Source: Saccharopolyspora sp. NFXS83 (GTDB lineage Bacteria; Actinomycetota; Actinomycetes; Mycobacteriales; Pseudonocardiaceae). Taken from it: 64,000 nucleotides of DNA. The notes below the pieces were generated by a model. That model was not told the origin of the DNA and ran no database searches. It saw only the letters and a list, made by a program, of their open reading frames with translations. The position numbers were made by a program, and so were the translations under genes. The stretch lies in contig NZ_JAPFGB010000006.1 of NCBI RefSeq assembly GCF_026241095.1, positions 186,001 through 250,000 of the forward strand, written 5' to 3'. Positions 1 through 64,000 of this stretch are shown here, piece after piece; the stretch's first letter is position 1, and every line of letters begins with the position of its first letter.

Positions 1-309
1 CCCGTGGCGCACCACCGGCAGCACGCCGAACGCCAGGGTCGCCAGCGCGGGCACGTCGGCGGCGTGCCGTCCCACTTCGGTCAGCACCACGGCGGTCTCC
101 ATCGGACCGAGCCCCGCGCCGCCGAGCCGCTCCGGGACGGCGATCGACAGCAGTCCCGCCGCCGCGAGCGCCTTCCACAGCGCCTCCAGCGAACCGGTTC
201 CACCTCCGGCGTCCTCGCCGGGGCTCCGCGCACGGCCTCGTTCCCGGGTCAGCACTTCGGATGCCAGTTCCCGCAAGGGTTGCTGCGTGTCATCGAGCGC
301 GAACTCCAC
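1..309 (-). CDS. chsE1: Acyl-CoA dehydrogenase ChsE1 (FadE28), N-terminal part
   Basis: The gene is cut by the left window edge; 103 codons are visible. In mycobacteria ChsE1 pairs with ChsE2 (FadE29) and dehydrogenates the three-carbon side-chain intermediate 3-oxo-4-pregnene-20-carboxyl-CoA. The visible part is a typical ACAD N-terminal helical domain, with a VPERLGGAG turn near residue 60 followed by LTEVGRH and PALATL stretches that closely resemble mycobacterial FadE28 as I recall it. I chose the GTG at 309 because the protein then opens VEFALDDTQQ like its family. A KstR-type box lies 35 bp upstream. The usual partners (chsE2, chsH1, chsH2, ltp2) would lie to the left, outside the window. 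The family call is firm; the paralogue assignment is good but rests on the N-terminus alone. Confidence 0.8.
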   Translation of the reverse strand, partial: MEFALDDTQQPLRELASEVLTRERGRARSPGEDAGGGTGSLEALWKALAAAGLLSIAVPERLGGAGLGPMETAVVLTEVGRHAADVPALATLAFGVLPVVRHG

Positions 310-343
310 ACCGGCTCCCCGTGTCGTCCCGAACGAACAAGAA

Positions 344-357
344 TGAAACTTGTTCTA
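344..357. promoter_or_regulatory. KstR-type operator upstream of chsE1
   Basis: TGAAACTTGTTCTA fits the KstR consensus TnnAACnnGTTnnA at every fixed position. It lies 35 bp upstream of the chsE1 start, inside a short AT-richer patch, and fadE34 ends 77 bp away on the other side. It therefore probably controls chsE1 and the downstream side-chain genes outside the window. Confidence 0.75.
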
Positions 358-433
358 GTTCTAGCCGCGATCCGCGCCTTCCGCAAGACCGCACGGGCAC
401 CGGCGGCGGCCCGCGGAAGGGAGAACGGCGGGT

Positions 434-2623
434 TCACCCGCGCGGCAGGCCCAAAATCCGTTCCGCCGCAACGGTCCGCAGGATCTGGGTCGTACCACCG
501 GCGATGCTCAAGCAGCGGGTGAGCAGGAACTCGCGCGCCCGATCCGCGGCCACGCCATCGGCGGCGGCTCCTTCCGGGCCGAGGAATTCGAGCGCGGCCT
601 CGGCCACGTCCTGCCGGTGCCGCACGCCCACCAGCTTCTCCACGCTGGACTGCGCGCCGGGATCACGACCGTTGAGGCTCAGCAGCGTCGCCCGCAACCG
701 CAGCAGCGAGACCGACAGCCCTTCGGCCACCAGCGCGCCGATGCGCTCGTGCTCCGCTCCTCCCGGCCGCACGCCGCGTTCGCCGGCCAGCGCGAGCAGC
801 GCCTCCACGTCCTCGCCGAGCGCCGAACCGCCGCTCATCGCGACCCGCTCGTTGGACAACGTGGTGCGCGCGAGCCGCCAGCCCTGGCCGGGTGCGCCGA
901 CCACCAGCTCGTCGGGGACGAACACGCCGTCCAGGAACACCTCGTTGAACACGGCCTCGCCGGTGATCTCCCGCAACGGCCGCACTTCGATGCCGTCGGC
1001 GGCCATGTCGACCAGGAAGTAGGTGATCCCCCGGTGCTTGGGCGCCTCGGGATCGGTGCGGGCCAAGCAGATCGCCCAGTGCGCCTGCTGGGCCATCGAC
1101 GTCCACACCTTCTGGCCGTGCAACCGCCAGCCGCCGTCCACGCGTTCCGCGCGCGTGCACAGCCCGGCGAGATCCGAGCCGGCGCCCGGTTCGCTGAACA
1201 GCTGGCACCAGGTGATCTCGCCGAGGGCGGTGGGACGCACGAACCGCTCCTGCTGCTCGGCGGTGCCGTGTTCCAGCAACGTGGGCACCGCCCAGCCGCC
1301 GATGATCAGGTCGGGCCGGGCGACCCCGGCGGCGCGCAGCTCCTCGTCGATGAGCAGTTGCAGCCCCGGAGCCGCCGCGAGCCCGTAGGGCTCCGGCCAG
1401 TGCGGGGCGAGGTATCCGGAGGCGTAGAGCCGTTCCCGGCGCTGCCCGTCGGGCGAGGCGGCGAGCTCTTCGGCGAAGGCGCGCACTTGCGGACGGCGGG
1501 CCGCGACGTCGGCGGGCAGCTCACCGCTGACGCCCAGCCGCCGCCGGGCGCCGCCCAACGCGAGGTCGGCGGCGCGGGCGCGCCAGGCTGAGCCGCCACC
1601 GAGCCACTGCCGCAGCGCGAGGACCCGCCGCAGGTGGAGGTGCGCGTCGTGCTCCCAGGTGAACCCGATGCCGCCGAGCACCTGCACGCAGTCCTTCGCG
1701 GTGTCGACCGCCGCGTCCAGCGCGACCGCACCGGCCGCTGCCGCCGCCAGCGGGTGCTGGCTGGGATCCTCGTCGAGGGTGCGCGCGGCGTCCCAGGCGA
1801 GCGCCGCGACCTGCTCGGCGCGGCACACCATCTCGGCGCACAGGTGCTTGACCGCTTGGAAGGTCCCGATGAGCCGCCCGAACTGCTCACGGGTGCGGGC
1901 GTGCTCGACGGCGGTGCGCAGGCACCACCCGGCGGCTCCGGAGGCTTCGGCCGCGGCGGCGGTCACCAGCACGTCGCGGACGTCCGCCGTGCTCAGCTCC
2001 GGCAGCAGCGCGTCGTCCGGGATCGCGACGTCGGCGAGTTCGACGCGACCGAGGGAACGGGAGAAGTCGAGGGCCCGGCGGGCTTCGACGGTCAGCCCGG
2101 GGCTCTCGGCGTCGACCAGGAACCACCGCTCCCGGCCGTCCGGCCCGCGCGCGGCCAGCAGCAGGTGCGAGGCGTCCGGCGCGGAGGGCACCGGGTCGAT
2201 GGCGCCGGAGACGGTGAGGCCGCCGCCGGGGGCCGGTTTCGCCGACAGATCTCCGGCCTCGCCGGCGACCGCGACGGGGAGCTCACCGGCGGCCAGCGAC
2301 CGCAGCAGCTCGCCGTCACCACCCGCCCGGCCGAGCAGCACGCCCGCCGCGCAGGTCGACAGCACCGGTCCTGCGAGCAACGACTCGGCCACCGGTTCCA
2401 GCGCCGCCGCGAGGTCGGCCACGCCGCCGCCGGCGCCGCCCGCCCGCTCCGGCACCGCGATGGAGAACACGCCCAGTTCGGCGAGCTCTGCCCAGGCGCG
2501 ATCCGGTTTCCAGCGCGCACCGGGCTCCTCCCCCGCTCGCACGTCGGCCGGGCCGGAGCTCTCGGCCCAGGCCCGGATCGACTCCCGCAGGTCCCGCTGC
2601 ACTTCGGTGATCGCGATCGGCAT
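434..2623 (-). CDS. fadE34: Two-domain acyl-CoA dehydrogenase FadE34 (ChsE3)
   Basis: This 729-residue protein is two ACAD units fused head to tail, the architecture of M. tuberculosis FadE34 (about 711 residues). That enzyme acts in sterol side-chain beta-oxidation. The N-terminal unit spans about residues 1-350 and includes REQFGRLIGTFQAVKHL. The C-terminal unit, from about 355, has the FAD/substrate motifs FSEPGAGSDLAGL and GQKVWTSMAQ and a candidate catalytic Glu in LSNERVAMSGG. It ends with the usual GGTTQILR...AERILGLP helix. In mycobacteria fadE34 is adjacent to kstR; here a four-gene insertion separates them. A perfect KstR box sits 34 bp upstream. FAD content and the C5 versus C3 side-chain preference cannot be read from sequence. 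Confidence 0.88.
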   Translation of the reverse strand: MPIAITEVQRDLRESIRAWAESSGPADVRAGEEPGARWKPDRAWAELAELGVFSIAVPERAGGAGGGVADLAAALEPVAESLLAGPVLSTCAAGVLLGRAGGDGELLRSLAAGELPVAVAGEAGDLSAKPAPGGGLTVSGAIDPVPSAPDASHLLLAARGPDGRERWFLVDAESPGLTVEARRALDFSRSLGRVELADVAIPDDALLPELSTADVRDVLVTAAAAEASGAAGWCLRTAVEHARTREQFGRLIGTFQAVKHLCAEMVCRAEQVAALAWDAARTLDEDPSQHPLAAAAAGAVALDAAVDTAKDCVQVLGGIGFTWEHDAHLHLRRVLALRQWLGGGSAWRARAADLALGGARRRLGVSGELPADVAARRPQVRAFAEELAASPDGQRRERLYASGYLAPHWPEPYGLAAAPGLQLLIDEELRAAGVARPDLIIGGWAVPTLLEHGTAEQQERFVRPTALGEITWCQLFSEPGAGSDLAGLCTRAERVDGGWRLHGQKVWTSMAQQAHWAICLARTDPEAPKHRGITYFLVDMAADGIEVRPLREITGEAVFNEVFLDGVFVPDELVVGAPGQGWRLARTTLSNERVAMSGGSALGEDVEALLALAGERGVRPGGAEHERIGALVAEGLSVSLLRLRATLLSLNGRDPGAQSSVEKLVGVRHRQDVAEAALEFLGPEGAAADGVAADRAREFLLTRCLSIAGGTTQILRTVAAERILGLPRG

Positions 2624-2656
2624 TGCGCCTCCCCTGTCCGCGGAACCGCAGAATAA

Positions 2657-2670
2657 TAGAACACGTTCTA
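2657..2670. promoter_or_regulatory. KstR operator between fadE34 and the methyltransferase gene
   Basis: TAGAACACGTTCTA is a perfect palindrome and full match to the KstR consensus. It is 34 bp upstream of fadE34 (left-reading) and 59 bp upstream of the methyltransferase gene (right-reading), so either or both promoters may be repressed. Confidence 0.88.
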
Positions 2671-2675
2671 CCTAG

Positions 2676-3419
<744 letters not shown>

Positions 3420-3441
3420 GCACTACCCGGCCGAGGTGAAC

Positions 3442-3476
3442 GCCTCCTCCGCCCGTTCCCGCCGGGCGGAGGAGGC
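3442..3476. terminator. Bidirectional terminator hairpin
   Basis: A perfect 13-bp GC-rich inverted repeat (3442-3454 with 3464-3476) with a 9-nt loop lies between the stop codons of two convergent genes. Confidence 0.65.
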
Positions 3477-3500
3477 CTCGACCTCCTCCGGCGGAGCCGG

Positions 3501-4583
3501 TCATTCGCCGACGAGCTCGGAGATCTGGGTTTTGCAGCCGCAGGCGTCGTCGACGGGCAAACCGGAGCGCAGGCCACCGACGTGGAAGATCCCGCCGCCC
3601 GGAGTCGCTCCGGACAGGGCGTCCGCGGCGAGGACCACCGCCGCGCCGGTCCAGGTGGTCTGCTCCACCGGCCAGCGCTTGCCGTCGGTGTAGACCAGGC
3701 CAGTCCAGTACGAGCCGTCCTGCTCGCGCAGGTGCTGCATCGACGCCAGCGCCTCCACGGCCCGATCGCGCCGGCCCAGCAGGTCCAGGCTCAGCACCAG
3801 CTCGCAGGTCTCGGCGCCGGTCACCCACGGGTTGTCGTCGACGCAGCGCACCCCGAGGCCGTCCACGAAGAAGTCCGGCCAGCGCCGCGCGATCCGCTCC
3901 CACCCCGCGTCGTCGCGCAGCGGTCCGCCCAGGATCGGGTAGTACCAGTCCATCGCGTACCGGTCCTTCTCGGCGAAGGCCTCCGGGTGGTGGCGCAGGG
4001 CGTGCGCGAGGCGGCCCAGCGACACCTCCCAGTCCGGCTGCGGGGATCCGAGGTGCTCGGCCAGCGCCAGCGCGCACACCAGGCTGTGGTGGATGCTCGA
4101 ACTGCCCGCCAGCAGCGCCTCACCGCCCACTTCGCCGCCGGTGCCCCGCGCCCAGGCGATCTCGCCGCGAGCGCGCTGCAGGCCCAGCACGAAGTCGATC
4201 GCCCGGCGCACCACCGGCCACATCCGCTCGGCGAACGCCGCGTCCCCGGTGATCATGAAGTGGTGCCAGACGCCGACCGCCGGGTACGCGCAGAAGTTCG
4301 TGTCCGAGGCGGCGTCCTCCACCACCCCGTCGCGGACCTGCAACGGCCAGGAGCCGTCCGCGCGCTGGGTCGCACGCAGCCAGTCGTAGGCGCGTTCCGC
4401 CTCGACCAGCAGACCGGCCGCCGACAGGGCCATCGCCGACTCCACGTGGTCCCACGGGTCGACATGACCACCGGGGAACCACGGCACCGCACCGGAGCGC
4501 TCCTGCACCGCGGCGATCGACCTGGCGGTCTGCAGCACATCGGCCGACGAGAGCACCCCGTCGACGGCCGGCAGTTCAGGCAC
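3501..4583 (-). CDS. Alpha/alpha-toroid protein (prenyltransferase/terpene-cyclase or GH-like fold)
   Basis: This protein of about 360 residues is rich in aromatic and acidic helical repeats. Examples are AVPWFPGGHVDPWDH near the N-terminus, RAYDWLRATQRADGSWPL, DTNFCAYPAVGVWH, YAMDWYYPILGG and DNPWVTGAETCEL. Repeats of the QxxDGSW type are typical of alpha/alpha-barrel proteins (terpene cyclases, prenyltransferase beta subunits, six-hairpin glycosidases). No DDxxD or QW-cyclase signature is complete, so I do not assign a reaction; the Asp/Trp-rich face would also suit a carbohydrate hydrolase or epimerase. The start is the GTG at 4583, which overlaps the upstream methyltransferase gene. It is the last gene of a glycosyltransferase-methyltransferase-toroid operon. 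Confidence 0.7.
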   Translation of the reverse strand: MPELPAVDGVLSSADVLQTARSIAAVQERSGAVPWFPGGHVDPWDHVESAMALSAAGLLVEAERAYDWLRATQRADGSWPLQVRDGVVEDAASDTNFCAYPAVGVWHHFMITGDAAFAERMWPVVRRAIDFVLGLQRARGEIAWARGTGGEVGGEALLAGSSSIHHSLVCALALAEHLGSPQPDWEVSLGRLAHALRHHPEAFAEKDRYAMDWYYPILGGPLRDDAGWERIARRWPDFFVDGLGVRCVDDNPWVTGAETCELVLSLDLLGRRDRAVEALASMQHLREQDGSYWTGLVYTDGKRWPVEQTTWTGAAVVLAADALSGATPGGGIFHVGGLRSGLPVDDACGCKTQISELVGE

Positions 4584-5301
4584 CAACGACCTCCGGTTTG
4601 TACAGGTACACCGCCAGGCTCTTGCCCAGCACCGGGTTGAGCGCGGCCTCCGCGGTCCGGGTGAGCCACGGCTTGCTCATGAGGTCCCACACCAGGAGCT
4701 TGTGGTACAGCTTCGGCAGCGGGTGATCGGCGTTGTCCACGCCGACGGCGCACTTGAGCCACCAGTACGGCGCGTGCAGCGCGTGCGCGTGGTGGTAGTG
4801 GACCTCGCGCAGGCCCGCCTCGCGCAACCGGCCGATCAGCTGCTCGCGGCGGTAGATCCGCACGTGGCCGCCCTCGACCTGGTGGTACTCGTCCGACAGC
4901 GCCCAGCAGATCCGCTCCGGCCACTGCCGCGGCACGGTCACCACGACCCGGCCGCCGGGCTTGACCACGCGCACCAGCTCGCGCATGGCCTTCTCGTCCT
5001 CCGGGATGTGCTCCATGATCTCGGAGGCGATCACCTGGTCGAAGTGGTCGTCCGGGAACGGCAGGCCGAGCGCGTCACCGCTGACCGTCGTCGCCGAGGC
5101 GCCTTCCGGGACCTCCCCGGCGGCGGCCATCGCCCCGAACATCGTCTCGACCTCGGCCAACGCCTCGGTGTCCTGGTCGAAGGCGATCACGTTCGCCCCG
5201 CGCCGCAGGTACTCGAAGGAGTGCCGCCCGGCACCGGCTCCGAGGTCCAGCACCCGCTGTCCCGCTCGCACCCCGAGCAGGTCGAAATCCACCGTCAGCA
5301 C
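4576..5301 (-). CDS. Class I SAM-dependent methyltransferase (UbiE/Methyltransf_11 type)
   Basis: This 241-residue protein has SAM motif I as VLDLGAGAGRHSF at about residues 18-30, then FDQDTEAL (acidic ribose binder). Further on it has LPFPDDHFDQVIASEIMEHI and VVKPGGRVVVTVP, a standard Methyltransf_11 order. The C-terminus contains HHAHALHAPYWWLK, an aromatic patch that may contact a lipid or glycan acceptor. The start is the GTG at 5301, which overlaps the glycosyltransferase stop by a few bases, so translation is probably coupled. The gene lies between a GT4 glycosyltransferase and a toroid protein. Its substrate is not identifiable; a glycosylated lipid or polyketide-like acceptor is a guess from context. 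Confidence 0.78.
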   Translation of the reverse strand: MLTVDFDLLGVRAGQRVLDLGAGAGRHSFEYLRRGANVIAFDQDTEALAEVETMFGAMAAAGEVPEGASATTVSGDALGLPFPDDHFDQVIASEIMEHIPEDEKAMRELVRVVKPGGRVVVTVPRQWPERICWALSDEYHQVEGGHVRIYRREQLIGRLREAGLREVHYHHAHALHAPYWWLKCAVGVDNADHPLPKLYHKLLVWDLMSKPWLTRTAEAALNPVLGKSLAVYLYKPEVVGA

Positions 5302-6536
5302 TTGTTCCCCGCCATTTCCGCCTCCGCTTCGGCATAGCACTCGGCCGTGGCCGCGGCCACCGACGCCCAGCTGTACTTCTCCAACACCCGTTTCCTGCCG
5401 TTCCCGCCCATCCGGCGCCTGCGCTCCGGGTCGTCGAACAGCGCGCCCAGCGCACCGGCCAGCGCTTCCGCATCGCCCGGCGGCACCAGGTCGGCGCACT
5501 CGCCGTCCGGCCCGGCGACCTCCGGGATGGCGCCCGCCCTGCTGGCGACCAGCGGCGTCGCGCAGGACATCGCTTCGACGGTGGGCAGCGAGAAGCCCTC
5601 GTAGAGCGACGGCACGCAGGCGATCTCCGCGGAGCCCACCAGTCCGGCGAGCTCCTCGTCGCTGATGCCGCTGACGGTGCGCACCGCTCCGGAGATGCCC
5701 AGCTCGTCGATGAGCCGATCGGTCGGCCCGCCCGGAGTGGGCGAGGCGACGAGCACGAGCTCGACCTCCCGCTCGGTGCGCAGCTTCGCCACCGCCTCCA
5801 GCAGCGTGCCGACGCCCTTGAGCGGGGTGTCCGCGCTGGCCATCGCCACGATCCGGCCAGGAACCCGCGGTGGCTCCGGCGGACGGAACACCTCGTGGTC
5901 GACGCCGAGCGGCACCACCCGGAGCCGTTCGGGCGCGACGTCGAAGTCCTCGACGATGTCGCGGGCCGAGGATTCCGAGACCGTCAGCAGTTCCGGGATC
6001 CGCCGCGCGACCCGGCCCTGCATCCGCAGGAATCCGTACCAGCGGCGGACGCCGAGCGTGCGCCAGCCCGAGACCGCGGCCAGCTCCAGCCGCCGGTCGT
6101 GCGTGATCGGGTGGTGCACGGTGGCCACCAGCGGCAGTCCCGCCCGCCGCAGGCCGAGCAACCCGTACCCGAGGCACTGGTTGTCGTGCACCACGTCGAA
6201 CTCCGAGGCCCGCGCGCGCAGCAGCTTCGCCGCGCGGAGGCTGAAGGTCAGCGGCTCGGGGAAGCCCGCCGACCACATGGTGGCCACCTCCAGCACGTCG
6301 GTCAGGTCCCGCAGCTCCCGCCAGTGCGGGGTGCGGAACGGGTCCTCGTCGCGGTACAGGTCCAGGCTGGGCACTTCGGTCAGCTCCACGCCCGGATCGA
6401 GATCCGGGTACGGCGGCCCGGAGAAGACCTCGACGCGGTGGCCGAGTTCGACCAGCTCGCGGCTCAGGTTCCGGACGTAGACACCTTGCCCGCCGCAGTG
6501 CGGCTTGCTCCGGTACGACAGCAGCGCTATTCGCAC
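5295..6536 (-). CDS. GT4-family glycosyltransferase
   Basis: This GT-B fold enzyme of 413 residues should transfer a nucleotide-activated sugar. Near the N-terminus the acceptor-side loop GGQGVYVRNLSRELVELGH is typical of GT4 enzymes. The C-terminal half carries VPLGVDHEVF, ASADTPLKGV and the donor-binding E-x7-E motif within PSLYEGFSLPTVEAM. There is no signal peptide. I set the start at GTG 6536 (VRIALLSYRSKP), trimming a non-conserved upstream extension. It is the first gene of a three-gene overlapping operon. A KstR-type box lies 43 bp upstream in the promoter shared with kstR, so the operon may respond to sterols. The acceptor is unknown. Confidence 0.82.
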   Translation of the reverse strand: MRIALLSYRSKPHCGGQGVYVRNLSRELVELGHRVEVFSGPPYPDLDPGVELTEVPSLDLYRDEDPFRTPHWRELRDLTDVLEVATMWSAGFPEPLTFSLRAAKLLRARASEFDVVHDNQCLGYGLLGLRRAGLPLVATVHHPITHDRRLELAAVSGWRTLGVRRWYGFLRMQGRVARRIPELLTVSESSARDIVEDFDVAPERLRVVPLGVDHEVFRPPEPPRVPGRIVAMASADTPLKGVGTLLEAVAKLRTEREVELVLVASPTPGGPTDRLIDELGISGAVRTVSGISDEELAGLVGSAEIACVPSLYEGFSLPTVEAMSCATPLVASRAGAIPEVAGPDGECADLVPPGDAEALAGALGALFDDPERRRRMGGNGRKRVLEKYSWASVAAATAECYAEAEAEMAGNKC

Positions 6537-6578
6537 GTATTCACCTCGCGGGGCCGCCGCGGCTCGCAACGGGTAGAC

Positions 6579-6592
6579 TGGAACATGTTCTC
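6579..6592. promoter_or_regulatory. KstR-type operator in the kstR / glycosyltransferase promoter
   Basis: TGGAACATGTTCTC matches TnnAACnnGTTnnA except for the last base. It lies between the divergent glycosyltransferase (43 bp) and kstR (94 bp to the ATG), consistent with autoregulation of kstR. Confidence 0.72.
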
Positions 6593-6632
6593 ATTAAGGC
6601 ATGAGGTCAGCGCAGACCTGCCGGAGGAGGCG

Positions 6633-6689
6633 ATGTCCAGGTGGACGTCGCCGCAACATCTACGCACGTTGAGAGGACCGACCTCATGA
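6633..6689 (+). CDS. Possible leader peptide upstream of kstR
   Basis: An 18-codon frame (MSRWTSPQHLRTLRGPTS) starts at ATG 6633 behind a strong Shine-Dalgarno run, GGAGGAGG, at 6623-6630. It stops with a TGA that overlaps the kstR ATG as ATGA. The ribosome site is better than the one directly before kstR. This could be a translation-coupling leader; equally, the strong site could serve an in-frame GTG start of kstR at 6641. No homologue is known to me. Confidence 0.35.
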   Translation: MSRWTSPQHLRTLRGPTS

Positions 6690-7318
6690 ACGCCATGCCT
6701 AGGCGCGGTTCCGCCGCGGCGAACGCGGCCAGTCTGCTGGCCGAAGACCAAGGCGGTTCGGCGGCGCAGAACGCCCGCCGCAAGCGGATCATCGACGCCA
6801 CCATCGCCCTCGCGGGCAAGGGCGGGTACGAAGCCGTCCAGATGCGCGCGGTCGCCGAGAAGGCCGACGTGGCGCTGGGAACGCTCTACCGGTACTTCCC
6901 GTCCAAGATCCACCTGCTGGTGACCGGCCTGGCGCGGGAGTTCGAGCGCTCCCTGGACCGGCTGGACCGCACCAAGATCCCCGGCGACACCCCGTACGAC
7001 AGGGTGCTGTTCGTGCTGTCCCGCACGACCCGCACCATGCAGCGCAACCCGCAGCTGACCGAGGCCATGACCCGCGCGTTCATGTTCGCCGACACCTCGG
7101 CGGCCACCGAGGTCGACGCGGTCGGCGCGCTCACCGAGACGTTGTTCAGCGGGGCGATGACGACCGGTGACGACGAGCCCACCGAGGAGCAGCGCGCGAT
7201 CGCCCGCGTCATCGCGGACGTGTGGCTGTCGAACCTGGTCGCCTGGGTCACCCGGCGCGCGTCGGCCACTGACGTGGCCAACCGGCTGGAGCTCACGGTT
7301 CGCCTGCTGCTGCGCTGA
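6686..7318 (+). CDS. kstR: TetR-family repressor KstR of sterol catabolism
   Basis: This 210-residue repressor binds TnnAACnnGTTnnA operators; in mycobacteria it is released by 3-oxo-cholestenoyl-CoA thioesters. From residue 31 the sequence follows M. tuberculosis KstR closely: RRKRIIDATIALAGKGGYEA, then the helix-turn-helix VQMRAVAEKADVALGTLYRY at about 51-70. The ligand-domain stretches RNPQLTEAMTRAFMFAD and DVWLSNLVAWVTRRASATDV are also shared. The start is placed at ATG 6686; a GTG at 6641 in the same frame would add 15 residues. It is divergent from the glycosyltransferase operon over a KstR-type box. In mycobacteria kstR neighbours fadE34, which here is 4 kb away. Confidence 0.93.
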   Translation: MNAMPRRGSAAANAASLLAEDQGGSAAQNARRKRIIDATIALAGKGGYEAVQMRAVAEKADVALGTLYRYFPSKIHLLVTGLAREFERSLDRLDRTKIPGDTPYDRVLFVLSRTTRTMQRNPQLTEAMTRAFMFADTSAATEVDAVGALTETLFSGAMTTGDDEPTEEQRAIARVIADVWLSNLVAWVTRRASATDVANRLELTVRLLLR

Positions 7319-7359
7319 TCCCCCGACCCGCCGCGATCGGGCGGTGCATCGCGAGGCCA

Positions 7360-8412
7360 TCAGATCGACCGGTACTCGTCGACACCGTCCACAGTGGTGC
7401 GCTCGCACCGGCCGCGTGCGACGAGCACGTCCAGGTGCGCCAGGGTCTCGCCGACCGCCAGGATCTGGTTGAACATGTCCAGGTCCGCGAAGGACCGCTC
7501 GCGGCGGGTCCACCCGAGTTCACCGGCGACCTCGAACCCGGTGGCCGCGCCCGCGCGGACGGCCGCAGCGGTCTGGTCGAGCCGTTGCTCGTGGTGGGCC
7601 AGCAGTTCCTCCACGCGCGCGTGCGCGCTGTCGGTGACCGGGCCGTGCGCGGGCAGCAGCCGCAGTTCGGGCAGCGCGCCGACCAGCCGCAGCGAGTCCA
7701 GGTAGTCCCCGAGCGGCAGCGCGGTGCGCGCCGCCTCCAGGCCGATCGACGGGGTGATGTGCGGCAGCACGTGATCCCCCGCGAACAGCAACGAGTTCCG
7801 CTCGTCGACGAACACGACGTGCCCGCGGGTGTGCCCGGGCGTCTCGACGACCCGCAACGTGCGGGCGGCGAGCTCGATCTCGGCACCGTCGGCCAGCCAC
7901 TCGTCCGGCGCCTCGTAGTCCTCCGCCGGCTTGCCGTGGTCTCCTTCCACGGCGTCGCGGACGACCGCGGCGAGCTCGGTCGCGCCGCCTCGCTCCAGCT
8001 TGGACAGCTGCCGGTCGTGCGTGCCCGCCAGCAGCGCGTCCAGCGACGGCCGTTCGCCCGCTCCCAGCGCGATGTCGGTGCCGAACTCGGCGCGCAGCCG
8101 CACCGCGAGCGTGTAGTGGTCCTGGTGCAGGTGGGTCACCAGGAAGCGGCGCACGTCGCCGAGGCCGTGCCCGAGCTCGCCGAGGGCGGCTTCCAGCGCG
8201 TCCCGCGCTTCCGGCCTGGCCCAGCCGGCGTCCACGAGCACCAGGCCGTCGCCGTCCTCGATGGCGTACACGTTGACCGCGCGCAGACCGTCACCCGGCA
8301 TGGGCAGCGGAATCCGATGCACCCCCGGCGCGACCTCGAACGCGCCAGGACGGATCCACTCGTGCCGCCCGCGCGCCACGTCCACATCCACCAACCGAAC
8401 CTCCCGGATCAC
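7360..8412 (-). CDS. MBL-fold metallo-hydrolase
   Basis: This 350-residue metallo-beta-lactamase-fold protein carries the dinuclear metal motif HLHQDH at about residues 94-99. Further ligands are TPGHTRGHVVF, FAGDHVLPHI and a late LLPAHGPV histidine. The length and the C-terminal helical extension (HHEQRLDQTAAAV onward) match the LACTB2/glyoxalase-II-like group that hydrolyses thioesters or esters. A role in acyl-CoA hydrolysis would suit the setting, but the substrate is not readable. The start is uncertain: GTG 8412 gives the full frame, while GTG 8391 has a better-spaced GGGAGG. It is convergent with kstR. A half-site resembling a KstR box lies about 56 bp upstream but is too degenerate to call. 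Confidence 0.78.
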   Translation of the reverse strand: MIREVRLVDVDVARGRHEWIRPGAFEVAPGVHRIPLPMPGDGLRAVNVYAIEDGDGLVLVDAGWARPEARDALEAALGELGHGLGDVRRFLVTHLHQDHYTLAVRLRAEFGTDIALGAGERPSLDALLAGTHDRQLSKLERGGATELAAVVRDAVEGDHGKPAEDYEAPDEWLADGAEIELAARTLRVVETPGHTRGHVVFVDERNSLLFAGDHVLPHITPSIGLEAARTALPLGDYLDSLRLVGALPELRLLPAHGPVTDSAHARVEELLAHHEQRLDQTAAAVRAGAATGFEVAGELGWTRRERSFADLDMFNQILAVGETLAHLDVLVARGRCERTTVDGVDEYRSI

Positions 8413-8700
8413 AACCTCGCCCTTGGCAAGGTAAACGTGAAATGTCCTCAGAAGGTCACGTGCGGTCTAGAACACACTTCGCGCCGCCCGCCGCGACCGC
8501 GGATCACCGCTTCCGCGGGCCGGGCGCGGGCGCGCGAACGCGACCCCACCTGACTGATCGACAACTCGCTGACCAGGCAGGATTCCTGACATCCGGGAGG
8601 TGGCGCGGCCCACTCCCGAACCGGACACGAGTGGATCACCGGCCGGAGGAGAGATGTGCCTCCCCGCCGCGCCCCGCGTGGCGAGTTGTCGCCGAGCCGC

Positions 8701-9867
8701 CTACCCGCCGAGCCGCTCGACGATCGTCACGTTGGCGGTGCCGCCGCCCTCGCACATGGTCTGCAGGCCGTAGCGCCCGCCGGTGCGCTCCAGCTCGCCG
8801 AGCAGCGTGGCCATCAACTTCGTCCCGGTCGCGCCGAGCGGATGCCCCAGCGCGATCGCACCGCCGTTGGGGTTCACCTTCGCCGGGTCCACGCCGATCT
8901 CCCGCTGCCACGCCAGCACCACGCTAGCGAACGCCTCGTTGATCTCGACCACGTCGATGTCCGCCGCCGACAGCCCGGCGCGGTCCAGCGCGTACCGGGT
9001 GGCCGCGATCGGCGCGGAGAGCATGAACACCGGATCGTCGCCCCGCACGCTGAGGTGGTGCACCCGCGCGCGCGGCGTCCACCCGTGCTCGGCCACCGCC
9101 CGCTCGGACGCCACCAGCAGCGCCGAGGCGCCGTCGGAGATCTGGCTCGACACCCCCGCGGTCAGCAGGCCGTCCGGCCGCAACGCCTTGAGCCCCGCGA
9201 GCTTGTCCAGGCTCGTGTCCCGGCGCGGCCCCTCATCCCGCTCGACCCCGGCGAGCGGCACCACCTCGGCGTCGAAGCGGCCCTCGTCCATCGCCGCGAT
9301 CGCCCGGTGGTGGCTGCTGAGCGCGAATTCCTCCATCTCCGCCCGCGAGATGCCCCACTTCCGCGCGATGAGCTCCGCGCCGTTGAACTGGGTGACCTCG
9401 GAGTCGCCGTAGCGCTCCTGCCAGCCCCGCGAACCCGAGCCCGGACCGTAGGCCGTCGGGAAGTCCAGCCCCTGCACCGATCGCAGCGCGCTGCCGATCG
9501 GGATGCCGCTCATGTTCGCCACACCGCCCGCGACCACCAGGTCCGCGGTGCCGCTGAGCACCGCTTGGGCCGCGAAGTGCACCGCCTGCTGCGAAGAGCC
9601 GCACTGGCGGTCGATCGTGACGCCGGGAACGTGCTCCGGGAACCCCGCCGCGAGCCACCCGGTGCGGCCGATGTTGCCCGCCTGCGCCCCCACCGCGTCC
9701 ACGCAGCCCCACAGCACGTCGTCCACCCGCCCCGGTTCCAGCTCGACCCGCTGGACGAGGGCGCGCAGCACGTGCGCCGACAGATCCGCCGGATGCACTC
9801 CGCTGAGCCCGCCCCCGCGCTTGCCGACTGGAGTCCGCACCGCATCAACGATGTACGCCTCGGTCAT
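8701..9867 (-). CDS. fadA6: Acetyl-CoA acetyltransferase FadA6 (HIP ring degradation thiolase)
   Basis: This 388-residue thiolase is close in length to M. tuberculosis FadA6 (386). FadA6 performs thiolysis late in HIP (C/D-ring) breakdown. The acyl-accepting Cys is about residue 89 in IDRQCGSSQQA, the His motif is [17 protein letters not shown], and the C-terminal Cys is in MCEGGGTANVTI. The start ATG at 9867 overlaps the stop of the upstream SDR gene as ATGA, so the two are translationally coupled. It ends a left-reading operon with two SDR genes, divergent from echA20-ipdABC over a KstR2-type box. The first thiolase motif RTPVGKRGGGLSG supports the start. Confusion with FadA5 is unlikely because a separate FadA5 is present at 57.7 kb. 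Confidence 0.9.
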   Translation of the reverse strand: MTEAYIVDAVRTPVGKRGGGLSGVHPADLSAHVLRALVQRVELEPGRVDDVLWGCVDAVGAQAGNIGRTGWLAAGFPEHVPGVTIDRQCGSSQQAVHFAAQAVLSGTADLVVAGGVANMSGIPIGSALRSVQGLDFPTAYGPGSGSRGWQERYGDSEVTQFNGAELIARKWGISRAEMEEFALSSHHRAIAAMDEGRFDAEVVPLAGVERDEGPRRDTSLDKLAGLKALRPDGLLTAGVSSQISDGASALLVASERAVAEHGWTPRARVHHLSVRGDDPVFMLSAPIAATRYALDRAGLSAADIDVVEINEAFASVVLAWQREIGVDPAKVNPNGGAIALGHPLGATGTKLMATLLGELERTGGRYGLQTMCEGGGTANVTIVERLGG

Positions 9868-10805
9868 GTCGATCCTCCCGCTCTCGATTGCTGTGGTGTC
9901 GCGCCGTAGACCGGTTCCGGGGTGGGGTCTCGGTTCAGGAGGTCGTGCACCACCGGGCCGAGTTCGGCGGGGTTCCAGCGGCGGCCCGCGTCGTGCGCGG
10001 CGCCGTGGCGCCACGCCGTCATGACGCGGACCGCACCGCCCTCGACCTCGAAGATCCGGCCGGTGACCTGTGCGGATTCCTCGCTGCCCAGCCAGACCAC
10101 CAGCGGGGAGACGTTCTCGGGGGCCATCGCGTCGAAGGCGTCGTCACCGGGGCGGGCCATGTCGGCGGCGAAGACCTGCTCCGTCATCCGGGTGCGGGCC
10201 GCCGGGGCGATCGCGTTGGCGGTGATGCCGTAGCGGCCGAGTTCGGCGGCGGCGTTCACGGTCAGCGCCGCGATGCCCGCTTTCGCCGCCGCGTAGTTGC
10301 TCTGCCCGACGCTGCCCAGCAGGCCCGCGCCGGAACAGGTGTTGATGACGCGGGCCGCGACGGGCGCACCGGATTTCGCCCGCTCCCGCCAGTGCTCGGC
10401 GGCGTGGCGCATCGTCGCCGCGTGGCCCTTGAGGTGCACTCGCAGCACCTCGTCCCACTCCTGCTCGGAGATGTTCACGAACATCCGGTCCCGCACGAAA
10501 CCCGCGTTGTTCACCAGCACGTCCAGCCGCCCGAAGGTGTCGACGGCCCGCGCCACCAGCTCCCCGGCCTGCCCCCAGTCGGCGACGTCGGACCCGTCGG
10601 CGACCGCGTTCCCGCCCAGCGCGCGGATCTCCTCGACCACCGACGCGGCCGGACCGGCGTCTCCCCCACCGCCGTCGAGGGCCACGCCGATGTCGTTGAC
10701 CACGACCGACGCCCCCTGCCTGGCGAACTCCAGCGCGTGCGCGCGCCCGAGGCCGCGGGCGGCGCCGGTCACCACGACCACCCTGCCCTCGCAGATACCA
10801 CCCAC
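9864..10805 (-). CDS. SDR oxidoreductase of the HIP pathway (Rv3548c-like)
   Basis: This 313-residue short-chain dehydrogenase is of the HSD17B4 type. The Rossmann motif is TGAARGLGRAHALEFA near residue 13, followed by NNAG, a catalytic Ser in INTCSGAGLLGSVGQ, and YAAAK. A long C-terminal tail (MTAWRHGAAHDAGRRWNPAEL) is typical of the Rv3548c group, as is the roughly 304-residue size. In M. tuberculosis Rv3548c-Rv3549c is likewise divergent from echA20-ipdABC. The start is GTG 10805 with a GGAGG seven bases upstream. Its dehydrogenase step in HIP breakdown has not, to my knowledge, been assigned with certainty. Confidence 0.85.
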   Translation of the reverse strand: MGGICEGRVVVVTGAARGLGRAHALEFARQGASVVVNDIGVALDGGGGDAGPAASVVEEIRALGGNAVADGSDVADWGQAGELVARAVDTFGRLDVLVNNAGFVRDRMFVNISEQEWDEVLRVHLKGHAATMRHAAEHWRERAKSGAPVAARVINTCSGAGLLGSVGQSNYAAAKAGIAALTVNAAAELGRYGITANAIAPAARTRMTEQVFAADMARPGDDAFDAMAPENVSPLVVWLGSEESAQVTGRIFEVEGGAVRVMTAWRHGAAHDAGRRWNPAELGPVVHDLLNRDPTPEPVYGATPQQSRAGGST

Positions 10806-10858
10806 TGCTGCCTCCGATCGTCGATCTCGTCCTCGCGGCCCGCACCGGGAACCTCCGG

Positions 10859-11641
10859 TCAGTCCCGGGGCCGGAACTCTGCGGCGATCCGGGCCAGGTT
10901 CGGGTGCTGCTCGCCGCCGCCGTCCACGGACAGCACGTCGCCGGTCAGGTAACCGGCCAGCGGCGAGGCCAGGAACGCGCAGGCGTTGCCCACCTCCTCC
11001 GGCTCCGCGGGCCGTCCCAGCGGAATGCCCTCGGCGAAACCGGAATCCTCGGCCGCCGCGCCGAAGTGCTCCGCGAAGTTCTCGGTGCGCGCCACTCCCA
11101 CGGCGACCGCGTTGACCCGGACGCTCGGCGCGAATTCCAGCGCGAGGGTGCGGGTGAGGCTCTCCAGTCCCGCTTTCGCCGCGGCGTAGGCGGCGATGGT
11201 GGGCGCGGCGCGGCGCGCGGCCACGCTGCTGATCATGATCACCGAGCCGCCGCGCTCGCGCATGACGGGCCAGGCCCGCTGGCAGACCAGCAGCGGCGCC
11301 AGCAGGTTCAACTCGACGATCTTCGCGTGGAACCGCGGTGACACCGTGGCGGTGTCCACCGGCGGCGCCCCACCGGCGTTGTTCACCACCACGTCCAGCC
11401 CACCGGAGCGGCGCACGACCTCGCCGATCAGCTCGTCCACCTGCGACTGGTCGCGCACGTCCGCCGCGATGAACTCGGCCCGCCGCCCCGCGCCCTCCGG
11501 GAGGCTCTCGGGCGGGTTGCGCGAGCACACGTGCACCTGCGCGCCCGCCCGAAGCAGCACCGCGGCGATGCCGGCACCGATTCCCCGAGTCCCTCCGGTC
11601 ACCAGCGCGACCCGGCCGGACAGGTCGATCTCGACGCCCAC
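10859..11641 (-). CDS. SDR oxidoreductase of the HIP pathway (Rv3549c-like)
   Basis: This 260-residue classical SDR matches the 259 residues of Rv3549c. It has the cofactor motif TGGTRGIGAGIAAVL, NNAGGAPP, ISSVAARRAAPTIAAYAAAK (Ser-Tyr-Lys active site) and the C-terminal GDVLSVDGGGEQHPN. The start is GTG 11641, preceded by GGAGGTTGCC; the conserved protein begins VGVEIDLSGRVALVTGG. It is the first gene of the left-reading operon SDR-SDR-fadA6. Its start lies 76 bp from a KstR2-type box shared with echA20. The substrate is presumed to be a CoA thioester of the opened HIP rings. Confidence 0.85.
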   Translation of the reverse strand: MGVEIDLSGRVALVTGGTRGIGAGIAAVLLRAGAQVHVCSRNPPESLPEGAGRRAEFIAADVRDQSQVDELIGEVVRRSGGLDVVVNNAGGAPPVDTATVSPRFHAKIVELNLLAPLLVCQRAWPVMRERGGSVIMISSVAARRAAPTIAAYAAAKAGLESLTRTLALEFAPSVRVNAVAVGVARTENFAEHFGAAAEDSGFAEGIPLGRPAEPEEVGNACAFLASPLAGYLTGDVLSVDGGGEQHPNLARIAAEFRPRD

Positions 11642-11717
11642 GGCAACCTCCGGGAACTCGGGATTTTCCGCCTCTGGCGGGAACTTCACCGCGATTGCTA
11701 CCGTATCAACTCAACCT

Positions 11718-11731
11718 AACAAGTGCTAGGT
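11718..11731. promoter_or_regulatory. KstR2-type operator between the SDR operon and echA20
   Basis: The sequence AACAAGTGCTAGGT fits the KstR2 pattern AnCAAGnnCTTGnT with one mismatch. It is embedded in a wider imperfect palindrome (11713-11732, AACCTA...TAGGTT). It lies 11 bp before the echA20 ATG, so it must overlap that promoter or a very short leader. Confidence 0.62.
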
Positions 11732-11742
11732 TCGGTGATGCC

Positions 11743-12504
11743 ATGACGATCCGGATTCGGCGCCACGACAACGGAATCGTGGTTCTGACCATGGACCACC
11801 CACCGGTGAACGCGCTGCCGGCCCAGGGCTGGCACGACCTCGCCGACGCGGTGCGCGCCGCCGGCGCGGACGAGCGGACCCGCGTCGTGGTCCTGCAAGC
11901 CGAAGGCCGCGGGTTCAACGCGGGAGTCGACATCAAGGAGCTCACCGCCGACCCCGGCCACACCAAGCTCATCGCCGTCAACCACGGGTGCTTCGAGGCG
12001 TTCAAGAACGTCTACGAGTGCCCGGTCCCGGTGATCAGCGCGGTGCACGGCTTCTGCCTCGGCGGCGGCATCGGGCTGGTCGGCAACTCAGACATCATCA
12101 TCGCCGCCGAGGACGCCTACTTCGGCCTGCCGGAGGTGGATCGGGGCGCGCTCGGCGCGGCCACCCACCTGTCGCGGCTGGTGCCGCAGCACCACGCGCG
12201 GGCGATGTTCTACACCGGGCGCAACGCGACCGCCCGCGAGCTGGCCGACTTCGGCTCCGTGTGGGAGGTCGTGGAACCCGCGCGGCTGCACACCGCCGCC
12301 CGGGAGCTCGCGGAGTCGATCGCGGACAAGAACCCGCTCGTGATCCGCCGGGCCAAGGAATCCCTCAACGGCATCGACCCGGTGGACGTCCACCGCAGCT
12401 ACCGGTTCGAGCAGGGGTTCACCTTCGAACTCAACCTCAGCGGAGTCTCCGACCAGGTCCGGGAATCGTTCGGCACGCCGGACGGTTCCGGGCGGCACAC
12501 GTGA
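11743..12504 (+). CDS. echA20: Enoyl-CoA hydratase-family ring hydrolase EchA20
   Basis: This 253-residue crotonase-fold protein opens a ring hydrolytically during HIP-CoA catabolism in mycobacteria, giving the substrate of IpdAB. The oxyanion-hole segments are GRGFNAGVDIKEL (about 55-67) and FCLGGGIGLVGNSD (about 104-117), with LPEVDRGALGAATH after them. The start at ATG 11743 gives the family N-terminus MTIRIRRHDNGIVVL and leaves only 11 bp after the KstR2 box. It heads the operon echA20-ipdA-ipdB-ipdC, the same order as Rv3550-Rv3553. The function is inferred from the conserved cluster and sequence resemblance. Confidence 0.92.
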   Translation: MTIRIRRHDNGIVVLTMDHPPVNALPAQGWHDLADAVRAAGADERTRVVVLQAEGRGFNAGVDIKELTADPGHTKLIAVNHGCFEAFKNVYECPVPVISAVHGFCLGGGIGLVGNSDIIIAAEDAYFGLPEVDRGALGAATHLSRLVPQHHARAMFYTGRNATARELADFGSVWEVVEPARLHTAARELAESIADKNPLVIRRAKESLNGIDPVDVHRSYRFEQGFTFELNLSGVSDQVRESFGTPDGSGRHT

Positions 12505-12515
12505 AAGGGCGCGCG

Positions 12516-13379
12516 ATGCGGGACAAGCTCACGACCCCCGACGAGATCGCGGGGCGACTGCGCAGCGGCATGACCATCGGGATCGGCGGCTGGGGTTCGC
12601 GGCGCAAACCGATGGCGCTGGTGCGCGCGATCCTGCGCTCCGACCTGCGGGATCTGACCCTGGTGTCCTACGGCGGCCCCGACGTGGGGCTGCTGGCCGC
12701 GGCGGGCAAGCTGCGCAAGGTCGTGTTCGGGTTCGTCTCGCTGGACTCGATCCCGCTGGACCCGCACTTCCGCGCGGCGCGCCAGCGCGGGGAGCTCGAC
12801 GTCGCCGAGTACGACGAAGGGATGGTGCTCGCCGGGCTGCGCGCGGCGGCGGCCCGGCTGCCGTTCCACCCGACCAGGGCCGGACTCGGCTCCGACGTTC
12901 CGGCGCTCAACCCGGGGTTGCGCACCGTGCGCTCCCCCTACGACGACGGCGAGGAACTGCTGGCGATGCCCGCGCTGCGCCTGGACGCCGCGCTGGTGCA
13001 CCTCAACCGGGCGGACCGGCACGGCAACGCCCAGTACCTCGGACCGGACCCCTACTTCGACGATCTGATGTGCGCGGCGGCCGATCACGGCTACGTCAGC
13101 TGCGAGCGGGTGGTGCCCACCGAGGAACTGCTGCGGGCGGGGCCGGTGCAGTCGGTGCTGCTGAACCGGACGCACACCGACGCGGTCACCGAAACGCCGC
13201 GCGGCGCGCACTTCACCGGCTGCGCCCCGGATTACGACCGGGACGAGGCGTTCCAGCGGCGCTACGCCGCCAGCGCCGCCGACGCGGCGAGCTGGGAGGC
13301 GTTCCGCGCGGAGTTCCTCAGCGGCGACGAACAGGCGTACCAAGCCGCGGTCGACGCGGCACGGGAGGTGGCCGAATGA
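12516..13379 (+). CDS. ipdA: COCHEA-CoA hydrolase alpha subunit IpdA
   Basis: This 287-residue class I CoA-transferase-fold protein, with IpdB, hydrolytically opens the last steroid ring. The glycine loop MTIGIGGWGSRRKPMALVRA at about residues 19-38 and the DEGM motif at about 100-103 are kept from mycobacterial IpdA. The Glu in DEGM is the likely catalytic residue. The start is ATG 12516, matching the mycobacterial N-terminus; an in-frame GTG at 12501 overlaps the echA20 stop and is a possible alternative. It overlaps ipdB by 4 bp (ATGA), as expected for a stoichiometric heterodimer. Confidence 0.92.
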   Translation: MRDKLTTPDEIAGRLRSGMTIGIGGWGSRRKPMALVRAILRSDLRDLTLVSYGGPDVGLLAAAGKLRKVVFGFVSLDSIPLDPHFRAARQRGELDVAEYDEGMVLAGLRAAAARLPFHPTRAGLGSDVPALNPGLRTVRSPYDDGEELLAMPALRLDAALVHLNRADRHGNAQYLGPDPYFDDLMCAAADHGYVSCERVVPTEELLRAGPVQSVLLNRTHTDAVTETPRGAHFTGCAPDYDRDEAFQRRYAASAADAASWEAFRAEFLSGDEQAYQAAVDAAREVAE

Positions 13380-14122
13380 CCGACGACGTGAGCCGTGCCG
13401 AGATCTGCGCCGTCGCCTGCGCCGACAGCTGGCGCGACGCCGGTGAGGTGCTGGCCTCCCCGTTCGGGCACGTCCCCGCGCTCGGCGCGCGGCTGGCCCG
13501 GCTGACCACCGCACCGGACCTGCTGCTGACCGATGGCGAAGCGGTGCTGCTGGCCGACACGCCAGCGCTGGGCGGGGACGGCACGACCACCGAGGGCTGG
13601 ATGCCGTACCGGCAGGTGCTCGACCTGCTGGCCGGTGGGCGGCGGCGGGTGATGATGGGCGCGACCCAGATCGACCGGCACGGCAACCAGAACATCTCCC
13701 GGATCGGCCCGTGGGACCGGCCGAAGGTGCAGCTGATCGGAGCGCGCGGCGCACCGGGCAACTCCGTCAACCACGTGACGAACTACTGGGTCCCGAACCA
13801 CGGCAAGCGGATCTTCGTCGAGGCGGTCGACCTGGTCTGCGGCGTCGGGCACGATCGGGCCGTTGGTTCCGCCGGGCGGTTCCACGACGTGCAGGTGGTC
13901 GTGACGAACCTCGGCGTCCTCGACTTCGCCGGGCCGGGCGCCACCATGCGGCTGCGGTCGGTCCACCCGGGTGTGACGGTCGAGCAGGTGCGGGAGAACA
14001 CCGGCTTCGAGCTCGACACCACCTCGGTGACCGAGACCCGGCAGCCCACCGCCGAGGAGCTCGACCTCATCCGCACCGCGCTGGACCCCGACGGGCTCCG
14101 CGACCAGGAGGTCCCGGCATGA
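13376..14122 (+). CDS. ipdB: COCHEA-CoA hydrolase beta subunit IpdB
   Basis: This 248-residue second subunit of the IpdAB hydrolase also has the CoA-transferase beta fold. Conserved-looking features are TDGEAVLL near residue 53, MMGATQIDRHGNQNIS near 98, IGARGAPGNSVNHVTNYW, and a C-terminal RSVHPGVTVEQVRENTGFEL typical of CoA-transferase beta chains. It acts only with IpdA, and the genes overlap by 4 bp on both sides (ipdA and ipdC). The assignment rests on the conserved echA20-ipdA-ipdB-ipdC order and sequence resemblance. Confidence 0.92.
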   Translation: MTDDVSRAEICAVACADSWRDAGEVLASPFGHVPALGARLARLTTAPDLLLTDGEAVLLADTPALGGDGTTTEGWMPYRQVLDLLAGGRRRVMMGATQIDRHGNQNISRIGPWDRPKVQLIGARGAPGNSVNHVTNYWVPNHGKRIFVEAVDLVCGVGHDRAVGSAGRFHDVQVVVTNLGVLDFAGPGATMRLRSVHPGVTVEQVRENTGFELDTTSVTETRQPTAEELDLIRTALDPDGLRDQEVPA

Positions 14123-15198
14123 CCGCGCCCGTGCTCGACACCGCGCTGTGCCGGTTGACCGGGGTGCGGCATCCGGTGGTGCAGACCGGGATGGGCTGGG
14201 TCGCCGGTCCGCGGCTGGTCTCGGCGACCGCGGAGGCCGGCGCGCTCGGCGTGCTCGCCTCCGCCACGATGAGCCTGGAGCAGCTGGAGTCGGCGATCCG
14301 GGAAGTGCGGGAGCGCACCGGGAATCCGTTCGGCGTGAACCTGCGCGCCGACGCCGCCGACGCCGAGCAGCGGGTCGACCTGCTCATCCGGGAAGGGGTC
14401 CGGGTGGCCTCGTTCGCGCTGATGCCCGACCAGCGCCTGATCGGCAGGCTCAAGGACGCCGGGGTGGTCGTGATCCCGTCCGTGGGTGCGCGGCGGCACG
14501 CCGAGAAGGTGCGGGCCTGGGGCGCCGACGCCGTGCTCGTGCAGGGCGGCGAGGGCGGCGGGCACACCGGGCCGGTCGCCACCACCGTGCTGCTGCCGCA
14601 GGTGGTGGACGCCGTGGACATCCCGGTGATCGCCGCGGGCGGCTTCTTCGACGGCCGCGGGCTGGCCGCGGCGCTGTGCTACGGCGCGGCCGGGATCGGG
14701 ATGGGCACCCGGTTCCTGCTGACCTCCGACAGCGCCGTGCCCGACGAGGTCAAGCAGCGCTACCTGGCCGCCGCCGCGGGCGACGCCCGCGTCACCTCGC
14801 AGGTGGACGGAATGCCGCACCGGATGCTGCGCAGCGCCCTGACCGAGCGCGCCGAGTCCACCGGCAGGCTGCGGCGGCTGCCGGGCGCGCTGCGGCAGGC
14901 CGCCGCGTTCAAGGCGATGAGCGGGACGTCCTGGCGGCACCTGATCGCCGACGGGCTCGCGATGCGCCGCGCGAAGGAGATGCCGTGGAGCGCGGTGCTG
15001 CTCGCTGCGAACACCCCGATGCTGATCAGGGAGGCGTTGGTGCGCGGCGACGCCGACGCGGGCGTGCTGCCCGCCGGGCAGGTCGTGGGACTGCTCGACG
15101 AGCTGCCCGGCTGCGCGGAGCTGGTGTCGGGCATCGTCGAGGACGCCGCTCGCGTCCTGGCGGGCTCCGCCGGGCTCGTCAGCCGCGCGGAGTCGTGA
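14119..15198 (+). CDS. ipdC: FMN-dependent NPD/NMO-family enzyme IpdC
   Basis: This 359-residue TIM-barrel flavoprotein is of the nitronate monooxygenase/enoyl-reductase family. In mycobacteria IpdC introduces a double bond into the HIP-derived CoA ester before EchA20 acts. Visible FMN-barrel motifs are QTGMGWVAGPRLVSATAEAG, ADAVLVQGGEGGGHTG near residue 140, VIAAGGFFDGRGLAAAL and GIGMGTRFLLTSD. It overlaps ipdB by ATGA. Its last 20 bp overlap the 3' end of kstR2, which reads the other way, so no terminator separates the two. Confidence 0.9.
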   Translation: MTAPVLDTALCRLTGVRHPVVQTGMGWVAGPRLVSATAEAGALGVLASATMSLEQLESAIREVRERTGNPFGVNLRADAADAEQRVDLLIREGVRVASFALMPDQRLIGRLKDAGVVVIPSVGARRHAEKVRAWGADAVLVQGGEGGGHTGPVATTVLLPQVVDAVDIPVIAAGGFFDGRGLAAALCYGAAGIGMGTRFLLTSDSAVPDEVKQRYLAAAAGDARVTSQVDGMPHRMLRSALTERAESTGRLRRLPGALRQAAAFKAMSGTSWRHLIADGLAMRRAKEMPWSAVLLAANTPMLIREALVRGDADAGVLPAGQVVGLLDELPGCAELVSGIVEDAARVLAGSAGLVSRAES

Positions 15199-15826
15199 TC
15201 CCCTCGCACAGGATGGTCACGTGCTGTTCCGCGATGACCTCGGCGTTCAGCCGCCCGCGCGGGTTGTACCAGTGCACCGTGGTCCACACGGCGTCCCGGA
15301 TCAGCCGGTAGGCGATCTTCACGTTGAGGTCTTCGCGGAACACGCCGGCCTGCTGGCCCTGCTGCAGCACCTTCGTCCAGGTGCGCTCGAAGTCGTTGCT
15401 CGCCCGGCGCAGGTAGTCGAAGCGCTCGAACTGGGCGAGGTGCTTCGCCTCGTTCTGGTAGATCGTGACCGCGGAGCGGTATCCGTTCATGGCGCGGAAG
15501 GATTGCCGGATCAGCTCGGTGACGGTGGTGCGCGGGTCGGTCGCCTCGCGCAGCACGTCGGCGTAGAGCCGCTGCTGGAACTCCAGGAACTCGCGGAGGA
15601 TCTCGTCGACCATCGATTCCTTGGAATCGAAGTGGTGGTAGAGGCTGCCGGACAGGATGCCCGCGGCGTCGGCGATCTCCCGGACCGTCGTGACCACGAA
15701 CCCCCGCTCGGCGAACAGGTCCGCCGCGATCGCCAGCAGCTCCGCGCGCCGCCGCGAGCCGCCGCTTCCCGCGTCGGCACCTGCCCCGCGCTGCGGGCGC
15801 CCGGACGAGCGCTTGGTTTCGGCCAT
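15179..15826 (-). CDS. kstR2: TetR-family repressor KstR2 of HIP catabolism
   Basis: This 215-residue repressor follows M. tuberculosis KstR2 (200 residues) through the helix-turn-helix TTVREIADAAGILSGSLYHHF at about 46-66 and the adjacent DSKESMVDEILREFL. The ligand domain matches too (IYQNEAKHLAQFERF, YRLIRDAVWTTVHWYNPRG). KstR2 is induced by HIP-CoA. An extra basic/Gly N-terminal segment of about 20 residues precedes the conserved part. The 3' ends of kstR2 and ipdC overlap by 20 bp. No KstR2-type box is visible directly upstream. The two boxes I found control the flanking divergent operons. Confidence 0.92.
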   Translation of the reverse strand: MAETKRSSGRPQRGAGADAGSGGSRRRAELLAIAADLFAERGFVVTTVREIADAAGILSGSLYHHFDSKESMVDEILREFLEFQQRLYADVLREATDPRTTVTELIRQSFRAMNGYRSAVTIYQNEAKHLAQFERFDYLRRASNDFERTWTKVLQQGQQAGVFREDLNVKIAYRLIRDAVWTTVHWYNPRGRLNAEVIAEQHVTILCEGITTPRG

Positions 15827-15950
15827 GTCCCCATCCTCTCATCAGGAGTCGTTCCCGACCGGACGGCGCCCTCGTGCGGCGCGGGTCAGACGGTACTGCG
15901 CGGACTCGTGCGCGGCGGGAGTCCGCAGCGCGAGCGGAGCCGGGGACGTC

Positions 15951-16730
15951 TCACGGGTGCTGGCTGCTGACGGAGACGACCTCGCCGGTCAGGTAGGTCG
16001 AGTAGTCCGAGGCCAGGAAGACGATCACGTTCGCGACCTCCCACGGCTCGGCGGAGCGCCCGAACGCCTCCCCGGACTCCAATTCGGCCAGCAGTTCCTC
16101 CGAGGTCACCTTCGCCAGGTTCGGATGCATCACCAGGCTCGGAGCGACCGCGTTCACCCGCACCCCCAGCTCGGCCGCGTCGATCGCCGCGCAGCGGGTC
16201 AGCGCCATCACGCCCGCCTTCGCCGCCGCGTAGTGCGCCTGCCCGGCCTGCGCCCGCCAGCCCACCACCGAGGAGTTGTTCACGACCACGCCCCCACAGC
16301 CCTGGTCCCGGAACCGCCGGATCGCCGCGCGCGTGCACCGGAACGTGCCGTTGAGCGTGACGCCCAGGACGCGGTCCCACTGCTGATCGGTCATGTCCTG
16401 GATCGGCGCAGTGCCACCGAGTCCGGCGTTGTTGACCACGACGTCGAGCCGCCCCAGCTCGGCCGCCGCCGCGTCGACGAGGTGCTGCACCTGCTGCTCG
16501 TCGGTGACGTCGCAGGGCACCGCGAGCACCTGCGCGCCGGGCAGCTCGGCGAGCTCGGCGCGGGTGGACTCCAGCCGCCGCTCGTGCGCGTCGCTGATCA
16601 CCACGCGGGCGCCTTCGCGGATCATCCGGCGCGCGGTCGCCGACCCGATCCCGGAGCCGGCCGCCGCGGTCACCAGTGCGGTCTTGCCTTCCAGCAGCGC
16701 GTGCGGTGCGGGTTCGGCGGGAGCGGTCAC
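15951..16730 (-). CDS. ipdF: 5-hydroxy-HIP-CoA dehydrogenase IpdF (SDR)
   Basis: This 259-residue SDR resembles Rv3559c (262 residues), the HIP-pathway dehydrogenase IpdF. Motifs in order are TAAAGSGIGSATARRMI near residue 21, CDVTDEQQV, NNAGLGG, NNSSVVGWRAQAGQAHYAAAK (active-site Ser/Tyr/Lys) and YLTGEVVSVSSQHP at the end. The start GTG 16730 overlaps the fadE30 stop as GTGA, so fadE30 and ipdF are coupled as in mycobacteria. Transcription should start at the KstR2 box upstream of fadE30. Confidence 0.9.
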   Translation of the reverse strand: MTAPAEPAPHALLEGKTALVTAAAGSGIGSATARRMIREGARVVISDAHERRLESTRAELAELPGAQVLAVPCDVTDEQQVQHLVDAAAAELGRLDVVVNNAGLGGTAPIQDMTDQQWDRVLGVTLNGTFRCTRAAIRRFRDQGCGGVVVNNSSVVGWRAQAGQAHYAAAKAGVMALTRCAAIDAAELGVRVNAVAPSLVMHPNLAKVTSEELLAELESGEAFGRSAEPWEVANVIVFLASDYSTYLTGEVVSVSSQHP

Positions 16731-17908
16731 GGCCGGGCCTCCTTCGGCAGGCCGAGCACGCGCTCGGCGATGATGTTGCGCTGGATCTCGTTGGAACCGC
16801 CGTAGATGGTGTCGGCGCGGGTGAACAGGAACAGCCGCTGCCACTCGTCGAGCCGGTAGGGCGCGTCCTCGGCGACCAGGCCGCACGCTCCGGCCACCTC
16901 CATCGCCAGCTCGCCGAGCCCGCGGTGGAAGGTGGCCCAGTACAGCTTCGCGATCGACGCCTCCGGGCCCGCGGTGCCGTTGGCGACCCCGGTCAGCGTG
17001 CGCAGCGCGTTGAACCGCATCACCTCCAGCCCGATCCACGCCCGGCTGATCCTGTCCCGCAGCACCGGGTCGTCGAGGGCGCCGCCGCTGCGGGCGAGGT
17101 CGGTGATGCGCTCCAGCTCGCGGCGGAACACCACCTGCTGGTCGATGGTGCCGACGCCGCGCTCGAACCCGAGCGTGCCCATCGCGACCTTCCAGCCGCC
17201 GCCGACCTCGCCGACGACGTGCGACGCGTCGGTGCGGGCGCCGTCGAAGAACACCTCGTTGAACTCGGAGGTGCCGGTGAGCTGGATGATCGGCCGGACC
17301 TCGACGCCCGGCTGGTCCATCGGCACCAGCAGGTACGACAGCCCGTGGTGCCTGCCGCCCCGCGGATCGGTGCGGGCGAGCACGAAGCACCAATCGGCCA
17401 CGTGCGCCAGCGACGTCCACGTCTTCTGCCCGTCGATCACCCAGTCCGGCCCGTCGCGGCGCGCCTTGGTGGACAGGTTCGCCAGGTCGGATCCGGCCGA
17501 GGGTTCCGAATAGCCCTGGCACCACAGCTCGCGCACCTCGACGATCGCGGGCAGGAACCGCCGCCGCTGCCGCTCAGTGCCGAAGGCGATGATCGTGGGC
17601 CCGAGCAGCTCCTCGCCGACGTGGCCGACGCGCACCGGCGCCCCGATGCTCGCGTACTCCTCGTGGAAGATCACCTGCTGCGCGATCGACGCACCGCGCC
17701 CGCCGAACTCCTCTGGCCAGCCTAGGCAGGTCCAGCCCCCTGCTGCGAGGTGGCGGTCCCACGCGAGCCGCAGCTCGAACTCCTCGTGCTCACGACCAGG
17801 GCCGCCGAGGCCCCGCGCCGCGGCGAACTCACCGGTGAGGTGATCGCCCAGCCATTCCCGGACCTCCCGGCGGAACGCCGCCTCCTGAGCGCTGTCGGCC
17901 AGCTCCAT
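16727..17908 (-). CDS. fadE30: Acyl-CoA dehydrogenase FadE30
   Basis: This 393-residue ACAD (FadE30 of M. tuberculosis is 385) dehydrogenates an early HIP-CoA intermediate. Motifs: GWPEEFGGRGAS at about 62-73, GYSEPSAGSDLANL, GQKTWTSLAHVADW, and a candidate catalytic Glu in GTLGFERGVG. The C-terminus is YGGSNEIQRNIIAERVLGLP. I used the ATG at 17908 because it gives the family N-terminus MELADSAQEAAFRREVREWL. A KstR2 box with both half-sites intact lies about 74 bp upstream, shared with the divergent hydratase-fadE31-33 operon. Confidence 0.92.
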   Translation of the reverse strand: MELADSAQEAAFRREVREWLGDHLTGEFAAARGLGGPGREHEEFELRLAWDRHLAAGGWTCLGWPEEFGGRGASIAQQVIFHEEYASIGAPVRVGHVGEELLGPTIIAFGTERQRRRFLPAIVEVRELWCQGYSEPSAGSDLANLSTKARRDGPDWVIDGQKTWTSLAHVADWCFVLARTDPRGGRHHGLSYLLVPMDQPGVEVRPIIQLTGTSEFNEVFFDGARTDASHVVGEVGGGWKVAMGTLGFERGVGTIDQQVVFRRELERITDLARSGGALDDPVLRDRISRAWIGLEVMRFNALRTLTGVANGTAGPEASIAKLYWATFHRGLGELAMEVAGACGLVAEDAPYRLDEWQRLFLFTRADTIYGGSNEIQRNIIAERVLGLPKEARP

Positions 17909-17981
17909 CCGACTACCCCCGATCCGCCCGATCAACACCGGGCGATCGTGTTTCCCAGCCATCGCAGGAAAAAACAAGCCT

Positions 17982-17995
17982 ACCAAGCACTTGCT
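17982..17995. promoter_or_regulatory. KstR2 operator between fadE30 and the hydratase gene
   Basis: ACCAAGCACTTGCT fits AnCAAGnnCTTGnT at every fixed position, with core CAAGCACTTG at 17984-17993. It lies 74 bp upstream of fadE30 and 49 bp upstream of the right-reading enoyl-CoA hydratase. Confidence 0.85.
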
Positions 17996-18043
17996 AGTTT
18001 CGCTAACCTCGGAAGGCGCCGACACCTCGACGAGGAGGCAACG

Positions 18044-18895
18044 ATGGCCGAACAGGAACCGGTCGTGACCTACGAGCGGATCGAGCGGACCGCCGTCGTG
18101 ACGATGAACCGGCCCCGGTACCGCAACGCGCAGAACTCCGCGATGACCTACGCGCTCGACGACGTCTTCTACCGGGCCTGCGCCGACGACGAGGTCGCGG
18201 TGATCGTGCTGGCCGGGGCGGGTGAGCACTTCTCCGCCGGGCACGACATCGGGTCGCCGGGCCGCGACGCCGACGTGGACTTCGAACGCCGCGCCGGGCT
18301 GTGGTGGGGCCACGCCGGCAAGGCCGGCGGCGAATCGCGGTTCGCCCGCGAGCAGGAGGTCTACCTCGGGATGTGCCGGCGCTGGCGGGACATGCCGAAG
18401 CCGGTCGTCGCGAGCGTGCAGGGCGCGTGCGTCGCGGGCGGGCTGATGCTCGCGTGGGTCTGCGACCTGATCGTGGCCGCCGAGGACGCGTTCTTCGCCG
18501 ATCCGGTGGTGCGGATGGGCATTCCCGGCGTGGAGTACTTCGTGCACCCGTGGGTCCTCGGGCCGCGGGTGGCCAAGGAGTTCCTGTTCACCGGCAGGAA
18601 GATGAGCGCGCAGCGGGCCTACGAGGTCGGCATGGTCAACCAGGTCGTCGCGCGCGACCGGCTCGGCGACGCGTCGATGGAGCTGGCCGCGGAGGTCGCG
18701 GCGATGCCCCGCTTCGGCCTGGCGCTGGCGAAGAAGGCGGTCAACCAGGCCGAGGACCTCATGGGCAGGCACAGCGGCCTGGACTCCGCGTTCGGGTTGC
18801 ACCACCTGGCGCACGCGCACAACGCCGAGGTCGGGAAGGACTCGCTCAGCGGCATGGACGCCAAGAGCATGAAGCGTGCCGCCGACGACGGTTAG
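18044..18895 (+). CDS. Enoyl-CoA hydratase/isomerase-family protein in the KstR2 regulon
   Basis: This 283-residue crotonase-fold protein has oxyanion segments GAGEHFSAGHDIG (about 63-75) and GACVAGGLMLAWVCDLIVAA (about 126-145). A longer Trp/Arg-rich loop (about 80-120) is characteristic of a subgroup with bulky substrates. The start is ATG 18044, preceded by GAGGAGG. It is the first gene of the right-reading operon ending with fadE31-fadE32-fadE33, behind the intact KstR2 box. In M. tuberculosis this position is occupied by fadD3, so a hydratase here is a notable difference. A hydration step on the FadE31-33 product is a reasonable guess. Confidence 0.8.
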   Translation: MAEQEPVVTYERIERTAVVTMNRPRYRNAQNSAMTYALDDVFYRACADDEVAVIVLAGAGEHFSAGHDIGSPGRDADVDFERRAGLWWGHAGKAGGESRFAREQEVYLGMCRRWRDMPKPVVASVQGACVAGGLMLAWVCDLIVAAEDAFFADPVVRMGIPGVEYFVHPWVLGPRVAKEFLFTGRKMSAQRAYEVGMVNQVVARDRLGDASMELAAEVAAMPRFGLALAKKAVNQAEDLMGRHSGLDSAFGLHHLAHAHNAEVGKDSLSGMDAKSMKRAADDG

Positions 18896-19008
18896 AGAGC
18901 GCCCCCGGATGGTGCGCGCGGCGGTGCCGGCTGCTCGGGTGGCGCCGCTGACCAGGCCCCGAAAAGAAGATCATGCGCAAGGACCGTTCAGCGTGCCGGG
19001 AGGACGCC

Positions 19009-20169
19009 GTGGATCTGACCTTCTCTGCAGAGGAGCTCGCGTTCCGGGACGAGGTCCGGGAGTGGCTGCGGGACAACGCGCCCGTCGAGCCGCTGCCGTC
19101 GCTGGAGACGGAACGCGGGTTCGCGGCGCACCGGCAGTGGGAGCGGACGCTGCACGCCGCCGGGTTGTCGGTGGTGTCCTGGCCGGTCGAGTTCGGCGGG
19201 CGGGGCGCCTCGCTGGTGCGGTGGCTGCTGTTCGAGGAGGAGTACTACGCGGCCGGAGCGCCCGGCCGGGTCGGGCAGAACGGCATCTTCCTGCTGGCGC
19301 CGACCATGTTCGAGCACGGCACGCCCGAGCAGCAGCGGCGGCTGCTGCCTCGGATGGCCTCCGGCGAGGACATCTGGGCGCAGGCGTGGTCCGAACCGGA
19401 GGCGGGCAGCGACCTCGCCGGGATCCGCAGCGGGGCGCGGCGGGTGCCCGGTGGCTGGCGGCTCTCCGGGCAGAAGACGTGGAGCTCGCGGGCCGCGTTC
19501 GCCGACCGGGCGTTCGGGCTGTTCCGCAGCGATCCCGACGCGCAACGGCATCGCGGGTTGACGTACTACCTGTTCCCGCTGGACGCCGACGGCGTCACGG
19601 TGCGGCCGATCGGGCGGCTCGACGGCAAGCCCGCGTTCGCCGAGATCTTCCTGGACGACGTGTTCGTGCCGGATGAGGACGTGCTCGGCGAGGTCGGCGC
19701 GGGCTGGCGGGTCGCGATGAGCACCGCGGGCAGCGAACGCGGGCTGTCGCTGCGCAGTCCGGGCCGGTTCCTCGCGGCGGCGCGGCGGCTCGTCGAGTCC
19801 TGGACGTCGCGCGGCGGCGACCCCGAGGTGCGGGACCGGGTGGTCGACGCGTGGATCGGGGCGCAGGCCTACCGGCTGGCCACCTTCGAGACGGTCACGA
19901 AGGTGCTCGACGGCGCCTCGATCGGGCCGGAGGCGAGCCTGAACAAGGTGTTCTGGTCCGAACTCGACATCCGACTGCACGAGACCGCGCTGGACCTGCT
20001 CGGCCCGGACGCCGAGCTCGCCGCCGACTCCCCCGCGGCGCCCGACGGCGGGGCCTGGGCGGACGGCTACCTGTTCTCGCTGGCCGGGCCGATCTACGCG
20101 GGCACCAACGAGATCCAGCGCAACGTCATCGCCGAGCGCGTGCTCGGCCTGCCGAGGGAGCCCCGATGA
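19009..20169 (+). CDS. fadE31: Acyl-CoA dehydrogenase FadE31
   Basis: This 386-residue ACAD (M. tuberculosis FadE31: 377) acts late in HIP ring breakdown with FadE32 and FadE33. Motifs: SWPVEFGGRGAS, AWSEPEAGSDLAGI at about 136-149, GQKTWSSRAAFADR, and candidate catalytic Glu in TAGSERGLSL. The C-terminus is YAGTNEIQRNVIAERVLGLP. The start GTG 19009 is preceded by GGGAGGACGCC. It overlaps fadE32 by 4 bp (ATGA). The full set of motifs suggests it is the FAD- and substrate-binding subunit of the complex. Confidence 0.9.
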   Translation: MDLTFSAEELAFRDEVREWLRDNAPVEPLPSLETERGFAAHRQWERTLHAAGLSVVSWPVEFGGRGASLVRWLLFEEEYYAAGAPGRVGQNGIFLLAPTMFEHGTPEQQRRLLPRMASGEDIWAQAWSEPEAGSDLAGIRSGARRVPGGWRLSGQKTWSSRAAFADRAFGLFRSDPDAQRHRGLTYYLFPLDADGVTVRPIGRLDGKPAFAEIFLDDVFVPDEDVLGEVGAGWRVAMSTAGSERGLSLRSPGRFLAAARRLVESWTSRGGDPEVRDRVVDAWIGAQAYRLATFETVTKVLDGASIGPEASLNKVFWSELDIRLHETALDLLGPDAELAADSPAAPDGGAWADGYLFSLAGPIYAGTNEIQRNVIAERVLGLPREPR

Positions 20170-21167
20170 GGTTCGCGCGCACCACCGGACAGCAGGACAT
20201 GGCAGAGGCGTTGCGGGCGCTGCTGGACTCCGGCGGCGGCCCGACGGTCGCGCGCAGCTGGGCGAACGGCGATCCGGCGCCGTGGCGGCGGATCTGGGAA
20301 CGGCTGGGCGAGATGGGGTTGTGCGGGGTCGCGATCCCCGAGCGGCACGGCGGTCTGGAGCTGGGCGCGGTCGAACTGGTGGTGTGCCTGGAAGAACTCG
20401 GCCACGCCGGGTTGCCGGGTCCCTGCCTGGAGTCGATCGCGGTCGTGCCCGCGCTGCTGGCGGGCACCGACTCCGGGCAGCGGTGGCTGCCCGAGTTGGC
20501 CGCCGGGCGCGCCGTGGCCACCGCGGCGTTCACCGAGCACGGGCCGCGCGCCCTCGATGCCGACGCGGCGGACGTGGTCTTCCGGTGCGATGGGGAGAAC
20601 GCGGAACTGGCCGGGAGAACCGGAGCGGAACCGGAGCGGTCCCTCGATCCGGCGCGGCGGTTGTGGGCCCTCGCCGGTGGAACTCCGGTTCCCGGTGCGC
20701 GCGTGGCCGCCGCGTTCGATGCCGGAGTCCTCGGGTGCGCGGCGCAGTCGCTCGGGGTCGCGCGGCGGCTGCTGGACACCTCGATCCGCTACGCGGGCGA
20801 ACGCCACCAGTTCGGCAGACCGGTCGGCGGGTTCCAGGCGGTCAAGCACCACTTGGCGAACGTGGCGCTGCAACTCGAATTCGCCCGCCCGCTGGTGCAC
20901 GGAGCGTGCCTGTCGCTGGACTCCGGCGCCGAGCACGCCGCTCGCGACGTGTCGGCGGCGAAGCTGGCGGCCTCCGAAGCGGCGCACTTCGCGGCCCGCA
21001 CCGCGCTGCAGGTGCACGGCGCCATCGGCTACGCGGCGGAGAACGACCTGCAGCTGTGGCTCACCAAGGCGACCGCGTTGCGCTCCGCGTGGGGCACCGC
21101 GACCTGGCACCGGCGGCGGGTCGCCGACGCCCTCGCCGCCGGGTGCACCGCCCCGATCGGTTCCTGA
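20166..21167 (+). CDS. fadE32: Acyl-CoA dehydrogenase-like subunit FadE32
   Basis: This 333-residue short ACAD (M. tuberculosis FadE32: 319) is probably a partner subunit for FadE31/FadE33. The N-terminal helical domain is clear (VAIPERHGGLELGAVELVVCLEELGHAG). The middle beta-domain is eroded, with no SEPxAGSD motif. The C-terminal helices keep GERHQFGRPVGGFQAVKHHL and HGAIGYAAENDLQLWL. No obvious catalytic Glu is seen, as expected for the non-catalytic member of an alpha2beta2 ACAD. It overlaps fadE31 by 4 bp and lies 22 bp before fadE33. Confidence 0.88.
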   Translation: MRFARTTGQQDMAEALRALLDSGGGPTVARSWANGDPAPWRRIWERLGEMGLCGVAIPERHGGLELGAVELVVCLEELGHAGLPGPCLESIAVVPALLAGTDSGQRWLPELAAGRAVATAAFTEHGPRALDADAADVVFRCDGENAELAGRTGAEPERSLDPARRLWALAGGTPVPGARVAAAFDAGVLGCAAQSLGVARRLLDTSIRYAGERHQFGRPVGGFQAVKHHLANVALQLEFARPLVHGACLSLDSGAEHAARDVSAAKLAASEAAHFAARTALQVHGAIGYAAENDLQLWLTKATALRSAWGTATWHRRRVADALAAGCTAPIGS

Positions 21168-21189
21168 CTCCGGACTTCCGGGAGGCATC

Positions 21190-22293
21190 GTGCACTTCGC
21201 GTTCACCGAGGAGCAGGAAGACCTGCGGGCGGCGGTCCGCGCCCTGGTCGACCGCGACGGCGGGCCGCACGTTCCGCCGCCGGAGGCTCCGGACACCGGG
21301 CACGACACCGCGCTGTGGCGGCGGTTGTCCGCGGAGATCGGGGCCGCCGGGCTGGCCGTGCCCGAGGAGCACGGCGGCAGCGGCGCGAGCCTGGTGGAGA
21401 GCTGCCTCGTCGCGGAGGAACTGGGGCGCAGGCTGGTCGTCGGCCCGTTCCTCGGCAGCGCCGTGGTGAGCGCCGAAGCGGTGCTGGCCGCGGGCGATCC
21501 GGACGCGTGCGCCCGGCTGCTGCCCGGCATCTCCTCCGGTGAGCGGGTGGTCTCCTTGGCGTGGGCCGAACCTCGGCACTGGTGGAGCACCGCGACCTGC
21601 TCGACCACCGCGGTCCGCGACGGGACGGCGTGGCGCCTGACCGGCCGGAAGGCGTTCGTGCTGGACGGCGCCCAAGCCGACGCGGTGCTCGTGGTCGCCG
21701 CGACCGGTGGCGGGTTGTCGCTGTTCGAGGCGGAGGCGCCCGCAGCGATCACGACCACTCCGATGGATCCGACGCGCCCGATGGCGCGCTTCGAGTTCGC
21801 CGGGACACCTGCCCGGCTGCTGGGTGACGAGGGGTCGGCCGGGCAGGTGCTCACCCGGTGCCTGGAAGCCGCCGCCGTCGCGCTCGCCGCGGAATGCGTC
21901 GGGGCCGCCGACCGGTGGCTCGCCGAGATCGTCGGCTACGTCCAGGTCCGCGAGCAGTTCGGCCGCCGGATCGGGTCCTTCCAGGCCGTCAAGCACCGGT
22001 TGGCCGACCTGTTCGTGGCCGTCGAGTCCGCCCGGTCGCTGTCGCAGGCGGCGAGCTGGGCGGTCGCGACCCGCGACGACCGGGGCCCGGAGTGGGCGGC
22101 GATGGCGAAGTCCTTCTGCTGCGAGACCTACCAGGACGCCGCCGCCGAAGGCGTCCAGCTGCACGGCGGCATCGGCATCACCTGGGAGCACGAAGCCCAC
22201 CTGCACCTCAAACGAGCCCACAGCGCCACCCACCTGTTCGGCACGCCCCGCCGCCACCGCCAACACCTGGAATCCCTGCTCTCACTGCGCTGA
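21190..22293 (+). CDS. fadE33: Acyl-CoA dehydrogenase-like subunit FadE33
   Basis: This 367-residue protein (M. tuberculosis FadE33: 318) is the third member of the FadE31-32-33 set. The N-terminus has EEQEDLRAAVRALV and VPEEHGGSGASLVESCLVAEELG. The middle domain lacks a canonical SEPxAGSD. The C-terminal half carries REQFGRRIGSFQAVKHRLADL and LHGGIGITWEHEAHLHLKRA. It is about 50 residues longer than the mycobacterial protein, mostly in the central beta-domain. The start GTG 21190 has GGAGG seven bases upstream. It ends the operon, convergent with a TetR gene. Confidence 0.87.
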   Translation: MHFAFTEEQEDLRAAVRALVDRDGGPHVPPPEAPDTGHDTALWRRLSAEIGAAGLAVPEEHGGSGASLVESCLVAEELGRRLVVGPFLGSAVVSAEAVLAAGDPDACARLLPGISSGERVVSLAWAEPRHWWSTATCSTTAVRDGTAWRLTGRKAFVLDGAQADAVLVVAATGGGLSLFEAEAPAAITTTPMDPTRPMARFEFAGTPARLLGDEGSAGQVLTRCLEAAAVALAAECVGAADRWLAEIVGYVQVREQFGRRIGSFQAVKHRLADLFVAVESARSLSQAASWAVATRDDRGPEWAAMAKSFCCETYQDAAAEGVQLHGGIGITWEHEAHLHLKRAHSATHLFGTPRRHRQHLESLLSLR

Positions 22294-22362
22294 GCCCCCA
22301 CGACCAGGAGTGCCCGCGCCGCCGCGAGGATCGCCTCGGATCTCGGTGCCGGAGGGCGGGGG

Positions 22363-22932
22363 CTAGGCGCTGGACCGCATCCCGTCGATCAGCATGCCCA
22401 CGAGTTGCTCCACGCTGACGCGCCAGCCGTCCTTCGCCAGGTGCCCGCTGAGTTCCATGCCCGCGATGCCGTGCGCGCTCGACATCAGCAGCGCACCGTA
22501 GCGACGTGCGTCCGGTTCGCCGACGATGTCGGCGACGAGGGTGAGGAACTCGTTCTCCAAGCGGCTCGCGGCCTCGGCAGCCACCGGGGTGCTCGCCGGC
22601 GTGCTGAACATCAGCGCGTACAGGTGCGGTGTCCGGCGGGCGACGTCGATGAGCGCCAGCACGGCTCGCTCGAGTCGTGCGTCCGGCGCGGAGCCCGGAT
22701 CCGTCCGGAGTTCTTCCACCTCGTCGGCCAGGGAACTCCAGGCCCCGACGGCGAGTTCGGCCAGCAGGTGCTCCTTGTTCTTGAAGTGCCCGTAGGGCGC
22801 ACCGCGTGAGACGCCGGCCCTGGCTCCCACCGCGCGGAGGGTCACGGCGTCGGGCCCGCCCGCGTCGAGCAGCTCGGACGCGGCGCGCACGAGGGTGCGC
22901 CGGGTTGCGGCGGCGGTCTCGGCTCGTGTCAC
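22363..22932 (-). CDS. TetR-family regulator (local, target probably its divergent neighbour)
   Basis: This protein of about 189 residues opens with an HTH of TetR type: RTLVRAASELLDAGG, VTLRAVGARAGVSRGAPYGHFKNKEHLL. The C-terminal domain is generic (TetR_C_33-like). I chose the GTG at 22932, which leaves the first palindrome 16 bp upstream; an in-frame ATG at 22959 would put the palindrome inside the gene. It is divergent from an NTF2-like protein with two identical TGACACTGTCA palindromes between them, the usual layout of a self-regulating TetR pair. The ligand is unknown, and it is probably unrelated to sterol control. Confidence 0.8.
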   Translation of the reverse strand: MTRAETAAATRRTLVRAASELLDAGGPDAVTLRAVGARAGVSRGAPYGHFKNKEHLLAELAVGAWSSLADEVEELRTDPGSAPDARLERAVLALIDVARRTPHLYALMFSTPASTPVAAEAASRLENEFLTLVADIVGEPDARRYGALLMSSAHGIAGMELSGHLAKDGWRVSVEQLVGMLIDGMRSSA

Positions 22933-22947
22933 GCGGTCGATCCTACT

Positions 22948-22994
22948 TGACACTGTCATCTGAATGGAGGACGGTTGTTCACATGACACTGTCA
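22948..22994. promoter_or_regulatory. Twin TetR-type palindromic operators
   Basis: Two copies of the perfect 11-bp palindrome TGACACTGTCA occur at 22948-22958 and 22984-22994, 36 bp apart centre to centre. The second overlaps the start codon of the NTF2-like gene. They lie between the divergent TetR and NTF2-like genes and are the obvious binding sites for that TetR. Confidence 0.72.
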
Positions 22995-23498
22995 TACAAA
23001 TTGTCCGCCGATGACGCCTGCGTGCAACGCCTGGCGGACCGCGCCGAGATCAACGACGTTCAGCTCCGCTACGCGACGGGCACCGACTCCCGCGACTGGG
23101 AGCTCTTCCGCAGCTGCTTCACCGAGGAGGTCGAAGTCGACTTCAGCGAAGGCTTCGGTCAGCCCGTCGCTCGCATGAAGGCCGACGACTGGGTGAAGGG
23201 CACTGCTCCGAGGATGGAGTCCTTCACAGCGACGCAACACATGATCACGAACCTGGTGATCACCTTCGACGGCGACGACGAGGCCACCTGCGTCGCGTAC
23301 GTCCGGGCCGGTCACCACCTTCCCAACAGCACCGGCGACAGCGAGCAGACCGTGCACGGGTACTACACGAACCGCTTCGAGCGAACCTCGAACGGATGGC
23401 GAATCGCCAAGGTCAAGCTGACCGCGCTGTGGATGACCGGGAACTTCGGCATCTTCCAGGCGGCACTGGCTCCCGACGGTTCCGTCGCCCCGGCCTGA
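22983..23498 (+). CDS. NTF2-like/SnoaL-like protein
   Basis: This 171-residue alpha+beta cone protein belongs to the SnoaL_4/ring-hydroxylating-dioxygenase-beta-like group. It has LADRAEINDVQLRYATGTDSRDWELFRSCFTE at about 13-44, TATQHMITNLVITFDGDDEATCVAYVRAGHH, and the closing strand YYTNRFERTSNGWRIAKVKL. Such proteins are small isomerases, hydrolases or cyclases, or binding proteins; no catalytic set is clear enough to choose. The start ATG 22983 sits in the second operator, so repressor binding would block the promoter or translation start directly. Confidence 0.75.
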   Translation: MTLSYKLSADDACVQRLADRAEINDVQLRYATGTDSRDWELFRSCFTEEVEVDFSEGFGQPVARMKADDWVKGTAPRMESFTATQHMITNLVITFDGDDEATCVAYVRAGHHLPNSTGDSEQTVHGYYTNRFERTSNGWRIAKVKLTALWMTGNFGIFQAALAPDGSVAPA

Positions 23499-23652
23499 TC
23501 GCACCCCGCGAGCACCGGCGACCCGCCCGGACACGAGCGAGCCTCCCTCGTCGCCACCGCCAGATCCAGGGATCCAGGCGGAGGCGCCGGTGCGGCCTCG
23601 CTTCCGGGCACCACCTCGGCCAGACTCGCTCAACGCGCTGACCTCACAGGAG

Positions 23653-24639
23653 ATGCAGATTCCCGTGGCACAGCAGCACGAACCGCTCCCCGATCTCACG
23701 GGCCGCACCGTCGTCGTCACCGGTACGACGTCCGGTCTGGGCCTGGCACTGTCCGGCGCGCTCGCCGGGGCCGGCGCCCGCGTGCTGATGACCGTACGAG
23801 ACGCCGAACGCGGCAAGGCTGCCGTCGAGCAGGTGCGAGCCGGACTCGAAGGACGCGGCTCGGCCGAGACCGTCCTGCTCGACCTGGCCGATCTCGCCTC
23901 CGTCCGCACCGCCGCCGCCGACGTCCGGGAACGCACCGGCGACCAGGTCGACGTGCTGATCAACAACGCCGCCGTGTCGCTGGGCCCGCACGAACGGACC
24001 CGCGACGGGTTCGAGCTCCAGCTCGGCACCAACCACCTCGGCCCGGCCGCGCTCACCTGGCTGCTGATGCCGGCACTGCGGGCGGCAGGCAACCCCGGCC
24101 AGCCCTCTCGCGTCGTGATGACGTCGAGCCTCGGGCACCGCACCGGCGGACTCGACCTCACCGACCCGCACTGGGACCGCCGACGCTACTCACCCACGCT
24201 CGCCTACGGGGCCTCGAAGCTCGCGAACCTGCTGTTCGCCGCGGAGCTCGATCGACTAGTGCGACGGACCGGAGATCCGGTCCTGTCCATCGCCGCCCAC
24301 CCAGGGCTGACGGCCTCGGAACTGCTGAACAACAGCCTCACCCGCGGCGGCACCTGGAGAGCCCGCCTGCTCGTCCTCCCGGACCGGCTCCTGTCCCAAC
24401 CGGTCACCGATGGAATCGCACCCCAGCTCCTCGCCGCCACCGGAGCGGTGCGCGGCGGCGACTACGTGGGCCCTACCGGATCCTTCCAGACGCGCGGCCC
24501 CGCCGGACCCGCCAGCCGGTCAGCAACCGCGCGAAATCCGGAGCTCGCCCGCAAGTTGTGGGAGTTCACCGCCGCTACCACCGGGGTGACACCAGATCCC
24601 CAGCCGGTCAGCCGGCCGGGGCCAGGGGGAACGGGATGA
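23653..24639 (+). CDS. SDR oxidoreductase (retinol-dehydrogenase-like)
   Basis: This 328-residue SDR is of the RDH/oxidoreductase subgroup. It has the cofactor motif TGTTSGLGLALSGAL at about 24-38, LLDLADLASVR, NNAAVSLGPHERTRDGFELQLGTNHLG, and the active-site Ser in MTSSLGHRTGG followed by YGASKLAN. A C-terminal GGDYVGPTGSFQTRG with a Pro/Gly tail ends it. The natural substrate of this broad group is not predictable. It has its own promoter region (about 150 bp upstream) and overlaps the 3' end of mceF by 32 bp tail to tail. Confidence 0.78.
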   Translation: MQIPVAQQHEPLPDLTGRTVVVTGTTSGLGLALSGALAGAGARVLMTVRDAERGKAAVEQVRAGLEGRGSAETVLLDLADLASVRTAAADVRERTGDQVDVLINNAAVSLGPHERTRDGFELQLGTNHLGPAALTWLLMPALRAAGNPGQPSRVVMTSSLGHRTGGLDLTDPHWDRRRYSPTLAYGASKLANLLFAAELDRLVRRTGDPVLSIAAHPGLTASELLNNSLTRGGTWRARLLVLPDRLLSQPVTDGIAPQLLAATGAVRGGDYVGPTGSFQTRGPAGPASRSATARNPELARKLWEFTAATTGVTPDPQPVSRPGPGGTG

Positions 24640-25786
24640 GTTCCCGGGCCGCCGGGATCGCTGCGGCATCGGGGACGGGGGCTCGGGGGACGTTGGCGGA
24701 GCCTCGGACGTTGGTGGGGCTGCCGGGAGGTTCCGCGCAGTGGATGTCGCGGTTGGGCGGAGCGGGCGTGGTGTCGCTACCAGGGCGACGTTCAGTGCCC
24801 TCGTAGCCCTTCTCGCAGGCCAGCGGGTTGAAGAAATTCAGCACCACGCCCAGGTGCCCGCGCCCGTCGCCGTCCTGCGCGCTGTGGCTGCTCGCCGACA
24901 TCATCGGCAGGGCCACCAGCATGTTCTCCAGCGCGGGTCCCCGGACGTCGAGTAGCTGCATGGTGGTCAGCAGGTTCGCGGTGGTCTTCTGCAGCCCGGT
25001 CCGGCTGGTGCGCAGCAGCTCGTCGATCTGCCCGGCCGCGGGAGGCGCCGCGTCGATCAGGCGGCGCAGGTCCGGATCCGAGCTCTTGAACTGCTCGGCG
25101 ACGTCGCGCAGTCCCCGGCTGAACGTGGTGATCTGCTCGGCCTGCTGCTGCTGGGTCCGCAGCACCACGTCGGAGTTGTCCAGCAGCGCGGTGGTCTGCG
25201 GCAGGTTCCGGTCGGCCGCGGCGATCAGCGAACCGGTGCTGTCCAGCATCCGCTGCAGGTGCGGGCCGGTGCCCTGGAACGCGGTGCCGGACTCGTCGAC
25301 GACGGTGCGCAGCGAGTCGAGGGGCACGCTGGAGACGAGCTGGTCGAGGTTGAGCAGCACCGACTCGGGCGAGGGCGGGATCTCGGTGCGCGCCTCCGGG
25401 ATCACCGATCCGTCGGCCAGCACCGGTCCGCGATCGTCGTCGGGGCGCAGGTCGATGTACTGCTCCCCCACCGCCGAGCGGTTCGCCACCGCGGCGCGCG
25501 CGGCGGCGGGGATGGGCGGGGCCGCCGCGTCGATGTGCAGGTCCACCGCCGCGCCCCGGTCGGTGAGCCGCATGTCGGTGACCCGGCCGACCGCCACGCC
25601 CCGGTAGGTCACCTCGGAGTTCACGAAGATCCCGCCGGAGTCCGGCATCTCCACGACCACGGCGTAGCCGCCTCCGCCGAAGAGCCGGTCCAGCCCGGCG
25701 TAGCGGGCACCGGTGAACCCGATCCCGACCACCGCGATGACCAGGAACAAGCCCAGCCGGATCTTGGTCGGTCTGCTGAACATCAC
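24608..25786 (-). CDS. mce4F: Mce-family substrate-binding protein MceF
   Basis: This 392-residue protein is the last of six Mce subunits. It has an N-terminal signal anchor (IRLGLFLVIAVVGIGFTGARY, about 9-29) and an MlaD/Mce domain at about 35-115 (GGIFVNSEVTYRGVAVGRVTDM, EQYIDLRPDD). A long helical region to about 290 probably forms part of the periplasm-spanning channel, and the tail is Pro-rich. The start is GTG 25786 or ATG 25783, overlapping mceE. In a Mce4-type system it helps carry sterols from the outer envelope to the YrbE permease. Its end overlaps an SDR gene on the other strand by 32 bp. Confidence 0.88.
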   Translation of the reverse strand: MMFSRPTKIRLGLFLVIAVVGIGFTGARYAGLDRLFGGGGYAVVVEMPDSGGIFVNSEVTYRGVAVGRVTDMRLTDRGAAVDLHIDAAAPPIPAAARAAVANRSAVGEQYIDLRPDDDRGPVLADGSVIPEARTEIPPSPESVLLNLDQLVSSVPLDSLRTVVDESGTAFQGTGPHLQRMLDSTGSLIAAADRNLPQTTALLDNSDVVLRTQQQQAEQITTFSRGLRDVAEQFKSSDPDLRRLIDAAPPAAGQIDELLRTSRTGLQKTTANLLTTMQLLDVRGPALENMLVALPMMSASSHSAQDGDGRGHLGVVLNFFNPLACEKGYEGTERRPGSDTTPAPPNRDIHCAEPPGSPTNVRGSANVPRAPVPDAAAIPAARELIPFPLAPAG

Positions 25787-26949
25787 TGCCCCCCGAGGAG
25801 GTCGTCGAGCAGTCCGCCGGGCTGATCCCCGGGCGGGGTGAACGGGAGCGCGGGTTCCTGCCCCGGCACCGGAAGCCTCGGTGGCTCGGGCGGCGCGGGT
25901 AGCGCTGGCGGCGGCCCGTCGGAGACGCCGGGCAGCGGCAGCAGCGGCCCGGAGCTGTTGAGCAGGTTGCCGAGCACGCTGGTCAGGTCGAGGTCCAGAT
26001 CCACGTCCACGTTCACGAAGTCGCCCTTGAGGGGGATCATCGCGTTCTCCGGGAAGGGGTAGCTGGCCAGGTATCCGATGGACTTCGGCAGGTCCGTGCC
26101 CGCCTTGGCGAGTTCGCGCAGCGTCGGTTCCAGCGCCTCGAGGTCGGCCACCAGGTCCCGCCCACTAGCATCCACAGTGGACACCGCGACCTGGGAGAAC
26201 CTGTCCAGCGACTGCAACATTCCGACCAGCTGGGTCCGCTGCTGCTCGATCACCCGCAGCCCCGGGGCGAGGCCGTCGAGCCCGGTGTTGAGGTCGTCGG
26301 TCTGCGCACGCAGGTCCGCCGAGAGCCGGTTGAGCCCGTCCAGCGCGCGGGTGATGTCGTGCTTCTGCGCGTCCAGCCGGGTCACGGCTTCGTCCACTCT
26401 GGACAGCAGGGAGCGGATCCTGGGCTCGTTGCCGGACAAGGCGCGGTCGAGCTCCTCGACGATGCCGTTGAGCTGCGCCACCCCGCCACCGTTGAGCAGC
26501 AGCGACAGCGCACCGAGCACCTCTTCGACCTGCGGGTTCCGGTTCGTGCGCTCCACCGGGATCACGTCGCCGTCGCGCAACCGGCCGCGCTCCGGACCGG
26601 CGGCGGGTGGCGCGAGCTCCACGAACTTCTCGCCCAGCAGGCTCGATTGGCGCAGCCGGGCGTCGGCGTTGCCGGGCAACCGCACGTCGCCGTTGACCAC
26701 CAGCGTGACCACGGCGGTCGCGTTGTCCGGGGAGAGGCCGATCCGCAGCACCTTGCCGACGGGCACGTCGTTGACCTTCACCCCGGCCTGCGGCACCAGG
26801 TCCAGCACGTCGGCGAACCGGACGCTCACCTCGTAGGGCCGGTCGCCCAAGTCGGCGCCCCCGGGCAGCGGCGCCTCGTAGAGCGACGATCCGCAGCCGG
26901 TGAGCAGCACGGACACCAGCGCGCACCAGGTCACCCCGATCGGTCTCAT
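25783..26949 (-). CDS. mce4E: Mce-family lipoprotein MceE (LprN-type)
   Basis: This 388-residue lipoprotein has the signal peptide MRPIGVTWCALVSVLLTGC with lipobox Cys at about residue 19, the hallmark of MceE subunits. The Mce domain (EVSVRFADVLDLVPQAGVKV..., LLGEKFVELAPP) spans about 38-120, followed by helices and a Pro-rich C-terminus (about 325-375). Lipidation would anchor the complex at the outer leaflet. It overlaps mceD and mceF by ATGA or GTGA contacts, indicating a single translationally coupled operon. Confidence 0.9.
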   Translation of the reverse strand: MRPIGVTWCALVSVLLTGCGSSLYEAPLPGGADLGDRPYEVSVRFADVLDLVPQAGVKVNDVPVGKVLRIGLSPDNATAVVTLVVNGDVRLPGNADARLRQSSLLGEKFVELAPPAAGPERGRLRDGDVIPVERTNRNPQVEEVLGALSLLLNGGGVAQLNGIVEELDRALSGNEPRIRSLLSRVDEAVTRLDAQKHDITRALDGLNRLSADLRAQTDDLNTGLDGLAPGLRVIEQQRTQLVGMLQSLDRFSQVAVSTVDASGRDLVADLEALEPTLRELAKAGTDLPKSIGYLASYPFPENAMIPLKGDFVNVDVDLDLDLTSVLGNLLNSSGPLLPLPGVSDGPPPALPAPPEPPRLPVPGQEPALPFTPPGDQPGGLLDDLLGGQ

Positions 26950-28145
26950 CGTGGGCCTCCGGTTCCCGGCGCGTCCGGCATCGCGCCGGTCAGCGGCAGC
27001 GGCAGCGGCGGCAGCTCACCCTGGCTGAGGTGGTGCACGGCCTCGCCCGCCGAGGGGAGCCGCAGCGTGCCGTCGAGCACCCCGGACAGCTCCCCGCACG
27101 CGTTCCGCAGCTCCGGCGGGATCTGCGCCGGCGTCGAGTGCTCCAGCAGCTTGCACACCATCAGCACCGGCGGATTCGTCAGCTCGTTGATGTTGGCGCG
27201 CACCGCGACCGAACCGGAGGCGGAGTCGTAGGCGTTGACGAAGTTGCTCATCCCCGTCGGCGCGATGTCGAGCACCTCGCCGAGCGCTTCGCGCTGGTCC
27301 ACCAGCGCCTGCGTGATGCCCGCGAGGTTGTCCACGTTCGCCGACACCGCCTCGCGGTTGTCCCGGATGAAGGCTTCCAGCTCGGTCAGCGCGGTCGCCA
27401 GCGAGCTCAGCGACGCGGCGGTCTGCTGCCGTTCGTCGGCGAGGAACCCGGACACGTCCGCGATGCGGCCGTGGAAGTCGCGCACCTGCGCGTCGTTGGC
27501 GGCGAGGGTCGCGGTGAACTCGTTGAGGTTGTCGACGGTGGCGAACAGGTCGCCCTGCGAGTGCGACAGCGTGCCGGAGAGCTCGCCGAGCCGCCGGATC
27601 GTCTCGTTCAGCTTCGCGCCGTTGCCGTCGAGGCCGGCCGCCGTGGTGTCCAGCAGTTCGGAGAGCGCTCCGTTCTCGTTGGCGCCCTGCGGCCCCAGCG
27701 CCTGCGACAGCGCGTTGGCGCTGCGGTAGAGGTCGTCGAGGTCGGCAGGGGTCATCGTGCGGTCCTTGCCGAGCACCGCACCGGAATCCAGCTGCGGCCC
27801 GGCGGAGTACGCGGGGGTGAGCTGCACGTACCGGTCGCTGACCAGGCTCGGCGCGACCATCACGGCCTTCGCCTCCGCCGGGATCCGCACGCCCCGGTCC
27901 ACGCTCATCTCGACGCGGACCTGCCCGCCTTCCGGTCGCACCGATTCGACGCTGCCGACGTCCACGCCCAGCACCCGCACCGACGAGTCCGCGTAGAGGC
28001 CGACGGCCCGGTCGAAGTAGGCGGTGATGCGGGTGCCGGGATCGCGCAGCACCCACCACAGGCCGGCGCTGAACAGCAGCACCAGCACGCAGCCGAAGGC
28101 GAGCAGCGCCGTCATCGCGGGATGTTTCGCGGTCGGAATGCTCAT
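26946..28145 (-). CDS. mce4D: Mce-family protein MceD
   Basis: This 399-residue Mce subunit has a signal anchor (MTALLAFGCVLVLLFSAGLWWVL, about 11-33) and a Mce domain with RITAYFDRAVGLYADSSVRVLGVDVGSVESV. The helical repeats that follow (about 130-310) are typical of this family. I set the start at ATG 28145, which overlaps the mceC stop, and discarded 33 upstream codons that lie inside mceC. The C-terminus has LMVCKLLEHSTPAQIP, with one Cys and an acidic/Pro tail. It acts with the other five Mce proteins as a ring or tube for lipid transport. Confidence 0.9.
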   Translation of the reverse strand: MSIPTAKHPAMTALLAFGCVLVLLFSAGLWWVLRDPGTRITAYFDRAVGLYADSSVRVLGVDVGSVESVRPEGGQVRVEMSVDRGVRIPAEAKAVMVAPSLVSDRYVQLTPAYSAGPQLDSGAVLGKDRTMTPADLDDLYRSANALSQALGPQGANENGALSELLDTTAAGLDGNGAKLNETIRRLGELSGTLSHSQGDLFATVDNLNEFTATLAANDAQVRDFHGRIADVSGFLADERQQTAASLSSLATALTELEAFIRDNREAVSANVDNLAGITQALVDQREALGEVLDIAPTGMSNFVNAYDSASGSVAVRANINELTNPPVLMVCKLLEHSTPAQIPPELRNACGELSGVLDGTLRLPSAGEAVHHLSQGELPPLPLPLTGAMPDAPGTGGPR

Positions 28146-29173
28146 GGTCCCCCTCCAGGCCCTCGTTCCGGCCGGCTCAGGTCGCAGCCGTCCGGGTTGA
28201 TCTGCAACGGCCCCGCGGAGACCGCGGGCGGCAGCAGCCCGCACAGGTAGCCGTCGAACCAGCGGCCGTTGCCCACCGTGTTGTTGAACCCGGTCACGTA
28301 GGGCTCCAGCGCGGCGATGGTGGCGGCGATGTCGTCCTGGTTGCGCTGCAGCATCGCGGTGACCTGCTCCAGTTCGCGCATCGCCGGGTTCAGCCGCTCC
28401 TGGTTGTCGGCGATCAACCCGCGCAGCTGGCCGGAGACCGCCTGGGTTCCGCGCAGCAGCGAGCTGATCGCCTCCCGCCGGTTCTGGAGTTCGGACAGCA
28501 GCAGGTTGCCGTCGCCGATGAGCCGGGCCACCTGCTCGTCGCGGTCCGCTGCGACCGCGCTGACGTCGGCGGCGTTGTGCAGCAGCTCGGCGAGTTCCTG
28601 GTCGCGGGAGGCGATGGTGCGCGACAGGGCGGAGAGTCCGTCGACCGCGCCGCCGAGGTGCTGCGGGCTGCCGCGCAGGCTCTCGGCGAGCACCTCGAAG
28701 CTGCGGCCGAGCCGGTCGCTGTCGACCTGCTCGGTGGTGCGGGTCAACCGGTCGAGCGCGTCGGGGATGTCGAAGGGGACCTCGGTCCGCGCCGCCGGGA
28801 TGGTCTCGTCCGGGTCCTGCTCGCCGCGGCCGTCCGGGCGCAGCGCGAGGTTCTTCGCGCCCAGCAGCGTCTTGATCTGGATCGAGACCCGGCTGCGGTC
28901 CCCCACCCGCGCGTCCTCGACGCGGAAGTGCACGAGCACCCGGTCGCCGTCGAGCCGCACGTCGGTGACCTCGCCGACCTTGACCCCGGCGACCTCCACC
29001 TCATCCCCGGCGGTGAGACCGGCGGACTCGGTGAACCGCGCCGAATAGGTGGTTCCGCCGCCGATCAGCGGCAGGTCGTTGGCGAAGAACGCCAGCAGGG
29101 TCACGGCGGTCAGCAGCCCGAGGGCGACGATCCCCACGGTCGCCTGGTCCCGGTCGCGCAGTGCGGTGGTCAT
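28142..29173 (-). CDS. mce4C: Mce-family protein MceC
   Basis: This 343-residue subunit has a signal anchor (VGIVALGLLTAVTLLAFFAN, about 13-32) and a Mce domain with YSARFTESAGLTAGDEVEVAGVKVGEVTDV. LLGAKNLALRPDG closes the domain, and a helical region runs to about 310. ATG 29173 overlaps the mceB stop (ATGA). The final segment GNGRWFDGYLCGLLPP is the conserved Mce C-terminal WFDxYLC-type motif seen in several subunits of this operon. Confidence 0.9.
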   Translation of the reverse strand: MTTALRDRDQATVGIVALGLLTAVTLLAFFANDLPLIGGGTTYSARFTESAGLTAGDEVEVAGVKVGEVTDVRLDGDRVLVHFRVEDARVGDRSRVSIQIKTLLGAKNLALRPDGRGEQDPDETIPAARTEVPFDIPDALDRLTRTTEQVDSDRLGRSFEVLAESLRGSPQHLGGAVDGLSALSRTIASRDQELAELLHNAADVSAVAADRDEQVARLIGDGNLLLSELQNRREAISSLLRGTQAVSGQLRGLIADNQERLNPAMRELEQVTAMLQRNQDDIAATIAALEPYVTGFNNTVGNGRWFDGYLCGLLPPAVSAGPLQINPDGCDLSRPERGPGGGP

Positions 29174-30204
29174 GACTGGCACCTCGTGGGCATGTCGGTC
29201 GGGGGCAGCGGCAGCACCTGGGCCTGGACGTCGAGCCCCGAGATGCCGACCCGCCCGGTCAGGCGGCAGAGGTAGAAGTTGAACCAGCTCCCGTAGCTCA
29301 CCGTCCGGGTCAGCGAGTCGAGCCGCCCCGGCAAGGTCCGCACGTCGTGCTCCAGCTGCGGCAGGCCCGCGTTGAGGTTCGCCGACAGGTCGCCGAGCGC
29401 GGCCACGTCCTCCCGCAGCGGCGGGCGGGCGTCCTGCAGGAGCCCGGCGGTGGTGTGGGTGAGGTCGTCGAGCGCGGTGACCGCGTCGCCGATCGGCTCG
29501 CGCTGCTCGGCGAACCCGCTGACCAGCCGCTGCAACGCGTCGATGAGCTCGCCCAGTTGCGGGCCGCGGGCGCCGACCTGGGCGAGCACCGCGTTGAGGT
29601 TGTCGATGACCTGGCCGATCACCTGGTCCTTCTCGGCGAGCGTGGACGTCAGCGACGCGGTGTGCGCCAGGATGCTCTCGACGGTGCCGCCTTCCCCTTG
29701 CAGCACCTGGATCAGCTCGCCGGAGAGCTTGTTGACGTCGCCCGGTTGCAGCGCCTGCAGCAGCGGCTGGAAGCCGTTGAACAGCGCGGTCAGGTTCAGC
29801 GCGGGCCGCGTCTGCTCCACCGGCAACGTGGCGCCCGCGGCCAGTTCCGGTTCACCGGGCGACAGCGCGGCGTCCAGCGCGAGGTAGCGCTGCCCGGCGA
29901 GGTTGCGGTACTTGACGGTCGCGACCGCGTCGGCGGGCAGCGTGCGAGCGGCGTCGATCTCGAAGCGGGCCAGCGCCCGGGTGCCGTCGACGACCTCCAG
30001 CGAGCTCACCTCGCCGACGCGCACCCCCGCGATGCGGACCTCGTCGCCCTCCCCGAGCCCCGAGGCGTCGTCGAACTTCGCGGCGTACTCGGACGTCGAG
30101 CCCACGTTCGAGGCCGCGACCGTCATCGCCAGCAACGCGGTCAGCAACACCGTGACGAGGGTGAACAGCGACAGCTTGATCAGTGGCGCGGTGAGTCCTC
30201 TCAT
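29170..30204 (-). CDS. mce4B: Mce-family protein MceB
   Basis: This 344-residue subunit has a signal anchor (LIKLSLFTLVTVLLTALLAM, about 8-27) and a Mce domain starting EYAAKFDDASGLGEGDEVRIAGVRVGEVSSLEV. KYRNLAGQRYLALD is typical of MceB. The helical region carries TSTLAEKDQVIGQVIDNLNAVL, and the C-terminus YGSWFNFYLCRLTG is the family end motif. The start overlaps the mceA stop by 4 bp. It is part of the six-subunit Mce substrate conduit. Confidence 0.9.
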   Translation of the reverse strand: MRGLTAPLIKLSLFTLVTVLLTALLAMTVAASNVGSTSEYAAKFDDASGLGEGDEVRIAGVRVGEVSSLEVVDGTRALARFEIDAARTLPADAVATVKYRNLAGQRYLALDAALSPGEPELAAGATLPVEQTRPALNLTALFNGFQPLLQALQPGDVNKLSGELIQVLQGEGGTVESILAHTASLTSTLAEKDQVIGQVIDNLNAVLAQVGARGPQLGELIDALQRLVSGFAEQREPIGDAVTALDDLTHTTAGLLQDARPPLREDVAALGDLSANLNAGLPQLEHDVRTLPGRLDSLTRTVSYGSWFNFYLCRLTGRVGISGLDVQAQVLPLPPTDMPTRCQS

Positions 30205-31553
30205 CGCACGGTCACCTCCGCTCCGCGGTAGACGGGCCCCACGAGCACGCTGCTCCAGTCCGGCACCCGGCTCGGCATCCGCCGCAGCGACGGCGCCAGC
30301 AGCGCGGCGACCAGGTCCCGTTCGGCTGGGGAATTGGCGGCCAGCGGGCCACCGGAGGCACCGTCCGCGGACTGCGGGCCGGTGCTCGCCGGAGCATCGC
30401 CGGGCGGTTGCTCACCGGGACCGTGCGGCGGTGGCGGATGGGTGGATCCGTCGCGCAGCGGTCCGCCGGGCGGGTACTGCGGGAAGCGGTCCGGCGGTTC
30501 GACCCACGGGTAGCAGCGGGGACCTCGGGTGTCCTCGTAGCGGGGTGCGTCGGTGCCCGGCAGGTACTTGCCGCGGCTGCCGGTGACCTCGATGGTGACC
30601 TTCTGCATCGGGTTCTCGTCGCCCTTGCCGAACGCGCGCTCGGCGATCGGGAGGCTGCTGGCGATCTGGTCGAGCACGCAGGCGTACTGCGGCGCGTAGC
30701 GGCCGAACAGTTCCAACGTGGACCGCGAGTCGGCGCTGAGCCGGATCAGGTTGTCCTGGTTGGCTTCCAGGAAGCCGCTCGCGTTCACGGCGGTGACGGT
30801 GGTGGCGTTCCAGACGTACCGCAGCTGGTCGCCGCGCTCGGCGATGGTCGTGCTGGTCGTGGTGAAGTCGCGCAGCGCGCTCAGCAGATCCGGGGCCGCC
30901 TCCTGGTAGGTGCGCGAGACGTCGTCGATGCGGCCGATGACCGATTCCAGGCGCGGCAGCGACGGGTTGAACTTCGCCAGGTAGCCGTCCAGGTCGCGGA
31001 TCGTGGTGCCCAGCTGCTCGCCGCGCCCGTCCAGGGCCTGCGAGACCGCGTTGAGCGTCGCCGACAGCTGCTGCGGCTGCACCGCCTGCAGCAGCGGGAG
31101 CAGGTCGTCGAGCACCCGCTCGATCTCGATCGCCGCCGCGCTGCGGTCCTGCCCGATCACGTCGCCGCCGGCGAGTCGTGCGCCTTCGCCGCCGTCCGCC
31201 GGGAACCCGAGCGACACGTAGCGCTCGCCGAACAGCGTCTTCGGCAGCAGCCGGGCCGTGGCGCCGGCGGGGATCTTCGCCGCCATCTCGGGCCACAGCG
31301 CGAGTTCCACGGTGGCGCGCCCCTGGCCGGGGCCCACCGAACGCACCTCGCCGACGACCACGCCGCGCACCTTCACGTCGGCGCCGGCGCGCATCTCGTT
31401 GCCCGCCCGGTCGGTGTGCAGGGTGACGGGCACGACCGGGGTGAACGCCTTCTGGTAGAAGCCGATCATGGCGGTGAAGAACAGCGCCGAGACGAGCAGG
31501 AACACCAGTCCCAGCAGCTGGTGGCGGCGCCGATCGCGCAGCAGGTTCGTCAT
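30201..31553 (-). CDS. mce4A: Mce-family protein MceA
   Basis: This 450-residue first Mce subunit has a signal anchor (LLGLVFLLVSALFFTAMIGF, about 13-32) and a Mce domain (VTLHTDRAGNEMRAGADVKVRGVVVGEV, about 43-70). KTLFGERYVSLGFP ends the beta-barrel unit, and long helices run to about 290. An unusually Pro-rich tail (about 360-410) may reach through the envelope. The gene follows yrbEB after a 49-bp gap and overlaps mceB. Sterol specificity (Mce4 type) is inferred from the surrounding hsd4A-fdxD-fadE26-fadE27-fadD17 order, not from the protein alone. Confidence 0.88.
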   Translation of the reverse strand: MTNLLRDRRRHQLLGLVFLLVSALFFTAMIGFYQKAFTPVVPVTLHTDRAGNEMRAGADVKVRGVVVGEVRSVGPGQGRATVELALWPEMAAKIPAGATARLLPKTLFGERYVSLGFPADGGEGARLAGGDVIGQDRSAAAIEIERVLDDLLPLLQAVQPQQLSATLNAVSQALDGRGEQLGTTIRDLDGYLAKFNPSLPRLESVIGRIDDVSRTYQEAAPDLLSALRDFTTTSTTIAERGDQLRYVWNATTVTAVNASGFLEANQDNLIRLSADSRSTLELFGRYAPQYACVLDQIASSLPIAERAFGKGDENPMQKVTIEVTGSRGKYLPGTDAPRYEDTRGPRCYPWVEPPDRFPQYPPGGPLRDGSTHPPPPHGPGEQPPGDAPASTGPQSADGASGGPLAANSPAERDLVAALLAPSLRRMPSRVPDWSSVLVGPVYRGAEVTVR

Positions 31554-31602
31554 CGGTGCGCTCCTCGCCGTCCGGGACCGGCCCGCCGCGCGCCGCCGGG
31601 GC

Positions 31603-32472
31603 TCATCCCGCGATCCGCACGGTCGTCGTCGAGCCCCAGATCGCCAGGCTCAGGAAGAAGTCCAGCACCGCGACCAGCACGATCGAGGTGCGCACCGCGC
31701 GTCCGACCGCGACCCCGACACCGGCGGGCCCGCCGCGCGCGGTGTAGCCGTAGTAGCAGTGCGTCAAGATCACCACGAGGCTGAACACCAGCACCTTGCC
31801 GAACGACCACAGCACGTCCTGCGGCGGCAGGAACAGGTGGAAGTAGTGGTCGTAGGTGCCCGCGGACTGGCCGTAGAACCACACGGTGATCTGCCGCGAC
31901 GCGAAGTACGACCCGAGCAGCCCCACCACGTACAGCGGGATCACCGCCGCGAGCCCGGCCAGCACCCGGCTGGTCACCAGGTACGGCACGGTGCGCACGC
32001 CCATCACTTCGAGCGCGTCGATCTCGTCGGAGATCCGCATCGCCCCGAGCTGGGCGGTGAAACCGCAGCCGACCGTCGCCGACAGCGCCAGCCCCGCCGA
32101 CAGCGGCGCGACCTCCCGGGTGTCGAAGTACGCGGCGATGAACCCGGTGAGCGCGGAGGTGCCGAGCTGGTCCAGCGAGGAATAGCCCTGCAACCCGACG
32201 ATCGCGCCGGTGCACACCGTCATGCCGATCATCACCCCGAGCGTGCCGCCGATGACGGCCAGCGCGCCGCTGCCGAACATCACCTCGGTCAGCAGCCGCC
32301 CGGTCTCCCGGCCGTACTTGCGCAACGTCAGCGGCGCCAGCGCGAGGGCCCGCAGGTAGAACGACAGCTGCCAGCCCAGTCCGGCCAGCGCGTCGCCCGG
32401 CCGGGAGAACAGCAGCGACAGCCTGCGGCGCCACGCCGTCGGCGGCGGAAGGTACTGCTCGGTGACGGCCAT
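31603..32472 (-). CDS. yrbE4B: YrbE/MlaE-family permease, second subunit
   Basis: This 289-residue inner-membrane permease has about five or six hydrophobic helices. The MlaE coupling-helix motif is RISDEIDALEVMGVRTVPYLV near residue 145, the contact point for the MceG ATPase. The N-terminal amphipathic segment WQLSFYLRALALAPLTLRKYG resembles the elbow helix of MlaE proteins. It forms a heterodimer with YrbE4A, encoded 4 bp upstream. The gene lies immediately before mceA. Confidence 0.92.
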   Translation of the reverse strand: MAVTEQYLPPPTAWRRRLSLLFSRPGDALAGLGWQLSFYLRALALAPLTLRKYGRETGRLLTEVMFGSGALAVIGGTLGVMIGMTVCTGAIVGLQGYSSLDQLGTSALTGFIAAYFDTREVAPLSAGLALSATVGCGFTAQLGAMRISDEIDALEVMGVRTVPYLVTSRVLAGLAAVIPLYVVGLLGSYFASRQITVWFYGQSAGTYDHYFHLFLPPQDVLWSFGKVLVFSLVVILTHCYYGYTARGGPAGVGVAVGRAVRTSIVLVAVLDFFLSLAIWGSTTTVRIAG

Positions 32473-32476
32473 CGGC

Positions 32477-33271
32477 TCACAACTCCTTCGGCGGGATGAG
32501 CTGCAAGTAGATGCCGGTGATCACGAGGTTGATCGCGAACAGCAGCAGGAAGGTGATCACGACGGCCTGGTTGACCGCGTCGCCCACGCCCTTCGGGCCA
32601 CCGGCCGGGTTCAGCCCGCGGTAGGCCGCGACCACGCCCGCCACGAACCCGTAGATCAGCGCCTTGAGCTCGCTGACGTAGAGGTCCGGCAACTGGGCGA
32701 GCGCGTTGAAGCTCGCCAGGTACGCGCCGGGCGTCCCGCCCTGCAGCACCACGTTGAAGAAGTAGCCGCCCGCCACGCCGACCACGCTGACCAACCCGTT
32801 GAGCAGCAGCGAGACGAAGACCGCGCCCAGCACCCGGGGCACGACCAGGCGGTGGATGACCGAGACGCCCAGCACCTCCATCGCGTCGATCTCCTCGCGG
32901 ATCTTGCGAGCGCCGATGTCCGCGCACACCGCCGATCCGCCCGCCCCGGCGACCAGCAGCGCGGTGATCAGCGGACTGGCCTGCTGCAGGATGGACAGCG
33001 CGCTGGCGGCACCGGTGAACGACTGGGCACCGATCTGCTGGGTCAGCGACCCGAGCTGCATGGCGATCACCGCGCCGAACGGGATCGCCACCATCGCGGT
33101 CGGCAGGATCGTGACGCTGGCGAACAACCACGCCTGCTCCACCCATTCCCGCACCTGGAACGGCCGCCGCGGAATGGCCCGCAGGACCTCCCACGACAAC
33201 GTCGCCAACCGCCCGACCTGGGCGAAGGCGGCGCGCGCGGGGACGCGGTGGCTCGCACCCGGCGAACTCAT
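32477..33271 (-). CDS. yrbE4A: YrbE/MlaE-family permease, first subunit
   Basis: This 264-residue permease pairs with YrbE4B. The cytoplasmic coupling motif is GARKIREEIDAMEVLGVSVI near residue 121. Hydrophobic helices occur at about 45-75, 92-112, 140-175 and 195-262. It overlaps the mceG stop by 4 bp. It is part of the ABC-type importer core of the Mce system, acting in the cytoplasmic membrane. Confidence 0.92.
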   Translation of the reverse strand: MSSPGASHRVPARAAFAQVGRLATLSWEVLRAIPRRPFQVREWVEQAWLFASVTILPTAMVAIPFGAVIAMQLGSLTQQIGAQSFTGAASALSILQQASPLITALLVAGAGGSAVCADIGARKIREEIDAMEVLGVSVIHRLVVPRVLGAVFVSLLLNGLVSVVGVAGGYFFNVVLQGGTPGAYLASFNALAQLPDLYVSELKALIYGFVAGVVAAYRGLNPAGGPKGVGDAVNQAVVITFLLLFAINLVITGIYLQLIPPKEL

Positions 33272-34257
33272 GTGCGCTCACCCGGCTGCCGGCCGCGCTG
33301 CTCGGCCTGACACCCGGCCAGCACCCGCTCGCGCACCGGCGCGGGCCAGGTGTTCAGCGAGGCCCGCACCCGTTCGGTGCGGCGGCGCACCGCGGTCCGC
33401 TCCGGAACGCCGGGGCTGGGGGCCAGCTGCGGGGTGATCTCGCGCGGAGCCGCGGCCGGCAGCTCGGCCAGTTCGGCGGCGACGGTTCCGGCGTCCTTCT
33501 CCTCGCTCATCCCGATCGGTCCGGCGCGGCGACCGTTGACGAACTGGTCGATGACCGGCTCGTCGCTGGTGAGCAGCACTTCCCGCGGGCCGAACAGCAC
33601 CAGCCTGCCGCGGAAGAACAAGCCCAGGTTGTCCGGCACCGTGCGGGCGACCTCGATGTTGTGCGTGACCAGCAGGATCGTGGTGTCCAAGTGCGCGTTG
33701 AGGTCGATCAGCAGCTGGGACAGGTACGCGGTGCGGACCGGGTCGAGCCCGGAATCGGGCTCGTCGCAGAGGATCACCTCCGGGTCGAGCACCAGCGCCC
33801 TGGCCAGTCCCGCGCGCTTGCGCATCCCACCGGACAGTTCCCCCGGGAGCTTGTGCTCGGCGCCGGAGAGGCCGACCAGCTCCATCTTCTCCAGCGCGAT
33901 CCGGCGGATCTCCGCCTCCGGCTTCCGGGTGTGCTCGCGCAGCGGGAACGCCACGTTGTCGAACAGGTTCATCGAGCCGAACAGCGCGCCGTCCTGGAAC
34001 AGCACCCCGAAGCGCTTGCGGATCGCGTAGAGCTCCCGCTCCGAACAGGAGCACATGTCGGTGCCTTCGACCATCACGCTGCCGCGATCCGGTTCCAGCA
34101 GCCCGATCAGCAACTTCAGGAACACCGACTTGCCGGTCCCCGACGGCCCGAGGATCGCGCTGACCTCCCCCGGGGGCAGCGTCAGCGACACGTCCGACCA
34201 CACCGTGCGCTCCCCGAAGGACTTCGTCAGCCCCCGAACGCCCACTTCAACACCCAT
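33268..34257 (-). CDS. mceG: Mce ABC-transporter ATPase MceG (Mkl)
   Basis: This 329-residue ATPase energises the Mce importer. It has Walker A GPSGTGKS (about 37-44), Q-loop FQDGALFG, signature LSGGMRKR and Walker B VILCDEPDSGLDP, followed by an H-loop in LVTHNIEVA. A C-terminal extension after about residue 245 (PIGMSEEKDAG onward) is typical of MceG/Mkl. In mycobacteria mceG is unlinked to mce operons; here it is the first gene of the transporter block and overlaps yrbE4A by 4 bp. It lies 42 bp downstream of a steroid-dehydrogenase gene. Confidence 0.9.
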   Translation of the reverse strand: MGVEVGVRGLTKSFGERTVWSDVSLTLPPGEVSAILGPSGTGKSVFLKLLIGLLEPDRGSVMVEGTDMCSCSERELYAIRKRFGVLFQDGALFGSMNLFDNVAFPLREHTRKPEAEIRRIALEKMELVGLSGAEHKLPGELSGGMRKRAGLARALVLDPEVILCDEPDSGLDPVRTAYLSQLLIDLNAHLDTTILLVTHNIEVARTVPDNLGLFFRGRLVLFGPREVLLTSDEPVIDQFVNGRRAGPIGMSEEKDAGTVAAELAELPAAAPREITPQLAPSPGVPERTAVRRRTERVRASLNTWPAPVRERVLAGCQAEQRGRQPGERT

Positions 34258-34299
34258 CGGAACACCACCTAGGAAGAGGACGTCCCAGCGCCGGTTCGG

Positions 34300-35058
34300 C
34301 TACCGGGACAAGGCGTAGGCCGCTGTCGCGCCTCCGTCGGCCACGAATTCGGCGCCCGTGCAGTAGGAGCTCTCGTCGCCGGCCAGGAACAGCACGAGGT
34401 TGGCGATGTCCGCCGGCTCCCCGAGCCGGCCGAGGGCGAGCCGGGACTTCGCGAAGCCGTCCATGGCGTCGCCCGCCACGTCCCGCAACATCCTCGTGTC
34501 GATCATTCCGGGATGCACCGAGTTGACCCGGATTCCGCGTTCGCCGAGTTCCAGCGCGGCGACCTTCGTCATGCCGCGGATGGCGAACTTGCTCGCCGCG
34601 TAGGCAACCGTGCCCGGCATCCCCGCCAGACCCTCCACTGAGGACACGTTGATGATGGAGCCGCCCCTCGGCATCGAACTCAGCACGGCGCGCATCCCGA
34701 GGAAGGCGCCGATCTGGTTCACCCGCACGACCCGCTCGTAGTCCGCCAGCGCCGTGTCGGCCAGCGCCGCCAGGTGCAGCACGCCGGCGTTGTTGACCAG
34801 CACGTCGACCGGACCGAACGCGGACTCCGCGGTCTCGATCGCCTCGTCCCACTCGTGTTCGGCGGAGACGTCGAGGTGCCGGTAGCGCGCGGACTCGCCG
34901 AGCTCCCCGGCCAGCGCCTCGCCCGCCTCGTCGGCGACGTCGGCGAGCAGCACGCGGGCGCCCTCGGCCACGAACCGGCGCGCGGCGGCGGCGCCCTGGC
35001 CACCGGCCGCACCGGTGATGACCGCTACCTTCCCGGAAAGCCGTGCCACGGCCGTCAC
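34300..35058 (-). CDS. SDR, hydroxysteroid-dehydrogenase-like (FabG3/Rv2002-like)
   Basis: This 252-residue classical SDR resembles M. tuberculosis FabG3, a 20beta/3alpha-type hydroxysteroid dehydrogenase. It has TGAAGGQGAAAARRFVAEGA near residue 16, YRHLDVSAEHEWDEAI, LVNNAGVLHLAA and IINVSSVEGLAGMPGTVAYAASK (Ser/Tyr/Lys). The VNSVHPGMIDTRM stretch and YCTGAEFVADGG end also fit. It overlaps the aldehyde dehydrogenase gene by 4 bp and precedes mceG by 42 bp, so it probably belongs to the sterol uptake operon. Redox of a steroid hydroxyl is the likely role. Confidence 0.8.
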   Translation of the reverse strand: MTAVARLSGKVAVITGAAGGQGAAAARRFVAEGARVLLADVADEAGEALAGELGESARYRHLDVSAEHEWDEAIETAESAFGPVDVLVNNAGVLHLAALADTALADYERVVRVNQIGAFLGMRAVLSSMPRGGSIINVSSVEGLAGMPGTVAYAASKFAIRGMTKVAALELGERGIRVNSVHPGMIDTRMLRDVAGDAMDGFAKSRLALGRLGEPADIANLVLFLAGDESSYCTGAEFVADGGATAAYALSR

Positions 35059-36563
35059 ATCATTTCCTCGGTCAACGGCATCAGCACCGTCTTGAGCTCG
35101 GTGTAGGCCTCGTAGGCGCTGCGCCCGCCTTCCCTGCCGAGCCCGGACTGCTTGTACCCGCCGAAGGGCAGGTGCGGCTCGACCTGGAAGCCGTTGATGC
35201 CGACCGTTCCGGCGCGCAGCTTGCGCGACACCCGGAACGCGCGCTGCGCGTCGGCGGTGAACACGCCCGCGCCGAGCCCGTACTCGGTGTCGTTGGCGAG
35301 CCGGATCGCCTCGTCCTCCTCGGTGAAGGGCACCACCGACAGCACCGGGCCGAAGACCTCCTGCTGGGCGATGTCCATCGAGTTGTCCACGTCGGCGAAG
35401 ATCGCCGGGGTCACGAAGTTCCCGGCGCTCAGGTCGCCGTCGGCCCGCTCGCCGCCGGTGACCAGCCGGGCGCCCTCCTGCTTGCCGCGTTCGACCAGGT
35501 CCAGCACCCGCTTGAGCTGCCGCTCGTTGATCAGCGGGCTGGCCAGCACTCCCGGGTCGAACGGGTCGCCGTAGGTGACCGACCCGGCGATCATCTCCGC
35601 GGCGCCGATGAACTCGTCGTAGACGTCGCGGTGCACCAGCGCCCTGGTGTGCGCCACGCAGGCCTGCCCGGACAGCCCGAGGGTGACCATGCCCATCGCC
35701 GTCATCCCGGCCAGCCCGGCGTCGGCGTCCGGGAACACCAGGGCGGGGCTCTTGCCGCCGAGCTCCAGCGACACCCGCTTCATCGTCGGCGCCGAGGCCT
35801 CCACGATCCGGCGCCCCACTTCGCGGCTGCCGGTGAAGCTGACCTTGTCGACCATCCGGTGCGTGATCAGCGCTTCGCCGGTCGGTTCACCGGTGCCGGT
35901 GACGACGTTGACGACGCCGTCGGGAATCCCGGCCTCCGCCAGCAGTTCCACCATCCGCAGCACCGCGAACGTCGCGTGCTCGGACGGCTTCAGCACGACG
36001 GTGCACCCGGCGGCCAACGCGGGGCCGAGCTTCTGGGCGAACAGCAGGAACGGCGCGTTCCACGGCAGGATCGCGGCGACCACGCCGATCGGCTCCCGCA
36101 ACGTCATCGCCAGGTGGTCGCCGCCCTGGTACGGCGGCAGGGTCTCGCCACCGGCCTTGTCGATCCAGCCCGCGTGGTGGTCGAAGGCGTCGGCGGCGAC
36201 GTCGACCGATCCGGCGTAGACGGTTCCGAACGACAGCGGCACGCCGTTGTCGAGCGCCTGCAGGCCGCGCAGCTCCTCGGCGTGCTCGCGCAGGGATTCG
36301 GCGTAGCGGTGCAGCAGCTTCGCCCGCCGCCCGGCGGGCATCGTCGGCCACTCGCCCTCGTCGAAGGCGCGCCGCGCCGCGCGAACCGCCTCGTCGACGT
36401 CTTCGGCACCCGCGACGGGGAACTCCCCGACCTCTTCCTGGGTGGCGGGGTGCAGGTGGGTCCAGGTCTCGCCGGAACGGGCCTGGCGCCACTCGCCGTC
36501 GACGAGCAACGAGCCGTTGCGCAGCCCGACGTTCCCGCGATGCTGTTGCACGGTCAGCGACAT
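35055..36563 (-). CDS. NAD(P)-dependent aldehyde dehydrogenase
   Basis: This ALDH superfamily protein of about 502 residues has LPWNAPFLLFAQKLGPALAAG (Asn oxyanion region), FTGSREVGRRI and VSLELGGKSP (general-base Glu). The catalytic Cys is in GLSGQACVAHTRALV near residue 290, with EVFGPVLSVVPF and PFGGYKQSGLGREGG at the C-terminus. I prefer ATG 36563, which has a well-spaced AGGAGG; GTG 36572 is possible. It sits between hsd4A and a steroid SDR in the uptake operon. Oxidation of a sterol C26 aldehyde made by CYP125 or the adjacent alcohol dehydrogenase is a sensible but unproven role. Confidence 0.85.
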   Translation of the reverse strand: MSLTVQQHRGNVGLRNGSLLVDGEWRQARSGETWTHLHPATQEEVGEFPVAGAEDVDEAVRAARRAFDEGEWPTMPAGRRAKLLHRYAESLREHAEELRGLQALDNGVPLSFGTVYAGSVDVAADAFDHHAGWIDKAGGETLPPYQGGDHLAMTLREPIGVVAAILPWNAPFLLFAQKLGPALAAGCTVVLKPSEHATFAVLRMVELLAEAGIPDGVVNVVTGTGEPTGEALITHRMVDKVSFTGSREVGRRIVEASAPTMKRVSLELGGKSPALVFPDADAGLAGMTAMGMVTLGLSGQACVAHTRALVHRDVYDEFIGAAEMIAGSVTYGDPFDPGVLASPLINERQLKRVLDLVERGKQEGARLVTGGERADGDLSAGNFVTPAIFADVDNSMDIAQQEVFGPVLSVVPFTEEDEAIRLANDTEYGLGAGVFTADAQRAFRVSRKLRAGTVGINGFQVEPHLPFGGYKQSGLGREGGRSAYEAYTELKTVLMPLTEEMM

Positions 36564-36636
36564 CGTCGTCACTCCTCCTGGTGGTCCGGTGCTCGTCGTC
36601 CGGAGCCGATCGCGGGCTCCGTCGGGTCGTGCTGCT

Positions 36637-37536
36637 TCAGCCCAGCGAGAGCAGGTCGTCGCTGGTGAACATTCCGTCGCCGCGAGAGGCGAAGTAGTCG
36701 CCGACGGACTCGTGGAGTTCCGCGGTGGTCCAGGTCGGTCCCGCGGTGTCGAACCGGCGCTCGACGGCAGGTGGGGACATCAGCACGACCTTGCCGCCGT
36801 GCACCACGAAGACCTGCCCGTTGATGCCTGCCGAGGCCGGTGCCGCCAGGTAGGCGACGAACGGCGCCACGTGCTCGGTGGACAGCGGGTCGACGCCACC
36901 TCCGGGCGCGGGACCGAAGGTGTCCTCGGTCATCCCGGTCCTGGCGCGCGGGCAGATCACGTTGGCGCGCACGCCGTAGCGGGCCGTCGCGCGGGCGGTG
37001 GAGACCGTCAGCATGGCGATCCCCGCCTTGGCCGCCGTGTAGTTCGGCTGCCCACCGGATCCGAACAGGAACGCCTCGGACGCGGTGTTCACGATGCGCC
37101 CGTACACCTCGCCACCGGTGTCCTTCGACCGCTGCCGCCAGTGCGCGGTCGCCGCCCGCGAGAGCAGGAAGTGCCCGCGCAGGTGGACTCGGATGACGTC
37201 GTCCCACTCCTGGTCGGTCATGTTGAAGATCGTGCGGTCGCGCAGCACTCCCGCGTTGTTCACCACCACGTGCAAGCCGCCGAAGCGTTCCAGCGCGGTC
37301 GACACCAGCCCGTCGGCGGTCTCGCGGTCGCTGATGTCCCCGCGCACGGCGACCGCTTTCCCCCCGGCGGACTCGACTTCCCCGACCACCGCGTCCGCGG
37401 CGTCCGAGACGTCGTTGACCACCACCTCCGCACCGGCCGCGGCCAACGCGAGCACCTCGGCCCTGCCGAGCCCGCCACCGGCCCCGGTCACCACGGCCAC
37501 CTTGCCCGCCAGGCTCAACTCCGCCCGCTCGTCCAC
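36637..37536 (-). CDS. hsd4A: 17beta-hydroxysteroid dehydrogenase-like SDR Hsd4A
   Basis: This 299-residue HSD17B4-type SDR corresponds to Rv3502c, which sits next to mce4 in M. tuberculosis. It oxidises the beta-hydroxyacyl-CoA side chain of sterols. Motifs: VTGAGGGLGRAEVLALAA near residue 16, VVNNAGVLRDRTIFNMT, the Ser in VNTASEAFLFGSGGQPNYTAAK, and ANVICPRARTGMTEDTF. The start GTG 37536 is preceded by GAGGAG and avoids an extension that would run into a repeat element. The 246-bp gap upstream holds repeat copy A. Confidence 0.85.
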   Translation of the reverse strand: MDERAELSLAGKVAVVTGAGGGLGRAEVLALAAAGAEVVVNDVSDAADAVVGEVESAGGKAVAVRGDISDRETADGLVSTALERFGGLHVVVNNAGVLRDRTIFNMTDQEWDDVIRVHLRGHFLLSRAATAHWRQRSKDTGGEVYGRIVNTASEAFLFGSGGQPNYTAAKAGIAMLTVSTARATARYGVRANVICPRARTGMTEDTFGPAPGGGVDPLSTEHVAPFVAYLAAPASAGINGQVFVVHGGKVVLMSPPAVERRFDTAGPTWTTAELHESVGDYFASRGDGMFTSDDLLSLG

Positions 37537-37594
37537 ACCAGACTCCTCAATCACCGGGAACAGGGCCTCTCCTGCGATTTTCTGGTCTTCGTCC

Positions 37595-37767
37595 TGTCGG
37601 TGGCGAAGCCGCCGAGCAGCGACCACCTGAGCAGAACGACCACCGGCGGGTTCTCAGCGGCTTCCTCGCGAGGACAGCAATTTCTCTCGTGGCGGAGCCA
37701 CTTGAGAAATTGATCCCGCAGCGAGGAAGCCGCTGAGGTTCCGCTGCTCGCCCCGCTACGCAGACCG
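37595..37767. repeat. Nested-hairpin intergenic repeat, copy A
   Basis: This element of about 170 bp lies between the ADH and hsd4A genes. It contains a small hairpin (37597-37604 with 37608-37615). A larger nested one follows: outer arms 37654-37669 and 37721-37736, TCAGCGGCTTCCTCGC perfectly paired over 16 bp. The inner arms are CAATTTCTC 37678-37686 with GAGAAATTG 37704-37712, and the tip is GTGGC-GGA-GCCAC. The element ends with CCCGCTACGC near 37752-37761. Related copies lie at 41.9, 55.0 and 62.4 kb. No coding content is convincing. Confidence 0.85.
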
Positions 37768-37782
37768 CGCCGAGAAGGAGAT

Positions 37783-38871
37783 CTAGTCGAAAGTGACGAT
37801 TTGGCGGACCAGGGCAGCATCCCCGCCTTGCAGCGCCGCCAAGCCGTCGTTGATGTCGGAGAGCGCGAGGCGTCTGCTGATCATGCCTTCGAGGTCGAGG
37901 CGCCCGGCACGCCAGAACCGCAGCATCCGGTCGATGTCCCGGCGCGGGTCGGCCGAGCCGTAGAACGACGGCAGGATCTTGCGTTCGTTGATGAACAGCT
38001 CCTGCGCCGTGAATTCGACCTTCTGGTCTTCGCCGCCCGCGCCGACGATGACGACGGTGCCACCGCGCCGGGTGGCGTCGTAGGCGGAGCGGATGGTGCC
38101 CGCCAGCCCGACGACTTCGATGGCGTAGTCGAATCCGGCGCCACCGGTGAGTTCCTGCTTGAGCTCCTCGAACCCGTCGGGGGTCGTGGCGTGCGTCGCG
38201 CCGAAGCGCTTCGCCGCGTCGTGCTTCTGCGTCGCGGGGTCGACCGCCACGATCTCGGTCGCGCCGGCCAGCCGGGCGCCCTGGATCACCGAGATCCCGA
38301 CGCCGCCGCAACCGATGACGGCCACGGTGGACCCGGGTTCGACCTGGGCCGTGTTCAGCACCGCGCCGACGCCGGTGAGCACTCCGCAGCCCAGCAGCGC
38401 GCCCACCTCGAACGGCACGTCCGGGTCGATCTTGATCGCTCCGTCGCGCGGCAGCACCAGTTCTTCGGCGAACGTGCCGCAGCCCGCGAAGCCGAAGGTG
38501 GGTTCCGCGCCCACTTCGAACCGCGGGGAGGTGAACGCGGCGATGGTGTGCACCGCGCACAGGTGGGCCTGCCCGTGCAGGCATTCCCGGCATTTCCCGC
38601 AGGGCGGCACGAAGGTGATGGTGACGTGATCACCGGGTGCGAGGTCGGTGACCTGCTCCCCCACCGCCAGGACTTCGCCTGCGCCTTCGTGACCCATCAC
38701 TCCGGGGGCCAGCGCGGGCAGGGTTCCGTTCATGGCGGACACATCGCTGTGGCAGATCCCCGCCGCGCGAATCCGGACGTGCACTTCGTCCGGGCCCGGC
38801 GCCACCACCGCGGCGTCCGTCCGGACGTCGAGCTCGTCATCGCCGATCTGCTTGAGCACCGCTGCCTTCAC
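37783..38871 (-). CDS. Zn-dependent alcohol dehydrogenase (MDR family)
   Basis: This 362-residue class III-like MDR enzyme has catalytic zinc ligands at about Cys40 (AGICHSD), His61 (GHEGAGEV) and a Cys in LLGCGVLTG. The structural-zinc Cys set lies at about 91, 94, 97 and 105 (CGKCRECLHGQAHLC). The NAD motif is IGCGGVGISVIQGARLAGA, followed by an acidic residue in IVAVD, which favours NAD. A KstR-type box with one mismatch lies 64 bp upstream. The setting suggests oxidation of a sterol side-chain alcohol (for example 26-hydroxy) ahead of the aldehyde dehydrogenase two genes downstream. This is inference. Confidence 0.85.
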   Translation of the reverse strand: MKAAVLKQIGDDELDVRTDAAVVAPGPDEVHVRIRAAGICHSDVSAMNGTLPALAPGVMGHEGAGEVLAVGEQVTDLAPGDHVTITFVPPCGKCRECLHGQAHLCAVHTIAAFTSPRFEVGAEPTFGFAGCGTFAEELVLPRDGAIKIDPDVPFEVGALLGCGVLTGVGAVLNTAQVEPGSTVAVIGCGGVGISVIQGARLAGATEIVAVDPATQKHDAAKRFGATHATTPDGFEELKQELTGGAGFDYAIEVVGLAGTIRSAYDATRRGGTVVIVGAGGEDQKVEFTAQELFINERKILPSFYGSADPRRDIDRMLRFWRAGRLDLEGMISRRLALSDINDGLAALQGGDAALVRQIVTFD

Positions 38872-38934
38872 CGGCCTGTCTCCTCACCGAGTCCGAGGCC
38901 GCCGCACAGGGCGACTGTTACGTGCGACACACAG

Positions 38935-38948
38935 TAGAACGCGTTCCC
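38935..38948. promoter_or_regulatory. KstR-type operator before the ADH-hsd4A-mce operon
   Basis: TAGAACGCGTTCCC matches the KstR consensus except the final A. It sits in the 84-bp gap between fdxD and the alcohol dehydrogenase gene and could control the long left-reading operon down to mceF. Confidence 0.65.
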
Positions 38949-38955
38949 GTTTTCT

Positions 38956-39165
38956 TCAAGACTCAGAGTCCGGGTCGTTTCCTGCGATGAAAAGCGCACC
39001 CTTCGGACAAAGCTGGACCGCTTTCGTAACACGTTCTACCGCCCCGTCCGGGATCGGACGGCGGATCTGCAGCTGTTCGTCCTCGTCCAGCTCGAAGACC
39101 CCCGGGGCCAGCCCGACGCACACGCCGTTGGCCTCGCACAGTTCGGGTCGCACGCCGATCTCCAT
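38956..39165 (-). CDS. fdxD: 3Fe-4S-type ferredoxin FdxD
   Basis: This 69-residue ferredoxin has Cys ligands spaced C-x5-C...C (ELCEANGVCVGLAPGVFEL and AVQLCPKGAL), the pattern of single [3Fe-4S] P450 ferredoxins. In M. tuberculosis fdxD (Rv3503c, 63 residues) is divergent from fadE26, exactly as here. It probably feeds electrons to a P450 such as CYP125 or to another sterol-pathway enzyme. The start is ATG 39165, preceded by GGAGGAAG; upstream codons are not conserved in character. The 327-bp gap to fadE26 carries two KstR boxes. Confidence 0.9.
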   Translation of the reverse strand: MEIGVRPELCEANGVCVGLAPGVFELDEDEQLQIRRPIPDGAVERVTKAVQLCPKGALFIAGNDPDSES

Positions 39166-39344
39166 CGCTTCCTCCGCACTCGTGGAACTCGGGCCCTCGG
39201 GTGCTCGGCGCGCGGCGGTCCTCAGCAGAGCAACGAGCCAGCCCCGCCGGATGCACTGCTCCATCCGGGGATCACCCGGCTGAACCGCTTCCGCAACCCA
39301 GGGCCACCACCCGCCGAACCCGTGGCAATCAGCGAATCATGATG

Positions 39345-39358
39345 TAGAACAAGTTCCA
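39345..39358. promoter_or_regulatory. KstR operator, fdxD side of the fdxD-fadE26 promoter
   Basis: TAGAACAAGTTCCA is a full match to TnnAACnnGTTnnA. It lies 180 bp upstream of fdxD and 136 bp upstream of fadE26, in an AT-richer stretch. It is one of two boxes in this gap. Confidence 0.82.
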
Positions 39359-39443
39359 CATTAACGCACCAGACCGCGCCTTCGGCGGAAAAGATGACCC
39401 CGAGCAGAGGTCGACCAACCGCCACAGGCCGGTTTATGGTCGG

Positions 39444-39457
39444 TGGAACTTGTTACA
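39444..39457. promoter_or_regulatory. KstR operator, fadE26 side of the fdxD-fadE26 promoter
   Basis: TGGAACTTGTTACA is a full match to TnnAACnnGTTnnA. It ends 36 bp before the fadE26 ATG and 99 bp (centre to centre) from the first box. The two boxes suggest separate control of the two divergent promoters. Confidence 0.82.
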
Positions 39458-39493
39458 CAAGTCCGGGCAGGACGACACCCGCCAGGAGGCCAC

Positions 39494-40672
39494 ATGCACA
39501 TCGGCTTCACGTCCGGTCAGCAACGGCTGCGCCAAGAGCTGCGCGACTACTTCGCGGGGCTGATGACCGAGGAGCTCCGCGCGGAGCTGACCACCGGCGG
39601 TGACTACGGCGACGGCGACGCGTACAAGCGGATCGTGCGGCAGCTGGGGACCGACGGCTGGCTGACGCTCGGCTGGCCCCGGGAGCACGGCGGCGACGGC
39701 CGCACGATGCTGGAGCAGCTCATCTTCACCGACGAGGCCGCGATCGCCGGAGTTCCGGTGCCGTTCCTGACGCTCAACAGCATCGCGCCCACGATCATGC
39801 GCTACGGCACCCCCGAGCAGCGGGCCCAGTACCTGCCCGGCATCGCCGCCGGGGAGATCCACTTCGCCATCGGGTACTCCGAACCGGAAGCCGGCACCGA
39901 CCTCGCCGCGCTGCGCACCACCGCGGTCCGCGACAGCGGCGAGTACGTGATCAACGGCCAGAAGATGTGGACCAGCCTGGTGCAGTACGCCGACTACATC
40001 TGGCTCGCCTGCCGCACGGATCCGGACGCCCGCAAGCACAAGGGGCTTAGCGTGCTGGTCGTGCCGACCGACGCGCCGGGCTTCTCCTGGACGCCGGTGC
40101 GCACCGTCGCCGGGCCGACTACCAGCGCCACCTACTACGAGGACGTGCGGGTGCCGGCCACGGCGCTGGTGGGCGAGGAGAACGCGGGCTGGCCGCTGAT
40201 CACCAACCAGCTCAACCACGAGCGGGTCGCGCTGACCTCGGCGGCGCCGATCACCTCCGCGCTGGCGGGAGTCCGGGACTGGGCGCGGGAGACCGAACTT
40301 CCCGACGGCCGCCGCGTGCTCGACCAGGAGTGGGTCCGCACCCACCTCGCGCGCGTGCACGCGGGCGCTGAAGTGCTCAAGCTGATGAACTGGAAGATCG
40401 CCTGGACCGCCGAGCGCGAACCCGCGCCCGCCGCGGCCTCGGCGACCAAGGTCTACGGCACCGAACTGGCCACCGAGGCGTACCGGCTGCTGATGGAAGT
40501 GCTGGGCCCCGCGGGGCACGTCCGCGCCGGTTCGCCCGGCGCCGCGCTGCGCGGCCGGATCGAGCGGATGCACCGCTCGGCGCTGATCCTCACCTTCGGC
40601 GGCGGCGCCAACGAGGTGCAGCGCGACATCGTCTCCACCGTCGGCCTCGGGCTGCCCCGGTCCCGCAGCTGA
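39494..40672 (+). CDS. fadE26: Acyl-CoA dehydrogenase FadE26 (ChsE4)
   Basis: This 392-residue ACAD (M. tuberculosis: 400) is the catalytic subunit of the ChsE4-ChsE5 complex. That complex dehydrogenates 3-oxo-cholest-4-en-26-oyl-CoA in the first round of side-chain oxidation. Motifs: GWPREHGGDGR at about 60-70, GYSEPEAGTDLAAL, GQKMWTSLVQYADYIW and the candidate catalytic Glu243 in LNHERVAL. The C-terminus is GGANEVQRDIVSTVGLGLP. The ATG at 39494 has an AGGAGG upstream. It is followed by fadE27 after 60 bp and by fadD17, the order of Rv3504-3506. Confidence 0.92.
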   Translation: MHIGFTSGQQRLRQELRDYFAGLMTEELRAELTTGGDYGDGDAYKRIVRQLGTDGWLTLGWPREHGGDGRTMLEQLIFTDEAAIAGVPVPFLTLNSIAPTIMRYGTPEQRAQYLPGIAAGEIHFAIGYSEPEAGTDLAALRTTAVRDSGEYVINGQKMWTSLVQYADYIWLACRTDPDARKHKGLSVLVVPTDAPGFSWTPVRTVAGPTTSATYYEDVRVPATALVGEENAGWPLITNQLNHERVALTSAAPITSALAGVRDWARETELPDGRRVLDQEWVRTHLARVHAGAEVLKLMNWKIAWTAEREPAPAAASATKVYGTELATEAYRLLMEVLGPAGHVRAGSPGAALRGRIERMHRSALILTFGGGANEVQRDIVSTVGLGLPRSRS

Positions 40673-40732
40673 TCCGGACCCGCCGTCCGCCCCTGCCCGA
40701 GTCCGGGCGCCGTCTGCACGAGGAGTTCCACG

Positions 40733-41860
40733 ATGGATTTCGCACCGACCGAGGGACAGCACGACCTGGCGGAGCTGACCCGCGACATCGTGACCGACCA
40801 CGTCACCGCCGACCGGTTGCGCGACGTGGAATCCGGCCCGGACCGGTTCGACCGCGCGCTGTGGACGGAACTCGGCAAGGCCGGGGTGCTCGACGCCGCG
40901 TTGCCGGAAGCGCTCGGCGGCGGTGGCTGCGGGCTGCCGGAGCAGTGCGCCGTGCTGGTCGAACTCGGCAGGGCGGTCACGCCGGTGCCGTACCTGCCGT
41001 CGTTGGTGACGGGGGCCTCCGCGGTGGTCCGGTTCGGGGACGCGCGCCAGCACGAGCGGTGGGCGCGCCCGGCAGGGGACGGCGAGATCGTGCTGACCGC
41101 GGCGTTCGCCGAAGGCGCCGATCCCGCACCCGCCGCTCCGTCCACCACCGCCGAACGGGATGGCGCGAAGTGGCGCGTCAACGGGGTGAAGGTGGCCGTC
41201 CCCGCCGGTGCGGTGGCGGACTTCTTCCTGGTACCGGCGTCGACTCCGCACGGACGGCGGGTGTTCGTCGTGGCGGCCGACGACGGCGGCGTGGCGGTGC
41301 GGCGCCAGCAAATCGTCGACGGCGACAGCGAAGCGTGGCTGGAGCTGAGCGGGGTCGGCTTGGACGACGACCGGCTGCTCGGCGGGGACGAGGCCGCCGA
41401 CGTCGCGGATTGGCTCGAAGCCCGCGGCACGCTGGGGTTGTGCGCGGAGCAGCTCGGGGTGCTGGAGCGGGCGTTGGAGCTGACCGCCGAGTACGCGGGC
41501 GAACGCACCCAGTTCGACCGCCCGATCGGCACCTTCCAGGCCGTGTCGCAGCGGCTCGCGGACGCCTACATCGACGTCGAAGCGGTCCGGCTGACGATGT
41601 GGCAGGCCGCCTGGCGCGCGGCGGAGGGCCTGCGCTGCGACGCCGAGGTGGCGACCGCGAAGTTCTGGGCGGCCGAAGCCGGGCACCGCGTCGCCCACAC
41701 CGCGGTCCACGTGCACGGCGGCGTGGGAATCGACCTCGAACACCACCTGCACCGCTACTTCGTCGCGGCCAAGCGCCGCGAGTTCGCCCTCGGCGGCGCC
41801 ACTGCTCAACTGCACCGCATCGGCACGGCACTGGCCGACGACGGCACCCTCCTGGACTGA
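40733..41860 (+). CDS. fadE27: Acyl-CoA dehydrogenase FadE27 (ChsE5)
   Basis: This 375-residue protein (M. tuberculosis: 373) is the partner of FadE26 in the alpha2beta2 dehydrogenase. The N-terminal helices are clear (ALPEALGGGGCGLPEQCAVLVELG). The central domain lacks SEPxAGSD. The C-terminal half provides the FAD-contact motif GERTQFDRPIGTFQAVSQRLADAY and HVHGGVGIDLEHHLHRYF. No catalytic Glu is apparent, as expected for this subunit. Repeat copy B follows in the 238-bp gap before fadD17. Confidence 0.9.
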   Translation: MDFAPTEGQHDLAELTRDIVTDHVTADRLRDVESGPDRFDRALWTELGKAGVLDAALPEALGGGGCGLPEQCAVLVELGRAVTPVPYLPSLVTGASAVVRFGDARQHERWARPAGDGEIVLTAAFAEGADPAPAAPSTTAERDGAKWRVNGVKVAVPAGAVADFFLVPASTPHGRRVFVVAADDGGVAVRRQQIVDGDSEAWLELSGVGLDDDRLLGGDEAADVADWLEARGTLGLCAEQLGVLERALELTAEYAGERTQFDRPIGTFQAVSQRLADAYIDVEAVRLTMWQAAWRAAEGLRCDAEVATAKFWAAEAGHRVAHTAVHVHGGVGIDLEHHLHRYFVAAKRREFALGGATAQLHRIGTALADDGTLLD

Positions 41861-41904
41861 CGCCGCCCATCGAGCGTCCTGCCCCACCCGGCTCGTGATC
41901 TTCG

Positions 41905-42062
41905 TCTGGTCAGCGGCGGAGCCGCTGAGCAGCGCCCCCCGGAGCAACCGGCACCGCCGCGGGATCTCAGCGGTTCCCTCGCGGGTACGGCGATTTCTCC
42001 CGTGGCGGAGCCACTCGAGAAATCGATCCCGCAGCGAGGGGGCCGCTTGGGATCCCGCCACC
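41905..42062. repeat. Nested-hairpin intergenic repeat, copy B
   Basis: This copy fills most of the gap between fadE27 and fadD17. The first hairpin is TCAGCGGC-GGA-GCCGCTGA (41910-41928). The outer arms 41967-41982 and 42034-42049 pair with G-T wobbles replacing pairs of copy A. The inner arms are CGATTTCTC 41991-41999 and GAGAAATCG 42017-42025, perfectly paired, and the tip GTGGC-GGA-GCCAC is identical. Differences from copy A preserve the inner stem (A-T to G-C at the same position). Confidence 0.82.
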
Positions 42063-42098
42063 CGATCACCCACGCAGCAGCGACCCGGGAGGCCAGCC

Positions 42099-43721
42099 AT
42101 GCTCGAGCCGACGCCCACCGTCACCGATCTCCTGCTCGCCCGCGCCGACGACGAACGTCCGGGCTTGCGCTTCGAACACCGGGAGTGGACCTGGGCGGAG
42201 CACGTCCAGCGCTGCGCCGACCACGCCGCCGTCCTGCGTTCCCTGCGCGGCGAAGGCGGCCCGTGGCACGTCGGTGTGCTGCTGGACAACGTTCCCGACT
42301 TCTCGTTCCTGCTGGGTGCGGCGGCGCTGTCCGGGGCGGTGCTGGTGGGGCTCAACACCGGGCGGCGCGGCGAGGCGTTGGCCCGCGACGTCCGGATCGC
42401 GGACTGCCGCCTGGTGCTCACCGAACGGCGCTACGCAGGCCTGCTCGCGGAGGCCGACCTCGGCGCGGCGAACGGGAACGTGCACCTGATCGACACCCCG
42501 AAGTGGTCGCGGCTGCTGTCGGCGCACCGGGACGCCCCGCTCCGGCCGGTCGCGGCCGGTCCCGACGACCTGCTGGCGCTGCTGTTCACCTCGGGCACCG
42601 GTGGCGACCCGAAAGCCGTCCGCTGCACGCACGGCAAGGTCGCCTTCCCCGGCCGGATGCTGGCCGACCGGTTCGAGCTCGGCGGGAGCGACGGCGTCTA
42701 CGTGTCGATGCCGCTGTTCCACTCGAACGCGCTGTTCGCGGGCTGGGCGGTGGGTCTGGCGGCGGGTGCGGCGGTGGCGTTGCGGCGGCGCTTCTCCGCC
42801 TCCGGCTTCCTCGACGACGCGCGCCGCTTCGGCGCGACGTACGCGAACTACGTCGGCAAGCCGCTCTCCTTCATCCTCGCCACCCCGCCCCGGCCGGACG
42901 ACGCGGACAACCCGCTGAAGGTCGTGTACGGCAACGAGGGCGCCGAGCGCGACCTCGCGCGGTTCGCGGAGCGGTTCGGCTGCCAGGTGGTGGACGGCTT
43001 CGGGTCCACCGAGGGCGGTGTGACCGTCGCGCGCAGCCCGGAAGCGCCGCCGGGTTCGCTGGGCAGGCCCGGTCCGGGTGTCCACGTGCTGCACCCGGTG
43101 ACGGGGCGCCGCTGCCCGCCCGCGTCCTTCGACCGGGACGGGCGGGTCACGAACCCGGACGAGGCGATCGGCGAACTCGTCAACACCACCGGCGCGGGAG
43201 CGTTCGCCGGGTACTACCAGGCGCCTGAGGCCGACAAGTGGCGGATGCGCGGCGGGATGTACTGGAGCGGTGACCTCGCTTACCTGGACGGTGACGGTTT
43301 CTGCTACTTCGTGGGCCGCTCCGACGACTGGCTGCGGGTGGACGGGGAGAACCTGGGGACCGCGCCGATCGAGCGGATCCTGTTGCGGCACCCCGGAATC
43401 GCGCAGGCCGCCGTGTACGCCGTGCCGGATCCCGGCATCGGCGATCAGGTGATGGCCGCGATCGTGCCCGCCGGCGACGACCCGCTCGACCTCGGTGGCT
43501 TCCTCGCCGCGCAAGCGGACCTGGGCCCCAAGCAGCTGCCCCGGTTCGTCCGGTTCGCCGCCGACCTGCCGCGCACCGAGACGCACAAGGTCCTCAAGCG
43601 CGAACTGGCCGCACAGCGCTGGAACTGCCCCGACGCGGTCTGGTGGCGCCCCGGCCCCGACCCGGTCTTCGAACCGCTGCCCCCGGAACGAGCCGTCGAG
43701 CTCGACACCGCGTTGAGCTGA
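42099..43721 (+). CDS. fadD17: Acyl-CoA synthetase FadD17
   Basis: This ANL-superfamily ligase of 540 residues is somewhat longer than M. tuberculosis FadD17 (502). The AMP-binding P-loop is LLFTSGTGGDPKAVRCTHG near residue 163. Later motifs are YGNEGAERDL, VDGFGSTEGG, YWSGDLAYLDGDGFCYFVGR (A7-A8 hinge region) and TETHKVLKREL, with the catalytic Lys of the swinging domain. The start ATG 42099 follows GGGAGG. Its place after fadE26-fadE27 is the mycobacterial order. It activates a side-chain carboxylate, probably a longer or C24-branched sterol acid; exact specificity is uncertain. Confidence 0.88.
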   Translation: MLEPTPTVTDLLLARADDERPGLRFEHREWTWAEHVQRCADHAAVLRSLRGEGGPWHVGVLLDNVPDFSFLLGAAALSGAVLVGLNTGRRGEALARDVRIADCRLVLTERRYAGLLAEADLGAANGNVHLIDTPKWSRLLSAHRDAPLRPVAAGPDDLLALLFTSGTGGDPKAVRCTHGKVAFPGRMLADRFELGGSDGVYVSMPLFHSNALFAGWAVGLAAGAAVALRRRFSASGFLDDARRFGATYANYVGKPLSFILATPPRPDDADNPLKVVYGNEGAERDLARFAERFGCQVVDGFGSTEGGVTVARSPEAPPGSLGRPGPGVHVLHPVTGRRCPPASFDRDGRVTNPDEAIGELVNTTGAGAFAGYYQAPEADKWRMRGGMYWSGDLAYLDGDGFCYFVGRSDDWLRVDGENLGTAPIERILLRHPGIAQAAVYAVPDPGIGDQVMAAIVPAGDDPLDLGGFLAAQADLGPKQLPRFVRFAADLPRTETHKVLKRELAAQRWNCPDAVWWRPGPDPVFEPLPPERAVELDTALS

Positions 43722-43741
43722 TCAGAGACGTCGCCGCTGCA

Positions 43742-43789
43742 CGCCGGAGGCTCCGCGACCACCCCTCGACGACCGCGGAGCCTCCGGCG
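43742..43789. terminator. Bidirectional terminator hairpin
   Basis: A perfect 16-bp GC-rich inverted repeat (43742-43757 with 43774-43789, 16-nt loop) lies between convergent fadD17 and the NMO-like gene, ending 5 bp before the latter's stop codon. Confidence 0.7.
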
Positions 43790-43794
43790 AGCGG

Positions 43795-44898
43795 TCAGCG
43801 AATCCCGTCGAGCCTGGTGAACGTCTCGCCGGCTTCGCGCAGCAGGCTGCGCATCACGTCGTCGACGCCGCGCACGGCGTTCATGCGTCCGACGATCTGG
43901 CCGACCGGCATGGACACCACCTCGGGGTCGTCGGACCGCATAATCCGCTGGTGCGCCTCGCTGACCAGGATGTTCTGCAGCGGCATCGGCAGCGGCGACG
44001 GGGCGTCCTGCTCGCTCCACGCGTCGGTCCAGCGGGTCTTGAGCAGCCGCGCCGGTTTCCCGGTGTAGATGCGGGTGCGCACCGTGTCGCTGGAGCCGGC
44101 CGCCAGCAGCGCCCGCTGCATCGCCGACTCCCCCAGCGTCATCGCGTACTCCTTGGTGGCCAGCCAGTACGAGCCCATCCAGGCCCCGCTCGCCCCGAGC
44201 GCCAGTGCCGCCGCGACCTGCCGCCCGGAGCCGATGCCGCCCGCGGCCAGCACCGGAACCTCCTCGCCGACGGCGTCCACGATCTCCGGCACGAGCACCA
44301 TCGTGGCGATCTCGCCGGTGTGCCCGCCCGCCTCGTGTCCCTGCGCCACCACGATGTCGACGCCCTCGTCGACGTGCCTGCGGGCGTGCTCGGCCTTGCC
44401 CGCCAGCGCCGCGACGAGCACGCCGTGCTCGTGAGCACGTCCGATCACGTCGGGCGGCGGCGATCCGAGCGCGTTCGCGATCAGCTTCACGGGGTGCTTG
44501 AGCGCCACGTCCACGTGCGAGCGGGCGACCGAGTGCAGCCAGCCCAGCACCGCGTCGCCCTTGCTCTCGTCGTCGGGGAGCTCCGGCACGCCGAGCGCGG
44601 TCAGCGTGCGGCGCACGAATTCCCGGTGCTCATCGGGAATCATCGCCTCCAAGTCCACGTCGGCCGCTTCGGCGGGCACCGTCGAGGGCATCACCACGTC
44701 GACGCCGTAGGGCCGCCCGCCGGTGTTCTCGTCCATCCAGTCCAGCACCGCGTCGAGCTCGGCGGCGTCGTTGAACCGCACGCAGCCGAGCACGCCCAAC
44801 CCGCCCGCGCGGCTGATCGCCGCCGCGACGTGCTCGGACGGGGTGAACCCGACGATCGGGTGCTCGATGCCGAGCCGGTCGCAGAGGGCAGTGCGCAT
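43795..44898 (-). CDS. NPD/NMO-family FMN protein coupled to fadD19
   Basis: This 367-residue TIM-barrel flavoprotein is of the nitronate monooxygenase family and paralogous to IpdC at 14.1 kb. Motifs: MRTALCDRLGIEHPIVGFTPSEHVAAAISRAGG at the N-terminus, VDIVVAQGHEAGGHTGEIATM near residue 185, PVLAAGGIGSGRQVAAAL and GAWMGSYWLAT. Its ATG overlaps the fadD19 stop as ATGA, so it is translated in step with FadD19. Family members also include enoyl reductases and dehydrogenases acting on CoA esters. A redox step on the sterol side-chain CoA ester is more plausible here than nitronate oxidation. Confidence 0.8.
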   Translation of the reverse strand: MRTALCDRLGIEHPIVGFTPSEHVAAAISRAGGLGVLGCVRFNDAAELDAVLDWMDENTGGRPYGVDVVMPSTVPAEAADVDLEAMIPDEHREFVRRTLTALGVPELPDDESKGDAVLGWLHSVARSHVDVALKHPVKLIANALGSPPPDVIGRAHEHGVLVAALAGKAEHARRHVDEGVDIVVAQGHEAGGHTGEIATMVLVPEIVDAVGEEVPVLAAGGIGSGRQVAAALALGASGAWMGSYWLATKEYAMTLGESAMQRALLAAGSSDTVRTRIYTGKPARLLKTRWTDAWSEQDAPSPLPMPLQNILVSEAHQRIMRSDDPEVVSMPVGQIVGRMNAVRGVDDVMRSLLREAGETFTRLDGIR

Positions 44899-46550
44899 CA
44901 GGGCTTCCTTTCGGCTGCGTCGGCCACCGCGGCGGTGCCCGAGTGCTTCACGGCGTCCGGTTCGTGCTGCTCGGCGTGCGTGCAGGCCCAGCGGTAGTCC
45001 GGCTTGCCGCTCGGCGACCGGCGCACCTTCGCGGCCAGCCACAGCTTGCGGGGCACCTTGTAGCCTGCGATCCGCTTGCGCGCGTGCGCTTCCAGCTCGG
45101 ACCAGGCCGGTTCGGTGCCGTCCCTGGTCTGCACGACCGCGGCGACGCACTGCCCGAGCCGTTCGTCGGGGACGCCGAACACCAGCGCGTCGAACACGTC
45201 GGGGTGCGCTTTGAGCACGCCCTCGACCTCTTCGGGGTAGACCTTCTCGCCGCCGGTGTTCACCGACATCGAGCCGCGGCCCAGCATCGTGACCGTGCCG
45301 TCGGACTCGTAGCGCGCGTAGTCGCCGGGCACGACGTAGCGGACGCCGTCGATCTCCACGAACACCGAGCCGGACTTGTCCGGGTCCTTGTAGTAGCCGA
45401 GCGGCACGTGCCCGGAACGGGCCAGCAGCCCCACTTCGCCGGAGTCCGTCGCGAGCAGCCGCCCGTCCGGGCCGATGATCGCGGTGGCCGAGTCCGCCTT
45501 CACCCGGGGACCCCCCGTGCGCGCACCGCCCTTGCTGAGCACGCCGATGCCGCTGAACCCCGTCTCGGAACTGCCGATGGAGTCGGTGAGCACCACGTTC
45601 GGCAGCGCCTCCAGGTACTGCTCCTGCACCGACGGCGAGAACAGCGCGGCGCTGCTGGAGATCGCCACCAGCGAGGACACGTCGTAGGAGCCCTCGTGGA
45701 GCGCCTCGATCAGCGGGCGGGCCATGGCGTCGCCGGTGATGGCGAGGACGTTGACCCCGTGGTCCTCGATGGCCCGCCAGGTCTCGTGCGCGTCGAACTC
45801 CGGGAGGATGACCACGGTGCTGCACGCGAACAGGTTGCCGAACGCGGCCCACTGCGCGGCGCCGTGGATGAACGGGGCCGCCGGTAATCGCACCAGGCCG
45901 CCGCTGGCGGCGCCGTCGCGGGCCTGCTGCCACTCGTCGGCCATCGGCTCACCGGTCATGAAGTCGATGCCGCCGCCGAGCGTGCGCCAGACGTCCTCGT
46001 GGCGCCACATCACGCCCTTCGGGTTGCCCGTCGTACCGCCGGTGTAGAGCAGGAACAGGTCGTCGTCGGACCGCGCCGGGAAGTCCCGCTCGGGCGAGGA
46101 GTCCGCCAGCGCGGCTTCGTAGGCGGTGCCGCCGTGGGCGGTGCAGTCCTGGTCGCTGCCGTCGTCGAGGACCAGCACGCTGCGCAGGCCCGGCGGCAGC
46201 GCCTCCGCGACCCGGTCGCCGTAGCGGCGTTCGTGCACCAGCGCGGCCAGGTCCGCGTCCGCGTAGATGTAGCGGAGTTCCTCCGCGACGTAGCGGTAGT
46301 TGATGTTGACCGCGACCGCGCGCAGCTTGTAGGCGGCGAGCATCGCCTCCAGCGCTTCGATGCGGTTGCGGGTGTGCACACCGATGTGCGAGCCCCGGCC
46401 GAGCCCCCGCTGGGCCCAGTGGTGCGCGAGCCGGTTCGATCGGCGTTCCAGTTCGGCGAAGGTGACCCGGTCCTCGCCGCAGATCACGGCGACGCGCTCG
46501 GGTGTCAGGTCGACGGCGTGCTCGAAAAGATCCGCGATGTTGTGTGCCAC
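44898..46550 (-). CDS. fadD19: Steroid side-chain acyl-CoA synthetase FadD19
   Basis: This 550-residue ligase (M. tuberculosis FadD19: 548) activates the C26/27 carboxylate of sterol side chains. In Rhodococcus it is needed for C24-branched sterols. The P-loop is LLYTGGTTGNPKGVMWRHED near residue 168; other motifs are DSIGSSETGFSG, PGDYARYESDGTVTMLGRGS, and RSPSGKPDYRW with the catalytic Lys. I set the start at GTG 46550, giving VAHNIADLFEHAVDLTPERV like the family, and rejected a 53-codon upstream extension across the promoter. A KstR-type box lies 12 bp upstream, and echA19 diverges. Confidence 0.93.
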   Translation of the reverse strand: MAHNIADLFEHAVDLTPERVAVICGEDRVTFAELERRSNRLAHHWAQRGLGRGSHIGVHTRNRIEALEAMLAAYKLRAVAVNINYRYVAEELRYIYADADLAALVHERRYGDRVAEALPPGLRSVLVLDDGSDQDCTAHGGTAYEAALADSSPERDFPARSDDDLFLLYTGGTTGNPKGVMWRHEDVWRTLGGGIDFMTGEPMADEWQQARDGAASGGLVRLPAAPFIHGAAQWAAFGNLFACSTVVILPEFDAHETWRAIEDHGVNVLAITGDAMARPLIEALHEGSYDVSSLVAISSSAALFSPSVQEQYLEALPNVVLTDSIGSSETGFSGIGVLSKGGARTGGPRVKADSATAIIGPDGRLLATDSGEVGLLARSGHVPLGYYKDPDKSGSVFVEIDGVRYVVPGDYARYESDGTVTMLGRGSMSVNTGGEKVYPEEVEGVLKAHPDVFDALVFGVPDERLGQCVAAVVQTRDGTEPAWSELEAHARKRIAGYKVPRKLWLAAKVRRSPSGKPDYRWACTHAEQHEPDAVKHSGTAAVADAAERKP

Positions 46551-46561
46551 CCGATCGAAAC

Positions 46562-46575
46562 TAGAACATGTTATC
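46562..46575. promoter_or_regulatory. KstR-type operator between fadD19 and echA19
   Basis: TAGAACATGTTATC matches the KstR consensus except for the last base. It begins 12 bp before the fadD19 GTG and lies 176 bp upstream of echA19. The divergent fadD19/echA19 layout with one KstR box matches mycobacteria. Confidence 0.75.
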
Positions 46576-46750
46576 GTCCGAGGCAACGGGCCGATCGGTT
46601 CAGAAACCGCCCTGATTCCCGGAATTCCCCGGAATGCGGCACGGGTTCGGACCATGCCGCGCCGACGAGCCGCCGGCACCGGCCTGCCATCCCCAACGAG
46701 CCCGCACACGGGCGGTCACGTCGCCCCGCACGACCTCCCGGGAGGAACCC

Positions 46751-47569
46751 ATGTCCGCAACACCGGCGCACCCGCCCGCCCAGGCCACCGAGGAACCGGA
46801 CTGCCTGGTGGAACGGCACGGGCAGGTGCTGGTCGTGACCCTGAACCGACCGGCCAAGCGCAACGCGCTGTCCGCCGAAATGATGTCGATCATGCGGGAG
46901 GCCTGGGACCAGGTCGACGAGGACGACGACATCCGCGCCTGCGTGCTGACCGGCGCGGGCGGCGCGTTCTGCGCGGGCGCCGACCTCAAGGCGATGACCA
47001 CCAGCCACCCCGGCGACACCACCGAAGGCCGCGACCTGTCGGTGATCGAACCACTGCTGAAGGGCCGCAGGCTGACGAAACCGCTGATCGCCGCCGTCGA
47101 AGGTCCCGCCGTCGCCGGCGGCACCGAGATCCTGCAGGCCACCGACATCCGCGTCGCCGGGCGCGGCGCGCGCTTCGGCGTCTCGGAATGCCGGTGGGGC
47201 CTGTTCCCGCTGGGCGGCTCGGCGGTGCGCCTGCCGCGCCAGATCCCCTACACCCTCGCCGCCGAGATCCTGCTGACCGGCAGGCACCTCACCGCCGAGG
47301 AGGCCAAGGAGATCGGGCTCATCGGCCGGGTCGTGCCCGACGGCGAAGCGCTGAGCACCGCGCTGGAGCTCGCCGAGACCGTGGCCGCCAACGGACCGCT
47401 CGCGGTCCGGGCCATCCTGCGGACCATGCGCGAGACCGAGGGCATGCCGGAGGACGCGGCGTTCCAGGTGGACACCCGGCTGGGCCTGGAGGTCTTCCGC
47501 AGCGCGGACGCCAAGGAAGGGCCTCGCGCGTTCGCCGAGAAGCGCGACCCCGACTTCCGCGGCGAGTGA
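46751..47569 (+). CDS. echA19: Enoyl-CoA hydratase EchA19
   Basis: This 272-residue crotonase (M. tuberculosis EchA19: 263) hydrates the enoyl-CoA of the sterol side chain. The oxyanion segments are [15 protein letters not shown] (about 74-88) and [20 protein letters not shown] (about 119-138), followed by [20 protein letters not shown]. The ATG at 46751 is preceded by GGGAGGAACCC. It is divergent from fadD19 and convergent with an extra FadD gene, with a strong terminator between. Confidence 0.92.
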
Positions 47570-47583
47570 GCACCGCTCGCCCC

Positions 47584-47625
47584 GAGCGGGCCGTTCGATC
47601 CGGCAGCGGATCGAACGGCCCGCTC
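47584..47625. terminator. Bidirectional terminator hairpin
   Basis: A perfect 18-bp inverted repeat (47584-47601 with 47608-47625, 6-nt loop) lies between the stop codons of convergent echA19 and the fadD gene at 47638. Confidence 0.8.
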
Positions 47626-47637
47626 AGCGCGACGCCT

Positions 47638-49167
47638 TCAGGTGTACTGCTCCTTGAGCTTCCGCTTGTACAGCTTGCCGTTCGGGTCTCGCGGCAGTTG
47701 CTCGGTGAAGTCGATGCCGCGCGGGAGCTTGAACTTCGCCAGCTTCTCGGTGGCGAACTCGAGCAGTTCCGCCGCCAGCTCGTCACCACCGGAGCAGCCC
47801 GCGGCCGGCTGGACGACCGCCTGGACCTGTTCGCCCCAATCCTGGTGCGGAATTCCGAACACCGCGATGTCCGCGACTTTCGGGTGAATCGATAACACGT
47901 TCTCGATCTCTGCCGGATAGATGTTGACCCCACCGGAAATGATCATGTCGCTCTTGCGGTCCCGCAGGAACAGGTACCCGTCCTCGTCCAGGTAGCCCAC
48001 GTCGCCGAGGGTGAACAGGTCGCCGACCCGGGCGCTGCGGGTCTTCTCCGGATCCTGGTGGTACTCGAACCGGGACGTGCCCATCCGCATGTAGACCGTG
48101 CCGATCTCGCCCGGCGGCAGCTCCGCGCCGCCGTCGTCGAGCACCCGCACCACCGAGCCGGGCCACGCCTGCCCGACCGACCCCGGTTTGCGCAGCCACT
48201 CCTGCGCGGGGATCACGGTCCCGCCGCCCTCGGTCGCCGCGTAGTACTCGATCACCACCGGCCCCCACCAGTCGAGCATCCGCCGCTTCACCTCGATCGG
48301 GCAAGGCGCGGCACCGTGGATCGCGGCGCGCAGCGACGAGACGTCGTAGCGGTCGCGCACCTCGTCCGGCAGCGCGAGCAGCCGGTGGAACTGCGTCGGC
48401 ACCATGTGGGTGTGGGTGACGCGGTGGCGCTGGATCAGCTCCAGCATCCGCTCCGGGTCCCACCGGTCCATCAGCACCGCCGGATGGCCCAGCTGGATGG
48501 AGATGCTCACGAAGTTCAGCACCGCCGTGTGGTACAGCGGCGACCCGCACAGGTGCACGTGCTCGTCGAAGGCCTGGATCCCGAAGATGCCGAAGAAACC
48601 CTGCGACCGCACGGGAACCTCGTCGGGATCCGCGCCGGTGAGCGCGCGCCGGACGCCCTTCGGGCGACCCGTCGTACCGGAGGTGTAGAGCATCGGCGAG
48701 CCCGCGGTGCGAACGTCCGGCCGCGCGACCGGCTCGTCCGCGCCGAGTTCGGCCAGTGCGCGGAAGCCCGGCACCTCCCCCACCGCGAAGCACCGATCAC
48801 CCGGCAGTCCGGCCAGTTCCGCCGCTCCGGTCGCGGCACCGGCGAAGCGCTCGTGCGCCAGGAACGCCTTCGCCCCGCTGTCCTCGACGATGTAGGCGAC
48901 CTCCGCGCCGACCAGGTGCCAGTTCACCGTGACCACGTAGAGCCCGGTCTGCATCGCCGCGAAGTACGCCGCGAGCAGGTCGGCGCCGTTGGGCAGCATC
49001 AGCACGATGCTGTCGCCGGGCTCCAGGCCCATCTCCTGCAATCCGCGGCCGATCCGGTCGGCGTCGGCGGCCAGCCGCCCGTACCCGATCTCCTCGCCGC
49101 CCGGGGTGACCAGGGCCTTGCGGCCGGGTTGTTCCGCTGCGATCTTCCACAGTCCGATTGCGGTCAC
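47638..49167 (-). CDS. Additional FadD-type acyl-CoA synthetase
   Basis: This 509-residue ANL ligase has the P-loop MLYTSGTTGRPKGVRRALTG near residue 164, YYAATEGGGTVI, YMRMGTSRFEYHQDPEKT, FTLGDVGYLDEDGYLFLRDR and DPNGKLYKRKL. The hinge and catalytic Lys are intact, so it should be active. It is not FadD3, FadD17 or FadD19, all present elsewhere in the window; it most resembles FadD4/FadD36-like ligases, a weak recollection. The start GTG 49167 is preceded by AGGAG. A perfect KstR box lies 41 bp upstream, so it is probably a sterol-induced ligase for an unassigned carboxylate. Confidence 0.83.
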   Translation of the reverse strand: MTAIGLWKIAAEQPGRKALVTPGGEEIGYGRLAADADRIGRGLQEMGLEPGDSIVLMLPNGADLLAAYFAAMQTGLYVVTVNWHLVGAEVAYIVEDSGAKAFLAHERFAGAATGAAELAGLPGDRCFAVGEVPGFRALAELGADEPVARPDVRTAGSPMLYTSGTTGRPKGVRRALTGADPDEVPVRSQGFFGIFGIQAFDEHVHLCGSPLYHTAVLNFVSISIQLGHPAVLMDRWDPERMLELIQRHRVTHTHMVPTQFHRLLALPDEVRDRYDVSSLRAAIHGAAPCPIEVKRRMLDWWGPVVIEYYAATEGGGTVIPAQEWLRKPGSVGQAWPGSVVRVLDDGGAELPPGEIGTVYMRMGTSRFEYHQDPEKTRSARVGDLFTLGDVGYLDEDGYLFLRDRKSDMIISGGVNIYPAEIENVLSIHPKVADIAVFGIPHQDWGEQVQAVVQPAAGCSGGDELAAELLEFATEKLAKFKLPRGIDFTEQLPRDPNGKLYKRKLKEQYT

Positions 49168-49207
49168 GGCGCACTCCTGTTCCCAGGTGCTGGTAGTACC
49201 TCCAAGC

Positions 49208-49221
49208 TAGAACGTGTTTCA
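49208..49221. promoter_or_regulatory. KstR operator overlapping the 3' end of the LLM gene
   Basis: TAGAACGTGTTTCA is a full consensus match, 41 bp before the FadD start at 49167. It overlaps the stop codon of the upstream LLM gene (49219-49221), so the FadD promoter is internal to the intergenic joint. Confidence 0.8.
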
Positions 49222-50283
49222 CCCAGACGGCAAGGACTCGTCCTCGGCACCGAGCACCGCATCGGCCACGGCGCGCAGTTGCGCGACGTCCCGGCAGCCG
49301 ACGAGCAGGGTGTCCACTCCGGCCTCGCGCCAGGCCCACACTCCGGCGCGCACCTGCCCGCGGTCACCGATGATTGAGACGTCGTCGACCAGCTCGTCCG
49401 GCACCGCCGCGACGGCCTCCTCGCGCCGACCGGCCAGGAAGTGCGCGGTGATCTCGTCGACCGCCTCGGGATATCCCATCCGCCGGAACAGGTCGGCGTG
49501 GAAGTTCATCTTGGCCGCCCCCATGCCGCCGATGTAGAGCGCCAGCGAGGGCTTGACCTTGGCCTTCTCCGCGACCGGGTCGTCGGTGACCACGACCGGG
49601 CAGGTGGCGGCGACTTCGAACTCCGCCCGGTCGCGGCGAGCGCCGGGCCGGGCGAAACCGTCCGCCAGCCACTGCTCGTAGAGCGGCGCGACGCGCGGCG
49701 AGAAGTACACGGCGATCCAGCCGTCGGCGATCTCCGCGGTCTGCGCGACGTTGCGCGGCCCTTCGGCCCCGAGCCAGATCGGCAGGCCGGCCCGCAGCGG
49801 GTGGGTGATCGGCCGCAGCGGCTTGCCCAGCCCGAGCGCCCCCGGACCGGTCGCCGGCAGCGGGTAGTGCGGCCCGTCGTTGCGCACGGGCCGTTCGCGG
49901 GCGAGCACTTGGCGCACGATCGAGACGTATTCCCTGGTGCGCGCCAGCGGTTTTCCGAACGGCGCCCCGTACCAGCCCTCCACCACCTGCGGCCCGGAGA
50001 CGCCGAGCCCGAGCACGCACCGCCCGCCGGAGAGGTGGTCGAGCGTCAGCGCGTGCATCGCGCAGGAGGCGGGCGAGCGCGCGGACAGCTGCGCCACCGA
50101 GGTCCCCAGCCGGACCCGGCTGGTGCCGGCCCCCCACCAGGCGAGCGGGGTGAACGCGTCGGAACCCCAGGACTCCGCGGCGAAAACCCCGTCGAACCCC
50201 GCGTTTTCGGCTTCGGCGACGAGCTCTCCGGCGCCGTCCGGGGGAGCCGCTCCCCAGTACCCGAGTTGCAGACCGATCCGCAC
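49219..50283 (-). CDS. LLM-class F420-dependent oxidoreductase (Rv3520c-like)
   Basis: This 354-residue luciferase-like TIM-barrel protein resembles Rv3520c (347), a KstR-regulated gene of the cholesterol region. Family features: IGLQLGYWGAAPPDGAGELVAEAENAGFDGVFAAESWGSDAF, RVRLGTSVAQLSARSPAS, and GRCVLGLGVSGPQVVEGWYG near residue 92. PIWLGAEGPRNVAQTAEIADGW follows. Such enzymes use F420 rather than FMN, but this is family knowledge. The start GTG 50283 follows GAGG. It is divergent from the DUF35-ltp4-ltp3 operon over a KstR-type box. The step catalysed is unknown. Confidence 0.85.
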   Translation of the reverse strand: MRIGLQLGYWGAAPPDGAGELVAEAENAGFDGVFAAESWGSDAFTPLAWWGAGTSRVRLGTSVAQLSARSPASCAMHALTLDHLSGGRCVLGLGVSGPQVVEGWYGAPFGKPLARTREYVSIVRQVLARERPVRNDGPHYPLPATGPGALGLGKPLRPITHPLRAGLPIWLGAEGPRNVAQTAEIADGWIAVYFSPRVAPLYEQWLADGFARPGARRDRAEFEVAATCPVVVTDDPVAEKAKVKPSLALYIGGMGAAKMNFHADLFRRMGYPEAVDEITAHFLAGRREEAVAAVPDELVDDVSIIGDRGQVRAGVWAWREAGVDTLLVGCRDVAQLRAVADAVLGAEDESLPSG

Positions 50284-50361
50284 GACGAACCTCCTCGCCT
50301 CCGGTCGCGGCCGGGCGGGCCGCGGGGCCTCCCATCCTGCGCCGAACATTGCCGCCTTGGC

Positions 50362-50375
50362 GAGAACATGTTTCA
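50362..50375. promoter_or_regulatory. KstR-type operator between the LLM gene and the DUF35-ltp operon
   Basis: GAGAACATGTTTCA matches the KstR consensus except the first base (G for T). It lies 10 bp before the right-reading GTG start at 50385 and 79 bp from the LLM start at 50283. Confidence 0.68.
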
Positions 50376-50384
50376 CTTATCCGC

Positions 50385-51353
50385 GTGACTGAGACCTCCG
50401 AACCGCTCAGCGCACCGCTGGAAGTCGGTTTCGACTACACCCGTTCCCTGGGATCAGTGCTCGGCCGCTTCGCCACCGCGCTCCGGCAGCGGCGGATCAC
50501 CGGAGTGCGCGGCTCGGACGGCCGAGTGCACGTCCCCGCCGTCGAGTACGACCCGGACACCTTCGAACCCCTCGCCGAGCTGGTGGACGTCGGCTCCGAC
50601 GGCACCGTGCTGAGCTGGTCGTGGGCTCCGCAGCCCTTGGAGGGCCAGCCGCTGGAGCACGCGTTCGGTTGGGCGCTGATCCGGCTGGACGGCGCCGACA
50701 CCCCGCTGCTGCACGCCGTCGACGCCGGATCGGCCGACCGGATGCGCACCGGGATGCGGGTGCGCGCCAGGTGGGCGGCGGAGCCGGTCGGCGGCATCCG
50801 CGACATCGCCTGCTTCGACCCGGCCGACGGCGACGCCCCGCCGCAGCCGTCCGCACCGGCCGATGCGGACGAGCCGGTCACCACCCTGACCACGCCGATC
50901 CACTTGCACTACCAGCATTCCGCCTCCCCCGAGGAGAGCCGCTACCTGCGCGGACTCGCCGAGGGCAGGTTGCTGGGCCAGCGCTGCCCGGCCTGCGCCA
51001 AGGTCTACATCCCGCCGCGCGGCGCCTGCCCCACCGACGGCGTGCCCACCGAAGAAGAGGTGGAACTGCCCGACACCGGGATCGTGACCACCTTCTGCAT
51101 CGTGAACGTCCCGTTCCTCGGCCAGCGCATCAAGCCGCCTTACGTCGCGGCCTACGTGCTGCTCGACGGCGCCGACATCGCGTTCCTGCACCTGGTGCTC
51201 GGCTGCGCCGCCGAAGACGTCCGGATGGGGATGCGGGTGCGAGCCGAGTGGAAACCGCGTGCGGAGTGGGACTCGACGTTGCAGAACATCGACCACTTCA
51301 CCCCGACGGGCGAGCCCGACGCGCCGTACGAGTCCTACGCCCACCACCTGTGA
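50385..51353 (+). CDS. Tandem DUF35/OB-fold protein, partner of Ltp aldolase-like enzymes
   Basis: This 322-residue protein, similar in place and kind to Rv3521, is a tandem of two DUF35 units. The N-terminal unit (about 8-140; DYTRSLGSVLGRF onward, ending MRTGMRVRARW) has an OB-fold but no zinc Cys. The C-terminal unit (about 165-300) has the rubredoxin-like ribbon RCPACAKVYIPPRGACP, then the OB-fold ending VRMGMRVRAEW. DUF35 proteins bind thiolase-like SCP2 enzymes; ChsH2-DUF35 with Ltp2 is the studied aldolase case. Here it directly precedes ltp4 and ltp3 and probably forms a complex with one or both. Start GTG 50385. Confidence 0.82.
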   Translation: MTETSEPLSAPLEVGFDYTRSLGSVLGRFATALRQRRITGVRGSDGRVHVPAVEYDPDTFEPLAELVDVGSDGTVLSWSWAPQPLEGQPLEHAFGWALIRLDGADTPLLHAVDAGSADRMRTGMRVRARWAAEPVGGIRDIACFDPADGDAPPQPSAPADADEPVTTLTTPIHLHYQHSASPEESRYLRGLAEGRLLGQRCPACAKVYIPPRGACPTDGVPTEEEVELPDTGIVTTFCIVNVPFLGQRIKPPYVAAYVLLDGADIAFLHLVLGCAAEDVRMGMRVRAEWKPRAEWDSTLQNIDHFTPTGEPDAPYESYAHHL

Positions 51354-51399
51354 GCGCGCGAGCCCGCTGGAAACCCGAACATCGTGAGGGAGCGCGAGA

Positions 51400-52455
51400 A
51401 TGACCGAGAGCGATGTCGCCGTCGTCGGGTTCGCCCAGGCGCCGAACGTCCGCGCCACCCGCGGCACCACGAACGGCGTCGAGATGCTGGTGCCGGTCTT
51501 CGAGGAACTGCTCGACGGCACCGGGCTGTCCAAGGGGGACATCGGGTTCTGGTGCTCCGGCTCGTCGGACTACCTGGCCGGGCGGGCGTTCTCGTTCATC
51601 GCGGCGATCGACGCGATCGGCGCGTTCCCGCCGATCAACGAGTCGCACGTGGAGATGGACGCGGCCTGGGCGCTCTACGAGGCGTGGGTGAAGATCCGCA
51701 CCGGTGAGGTCGACACGGCGCTGGTGTACGGCTTCGGCAAGTCCTCGGCGGGCGAGCTGCGCCGGACGCTGGCGATGCAGCTCGATCCGTACTTCGTGGC
51801 CCCCTTGTGGCCGGATTCGGTGGCCGTGGCGGGATTGCAGGCTCGACTGGGGCTGGAGTCCGGGCTGTTCGGCGAAGAGCAGATGGCGCGGGTCGCGGCC
51901 CGTTCGCGGGCCGACGCGCGGCACAACCCGAGCGCCCAGGTGTCCGGCGAGGTGCGGGTCGCCGATCTGCTGGACCGGCCCTACGTGGCGGATCCGCTGC
52001 GGGCGCACGACTGCGCCCCCATCACCGACGGCGCCTCCGCGGTGCTGCTGGCGAGCTCGGACCGAGCCCGCGAGCTGCGCGAACGACCGGCGTGGATCAC
52101 CGGCCTGGAGCACCGCGTGGAGTCGGCGCAGCTGGGCGGGCGCGATCTCACCGCGTCACCATCCACTTCGGACGCTTCCCGGGCCGCGGGCGCGGTGGGC
52201 GTCGAGGTCGCGGAGCTGCACGCCCCGTTCAGCCACCAGGAGCTCCTGCTGCGCGCGGCGATCGGGCTGGACGACTCGGTGCGGATCAACCCGTCCGGTG
52301 GCGCGCTGTGCGGAAATCCGATGTTCGCGGCCGGGTTGTCCCGGATCGGCGAGGCGGCCTGCCGGGTGTGGTCGGGCGAGGCGGGCAAGGTGCTCGCGCA
52401 CGCCACCAGCGGCCCGGCGCTGCAGCAGAATCTCGTGTGCGTGATGGAGGGCTGA
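51400..52455 (+). CDS. ltp4: Thiolase-like lipid-transfer protein/aldolase Ltp4
   Basis: This 351-residue SCP-x thiolase-like protein (M. tuberculosis Ltp4: 354) has the usual thiolase acyl-binding Cys region replaced by VEMDAAWALYEAWVKIRTGEV. It keeps DCAPITDGASAVLLAS and NPSGGALCGNPMFAAGL. This pattern fits retro-aldolase-type Ltp proteins rather than true thiolases. In Rhodococcus Ltp3/Ltp4 are linked to C24-branched side-chain cleavage. It shares a 1-bp TGATG junction with ltp3 and follows the DUF35 gene by 46 bp. The start ATG 51400 is weakly preceded by GAGGGAGCG. Confidence 0.9.
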   Translation: MTESDVAVVGFAQAPNVRATRGTTNGVEMLVPVFEELLDGTGLSKGDIGFWCSGSSDYLAGRAFSFIAAIDAIGAFPPINESHVEMDAAWALYEAWVKIRTGEVDTALVYGFGKSSAGELRRTLAMQLDPYFVAPLWPDSVAVAGLQARLGLESGLFGEEQMARVAARSRADARHNPSAQVSGEVRVADLLDRPYVADPLRAHDCAPITDGASAVLLASSDRARELRERPAWITGLEHRVESAQLGGRDLTASPSTSDASRAAGAVGVEVAELHAPFSHQELLLRAAIGLDDSVRINPSGGALCGNPMFAAGLSRIGEAACRVWSGEAGKVLAHATSGPALQQNLVCVMEG

Positions 52456-53624
52456 TGGGCAAGCAGATCGCCGCGGTGCTCGGAACCGGTCAGACCCGGC
52501 ACGCCAGCCGCCGCACCGACGTGTCGATGGCCGGGCTGTGCCGCGAAGCGGTCGACCGGGCGATGGCCGACGCCGGGGTCGGCTGGGCGGACGTGGACGC
52601 CGTCGTCGTCGGCAAGGCACCGGACCTGTTCGAGGGCGTCATGATGCCGGAGCTGATGCTCGCGGACGCCTTGGGTGCCAACGGGAAACCACTGCTCCGG
52701 GTGCACACGGCGGGCTCCGTCGGCGGGTCGACCTCGAACGTGGCGGCGAGCCTGGTGCAGGGCGGGGTGCACCGGCGGGTGCTCGCGGTCTCGTTCGAGA
52801 AGCAGTCCGAGTCGAACGCGATGTGGGCGCTGTCGATCATGCCGCCGTTCAGCATGCCGGTGGGCGCCGGCGCGGGCGGCTACTTCGCCCCGCACGTGCG
52901 CTCCTACATCCGGCGCTCCGGTGCCCCCGAGCACATCGGGGCGATGGTCGCGGTGAAGGACCGGCTCAACGGCAGCAAGAACCCGTGGGCGCACGTGCGC
53001 CAGTCGGACTTGACCGTGGAGTCCGTGCTGGCCTCGCAGATGCTGTGGGATCCGATCCGCTACGACGAGACGTGCCCGTCGTCGGACGGTGCCTGCGCCA
53101 TCGTGCTCGGCGACGAGACCGCCGCTCGGGCCGCGGCGCGACCGGTGGCGTGGATCCACGCGACCGCGATGCGCACCGAGCCCACCACGTTCGCCGGGCG
53201 GGACCAGGTGAACCCGCAAGCGGGCCGGGACGCGGCGGCGGCGCTGTGGAAGCAGGCCGGGATCACCGATCCGCTGGCCGAGATCGACGTCGCGGAGATC
53301 TACGTGCCGTTCTCCTGGTTCGAGCCGATGTGGCTGGAGAACCTGGGGTTCACCGACGAGGGCTCCGGCTGGCGGCTGACCGAGGCAGGCGAGACCGCCA
53401 TCGGCGGGCGGCTGCCGATCAACCCGTCCGGAGGAGTGCTGTCGTCGAACCCGATCGGCGCCTCCGGCATGTTGCGCTTCGCGGAGGCGGCGATGCAAGT
53501 GATGGAACGCGCGGGGGACCACCAGGTGGACGGCGCGCGCACCGCGCTCGGGCACGCCTACGGCGGCGGCTCGCAGTACTTCTCGATGTGGGTCGTCGGT
53601 TCTGAGCGGCCGGGGGTGCGCTGA
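52455..53624 (+). CDS. ltp3: Thiolase-like lipid-transfer protein/aldolase Ltp3
   Basis: This 389-residue protein (M. tuberculosis Ltp3: 394) is a second SCP-x thiolase-like enzyme. Visible features: VVVGKAPDLFEGVMMPELML, VHTAGSVGGSTSNVAASLV (position of the thiolase Cys occupied by another residue), CPSSDGACAIVLGDE, INPSGGVLSSNPIGASGM and a C-terminal GHAYGGGSQYFSMW. Together with Ltp4 and the DUF35 protein it probably forms an aldolase complex for branched sterol side chains. The junctions to ltp4 and to the LLM gene are both 1-bp TGATG overlaps. Confidence 0.9.
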   Translation: MGKQIAAVLGTGQTRHASRRTDVSMAGLCREAVDRAMADAGVGWADVDAVVVGKAPDLFEGVMMPELMLADALGANGKPLLRVHTAGSVGGSTSNVAASLVQGGVHRRVLAVSFEKQSESNAMWALSIMPPFSMPVGAGAGGYFAPHVRSYIRRSGAPEHIGAMVAVKDRLNGSKNPWAHVRQSDLTVESVLASQMLWDPIRYDETCPSSDGACAIVLGDETAARAAARPVAWIHATAMRTEPTTFAGRDQVNPQAGRDAAAALWKQAGITDPLAEIDVAEIYVPFSWFEPMWLENLGFTDEGSGWRLTEAGETAIGGRLPINPSGGVLSSNPIGASGMLRFAEAAMQVMERAGDHQVDGARTALGHAYGGGSQYFSMWVVGSERPGVR

Positions 53625-54493
53625 TGAAGTTCACGCTGTCGGTGGCCATGTGCCCGCTGGACCAGCTCACCGAGCTCGCGCGGACGGCCGAGGAGCTCGG
53701 CTTCTCCGCCATCGCGCTGCCGGATTCCCTGTTCTACTCCGAGGACGTCGCCGCCGACTACCCGTACACGCCGGACGGCAAGCGGATGTGGACCGAGGAG
53801 ACCCCGTGGACGGACCCGCTGGTCGCGGCGGCGGCGATGGGCGCGGTGACCGAGCGGATCCGGTTCTACACGTCCGTGCTCAAGCTCGGCCCGCGCAACC
53901 CGGTGCTGCTGTCCCGGCAGGTCGCCTCGGTGGCCGCGCTCACCGGCGACCGCTTCGGACTCGGCATCGGCATCGGCTGGACGCCGGAGGAGTTCGAGTG
54001 GTGCGGTGCGCCGTTCGAGCGGCGCGGACCGCGGGTCGACGAGGCGATCGAGGTGCTGCGGCTGATCCTCGGCGGCGGCATGGTCGAGCACCACGGCGAG
54101 TTCTTCGACTTCGACCGCCTGCGCGTCTCCCCCGCGCCCGGCAGCAGGGTGCAGATCTACATCGGCGGGCACACCGAGCGGGCGCTGCGCCGGGCCGCGC
54201 TGCGCGGCGACGGCTGGTCCTCGGCGATGATGCGGCTCGGCGAGCTGCGCGGCACCATCGACCGCCTCGCCGAGCTGCGCGCCGAGCACGGCCGCGCCGA
54301 CGAACCGTTCGAGATCCAGGCGGTGTGCATCGACAAGTTCGGCCTGGACGGCTACCGGGAGCAGGCCGAAGCCGGGGTCACCGACGCCATCGTGGTGCCG
54401 TGGGTCCTGGAGGGCCACGGCTTCGACGCGGACGTCGAGGTCAAGAAGGAATCCCTCGCCCGCTTCGCCGACGACGTCATCCGCAAGTTCTGA
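53624..54493 (+). CDS. LLM-class F420-dependent oxidoreductase in the ltp operon
   Basis: This 289-residue luciferase-like TIM-barrel protein (short TIGR03619-like form) has MKFTLSVAMCPLDQLTELARTAEELGFSAIALPDS at the start and LGPRNPVLLSRQVASVAALTGDRFGLGIGIGW near residue 88. FEWCGAPFERRGPRVDEAI and VQIYIGGHTERALRRAALRGDGW follow. It is translationally coupled to ltp3 (TGATG). In M. tuberculosis ltp3 is followed by other genes, so this position is different. It might reduce an enone or aldehyde released by Ltp3/Ltp4; F420 use is inferred from the family. Confidence 0.82.
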   Translation: MKFTLSVAMCPLDQLTELARTAEELGFSAIALPDSLFYSEDVAADYPYTPDGKRMWTEETPWTDPLVAAAAMGAVTERIRFYTSVLKLGPRNPVLLSRQVASVAALTGDRFGLGIGIGWTPEEFEWCGAPFERRGPRVDEAIEVLRLILGGGMVEHHGEFFDFDRLRVSPAPGSRVQIYIGGHTERALRRAALRGDGWSSAMMRLGELRGTIDRLAELRAEHGRADEPFEIQAVCIDKFGLDGYREQAEAGVTDAIVVPWVLEGHGFDADVEVKKESLARFADDVIRKF

Positions 54494-54550
54494 GCCGCGA
54501 CCACGCCAGATGGGGCCGCGGCGCCGCGGCCACGGAACCGAGAGGTGCCC

Positions 54551-54991
54551 ATGCACGCCGACGTCGTCTGGAAAGCCATCAACGCCGAGCACCCGGCCCG
54601 CCGGGCGGCTCGCGCCTCGATGGACGCCGTGGTGCGCGGGGCCAAGCAGGAGTGGCTCGCGCTGTTCGCCCCGGACGCCGTGATCCAGGACCCGGTGGGC
54701 GAATCGCCGCTGGACCCCACCGGGCTCGGGCACCACGGCCGGGAGGGGATCGAGGCCTTCTGGGATGCGGTGATCTCCACCGCTGAGCGCCTGGTGTTCC
54801 ACGTCCTCGACTCGTTCGCCGCCGGGGACGAGGTGGCCAACACCGGCTTCATCCGCACCCACCTGCCCGACGGCTCCGTCATGGACGCCGAAGGCGTGTT
54901 CGTCTACCGGGTGGACGAACACGGCAGGCTCGTGTCCATGCGCGCCTTCTGGGAGTTCGACCGCGCCATGGCGACGCTGCACACGCCCTGA
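54551..54991 (+). CDS. Ketosteroid-isomerase-like NTF2 protein (Rv0760c-like)
   Basis: This 146-residue NTF2/SnoaL-fold protein resembles M. tuberculosis Rv0760c, a ketosteroid-isomerase-like protein. It has WLALFAPDAVIQDPVGESPLDPTGLGHHGREGIEAFW at about 36-72 and RLVFHVLDSFAAGDEVANTGFIRTH. MDAEGVFVYRVDEHGRLVSMRAFWEFDR closes the fold. The Asp in VIQDP fits the position of a KSI catalytic acid. Delta5-to-delta4 isomerisation or steroid binding is plausible. It ends the right-reading DUF35-ltp operon; the start is ATG 54551, although GTG 54545 is in frame. Confidence 0.8.
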   Translation: MHADVVWKAINAEHPARRAARASMDAVVRGAKQEWLALFAPDAVIQDPVGESPLDPTGLGHHGREGIEAFWDAVISTAERLVFHVLDSFAAGDEVANTGFIRTHLPDGSVMDAEGVFVYRVDEHGRLVSMRAFWEFDRAMATLHTP

Positions 54992-55021
54992 AACCTTTCC
55001 GCTCCTGGTGCGCAGGCGTCC

Positions 55022-55177
55022 AGGTAGCGGAACCTCAGTTTCTTCCTCGCTGCGGGATCTTCTTCCCAAGTGGCTCCGCCACGAGGGAAAAAGCCGTCCT
55101 CGCGAGGAAGCAACTGAGAACCCGCCGGTGGTCGGCTTGTTTTGGTGGTCACTGCTCAGCGGCTTCGCCGCTGACAA
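55022..55177. repeat. Nested-hairpin intergenic repeat, copy C (inverted)
   Basis: This copy lies in the opposite orientation to copies A, B and D, between the KSI-like gene and the convergent HxlR gene. Outer arms TCAGTTTCTTCCTCGC 55035-55050 and GCGAGGAAGCAACTGA 55102-55117 pair at 15 of 16 positions. The CG of other copies is replaced by TT on one arm and AA on the other. Inner arms 55059-55067 and 55085-55093 pair at 8 of 9. The tip is GTGGC-TCC-GCCAC (55070-55082), and the end hairpin TCAGCGGC-TTC-GCCGCTGA is at 55156-55174. Confidence 0.82.
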
Positions 55178-55266
55178 GACGTGGACGGCAGATGCAGCCC
55201 GCGTATTCGAAGGCAGGCGGCGAGGTGGCCTCGCTCGACCCGCGGTCAAGCCGCTCCGAACGCTCC

Positions 55267-55647
55267 TCAGCCGTCGAACTTCCGGCGGGATCCCTCGATG
55301 TGGTGGAAGTGCTCGTGCGTCCAGTCGCACATCCAGTGGACCGTCTTGCGCAGGTCGCGGCCCGGTTCGTTGAGGGCGTACTCGACCCGCGGCGGCACGG
55401 TCGGGTGCACGGTCCGCTCGACCAGGCCGTTGCGCTCCAGCATGCGCAGGTTCTGGGTGAGCATCTTGTGGCTGATGCCCTCGATCTCCGCGCGCAGTTC
55501 GGTGAAGCGCAGGGTCCGCTCCCCCAGCGCGTCGATGATCAACAACGCCCACTTGTTGGCGATGTCGGAGAAGATCTCCCGCGCCAGCGAGTCCGCGCGC
55601 GTCAGATCCGCGTCCTCGGGCGTGCCCTTGAGCTGCTTGGTCACCAT
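55267..55647 (-). CDS. HxlR-family winged-helix regulator
   Basis: This 126-residue MarR-like HxlR regulator has IFSDIANKWALLIIDAL at about 26-42, then LRFTELRAEIEGISHKMLTQNLRMLERNGLV (recognition helix) and PPRVEYALNEPGRDLRKTV (wing). A single Cys in HWMCDW could be redox-sensing, as in some HxlR proteins. It diverges from a RidA-family gene, its most likely target. A 5-bp inverted repeat TGGTT/AACCA at 55703-55719 lies between them but is too short to call an operator with confidence. The pair looks unrelated to sterol metabolism. Confidence 0.87.
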   Translation of the reverse strand: MVTKQLKGTPEDADLTRADSLAREIFSDIANKWALLIIDALGERTLRFTELRAEIEGISHKMLTQNLRMLERNGLVERTVHPTVPPRVEYALNEPGRDLRKTVHWMCDWTHEHFHHIEGSRRKFDG

Positions 55648-55780
55648 GTGGTTCCTCGGTCACTGAAAAGTGCGTTCTTCCTCGTCATCGCACACTCTCC
55701 TATGGTTTCCGAGTAACCACAAGAGACCGGACCTTCCGGTCCGAACGAGCCCGCGGGCTCGGCACGAGGAGGCACGCAGC

Positions 55781-56191
55781 ATGGCCATCAGCCTGGTGAA
55801 CCCGGACGGGTTGCCGAAGGTCGACCTCTACCGGCAGGTCTCGGTCGCCACCGGATCGAAGCTGGTCTTCATCGCCGGCCAGGTCGCCCGCGACGCCGAC
55901 GGCGGCCGGGTCGGCGAGGGCGATTTCACCGCCCAGGTCGAGCAGTGCTACCTCAACATCGGCGCCGCGCTGGAGGCGGCCGGAGCGACGTTCGACGACG
56001 TGGCGAAGCTGACCGCCTACCTCGTCGACTGGACCCCCGACAAGTTCCCGATGTTCGTGGAGGGAGTGGCCCGCGCCACCGCGAAGCTCGGCACCGCCCC
56101 GCTACCGCCGTTCACGGGCATCGGCGTCGCCACCCTCGCCGAGCCGGACATGCTCGTCGAGGTGGAGGCCACCGCGGTCGTGGACAGGTGA
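55781..56191 (+). CDS. RidA/YjgF-family protein
   Basis: This 136-residue RidA fold protein has the family core LVFIAGQVARDADGGRVGEGDFTAQVEQCYLNIGAALEAAGA at about 27-68, VAKLTAYLVDWTPDKFP and PPFTGIGVATLAEPDMLVEVEATAVV. RidA proteins deaminate reactive enamines or imines. The usual catalytic Arg before the last strand (xxRxxVxV) is not evident here: the segment reads TGIGVATLAEPDML. A different activity within the superfamily is therefore likely. The ATG at 55781 is preceded by GAGGAGG. Its stop codon lies inside a strong terminator hairpin. Confidence 0.85.
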   Translation: MAISLVNPDGLPKVDLYRQVSVATGSKLVFIAGQVARDADGGRVGEGDFTAQVEQCYLNIGAALEAAGATFDDVAKLTAYLVDWTPDKFPMFVEGVARATAKLGTAPLPPFTGIGVATLAEPDMLVEVEATAVVDR

Positions 56192-56225
56192 GCGCTCCCT
56201 CCACCGGGGAGGGAGCGCTCACCTG
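56185..56225. terminator. Bidirectional terminator hairpin
   Basis: A perfect 18-bp inverted repeat (56185-56202 with 56208-56225, 5-nt loop) overlaps the RidA-gene stop codon and ends 12 bp before the cyp125 stop, separating the two convergent genes. Confidence 0.82.
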
Positions 56226-56236
56226 GACCGCGCGGC

Positions 56237-57463
56237 TCATCTGTAGCGGACTTGGAACTCCTTGATCCCGTTGAGCCAGCCGGAGCGCAGCCGGCGCGGT
56301 TCGGCGGCCTTCTTGATGCCGGGCATCTGCTCCGCGATGGCCCGGAAGATCAGGTCGATCTCCAGCCGCGCCAGGTTCGCGCCCAGGCAGTAGTGCGCCC
56401 CGGTGCCGCCGAAGCCGACGTGCGGGTTCGGGTCGCGGGTGACGTCGAAGCGCTCCGGTGAGTCGAAGACCTCGGGGTCGAAGTTCGCCGAGCTGTAGAA
56501 CATCGCCACCCGGTCGCCCTGCTTGATCGGCACACCTCGCAGTTCGACGTCGGCGAGCGCGGTGCGCTGGAACGACATCACCGGCGTCGCCCACCGCACG
56601 ATCTCGTCGGCGGTGGTGGCCGGGCGCTCGGCCTTGAACAGCTCCCACTGCTCGGGGTGTTCCAGCAGCGCCTGCATGCCGTGGGTGATCGCGTTGCGGG
56701 TGGTCTCGTTGCCCGCGACGGCCAGCAGCAGCACGAAGAAGCCGAACTCGTCGTCGTTGAGCTTGTGCCCGTCGACGTCGGCGTTCACCAGCTTCGTCAC
56801 GATGTCGTCCATCGGACAACCGCGGCGCTGCTCGGCCATGTTCATGCTGTAGCCGAGCAGTTCGGTCGCGGCCGTGGTCGGATCGATCTGGTATTCCGGG
56901 TCGTCGTAGGCGATCATCTGGTTGGACCAGTCGAAGATGTCCTTGCGGTGCTCCTGCGGGATGCCCAGCAGCTCCGCGATGGCCTGCAGCGGCAGTTCGC
57001 AGGCCACGTCGGTGACGAAGTCGCCGGTCCCACCGGCGACGGCCTCCGACACGATGCGTTCGGCCCGTTCGTTGAGCGCCTCGCTGAGGCCGTTGATGGC
57101 GCGCGGCGTGAACCCGCGGGACACGATGCTGCGCAGCTTGGTGTGCTCGGGCGGGTCCATGTTGAGCAGGATCAACCGCTGCATCTCGATCTGCTCGCGG
57201 TTCATCTCCTCGTTGAACCGGGTGATCGCGGTGTTCTCCCGGGAGGAGAACACCTCGCTGCGACGGGAGATCTCCTTGACGTCGGCGTGCTTGCTCACCA
57301 CCCAGTAGCCCTCGTCGTCGTACCCGGCTTTGCCACGCGGCAGCGGGTTCCACCACACCGGAGCGGTGCGCCGGAGTTCCGCGAACTCCTGCATCGGCAA
57401 TCGCTCGGCGTAGAGGTCGGGGTCGGTGAAGTCGAAGCCGGCCGGGATGTGGGGGGAGACCAC
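56237..57463 (-). CDS. cyp125: Steroid C26-monooxygenase CYP125
   Basis: This 408-residue cytochrome P450 follows M. tuberculosis CYP125 closely. CYP125 hydroxylates C26 (C27) of cholest-4-en-3-one and can oxidise it to the acid. Motifs: PAGFDFTDPDLYAERLP at the N-terminus, DPPEHTKLRSIVSRGFTPRA near residue 98 and I-helix LLLAVAGNETTRNAITHG. The ExxR is in DEIVRWATPV, and the heme loop FGGTGAHYCLGANLAR carries the Cys. The start GTG 57463 has GGAGGTTGCC upstream; a longer frame to 57655 would cross the promoter. It is divergent from fadA5 with two KstR-type boxes in the gap, as in mycobacteria. Confidence 0.95.
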   Translation of the reverse strand: MVSPHIPAGFDFTDPDLYAERLPMQEFAELRRTAPVWWNPLPRGKAGYDDEGYWVVSKHADVKEISRRSEVFSSRENTAITRFNEEMNREQIEMQRLILLNMDPPEHTKLRSIVSRGFTPRAINGLSEALNERAERIVSEAVAGGTGDFVTDVACELPLQAIAELLGIPQEHRKDIFDWSNQMIAYDDPEYQIDPTTAATELLGYSMNMAEQRRGCPMDDIVTKLVNADVDGHKLNDDEFGFFVLLLAVAGNETTRNAITHGMQALLEHPEQWELFKAERPATTADEIVRWATPVMSFQRTALADVELRGVPIKQGDRVAMFYSSANFDPEVFDSPERFDVTRDPNPHVGFGGTGAHYCLGANLARLEIDLIFRAIAEQMPGIKKAAEPRRLRSGWLNGIKEFQVRYR

Positions 57464-57505
57464 GGCAACCTCCTGCGGTCCGCACGGAGCCACGAGATCA
57501 AGAAA

Positions 57506-57519
57506 GAGAACGTGTTCTA
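57506..57519. promoter_or_regulatory. KstR-type operator, cyp125 side
   Basis: GAGAACGTGTTCTA matches the KstR consensus except the first base. It lies 43 bp upstream of the cyp125 GTG. Confidence 0.75.
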
Positions 57520-57647
57520 TGTGAACCGAACCACAGCCATTCCAAGAAGTAAACCCCAGTAACCGGGCACCTGTCCTCCATTCAGGCGGTGACAGCGACT
57601 TGCTCCGAGGACTCCGCCAAGGCCGCCCCCAAGCCCTTGCCGAGCAC

Positions 57648-57661
57648 GAGAACACGTTCTA
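57648..57661. promoter_or_regulatory. KstR-type operator, fadA5-fadD3 side
   Basis: GAGAACACGTTCTA matches the KstR consensus except the first base. It lies 40 bp upstream of the fadA5 GTG, so it should control fadA5 and the closely following fadD3. Confidence 0.78.
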
Positions 57662-57688
57662 CATTTGCCTTCAGGCTGTCCGCTCTGA

Positions 57689-58864
<1,176 letters not shown>

Positions 58865-58868
58865 GCTC

Positions 58869-60533
58869 ATGAGCGGCGTCTCGCAAGTTCCGGACACGGT
58901 GCCCGCCGCGCTGGACCGCGCGGCCGAGTCGTTCGGCGACGGCGAGGCGGTGGTGGACCACTCGGGCGGGCACGAGGTGCGGCTGACCTACCGGGAGCTG
59001 CGCGAACGGGTGCGCGAACTGGCCCGGTTCCTGCTCGCCGAGGACGTCCGGCCGGGCGATCGGGTCGCCGTGAACTCCCCCAACACCCACCACTGGGTCA
59101 TCGCCGCGCTGGCCGCGCTGCACGTCGGCGCGGTGCTGGTCCCGATCAACACCCGGTTCACCGCCGTGGAGACGCGCGAGGTGCTGGAGCGGAGCTCGGC
59201 GAGCGCGCTGGTCGTGGCGGGCATGTTCCTGGGTCGCGATCGGTCGGCGGAACTGCGCGGTGGTTCCGCCGATGCGGTGGAACGGGGCGAGAACGGCCCA
59301 GGTGGCGGGTTCTCCGGCGAATCCGGCTCAGGCGGGCCGATCCCCGGACTGCCCGCGCTGCACACCGTGCTGCGGCTGCCGGTGGAGACCACCGAACCAC
59401 CGGTGCCCGGCTGCACGGACTGGGCGGACGTCGGTGAGCGTGCGAGATCCGTGCCCGCCCAGCGGGTGTCCGAGGTGGCCGCGAGCGTGCGCGGCACCGA
59501 CCTCAGCGACATGCTCTACACCTCCGGCACGACGGGGCGCAGCAAGGGCGTGCTCAGCGCGCACCGGCAGGTGCTCGCGGTCGCCGAGGCGTGGGCCTGC
59601 CACGGCGACGTGGACGCCGCGGACCGCTACCTCGTGGTGAACCCGTTCTTCCACAGCTTCGGCTACAAGGCGGGAATCCTGGTCTGCCTGCTGCGCGGTG
59701 CGACGATCGTGCCGATGCCGGTGTTCGACACCCGCGGGGTGCTCGACCTGGTGCAGCGGGAGCGGATCACCGTGCTGCCCGGCGCCCCGACCATCTACCG
59801 GTCCATCTTGGACGAACCGGCGCGCGCCGGGCACGACCTCTCCAGCCTGCGGCTCGCGGTGACCGGAGCGGCGTCGGTGCCGGTGGTGCTGATCGAGCGG
59901 ATGCAGCGGGAGCTGAGCTTCTCCACGGTCCTCACCGCCTACGGGCTGACCGAGGCCGTCGTCGCCACCATGTGCCGGCCCGACGATGACGACGAGACCG
60001 TCGCGAACACCTGCGGCAGGCCCACGGCCGGGTTCGAGCTGCGCATCGCCGACGCCGACGGCCGCCCCGTTCCGACCGGCCAGGCCGGTGAGGTCCTGCT
60101 GCGCGGCCCGAACACCATGCTGGGCTACCGCGACGACCCGAGGCAGACCGCCGCCGCCATCGACGCGGACGGCTGGCTGCACACCGGCGACGTCGGCCGC
60201 GTGGACGCCCGCGGCGGGCTCACCATCACCGACCGCCTTAAGGACATGTACATCTGCGGCGGTTTCAACGTGTACCCGGCGGAGGTGGAGCAGGCGCTCG
60301 CCCGGCTCGACGGGGTCGCGGAGACCGCCGTGGTCGGCGTCGCCGACGACCGGCTCGGCGAAGTCGGCAAGGTCTACGTGGTCGCGCGCTCCGGACACGA
60401 CCTCACCGAGCACGACGTCCTGACGTTCTGCCGCGAGCACCTCGCGAACTACAAGCTCCCCCGCCACGTCGAGTTCCGCCCCGCCCTGCCCCGCAACCCC
60501 AGCGGCAAGGTCCTCAAGCACGAGCTGCGGTGA
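58869..60533 (+). CDS. fadD3: HIP-CoA synthetase FadD3
   Basis: This 554-residue ANL ligase follows M. tuberculosis FadD3 in sequence (VAVNSPNTHHWVIAALAALHVGAVLVPINTRF, FFHSFGYKAGIL, YICGGFNVYPAEVEQALARL). FadD3 makes HIP-CoA, the entry to C/D-ring breakdown and the inducer of KstR2. The P-loop is LYTSGTTGRSKGVLSAHRQ near residue 216, and the catalytic Lys region is NPSGKVLKHEL. A Gly/Ser-rich insertion of about 30 residues near 130-160 is absent from the mycobacterial protein as I recall it. It is 4 bp downstream of fadA5 behind a KstR-type box; no KstR2-type box is visible here. Confidence 0.92.
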   Translation: MSGVSQVPDTVPAALDRAAESFGDGEAVVDHSGGHEVRLTYRELRERVRELARFLLAEDVRPGDRVAVNSPNTHHWVIAALAALHVGAVLVPINTRFTAVETREVLERSSASALVVAGMFLGRDRSAELRGGSADAVERGENGPGGGFSGESGSGGPIPGLPALHTVLRLPVETTEPPVPGCTDWADVGERARSVPAQRVSEVAASVRGTDLSDMLYTSGTTGRSKGVLSAHRQVLAVAEAWACHGDVDAADRYLVVNPFFHSFGYKAGILVCLLRGATIVPMPVFDTRGVLDLVQRERITVLPGAPTIYRSILDEPARAGHDLSSLRLAVTGAASVPVVLIERMQRELSFSTVLTAYGLTEAVVATMCRPDDDDETVANTCGRPTAGFELRIADADGRPVPTGQAGEVLLRGPNTMLGYRDDPRQTAAAIDADGWLHTGDVGRVDARGGLTITDRLKDMYICGGFNVYPAEVEQALARLDGVAETAVVGVADDRLGEVGKVYVVARSGHDLTEHDVLTFCREHLANYKLPRHVEFRPALPRNPSGKVLKHELR

Positions 60534-60551
60534 CGGCGGGAACCGACCGGC

Positions 60552-61024
60552 TCAGTGCTGGACCAGGCCGCCGACGGGGACGGGATCGACGTGGCCGGTC
60601 GCCGGTGCGGTCCGCACCAGGGCGAGGCCGACGTCCACCAGGGAGGAGCGCCGGAGGCGGACGACGTCCGGGACCGGTGTCCACACCGGCTCGCTCGTCG
60701 CCCCGTTCGGCTCCGGCCGCGGCTCGCCCCGGTGATGCGGACCCGGTAGAAGACGCCGACGTTCTGGTGCGGTTCCTGGCCGGGAACCCAGCGCTCGGCC
60801 GCGGGGATCACCCGCGAACCGACGCCGAGCAGGCTTTCGGCCACCGCGTCGTAGCCCGTCTCCTCCGCCACTTCCCGGACCACCGCGTCGAACGGGTCCT
60901 CGCCGTGCTCGACCCCGCCGCCCGGAAGGCTCCAGGTGTGCTCGCCGTTCGGTTCCGCGCAGCGGACGAGCAGCACTCGCCCGTCGTCCGCGCACACCGC
61001 GTACGCGGCCAGCCGGGTGCTCAT
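60552..61024 (-). pseudogene. Nudix hydrolase with a frameshift
   Basis: A Nudix domain starts at 61024 (MSTRLAAYAVCADDGRVLLV) and keeps the box GGGVEHGEDPFDAVVREVAEETGY at about 35-58. After about residue 99 the frame loses family character. The expected C-terminal half (EPVWTPVPDVVRLRRSSLVDVGLALV, stop at 60552) continues in the next frame. The shift falls in a run of four C at 60727-60730 (four G on the coding strand); one extra base there would restore a protein of about 158 residues. This is either a recent frameshift or a sequencing error. The complete Nudix box is upstream of the break, so a truncated protein could still fold partly. Confidence 0.72.
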
Positions 61025-61152
61025 CTCCGCACCGCACGAGGACGTTCACGATTCATCGGGAACCGGGACCGGCTGGGCCGTGGCCGATCGGCACGGAGCT
61101 CGCCGGCGCCTCGGGGCTCGATCTTCAGATCGCCCCGGTCGCGGTGCACGCC

Positions 61153-61626
61153 TCAGCTCCCGACGGTGATCTGCGGCTCGTGGCGCACCGGGAAGTTGAC
61201 GGAGTTCGCGATGAAGCAGTCGCGATGCGCTCGCTCGTGCAACCGCTCGGCCTTCGCGAACATCGACTCCTCGGCCACGACCACCTCGGGGCGGAGCACC
61301 ACTTCGGTGAACCGGCCTCCGCCTCCGGGGGTCTCGGCCATGACGCCGCGCACCTCGTCCCGGTAGCTCAGCACCACCACGCCCGAGTTCGAGCACAGCG
61401 CCAAGTACGTGAGCAGGTGGCATTCCGACAGCGAGGCCACCAGCAGGTCCTCGGGGTTGAGGCGGGCCGGATCGCCGAGGAACGCCGCGTCAGCCGATGC
61501 CTCCACCCGCGGCTTGCCCGCGACCTCCACCACGTGGTCGCGGCTGAAGTCCCGGAAGGAGGTCGTGCCAGATCCGGTGTTGCCGGTCCAGGTCACCGTC
61601 GCGGCATAATCATGACTCTTCGGCAT
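61153..61626 (-). CDS. OsmC/Ohr-family peroxiredoxin-like protein
   Basis: This 157-residue OsmC-fold protein has the two Cys expected of peroxidatic OsmC proteins. One is in LLVASLSECHLLTYLALC (near residue 70) and one in RAHRDCFIANSVNFPV (near 137). The N-terminal domain carries an Arg in FSRDHVVEV. It would reduce organic hydroperoxides using dithiols. A T/A-rich patch with a GTATAC palindrome directly upstream (about 61628-61660) is the likely promoter. It is a single gene between the Nudix remnant and hsaB and may protect against oxidants produced by ring-cleaving oxygenases. Confidence 0.87.
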   Translation of the reverse strand: MPKSHDYAATVTWTGNTGSGTTSFRDFSRDHVVEVAGKPRVEASADAAFLGDPARLNPEDLLVASLSECHLLTYLALCSNSGVVVLSYRDEVRGVMAETPGGGGRFTEVVLRPEVVVAEESMFAKAERLHERAHRDCFIANSVNFPVRHEPQITVGS

Positions 61627-61695
61627 ACCTGTTGTATACCGTAAATTTTCGTAGGGGAGAAGGAAGGCCGATGAATCCCGGGCGGGAACTTCGGG

Positions 61696-61727
61696 GAAGT
61701 TCCGCCGCCGGGCCCGCTACGCGGACC
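61696..61727. repeat. Remnant of the nested-hairpin repeat (copy E)
   Basis: A 32-bp stretch is identical at 26 positions to the terminal part of copy A (37735 onward), including CCCGCTACGC. The stem-forming part is missing. It lies just before the end of hsaB, in the OsmC-hsaB gap, about 650 bp from full copy D. Confidence 0.55.
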
Positions 61728-61743
61728 ACTCCGCAAGGACTTC

Positions 61744-62313
61744 TCAGAGCCAGTCGTCCTGTCCTGGCCAGGCCAGGAGGGCGTCCAGCGGTCCCGCTTC
61801 GGCTCGGACGCCCGCGTAGGCGCCCCGGTAGAACAGCAGGGGGTTCCGGGCGCCGCCCTCCCCGAGTGCCTGCACGCGGCCGATCACGACGTAGTGGTCG
61901 CCTGCTTCGTGGACCGCTTCGACCGTGCAGTCCGCCCAGGCGAGGACGTCGTCGAGCACGGGCGAACCCGACGGGCCGGGGTGCCAGCCGACCTCGGCGA
62001 ACTTGTCGACGCCGCCGCGGCCGAACGCGGTGCTCACCGCTTCCTGGCGGTCGGCCAGCACGTTCACGCAGAACCGCCCGGATTCCGCCAGCAGCGGCCA
62101 CGTCCGCGAGGTACGGCCGGGGCAGAACAGCACCAGCGGCGGCTCCAGCGACAACGCGGCGAACGACTGGCAGGTGAACCCGACCGGCCGCTCCCCGTCC
62201 ATCCCCGCCACCACGGTGACCCCCGTGCAGAACCGCCCGAGCACCCGCCGAAAACTAGCCTGATCAAGCCCACTCGGCCCGGCTTCCCCAACCACCTCGA
62301 TGTTTCCAGCCAT
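61744..62313 (-). CDS. hsaB: Flavin reductase HsaB of the HsaAB monooxygenase
   Basis: This 189-residue flavin reductase (M. tuberculosis HsaB: 187) supplies reduced flavin to the oxygenase HsaA for hydroxylation of 3-HSA. It has RRVLGRFCTGVTVVAGMDGERPVGFTCQSFAALSLEPPLVLF at about 22-63, SRTWPLLAESGRFCVNVLA and DHYVVIGRVQAL near 143. The start is ATG 62313; a longer upstream frame runs into repeat copy D and is rejected. The gene order hsaD-hsaC-hsaB matches Rv3569c-Rv3567c. A 222-bp gap with a repeat separates it from hsaC, unlike the compact mycobacterial operon. Confidence 0.92.
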   Translation of the reverse strand: MAGNIEVVGEAGPSGLDQASFRRVLGRFCTGVTVVAGMDGERPVGFTCQSFAALSLEPPLVLFCPGRTSRTWPLLAESGRFCVNVLADRQEAVSTAFGRGGVDKFAEVGWHPGPSGSPVLDDVLAWADCTVEAVHEAGDHYVVIGRVQALGEGGARNPLLFYRGAYAGVRAEAGPLDALLAWPGQDDWL

Positions 62314-62341
62314 GCCCGAGCCCTCCCACAACGATCTTCCG

Positions 62342-62521
62342 ATCTTGTCAGCGGCGAAGCCGCTGAGCAGCGACCAGCTGGAGCAAAGCGACCACCGGCG
62401 GGTTCTCAGCGGCTTCCTCGCGAGGACAGCCATTTCGCTGCGCATCGGACATGCATGAGAAATGGCTCCCGCAGCGAGGAAGCCGCTGAGGTTCCGCTGA
62501 GCGACCCGCTACGCAAGCCGT
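62342..62521. repeat. Nested-hairpin intergenic repeat, copy D
   Basis: This copy lies between hsaC and hsaB. The first hairpin is TCAGCGGC-GAA-GCCGCTGA (62348-62366). The outer arms 62406-62421 and 62474-62489 are a perfect 16-bp match. The inner arms GCCATTTC 62429-62436 and GAAATGGC 62459-62466 pair perfectly, but the tip differs from all other copies: a 22-nt segment with its own GCAT/ATGC pairing replaces the GTGGC hairpin. It ends with CCCGCTACGC near 62506-62515, as in copy A. Confidence 0.84.
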
Positions 62522-62535
62522 TCTGCAAAGTCACT

Positions 62536-64000
<1,465 letters not shown>

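Follow-up and report, generated by a model that had tools for sequence, protein, structure and literature searches.

Bacterial MITEs, i.e., non-autonomous transposons, are usually regarded as passengers with drifting interiors, and the transposases of the IS5 family are DDE enzymes which use double-stranded DNA as substrate. Among the further short repeats, bcr1 of the Bacillus cereus group is presented as a repeat with a conserved structure (PMC2267715), RU elements are presented as small mobile MITE-like sequences (PMC2759123), and some REP/BIME elements are reported to supply stop codons (PMC3733652). Template switching is put forward as a neutral source of paired changes (PMC8794818), and for S. 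erythraea a set of 190 putative ncRNAs was reported (PMC3610266). In the literature searched, no published description was found of the element family dealt with here, four copies of which (A to D) lie within the window, a stretch of 64,000 nucleotides from Saccharopolyspora sp. NFXS83. The data point to these copies being one mobile element with a conserved, probably strand-specific fold, meaning that two options listed side by side in the preliminary description, a structured RNA and a non-autonomous hairpin mobile element, would apply at once.

All four copies were recovered at the positions and with the arms given in the preliminary description, copies A, B and D on the plus strand and copy C on the minus strand. 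The element limits given there span mainly the core, whereas the inserted segments of copies A and C, as delimited by comparison with G002 sites without an element, extend further. For copy A the breakpoints define an inserted segment of about 218 bp on the plus strand (about 37,559-37,776), which contains the small hairpin TCGGTGGC-GAA-GCCGCCGA (37,597-37,615) and the long hairpin (37,646-37,744), the latter being built of outer arms (37,646-37,669 and 37,721-37,744) that enclose the internal-loop halves GAGGACAGC and GATCCCGCA as well as an inner stem and a tip. The end repeats of copy A are decayed and the insertion sequence ends described below do not match it; the TAG stop codon of the minus-strand gene at 37,783-38,871 follows 6 bases beyond its right end. 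The core of copy B (41,893-42,077, plus strand; profile match 134 bits) is located between an acyl-CoA dehydrogenase gene ending at 41,860 and the gene of an AMP-binding enzyme starting at 42,099, its small hairpin TCAGCGGC-GGA-GCCGCTGA covering 41,910-41,928 and its long hairpin 41,959-42,057. Copy C, a segment of about 229 bp on the minus strand (about 54,992-55,220, with the left side aligning weakly to the G002 site), begins directly 3' of the TGA stop codon (54,989-54,991) of a SnoaL-like gene (54,545-54,991) and carries its long hairpin at 55,027-55,125 and the small hairpin TCAGCGGC-GAA-GCCGCTGA at 55,156-55,174. Copy D was delimited by its core (62,341-62,518, plus strand; profile match 185 bits), beyond which the outer ends lie; this core ends 17 bp short of the stop of the minus-strand gene at 62,536-63,438 and comprises a small hairpin TCAGCGGC-GAA-GCCGCTGA (62,348-62,366) and a long hairpin (62,398-62,497). 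The long hairpins of the four copies thus measure 99-100 nt each. No gene was placed over the elements by our own gene finder, and no match to an insertion sequence end was recognisable at any of the four window copies.

Beyond the window the family is abundant. A search of the own genome with copy A returned at least 51 matched stretches, with 40 of the 449 first-look candidates having been scored (E = 3e-106 for the self match, 7e-60 for the next best). Scanning with the core profile (E <= 1e-3) identified 16 elements within 250 kb of the own contig; the counts for G001 (280 kb), G002 (260 kb) and G003 (60 kb) were 24, 14 and 4, respectively. A 32-base hairpin pattern (up to 3 mismatches) matched 343 times in G001 and 258 times in G002, both of which are complete sister genomes, while the reversed-pattern control gave 0 matches; by extrapolation, the own genome holds about 440 copies. 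Ten places with an exact match to a 28-base piece of the element were found in Saccharopolyspora sp. HNM0986. The checks proposed in the preliminary description gave the predicted outcome, with many further intergenic copies and with covariation exceeding both shuffles and a tree null (see below). A covariance model of the element matched 54 of 200 genomes of the same family, in 13 of 46 genera, and among 296 genomes of the class the own genome was the sole match; for both searches stricter filters were applied than for the smaller scans. Three weak order-level matches (G044, G056, G057) lack the core. We regard the elements as a repeat family belonging to the bacterial family of the window. 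The earlier statement that no named RNA family fits was borne out, as no Rfam family reached its gathering score across the window and a lenient search at copy A yielded a far weaker, chance-like best match of 23.9 bits as compared to a cut-off of 137. An Rfam structured-RNA family was rejected on these grounds, and an origin from phage or plasmid was likewise rejected, copy A being without such a match at E 1e-5.

The ends of the elements bear on the question of how they move. In relatives, orthologous sites without the element occur, i.e., the insertions are polymorphic, and where both flanks align the insert measures about 200-255 bp (221 bp in the cleanest case), which is too short for a transposase gene of its own. 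Two end types were identified, GAGCCTGTCTTTGATCTTG (type I) and GGAGTCCTTTCAGAATGAT (type II), whereby a consensus of ends was used in place of an automatic alignment of left with right ends, which for 87 copies scored barely higher (20.5) than shuffled sequences (17.6). Type II ends were found in G002 on four identical insertion sequences of 908 bp (L181-L184) as well; these have ends reading GGGGTCCTT(T/G)CAGAATG, are each preceded and followed by TTA or TAA and encode an IS5-family transposase (NF033580, 231 bits against a cut-off of 110). The first 20 bases of the own-genome copy L049 are identical to this end (20/20) and the G002 copy L159 matches it in 23 of 24 bases. Only these last 20-24 bases are common to the insertion sequence and the elements, any similarity of the interiors consisting of short chance matches, for which reason an origin of the elements as internal deletion derivatives of the G002 insertion sequence was rejected. 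An insertion sequence bearing type I ends was not found, and the own genome revealed no end pair at the distance of an insertion sequence. One of the four 908-bp copies in G002 is itself inserted immediately at the right end of an element.

Both ends were recognised in 23 of 120 near-full copies, the other 97 having no recognised end pair. TNA adjoins the outer edge at 23 of the 46 ends (12/23 left, 11/23 right; background 2.2%, P = 3e-26); at other offsets the count is 0-3 per side. In five of the 23 copies the same 3-mer stands left and right (0-2 at other offsets), the flanking 3-mers of the remaining 18 being unequal; many of the end loci in these counts had been selected through their end pattern, a choice that biases towards intact ends but not towards TNA. 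Three short derivatives without the long hairpin (L180, L186 (G005) and L163 (G001); 100, 87 and 102 bp) possess both ends along with 3-bp duplications, namely TAA, TTA and TTC, the last being the one exception to TNA. In the own genome, the same long hairpin also occurs in a subfamily (L316-L319 on contigs C70, C44, C36 and C30), in which several small GAA-loop hairpins make up the left side and the right ends differ. Considering the end repeats shared with an insertion sequence, TNA at the ends, the sites without an element and the location at gene ends (see below), the elements are predicted to be MITEs about 200-255 bp in length, in line with the mobile-element option of the preliminary description. 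As judged from sequence, there is good support for their putative movement through an IS5-type transposase, and likewise for the mobility and the target of the family.

A high copy number, intergenic hairpins and ends at stop codons, the last reported for GTAG REPs (PMC3733652), would also be expected if the elements were palindromes of the REP/BIME type that depend on a RAYT (Y1) transposase for their movement. Among eight genomes, however, Y1_Tnp was matched in G004, G005 and G017 only and was unmatched in G000-G003 and G018, all of which carry the family, and a length of about 220 bp, inverted repeats at the ends and TNA at the edges do not fit this type. Since the family abounds in genomes without a Y1 match, a RAYT-driven origin was rejected and is considered scarcely credible. 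The Y1 transposase genes that were found are L321-L324 (in G005, G017 and G004); G017 also carries the element family.

Many of the elements are located at gene ends. None of 52 elements (profile score at least 40; 52 of 58 matches) was located inside a gene by our own gene finder, 22 being found in convergent, 26 in tandem and 4 in divergent gaps, with the reservation that these entries are non-independent, as the G000 and G001 stretches share insertions. Filtering by score and flank left 144 copies, of which 86 have a facing stop codon no more than 150 bp from the right end and 76 one equally near the left end, 25 having none on either side; on the right side its median distance from the core edge is 16 bp, with a cluster at 10-25 bp. 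All three stop codons fit TNA, and the copies are presumably located at gene 3' ends because the TNA target includes stop codons. In genus g15 (L258, L266) an element resides between recA and recX, as identified by Pfam matches in L258.

The interior of the elements follows a common plan, in which a small hairpin and a spacer precede the long hairpin with its 24-nt outer arms, and in which the interior of the long hairpin contains the two loop halves, the inner stem and the tip. Within the outer arms, three successive positions read G.T, T.T and T.G in 102, 98 and 102 of 123 motif-matched hairpins. When folded as RNA, copies A to D reached z = -7.1, -6.0, -6.2 and -7.6, none of 200 dinucleotide shuffles each being equal; the opposite strand folds nearly equally well (-72.8 vs -74.2 kcal/mol). 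The preliminary description had proposed a conserved fold on the basis of paired stem changes, a proposal that holds up, such changes being well above both shuffles and a tree null. Within the 123 motif-matched hairpins, which include a few chance matches, 143 two-sided changed cells are paired (re-dealing the arms gives 30 on average and 49 at most), next to 262 cells changed on one side and 45 changed on both sides but unpaired. In 31 sequences hand-chosen among motif-matched copies of seven genera, 97.6% of cells are paired and 118 two-sided cells were counted vs 35 after shuffling (0 of 500 shuffles as high), a signal which is abolished by sliding the partners; the four pairs of the outermost helix are invariant in this set and hence uninformative. 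When changes were placed on a tree, 35 same-branch co-changes were identified, 32 of which end paired (null mean 3.0, maximum 9), and with a tree derived from unpaired columns 62, of which 59 end paired (null 11.7, maximum 28); at pair 50-79 neither tree shows a co-change, and at pair 51-78 the first shows none. The loop halves stay near-invariant while the stems differ in six of the seven other genera examined, the internal loop not being kept in G030 (two copies).

Paired changes of this kind would also arise if no selection acted on the fold and the arms were kept complementary by template switching within the hairpin together with conversion among copies, template switching being a published mechanism (PMC8794818). 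Part of the data speaks in favour of such processes. At eight G000/G001 sites, at which both copies score at least 70, comparison of the copies plus 60 bp of flank within the shared frame gave 74-89% identity, that of the flanking blocks 86-96%, and at four of the eight sites the copies are oppositely oriented, one of them being a head-to-head chimera; this lower identity of the copies and their opposite orientations imply that conversion, inversion or reinsertion occurs. Between copy A and its G001 orthologue, paired stem changes coincide with spacer changes in a manner suggestive of block replacement. A head-to-head arrangement of two long hairpins was observed at L121:9015-9167 (about 2745 kb in G001), where a chimera is joined at the palindrome GTCCTCGCGAGGAC. 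Conversion or replacement thus appears to contribute, some paired differences moving in blocks, and the paired differences cannot all be put down to compensatory mutation. As an explanation of the whole, template switching and conversion are nevertheless rather improbable, since they leave unexplained the near-invariance of the unpaired loop halves in other genera, the excess of G.T over A.C in well-paired copies (see below) and, as regards conversion, the paired changes at the gatB locus. At that locus behind gatB, a copy in orthologous position is found in each of five genomes of genus g56, three of which hold no other copy detected at E 1e-5, so that conversion lacks a detected second copy there. 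Nine of ten comparisons at the locus gave 2-6 two-sided vs 0-2 one-sided changes, the tenth, which involves a poorly paired copy, being reversed (0 vs 3).

Mismatches within the stems bear on the question of which strand folds. In 139 well-paired copies, the reader's strand has 38 G.T and 7 A.C mismatches, and in 27 well-paired copies of other genera 18 and 1; G.T cells are partly common by descent, and counted by distinct position and type the numbers are 13 vs 6. The full set of 194 copies, to which a context filter was applied, gives 105 vs 50, and the 148 own-genus copies together give 51 vs 41, a small excess as would be expected if decayed copies were neutral. Covariation, conserved loops and G.T over A.C taken together suggest that selection probably acts on the fold which the module adopts in the reader's strand. 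As the fold is kept despite many changed stem letters, it is suggested that the folded strand itself has a job.

This strand could be single-stranded DNA, e.g., during replication or transposition, rather than RNA. GNA loops are very stable in DNA hairpins, and the small loop is of this type in 131 of 148 own-genus copies (other loops in 7, hairpin unrecognised in 10) and in 20 of 46 copies of other genera (8 and 18, respectively). A preference of orientation linked to replication is known for IS903, an IS5-family element. The orientation of the present elements tracks GC skew, 54 of 73 elements in five G001 stretches being located on the strand opposite the G-rich one (33 of 48 where the skew is positive, 21 of 25 where it is negative), as are 19 of 26 in G001 convergent gaps; in the G002 stretch 10 of 12 follow the same rule. 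This skew-linked orientation lies outside the prediction of an RNA role. Orientations were counted in individual genome stretches, the 32-base pattern serving for totals only, and since no dnaA was found by a crude pattern in the examined chromosome ends, replication direction rests on GC skew. Against a single-stranded DNA role stand the double-stranded substrates of IS5-family transposases, the correlation of gene strand with skew, the G001 stretch at 300-500 kb, one of the five, with reversed orientation (5 vs 7), and the G003 stretch of near-zero skew (0.005), which has three elements on the plus and one on the minus strand. A fold kept as single-stranded DNA is accordingly judged unlikely, albeit less so than one maintained by template switching and conversion.

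The RNA reading, in which the module is a putative structured RNA at gene 3' ends, remains our best guess, and the model which we consider probable on the whole is that of an IS5-type MITE family with stop-codon targets and a structured interior acting as putative RNA 3'-end structure. It assumes that an IS5-family transposase acts in trans on the terminal repeats of the elements, the enzyme moving the window's own copies presumably being of this kind, and that insertion takes place at TNA with a 3-bp duplication. Stop codons would serve as TNA targets, leading to a pile-up at gene 3' ends, while insertions within genes are presumably removed by selection. The mobilised unit would consist of at least two end types around one interior module, i.e., a small hairpin whose loop is in most cases GNA and a long one whose internal loop is near-invariant. 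The folding strand would be RNA, formed via read-through or convergent transcription, and this RNA may act as a 3'-end structure by defining the transcript end, by affecting stability or by providing a protein site at the internal loop. Of the 26 tandem elements, 18 are antisense and 8 sense to their neighbours, so that read-through would mostly yield the other strand, which counts against the RNA reading. A variant held to be possible, though clearly less probable than the above model, sees the core as an independently selected, strand-specific RNA (or single-stranded DNA) module, which is carried by transposons with different ends, became fixed behind gatB in one genus and has a dedicated protein partner reading the internal loop.

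In a wider context, the interior of the family keeps its fold across the seven genera of the counted alignment despite changed stem letters, whereby the family constitutes a natural experiment on structural selection vs template switching. As a genome of this genus has some hundreds of copies, many of which adjoin stop codons, numerous transcript 3' ends could be shaped by the family. Of the described systems, structured RNAs of Rfam likewise possess covarying helices around conserved loops but include no matching family. REP/BIME elements are comparable as abundant intergenic palindromes, whereas the present elements are longer, have inverted-repeat ends and TNA edges, and occur where no Y1 transposase was found (five of eight genomes). 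The repeats bcr1 and RU/ERIC are alike in size (about 100-170 bp) but belong to other clades and are set apart here by description. MITEs mobilised by IS5-type enzymes share with the present elements their shortness, IS5-type terminal inverted repeats, TNA ends and many intergenic copies. Unlike these, the elements have an interior that is not derived from an insertion sequence, carry more than one end type and hold a conserved fold with near-invariant loop halves; the family is put forward as a new MITE family of putative IS5 type with an unusual structured interior that appears to be under selection.
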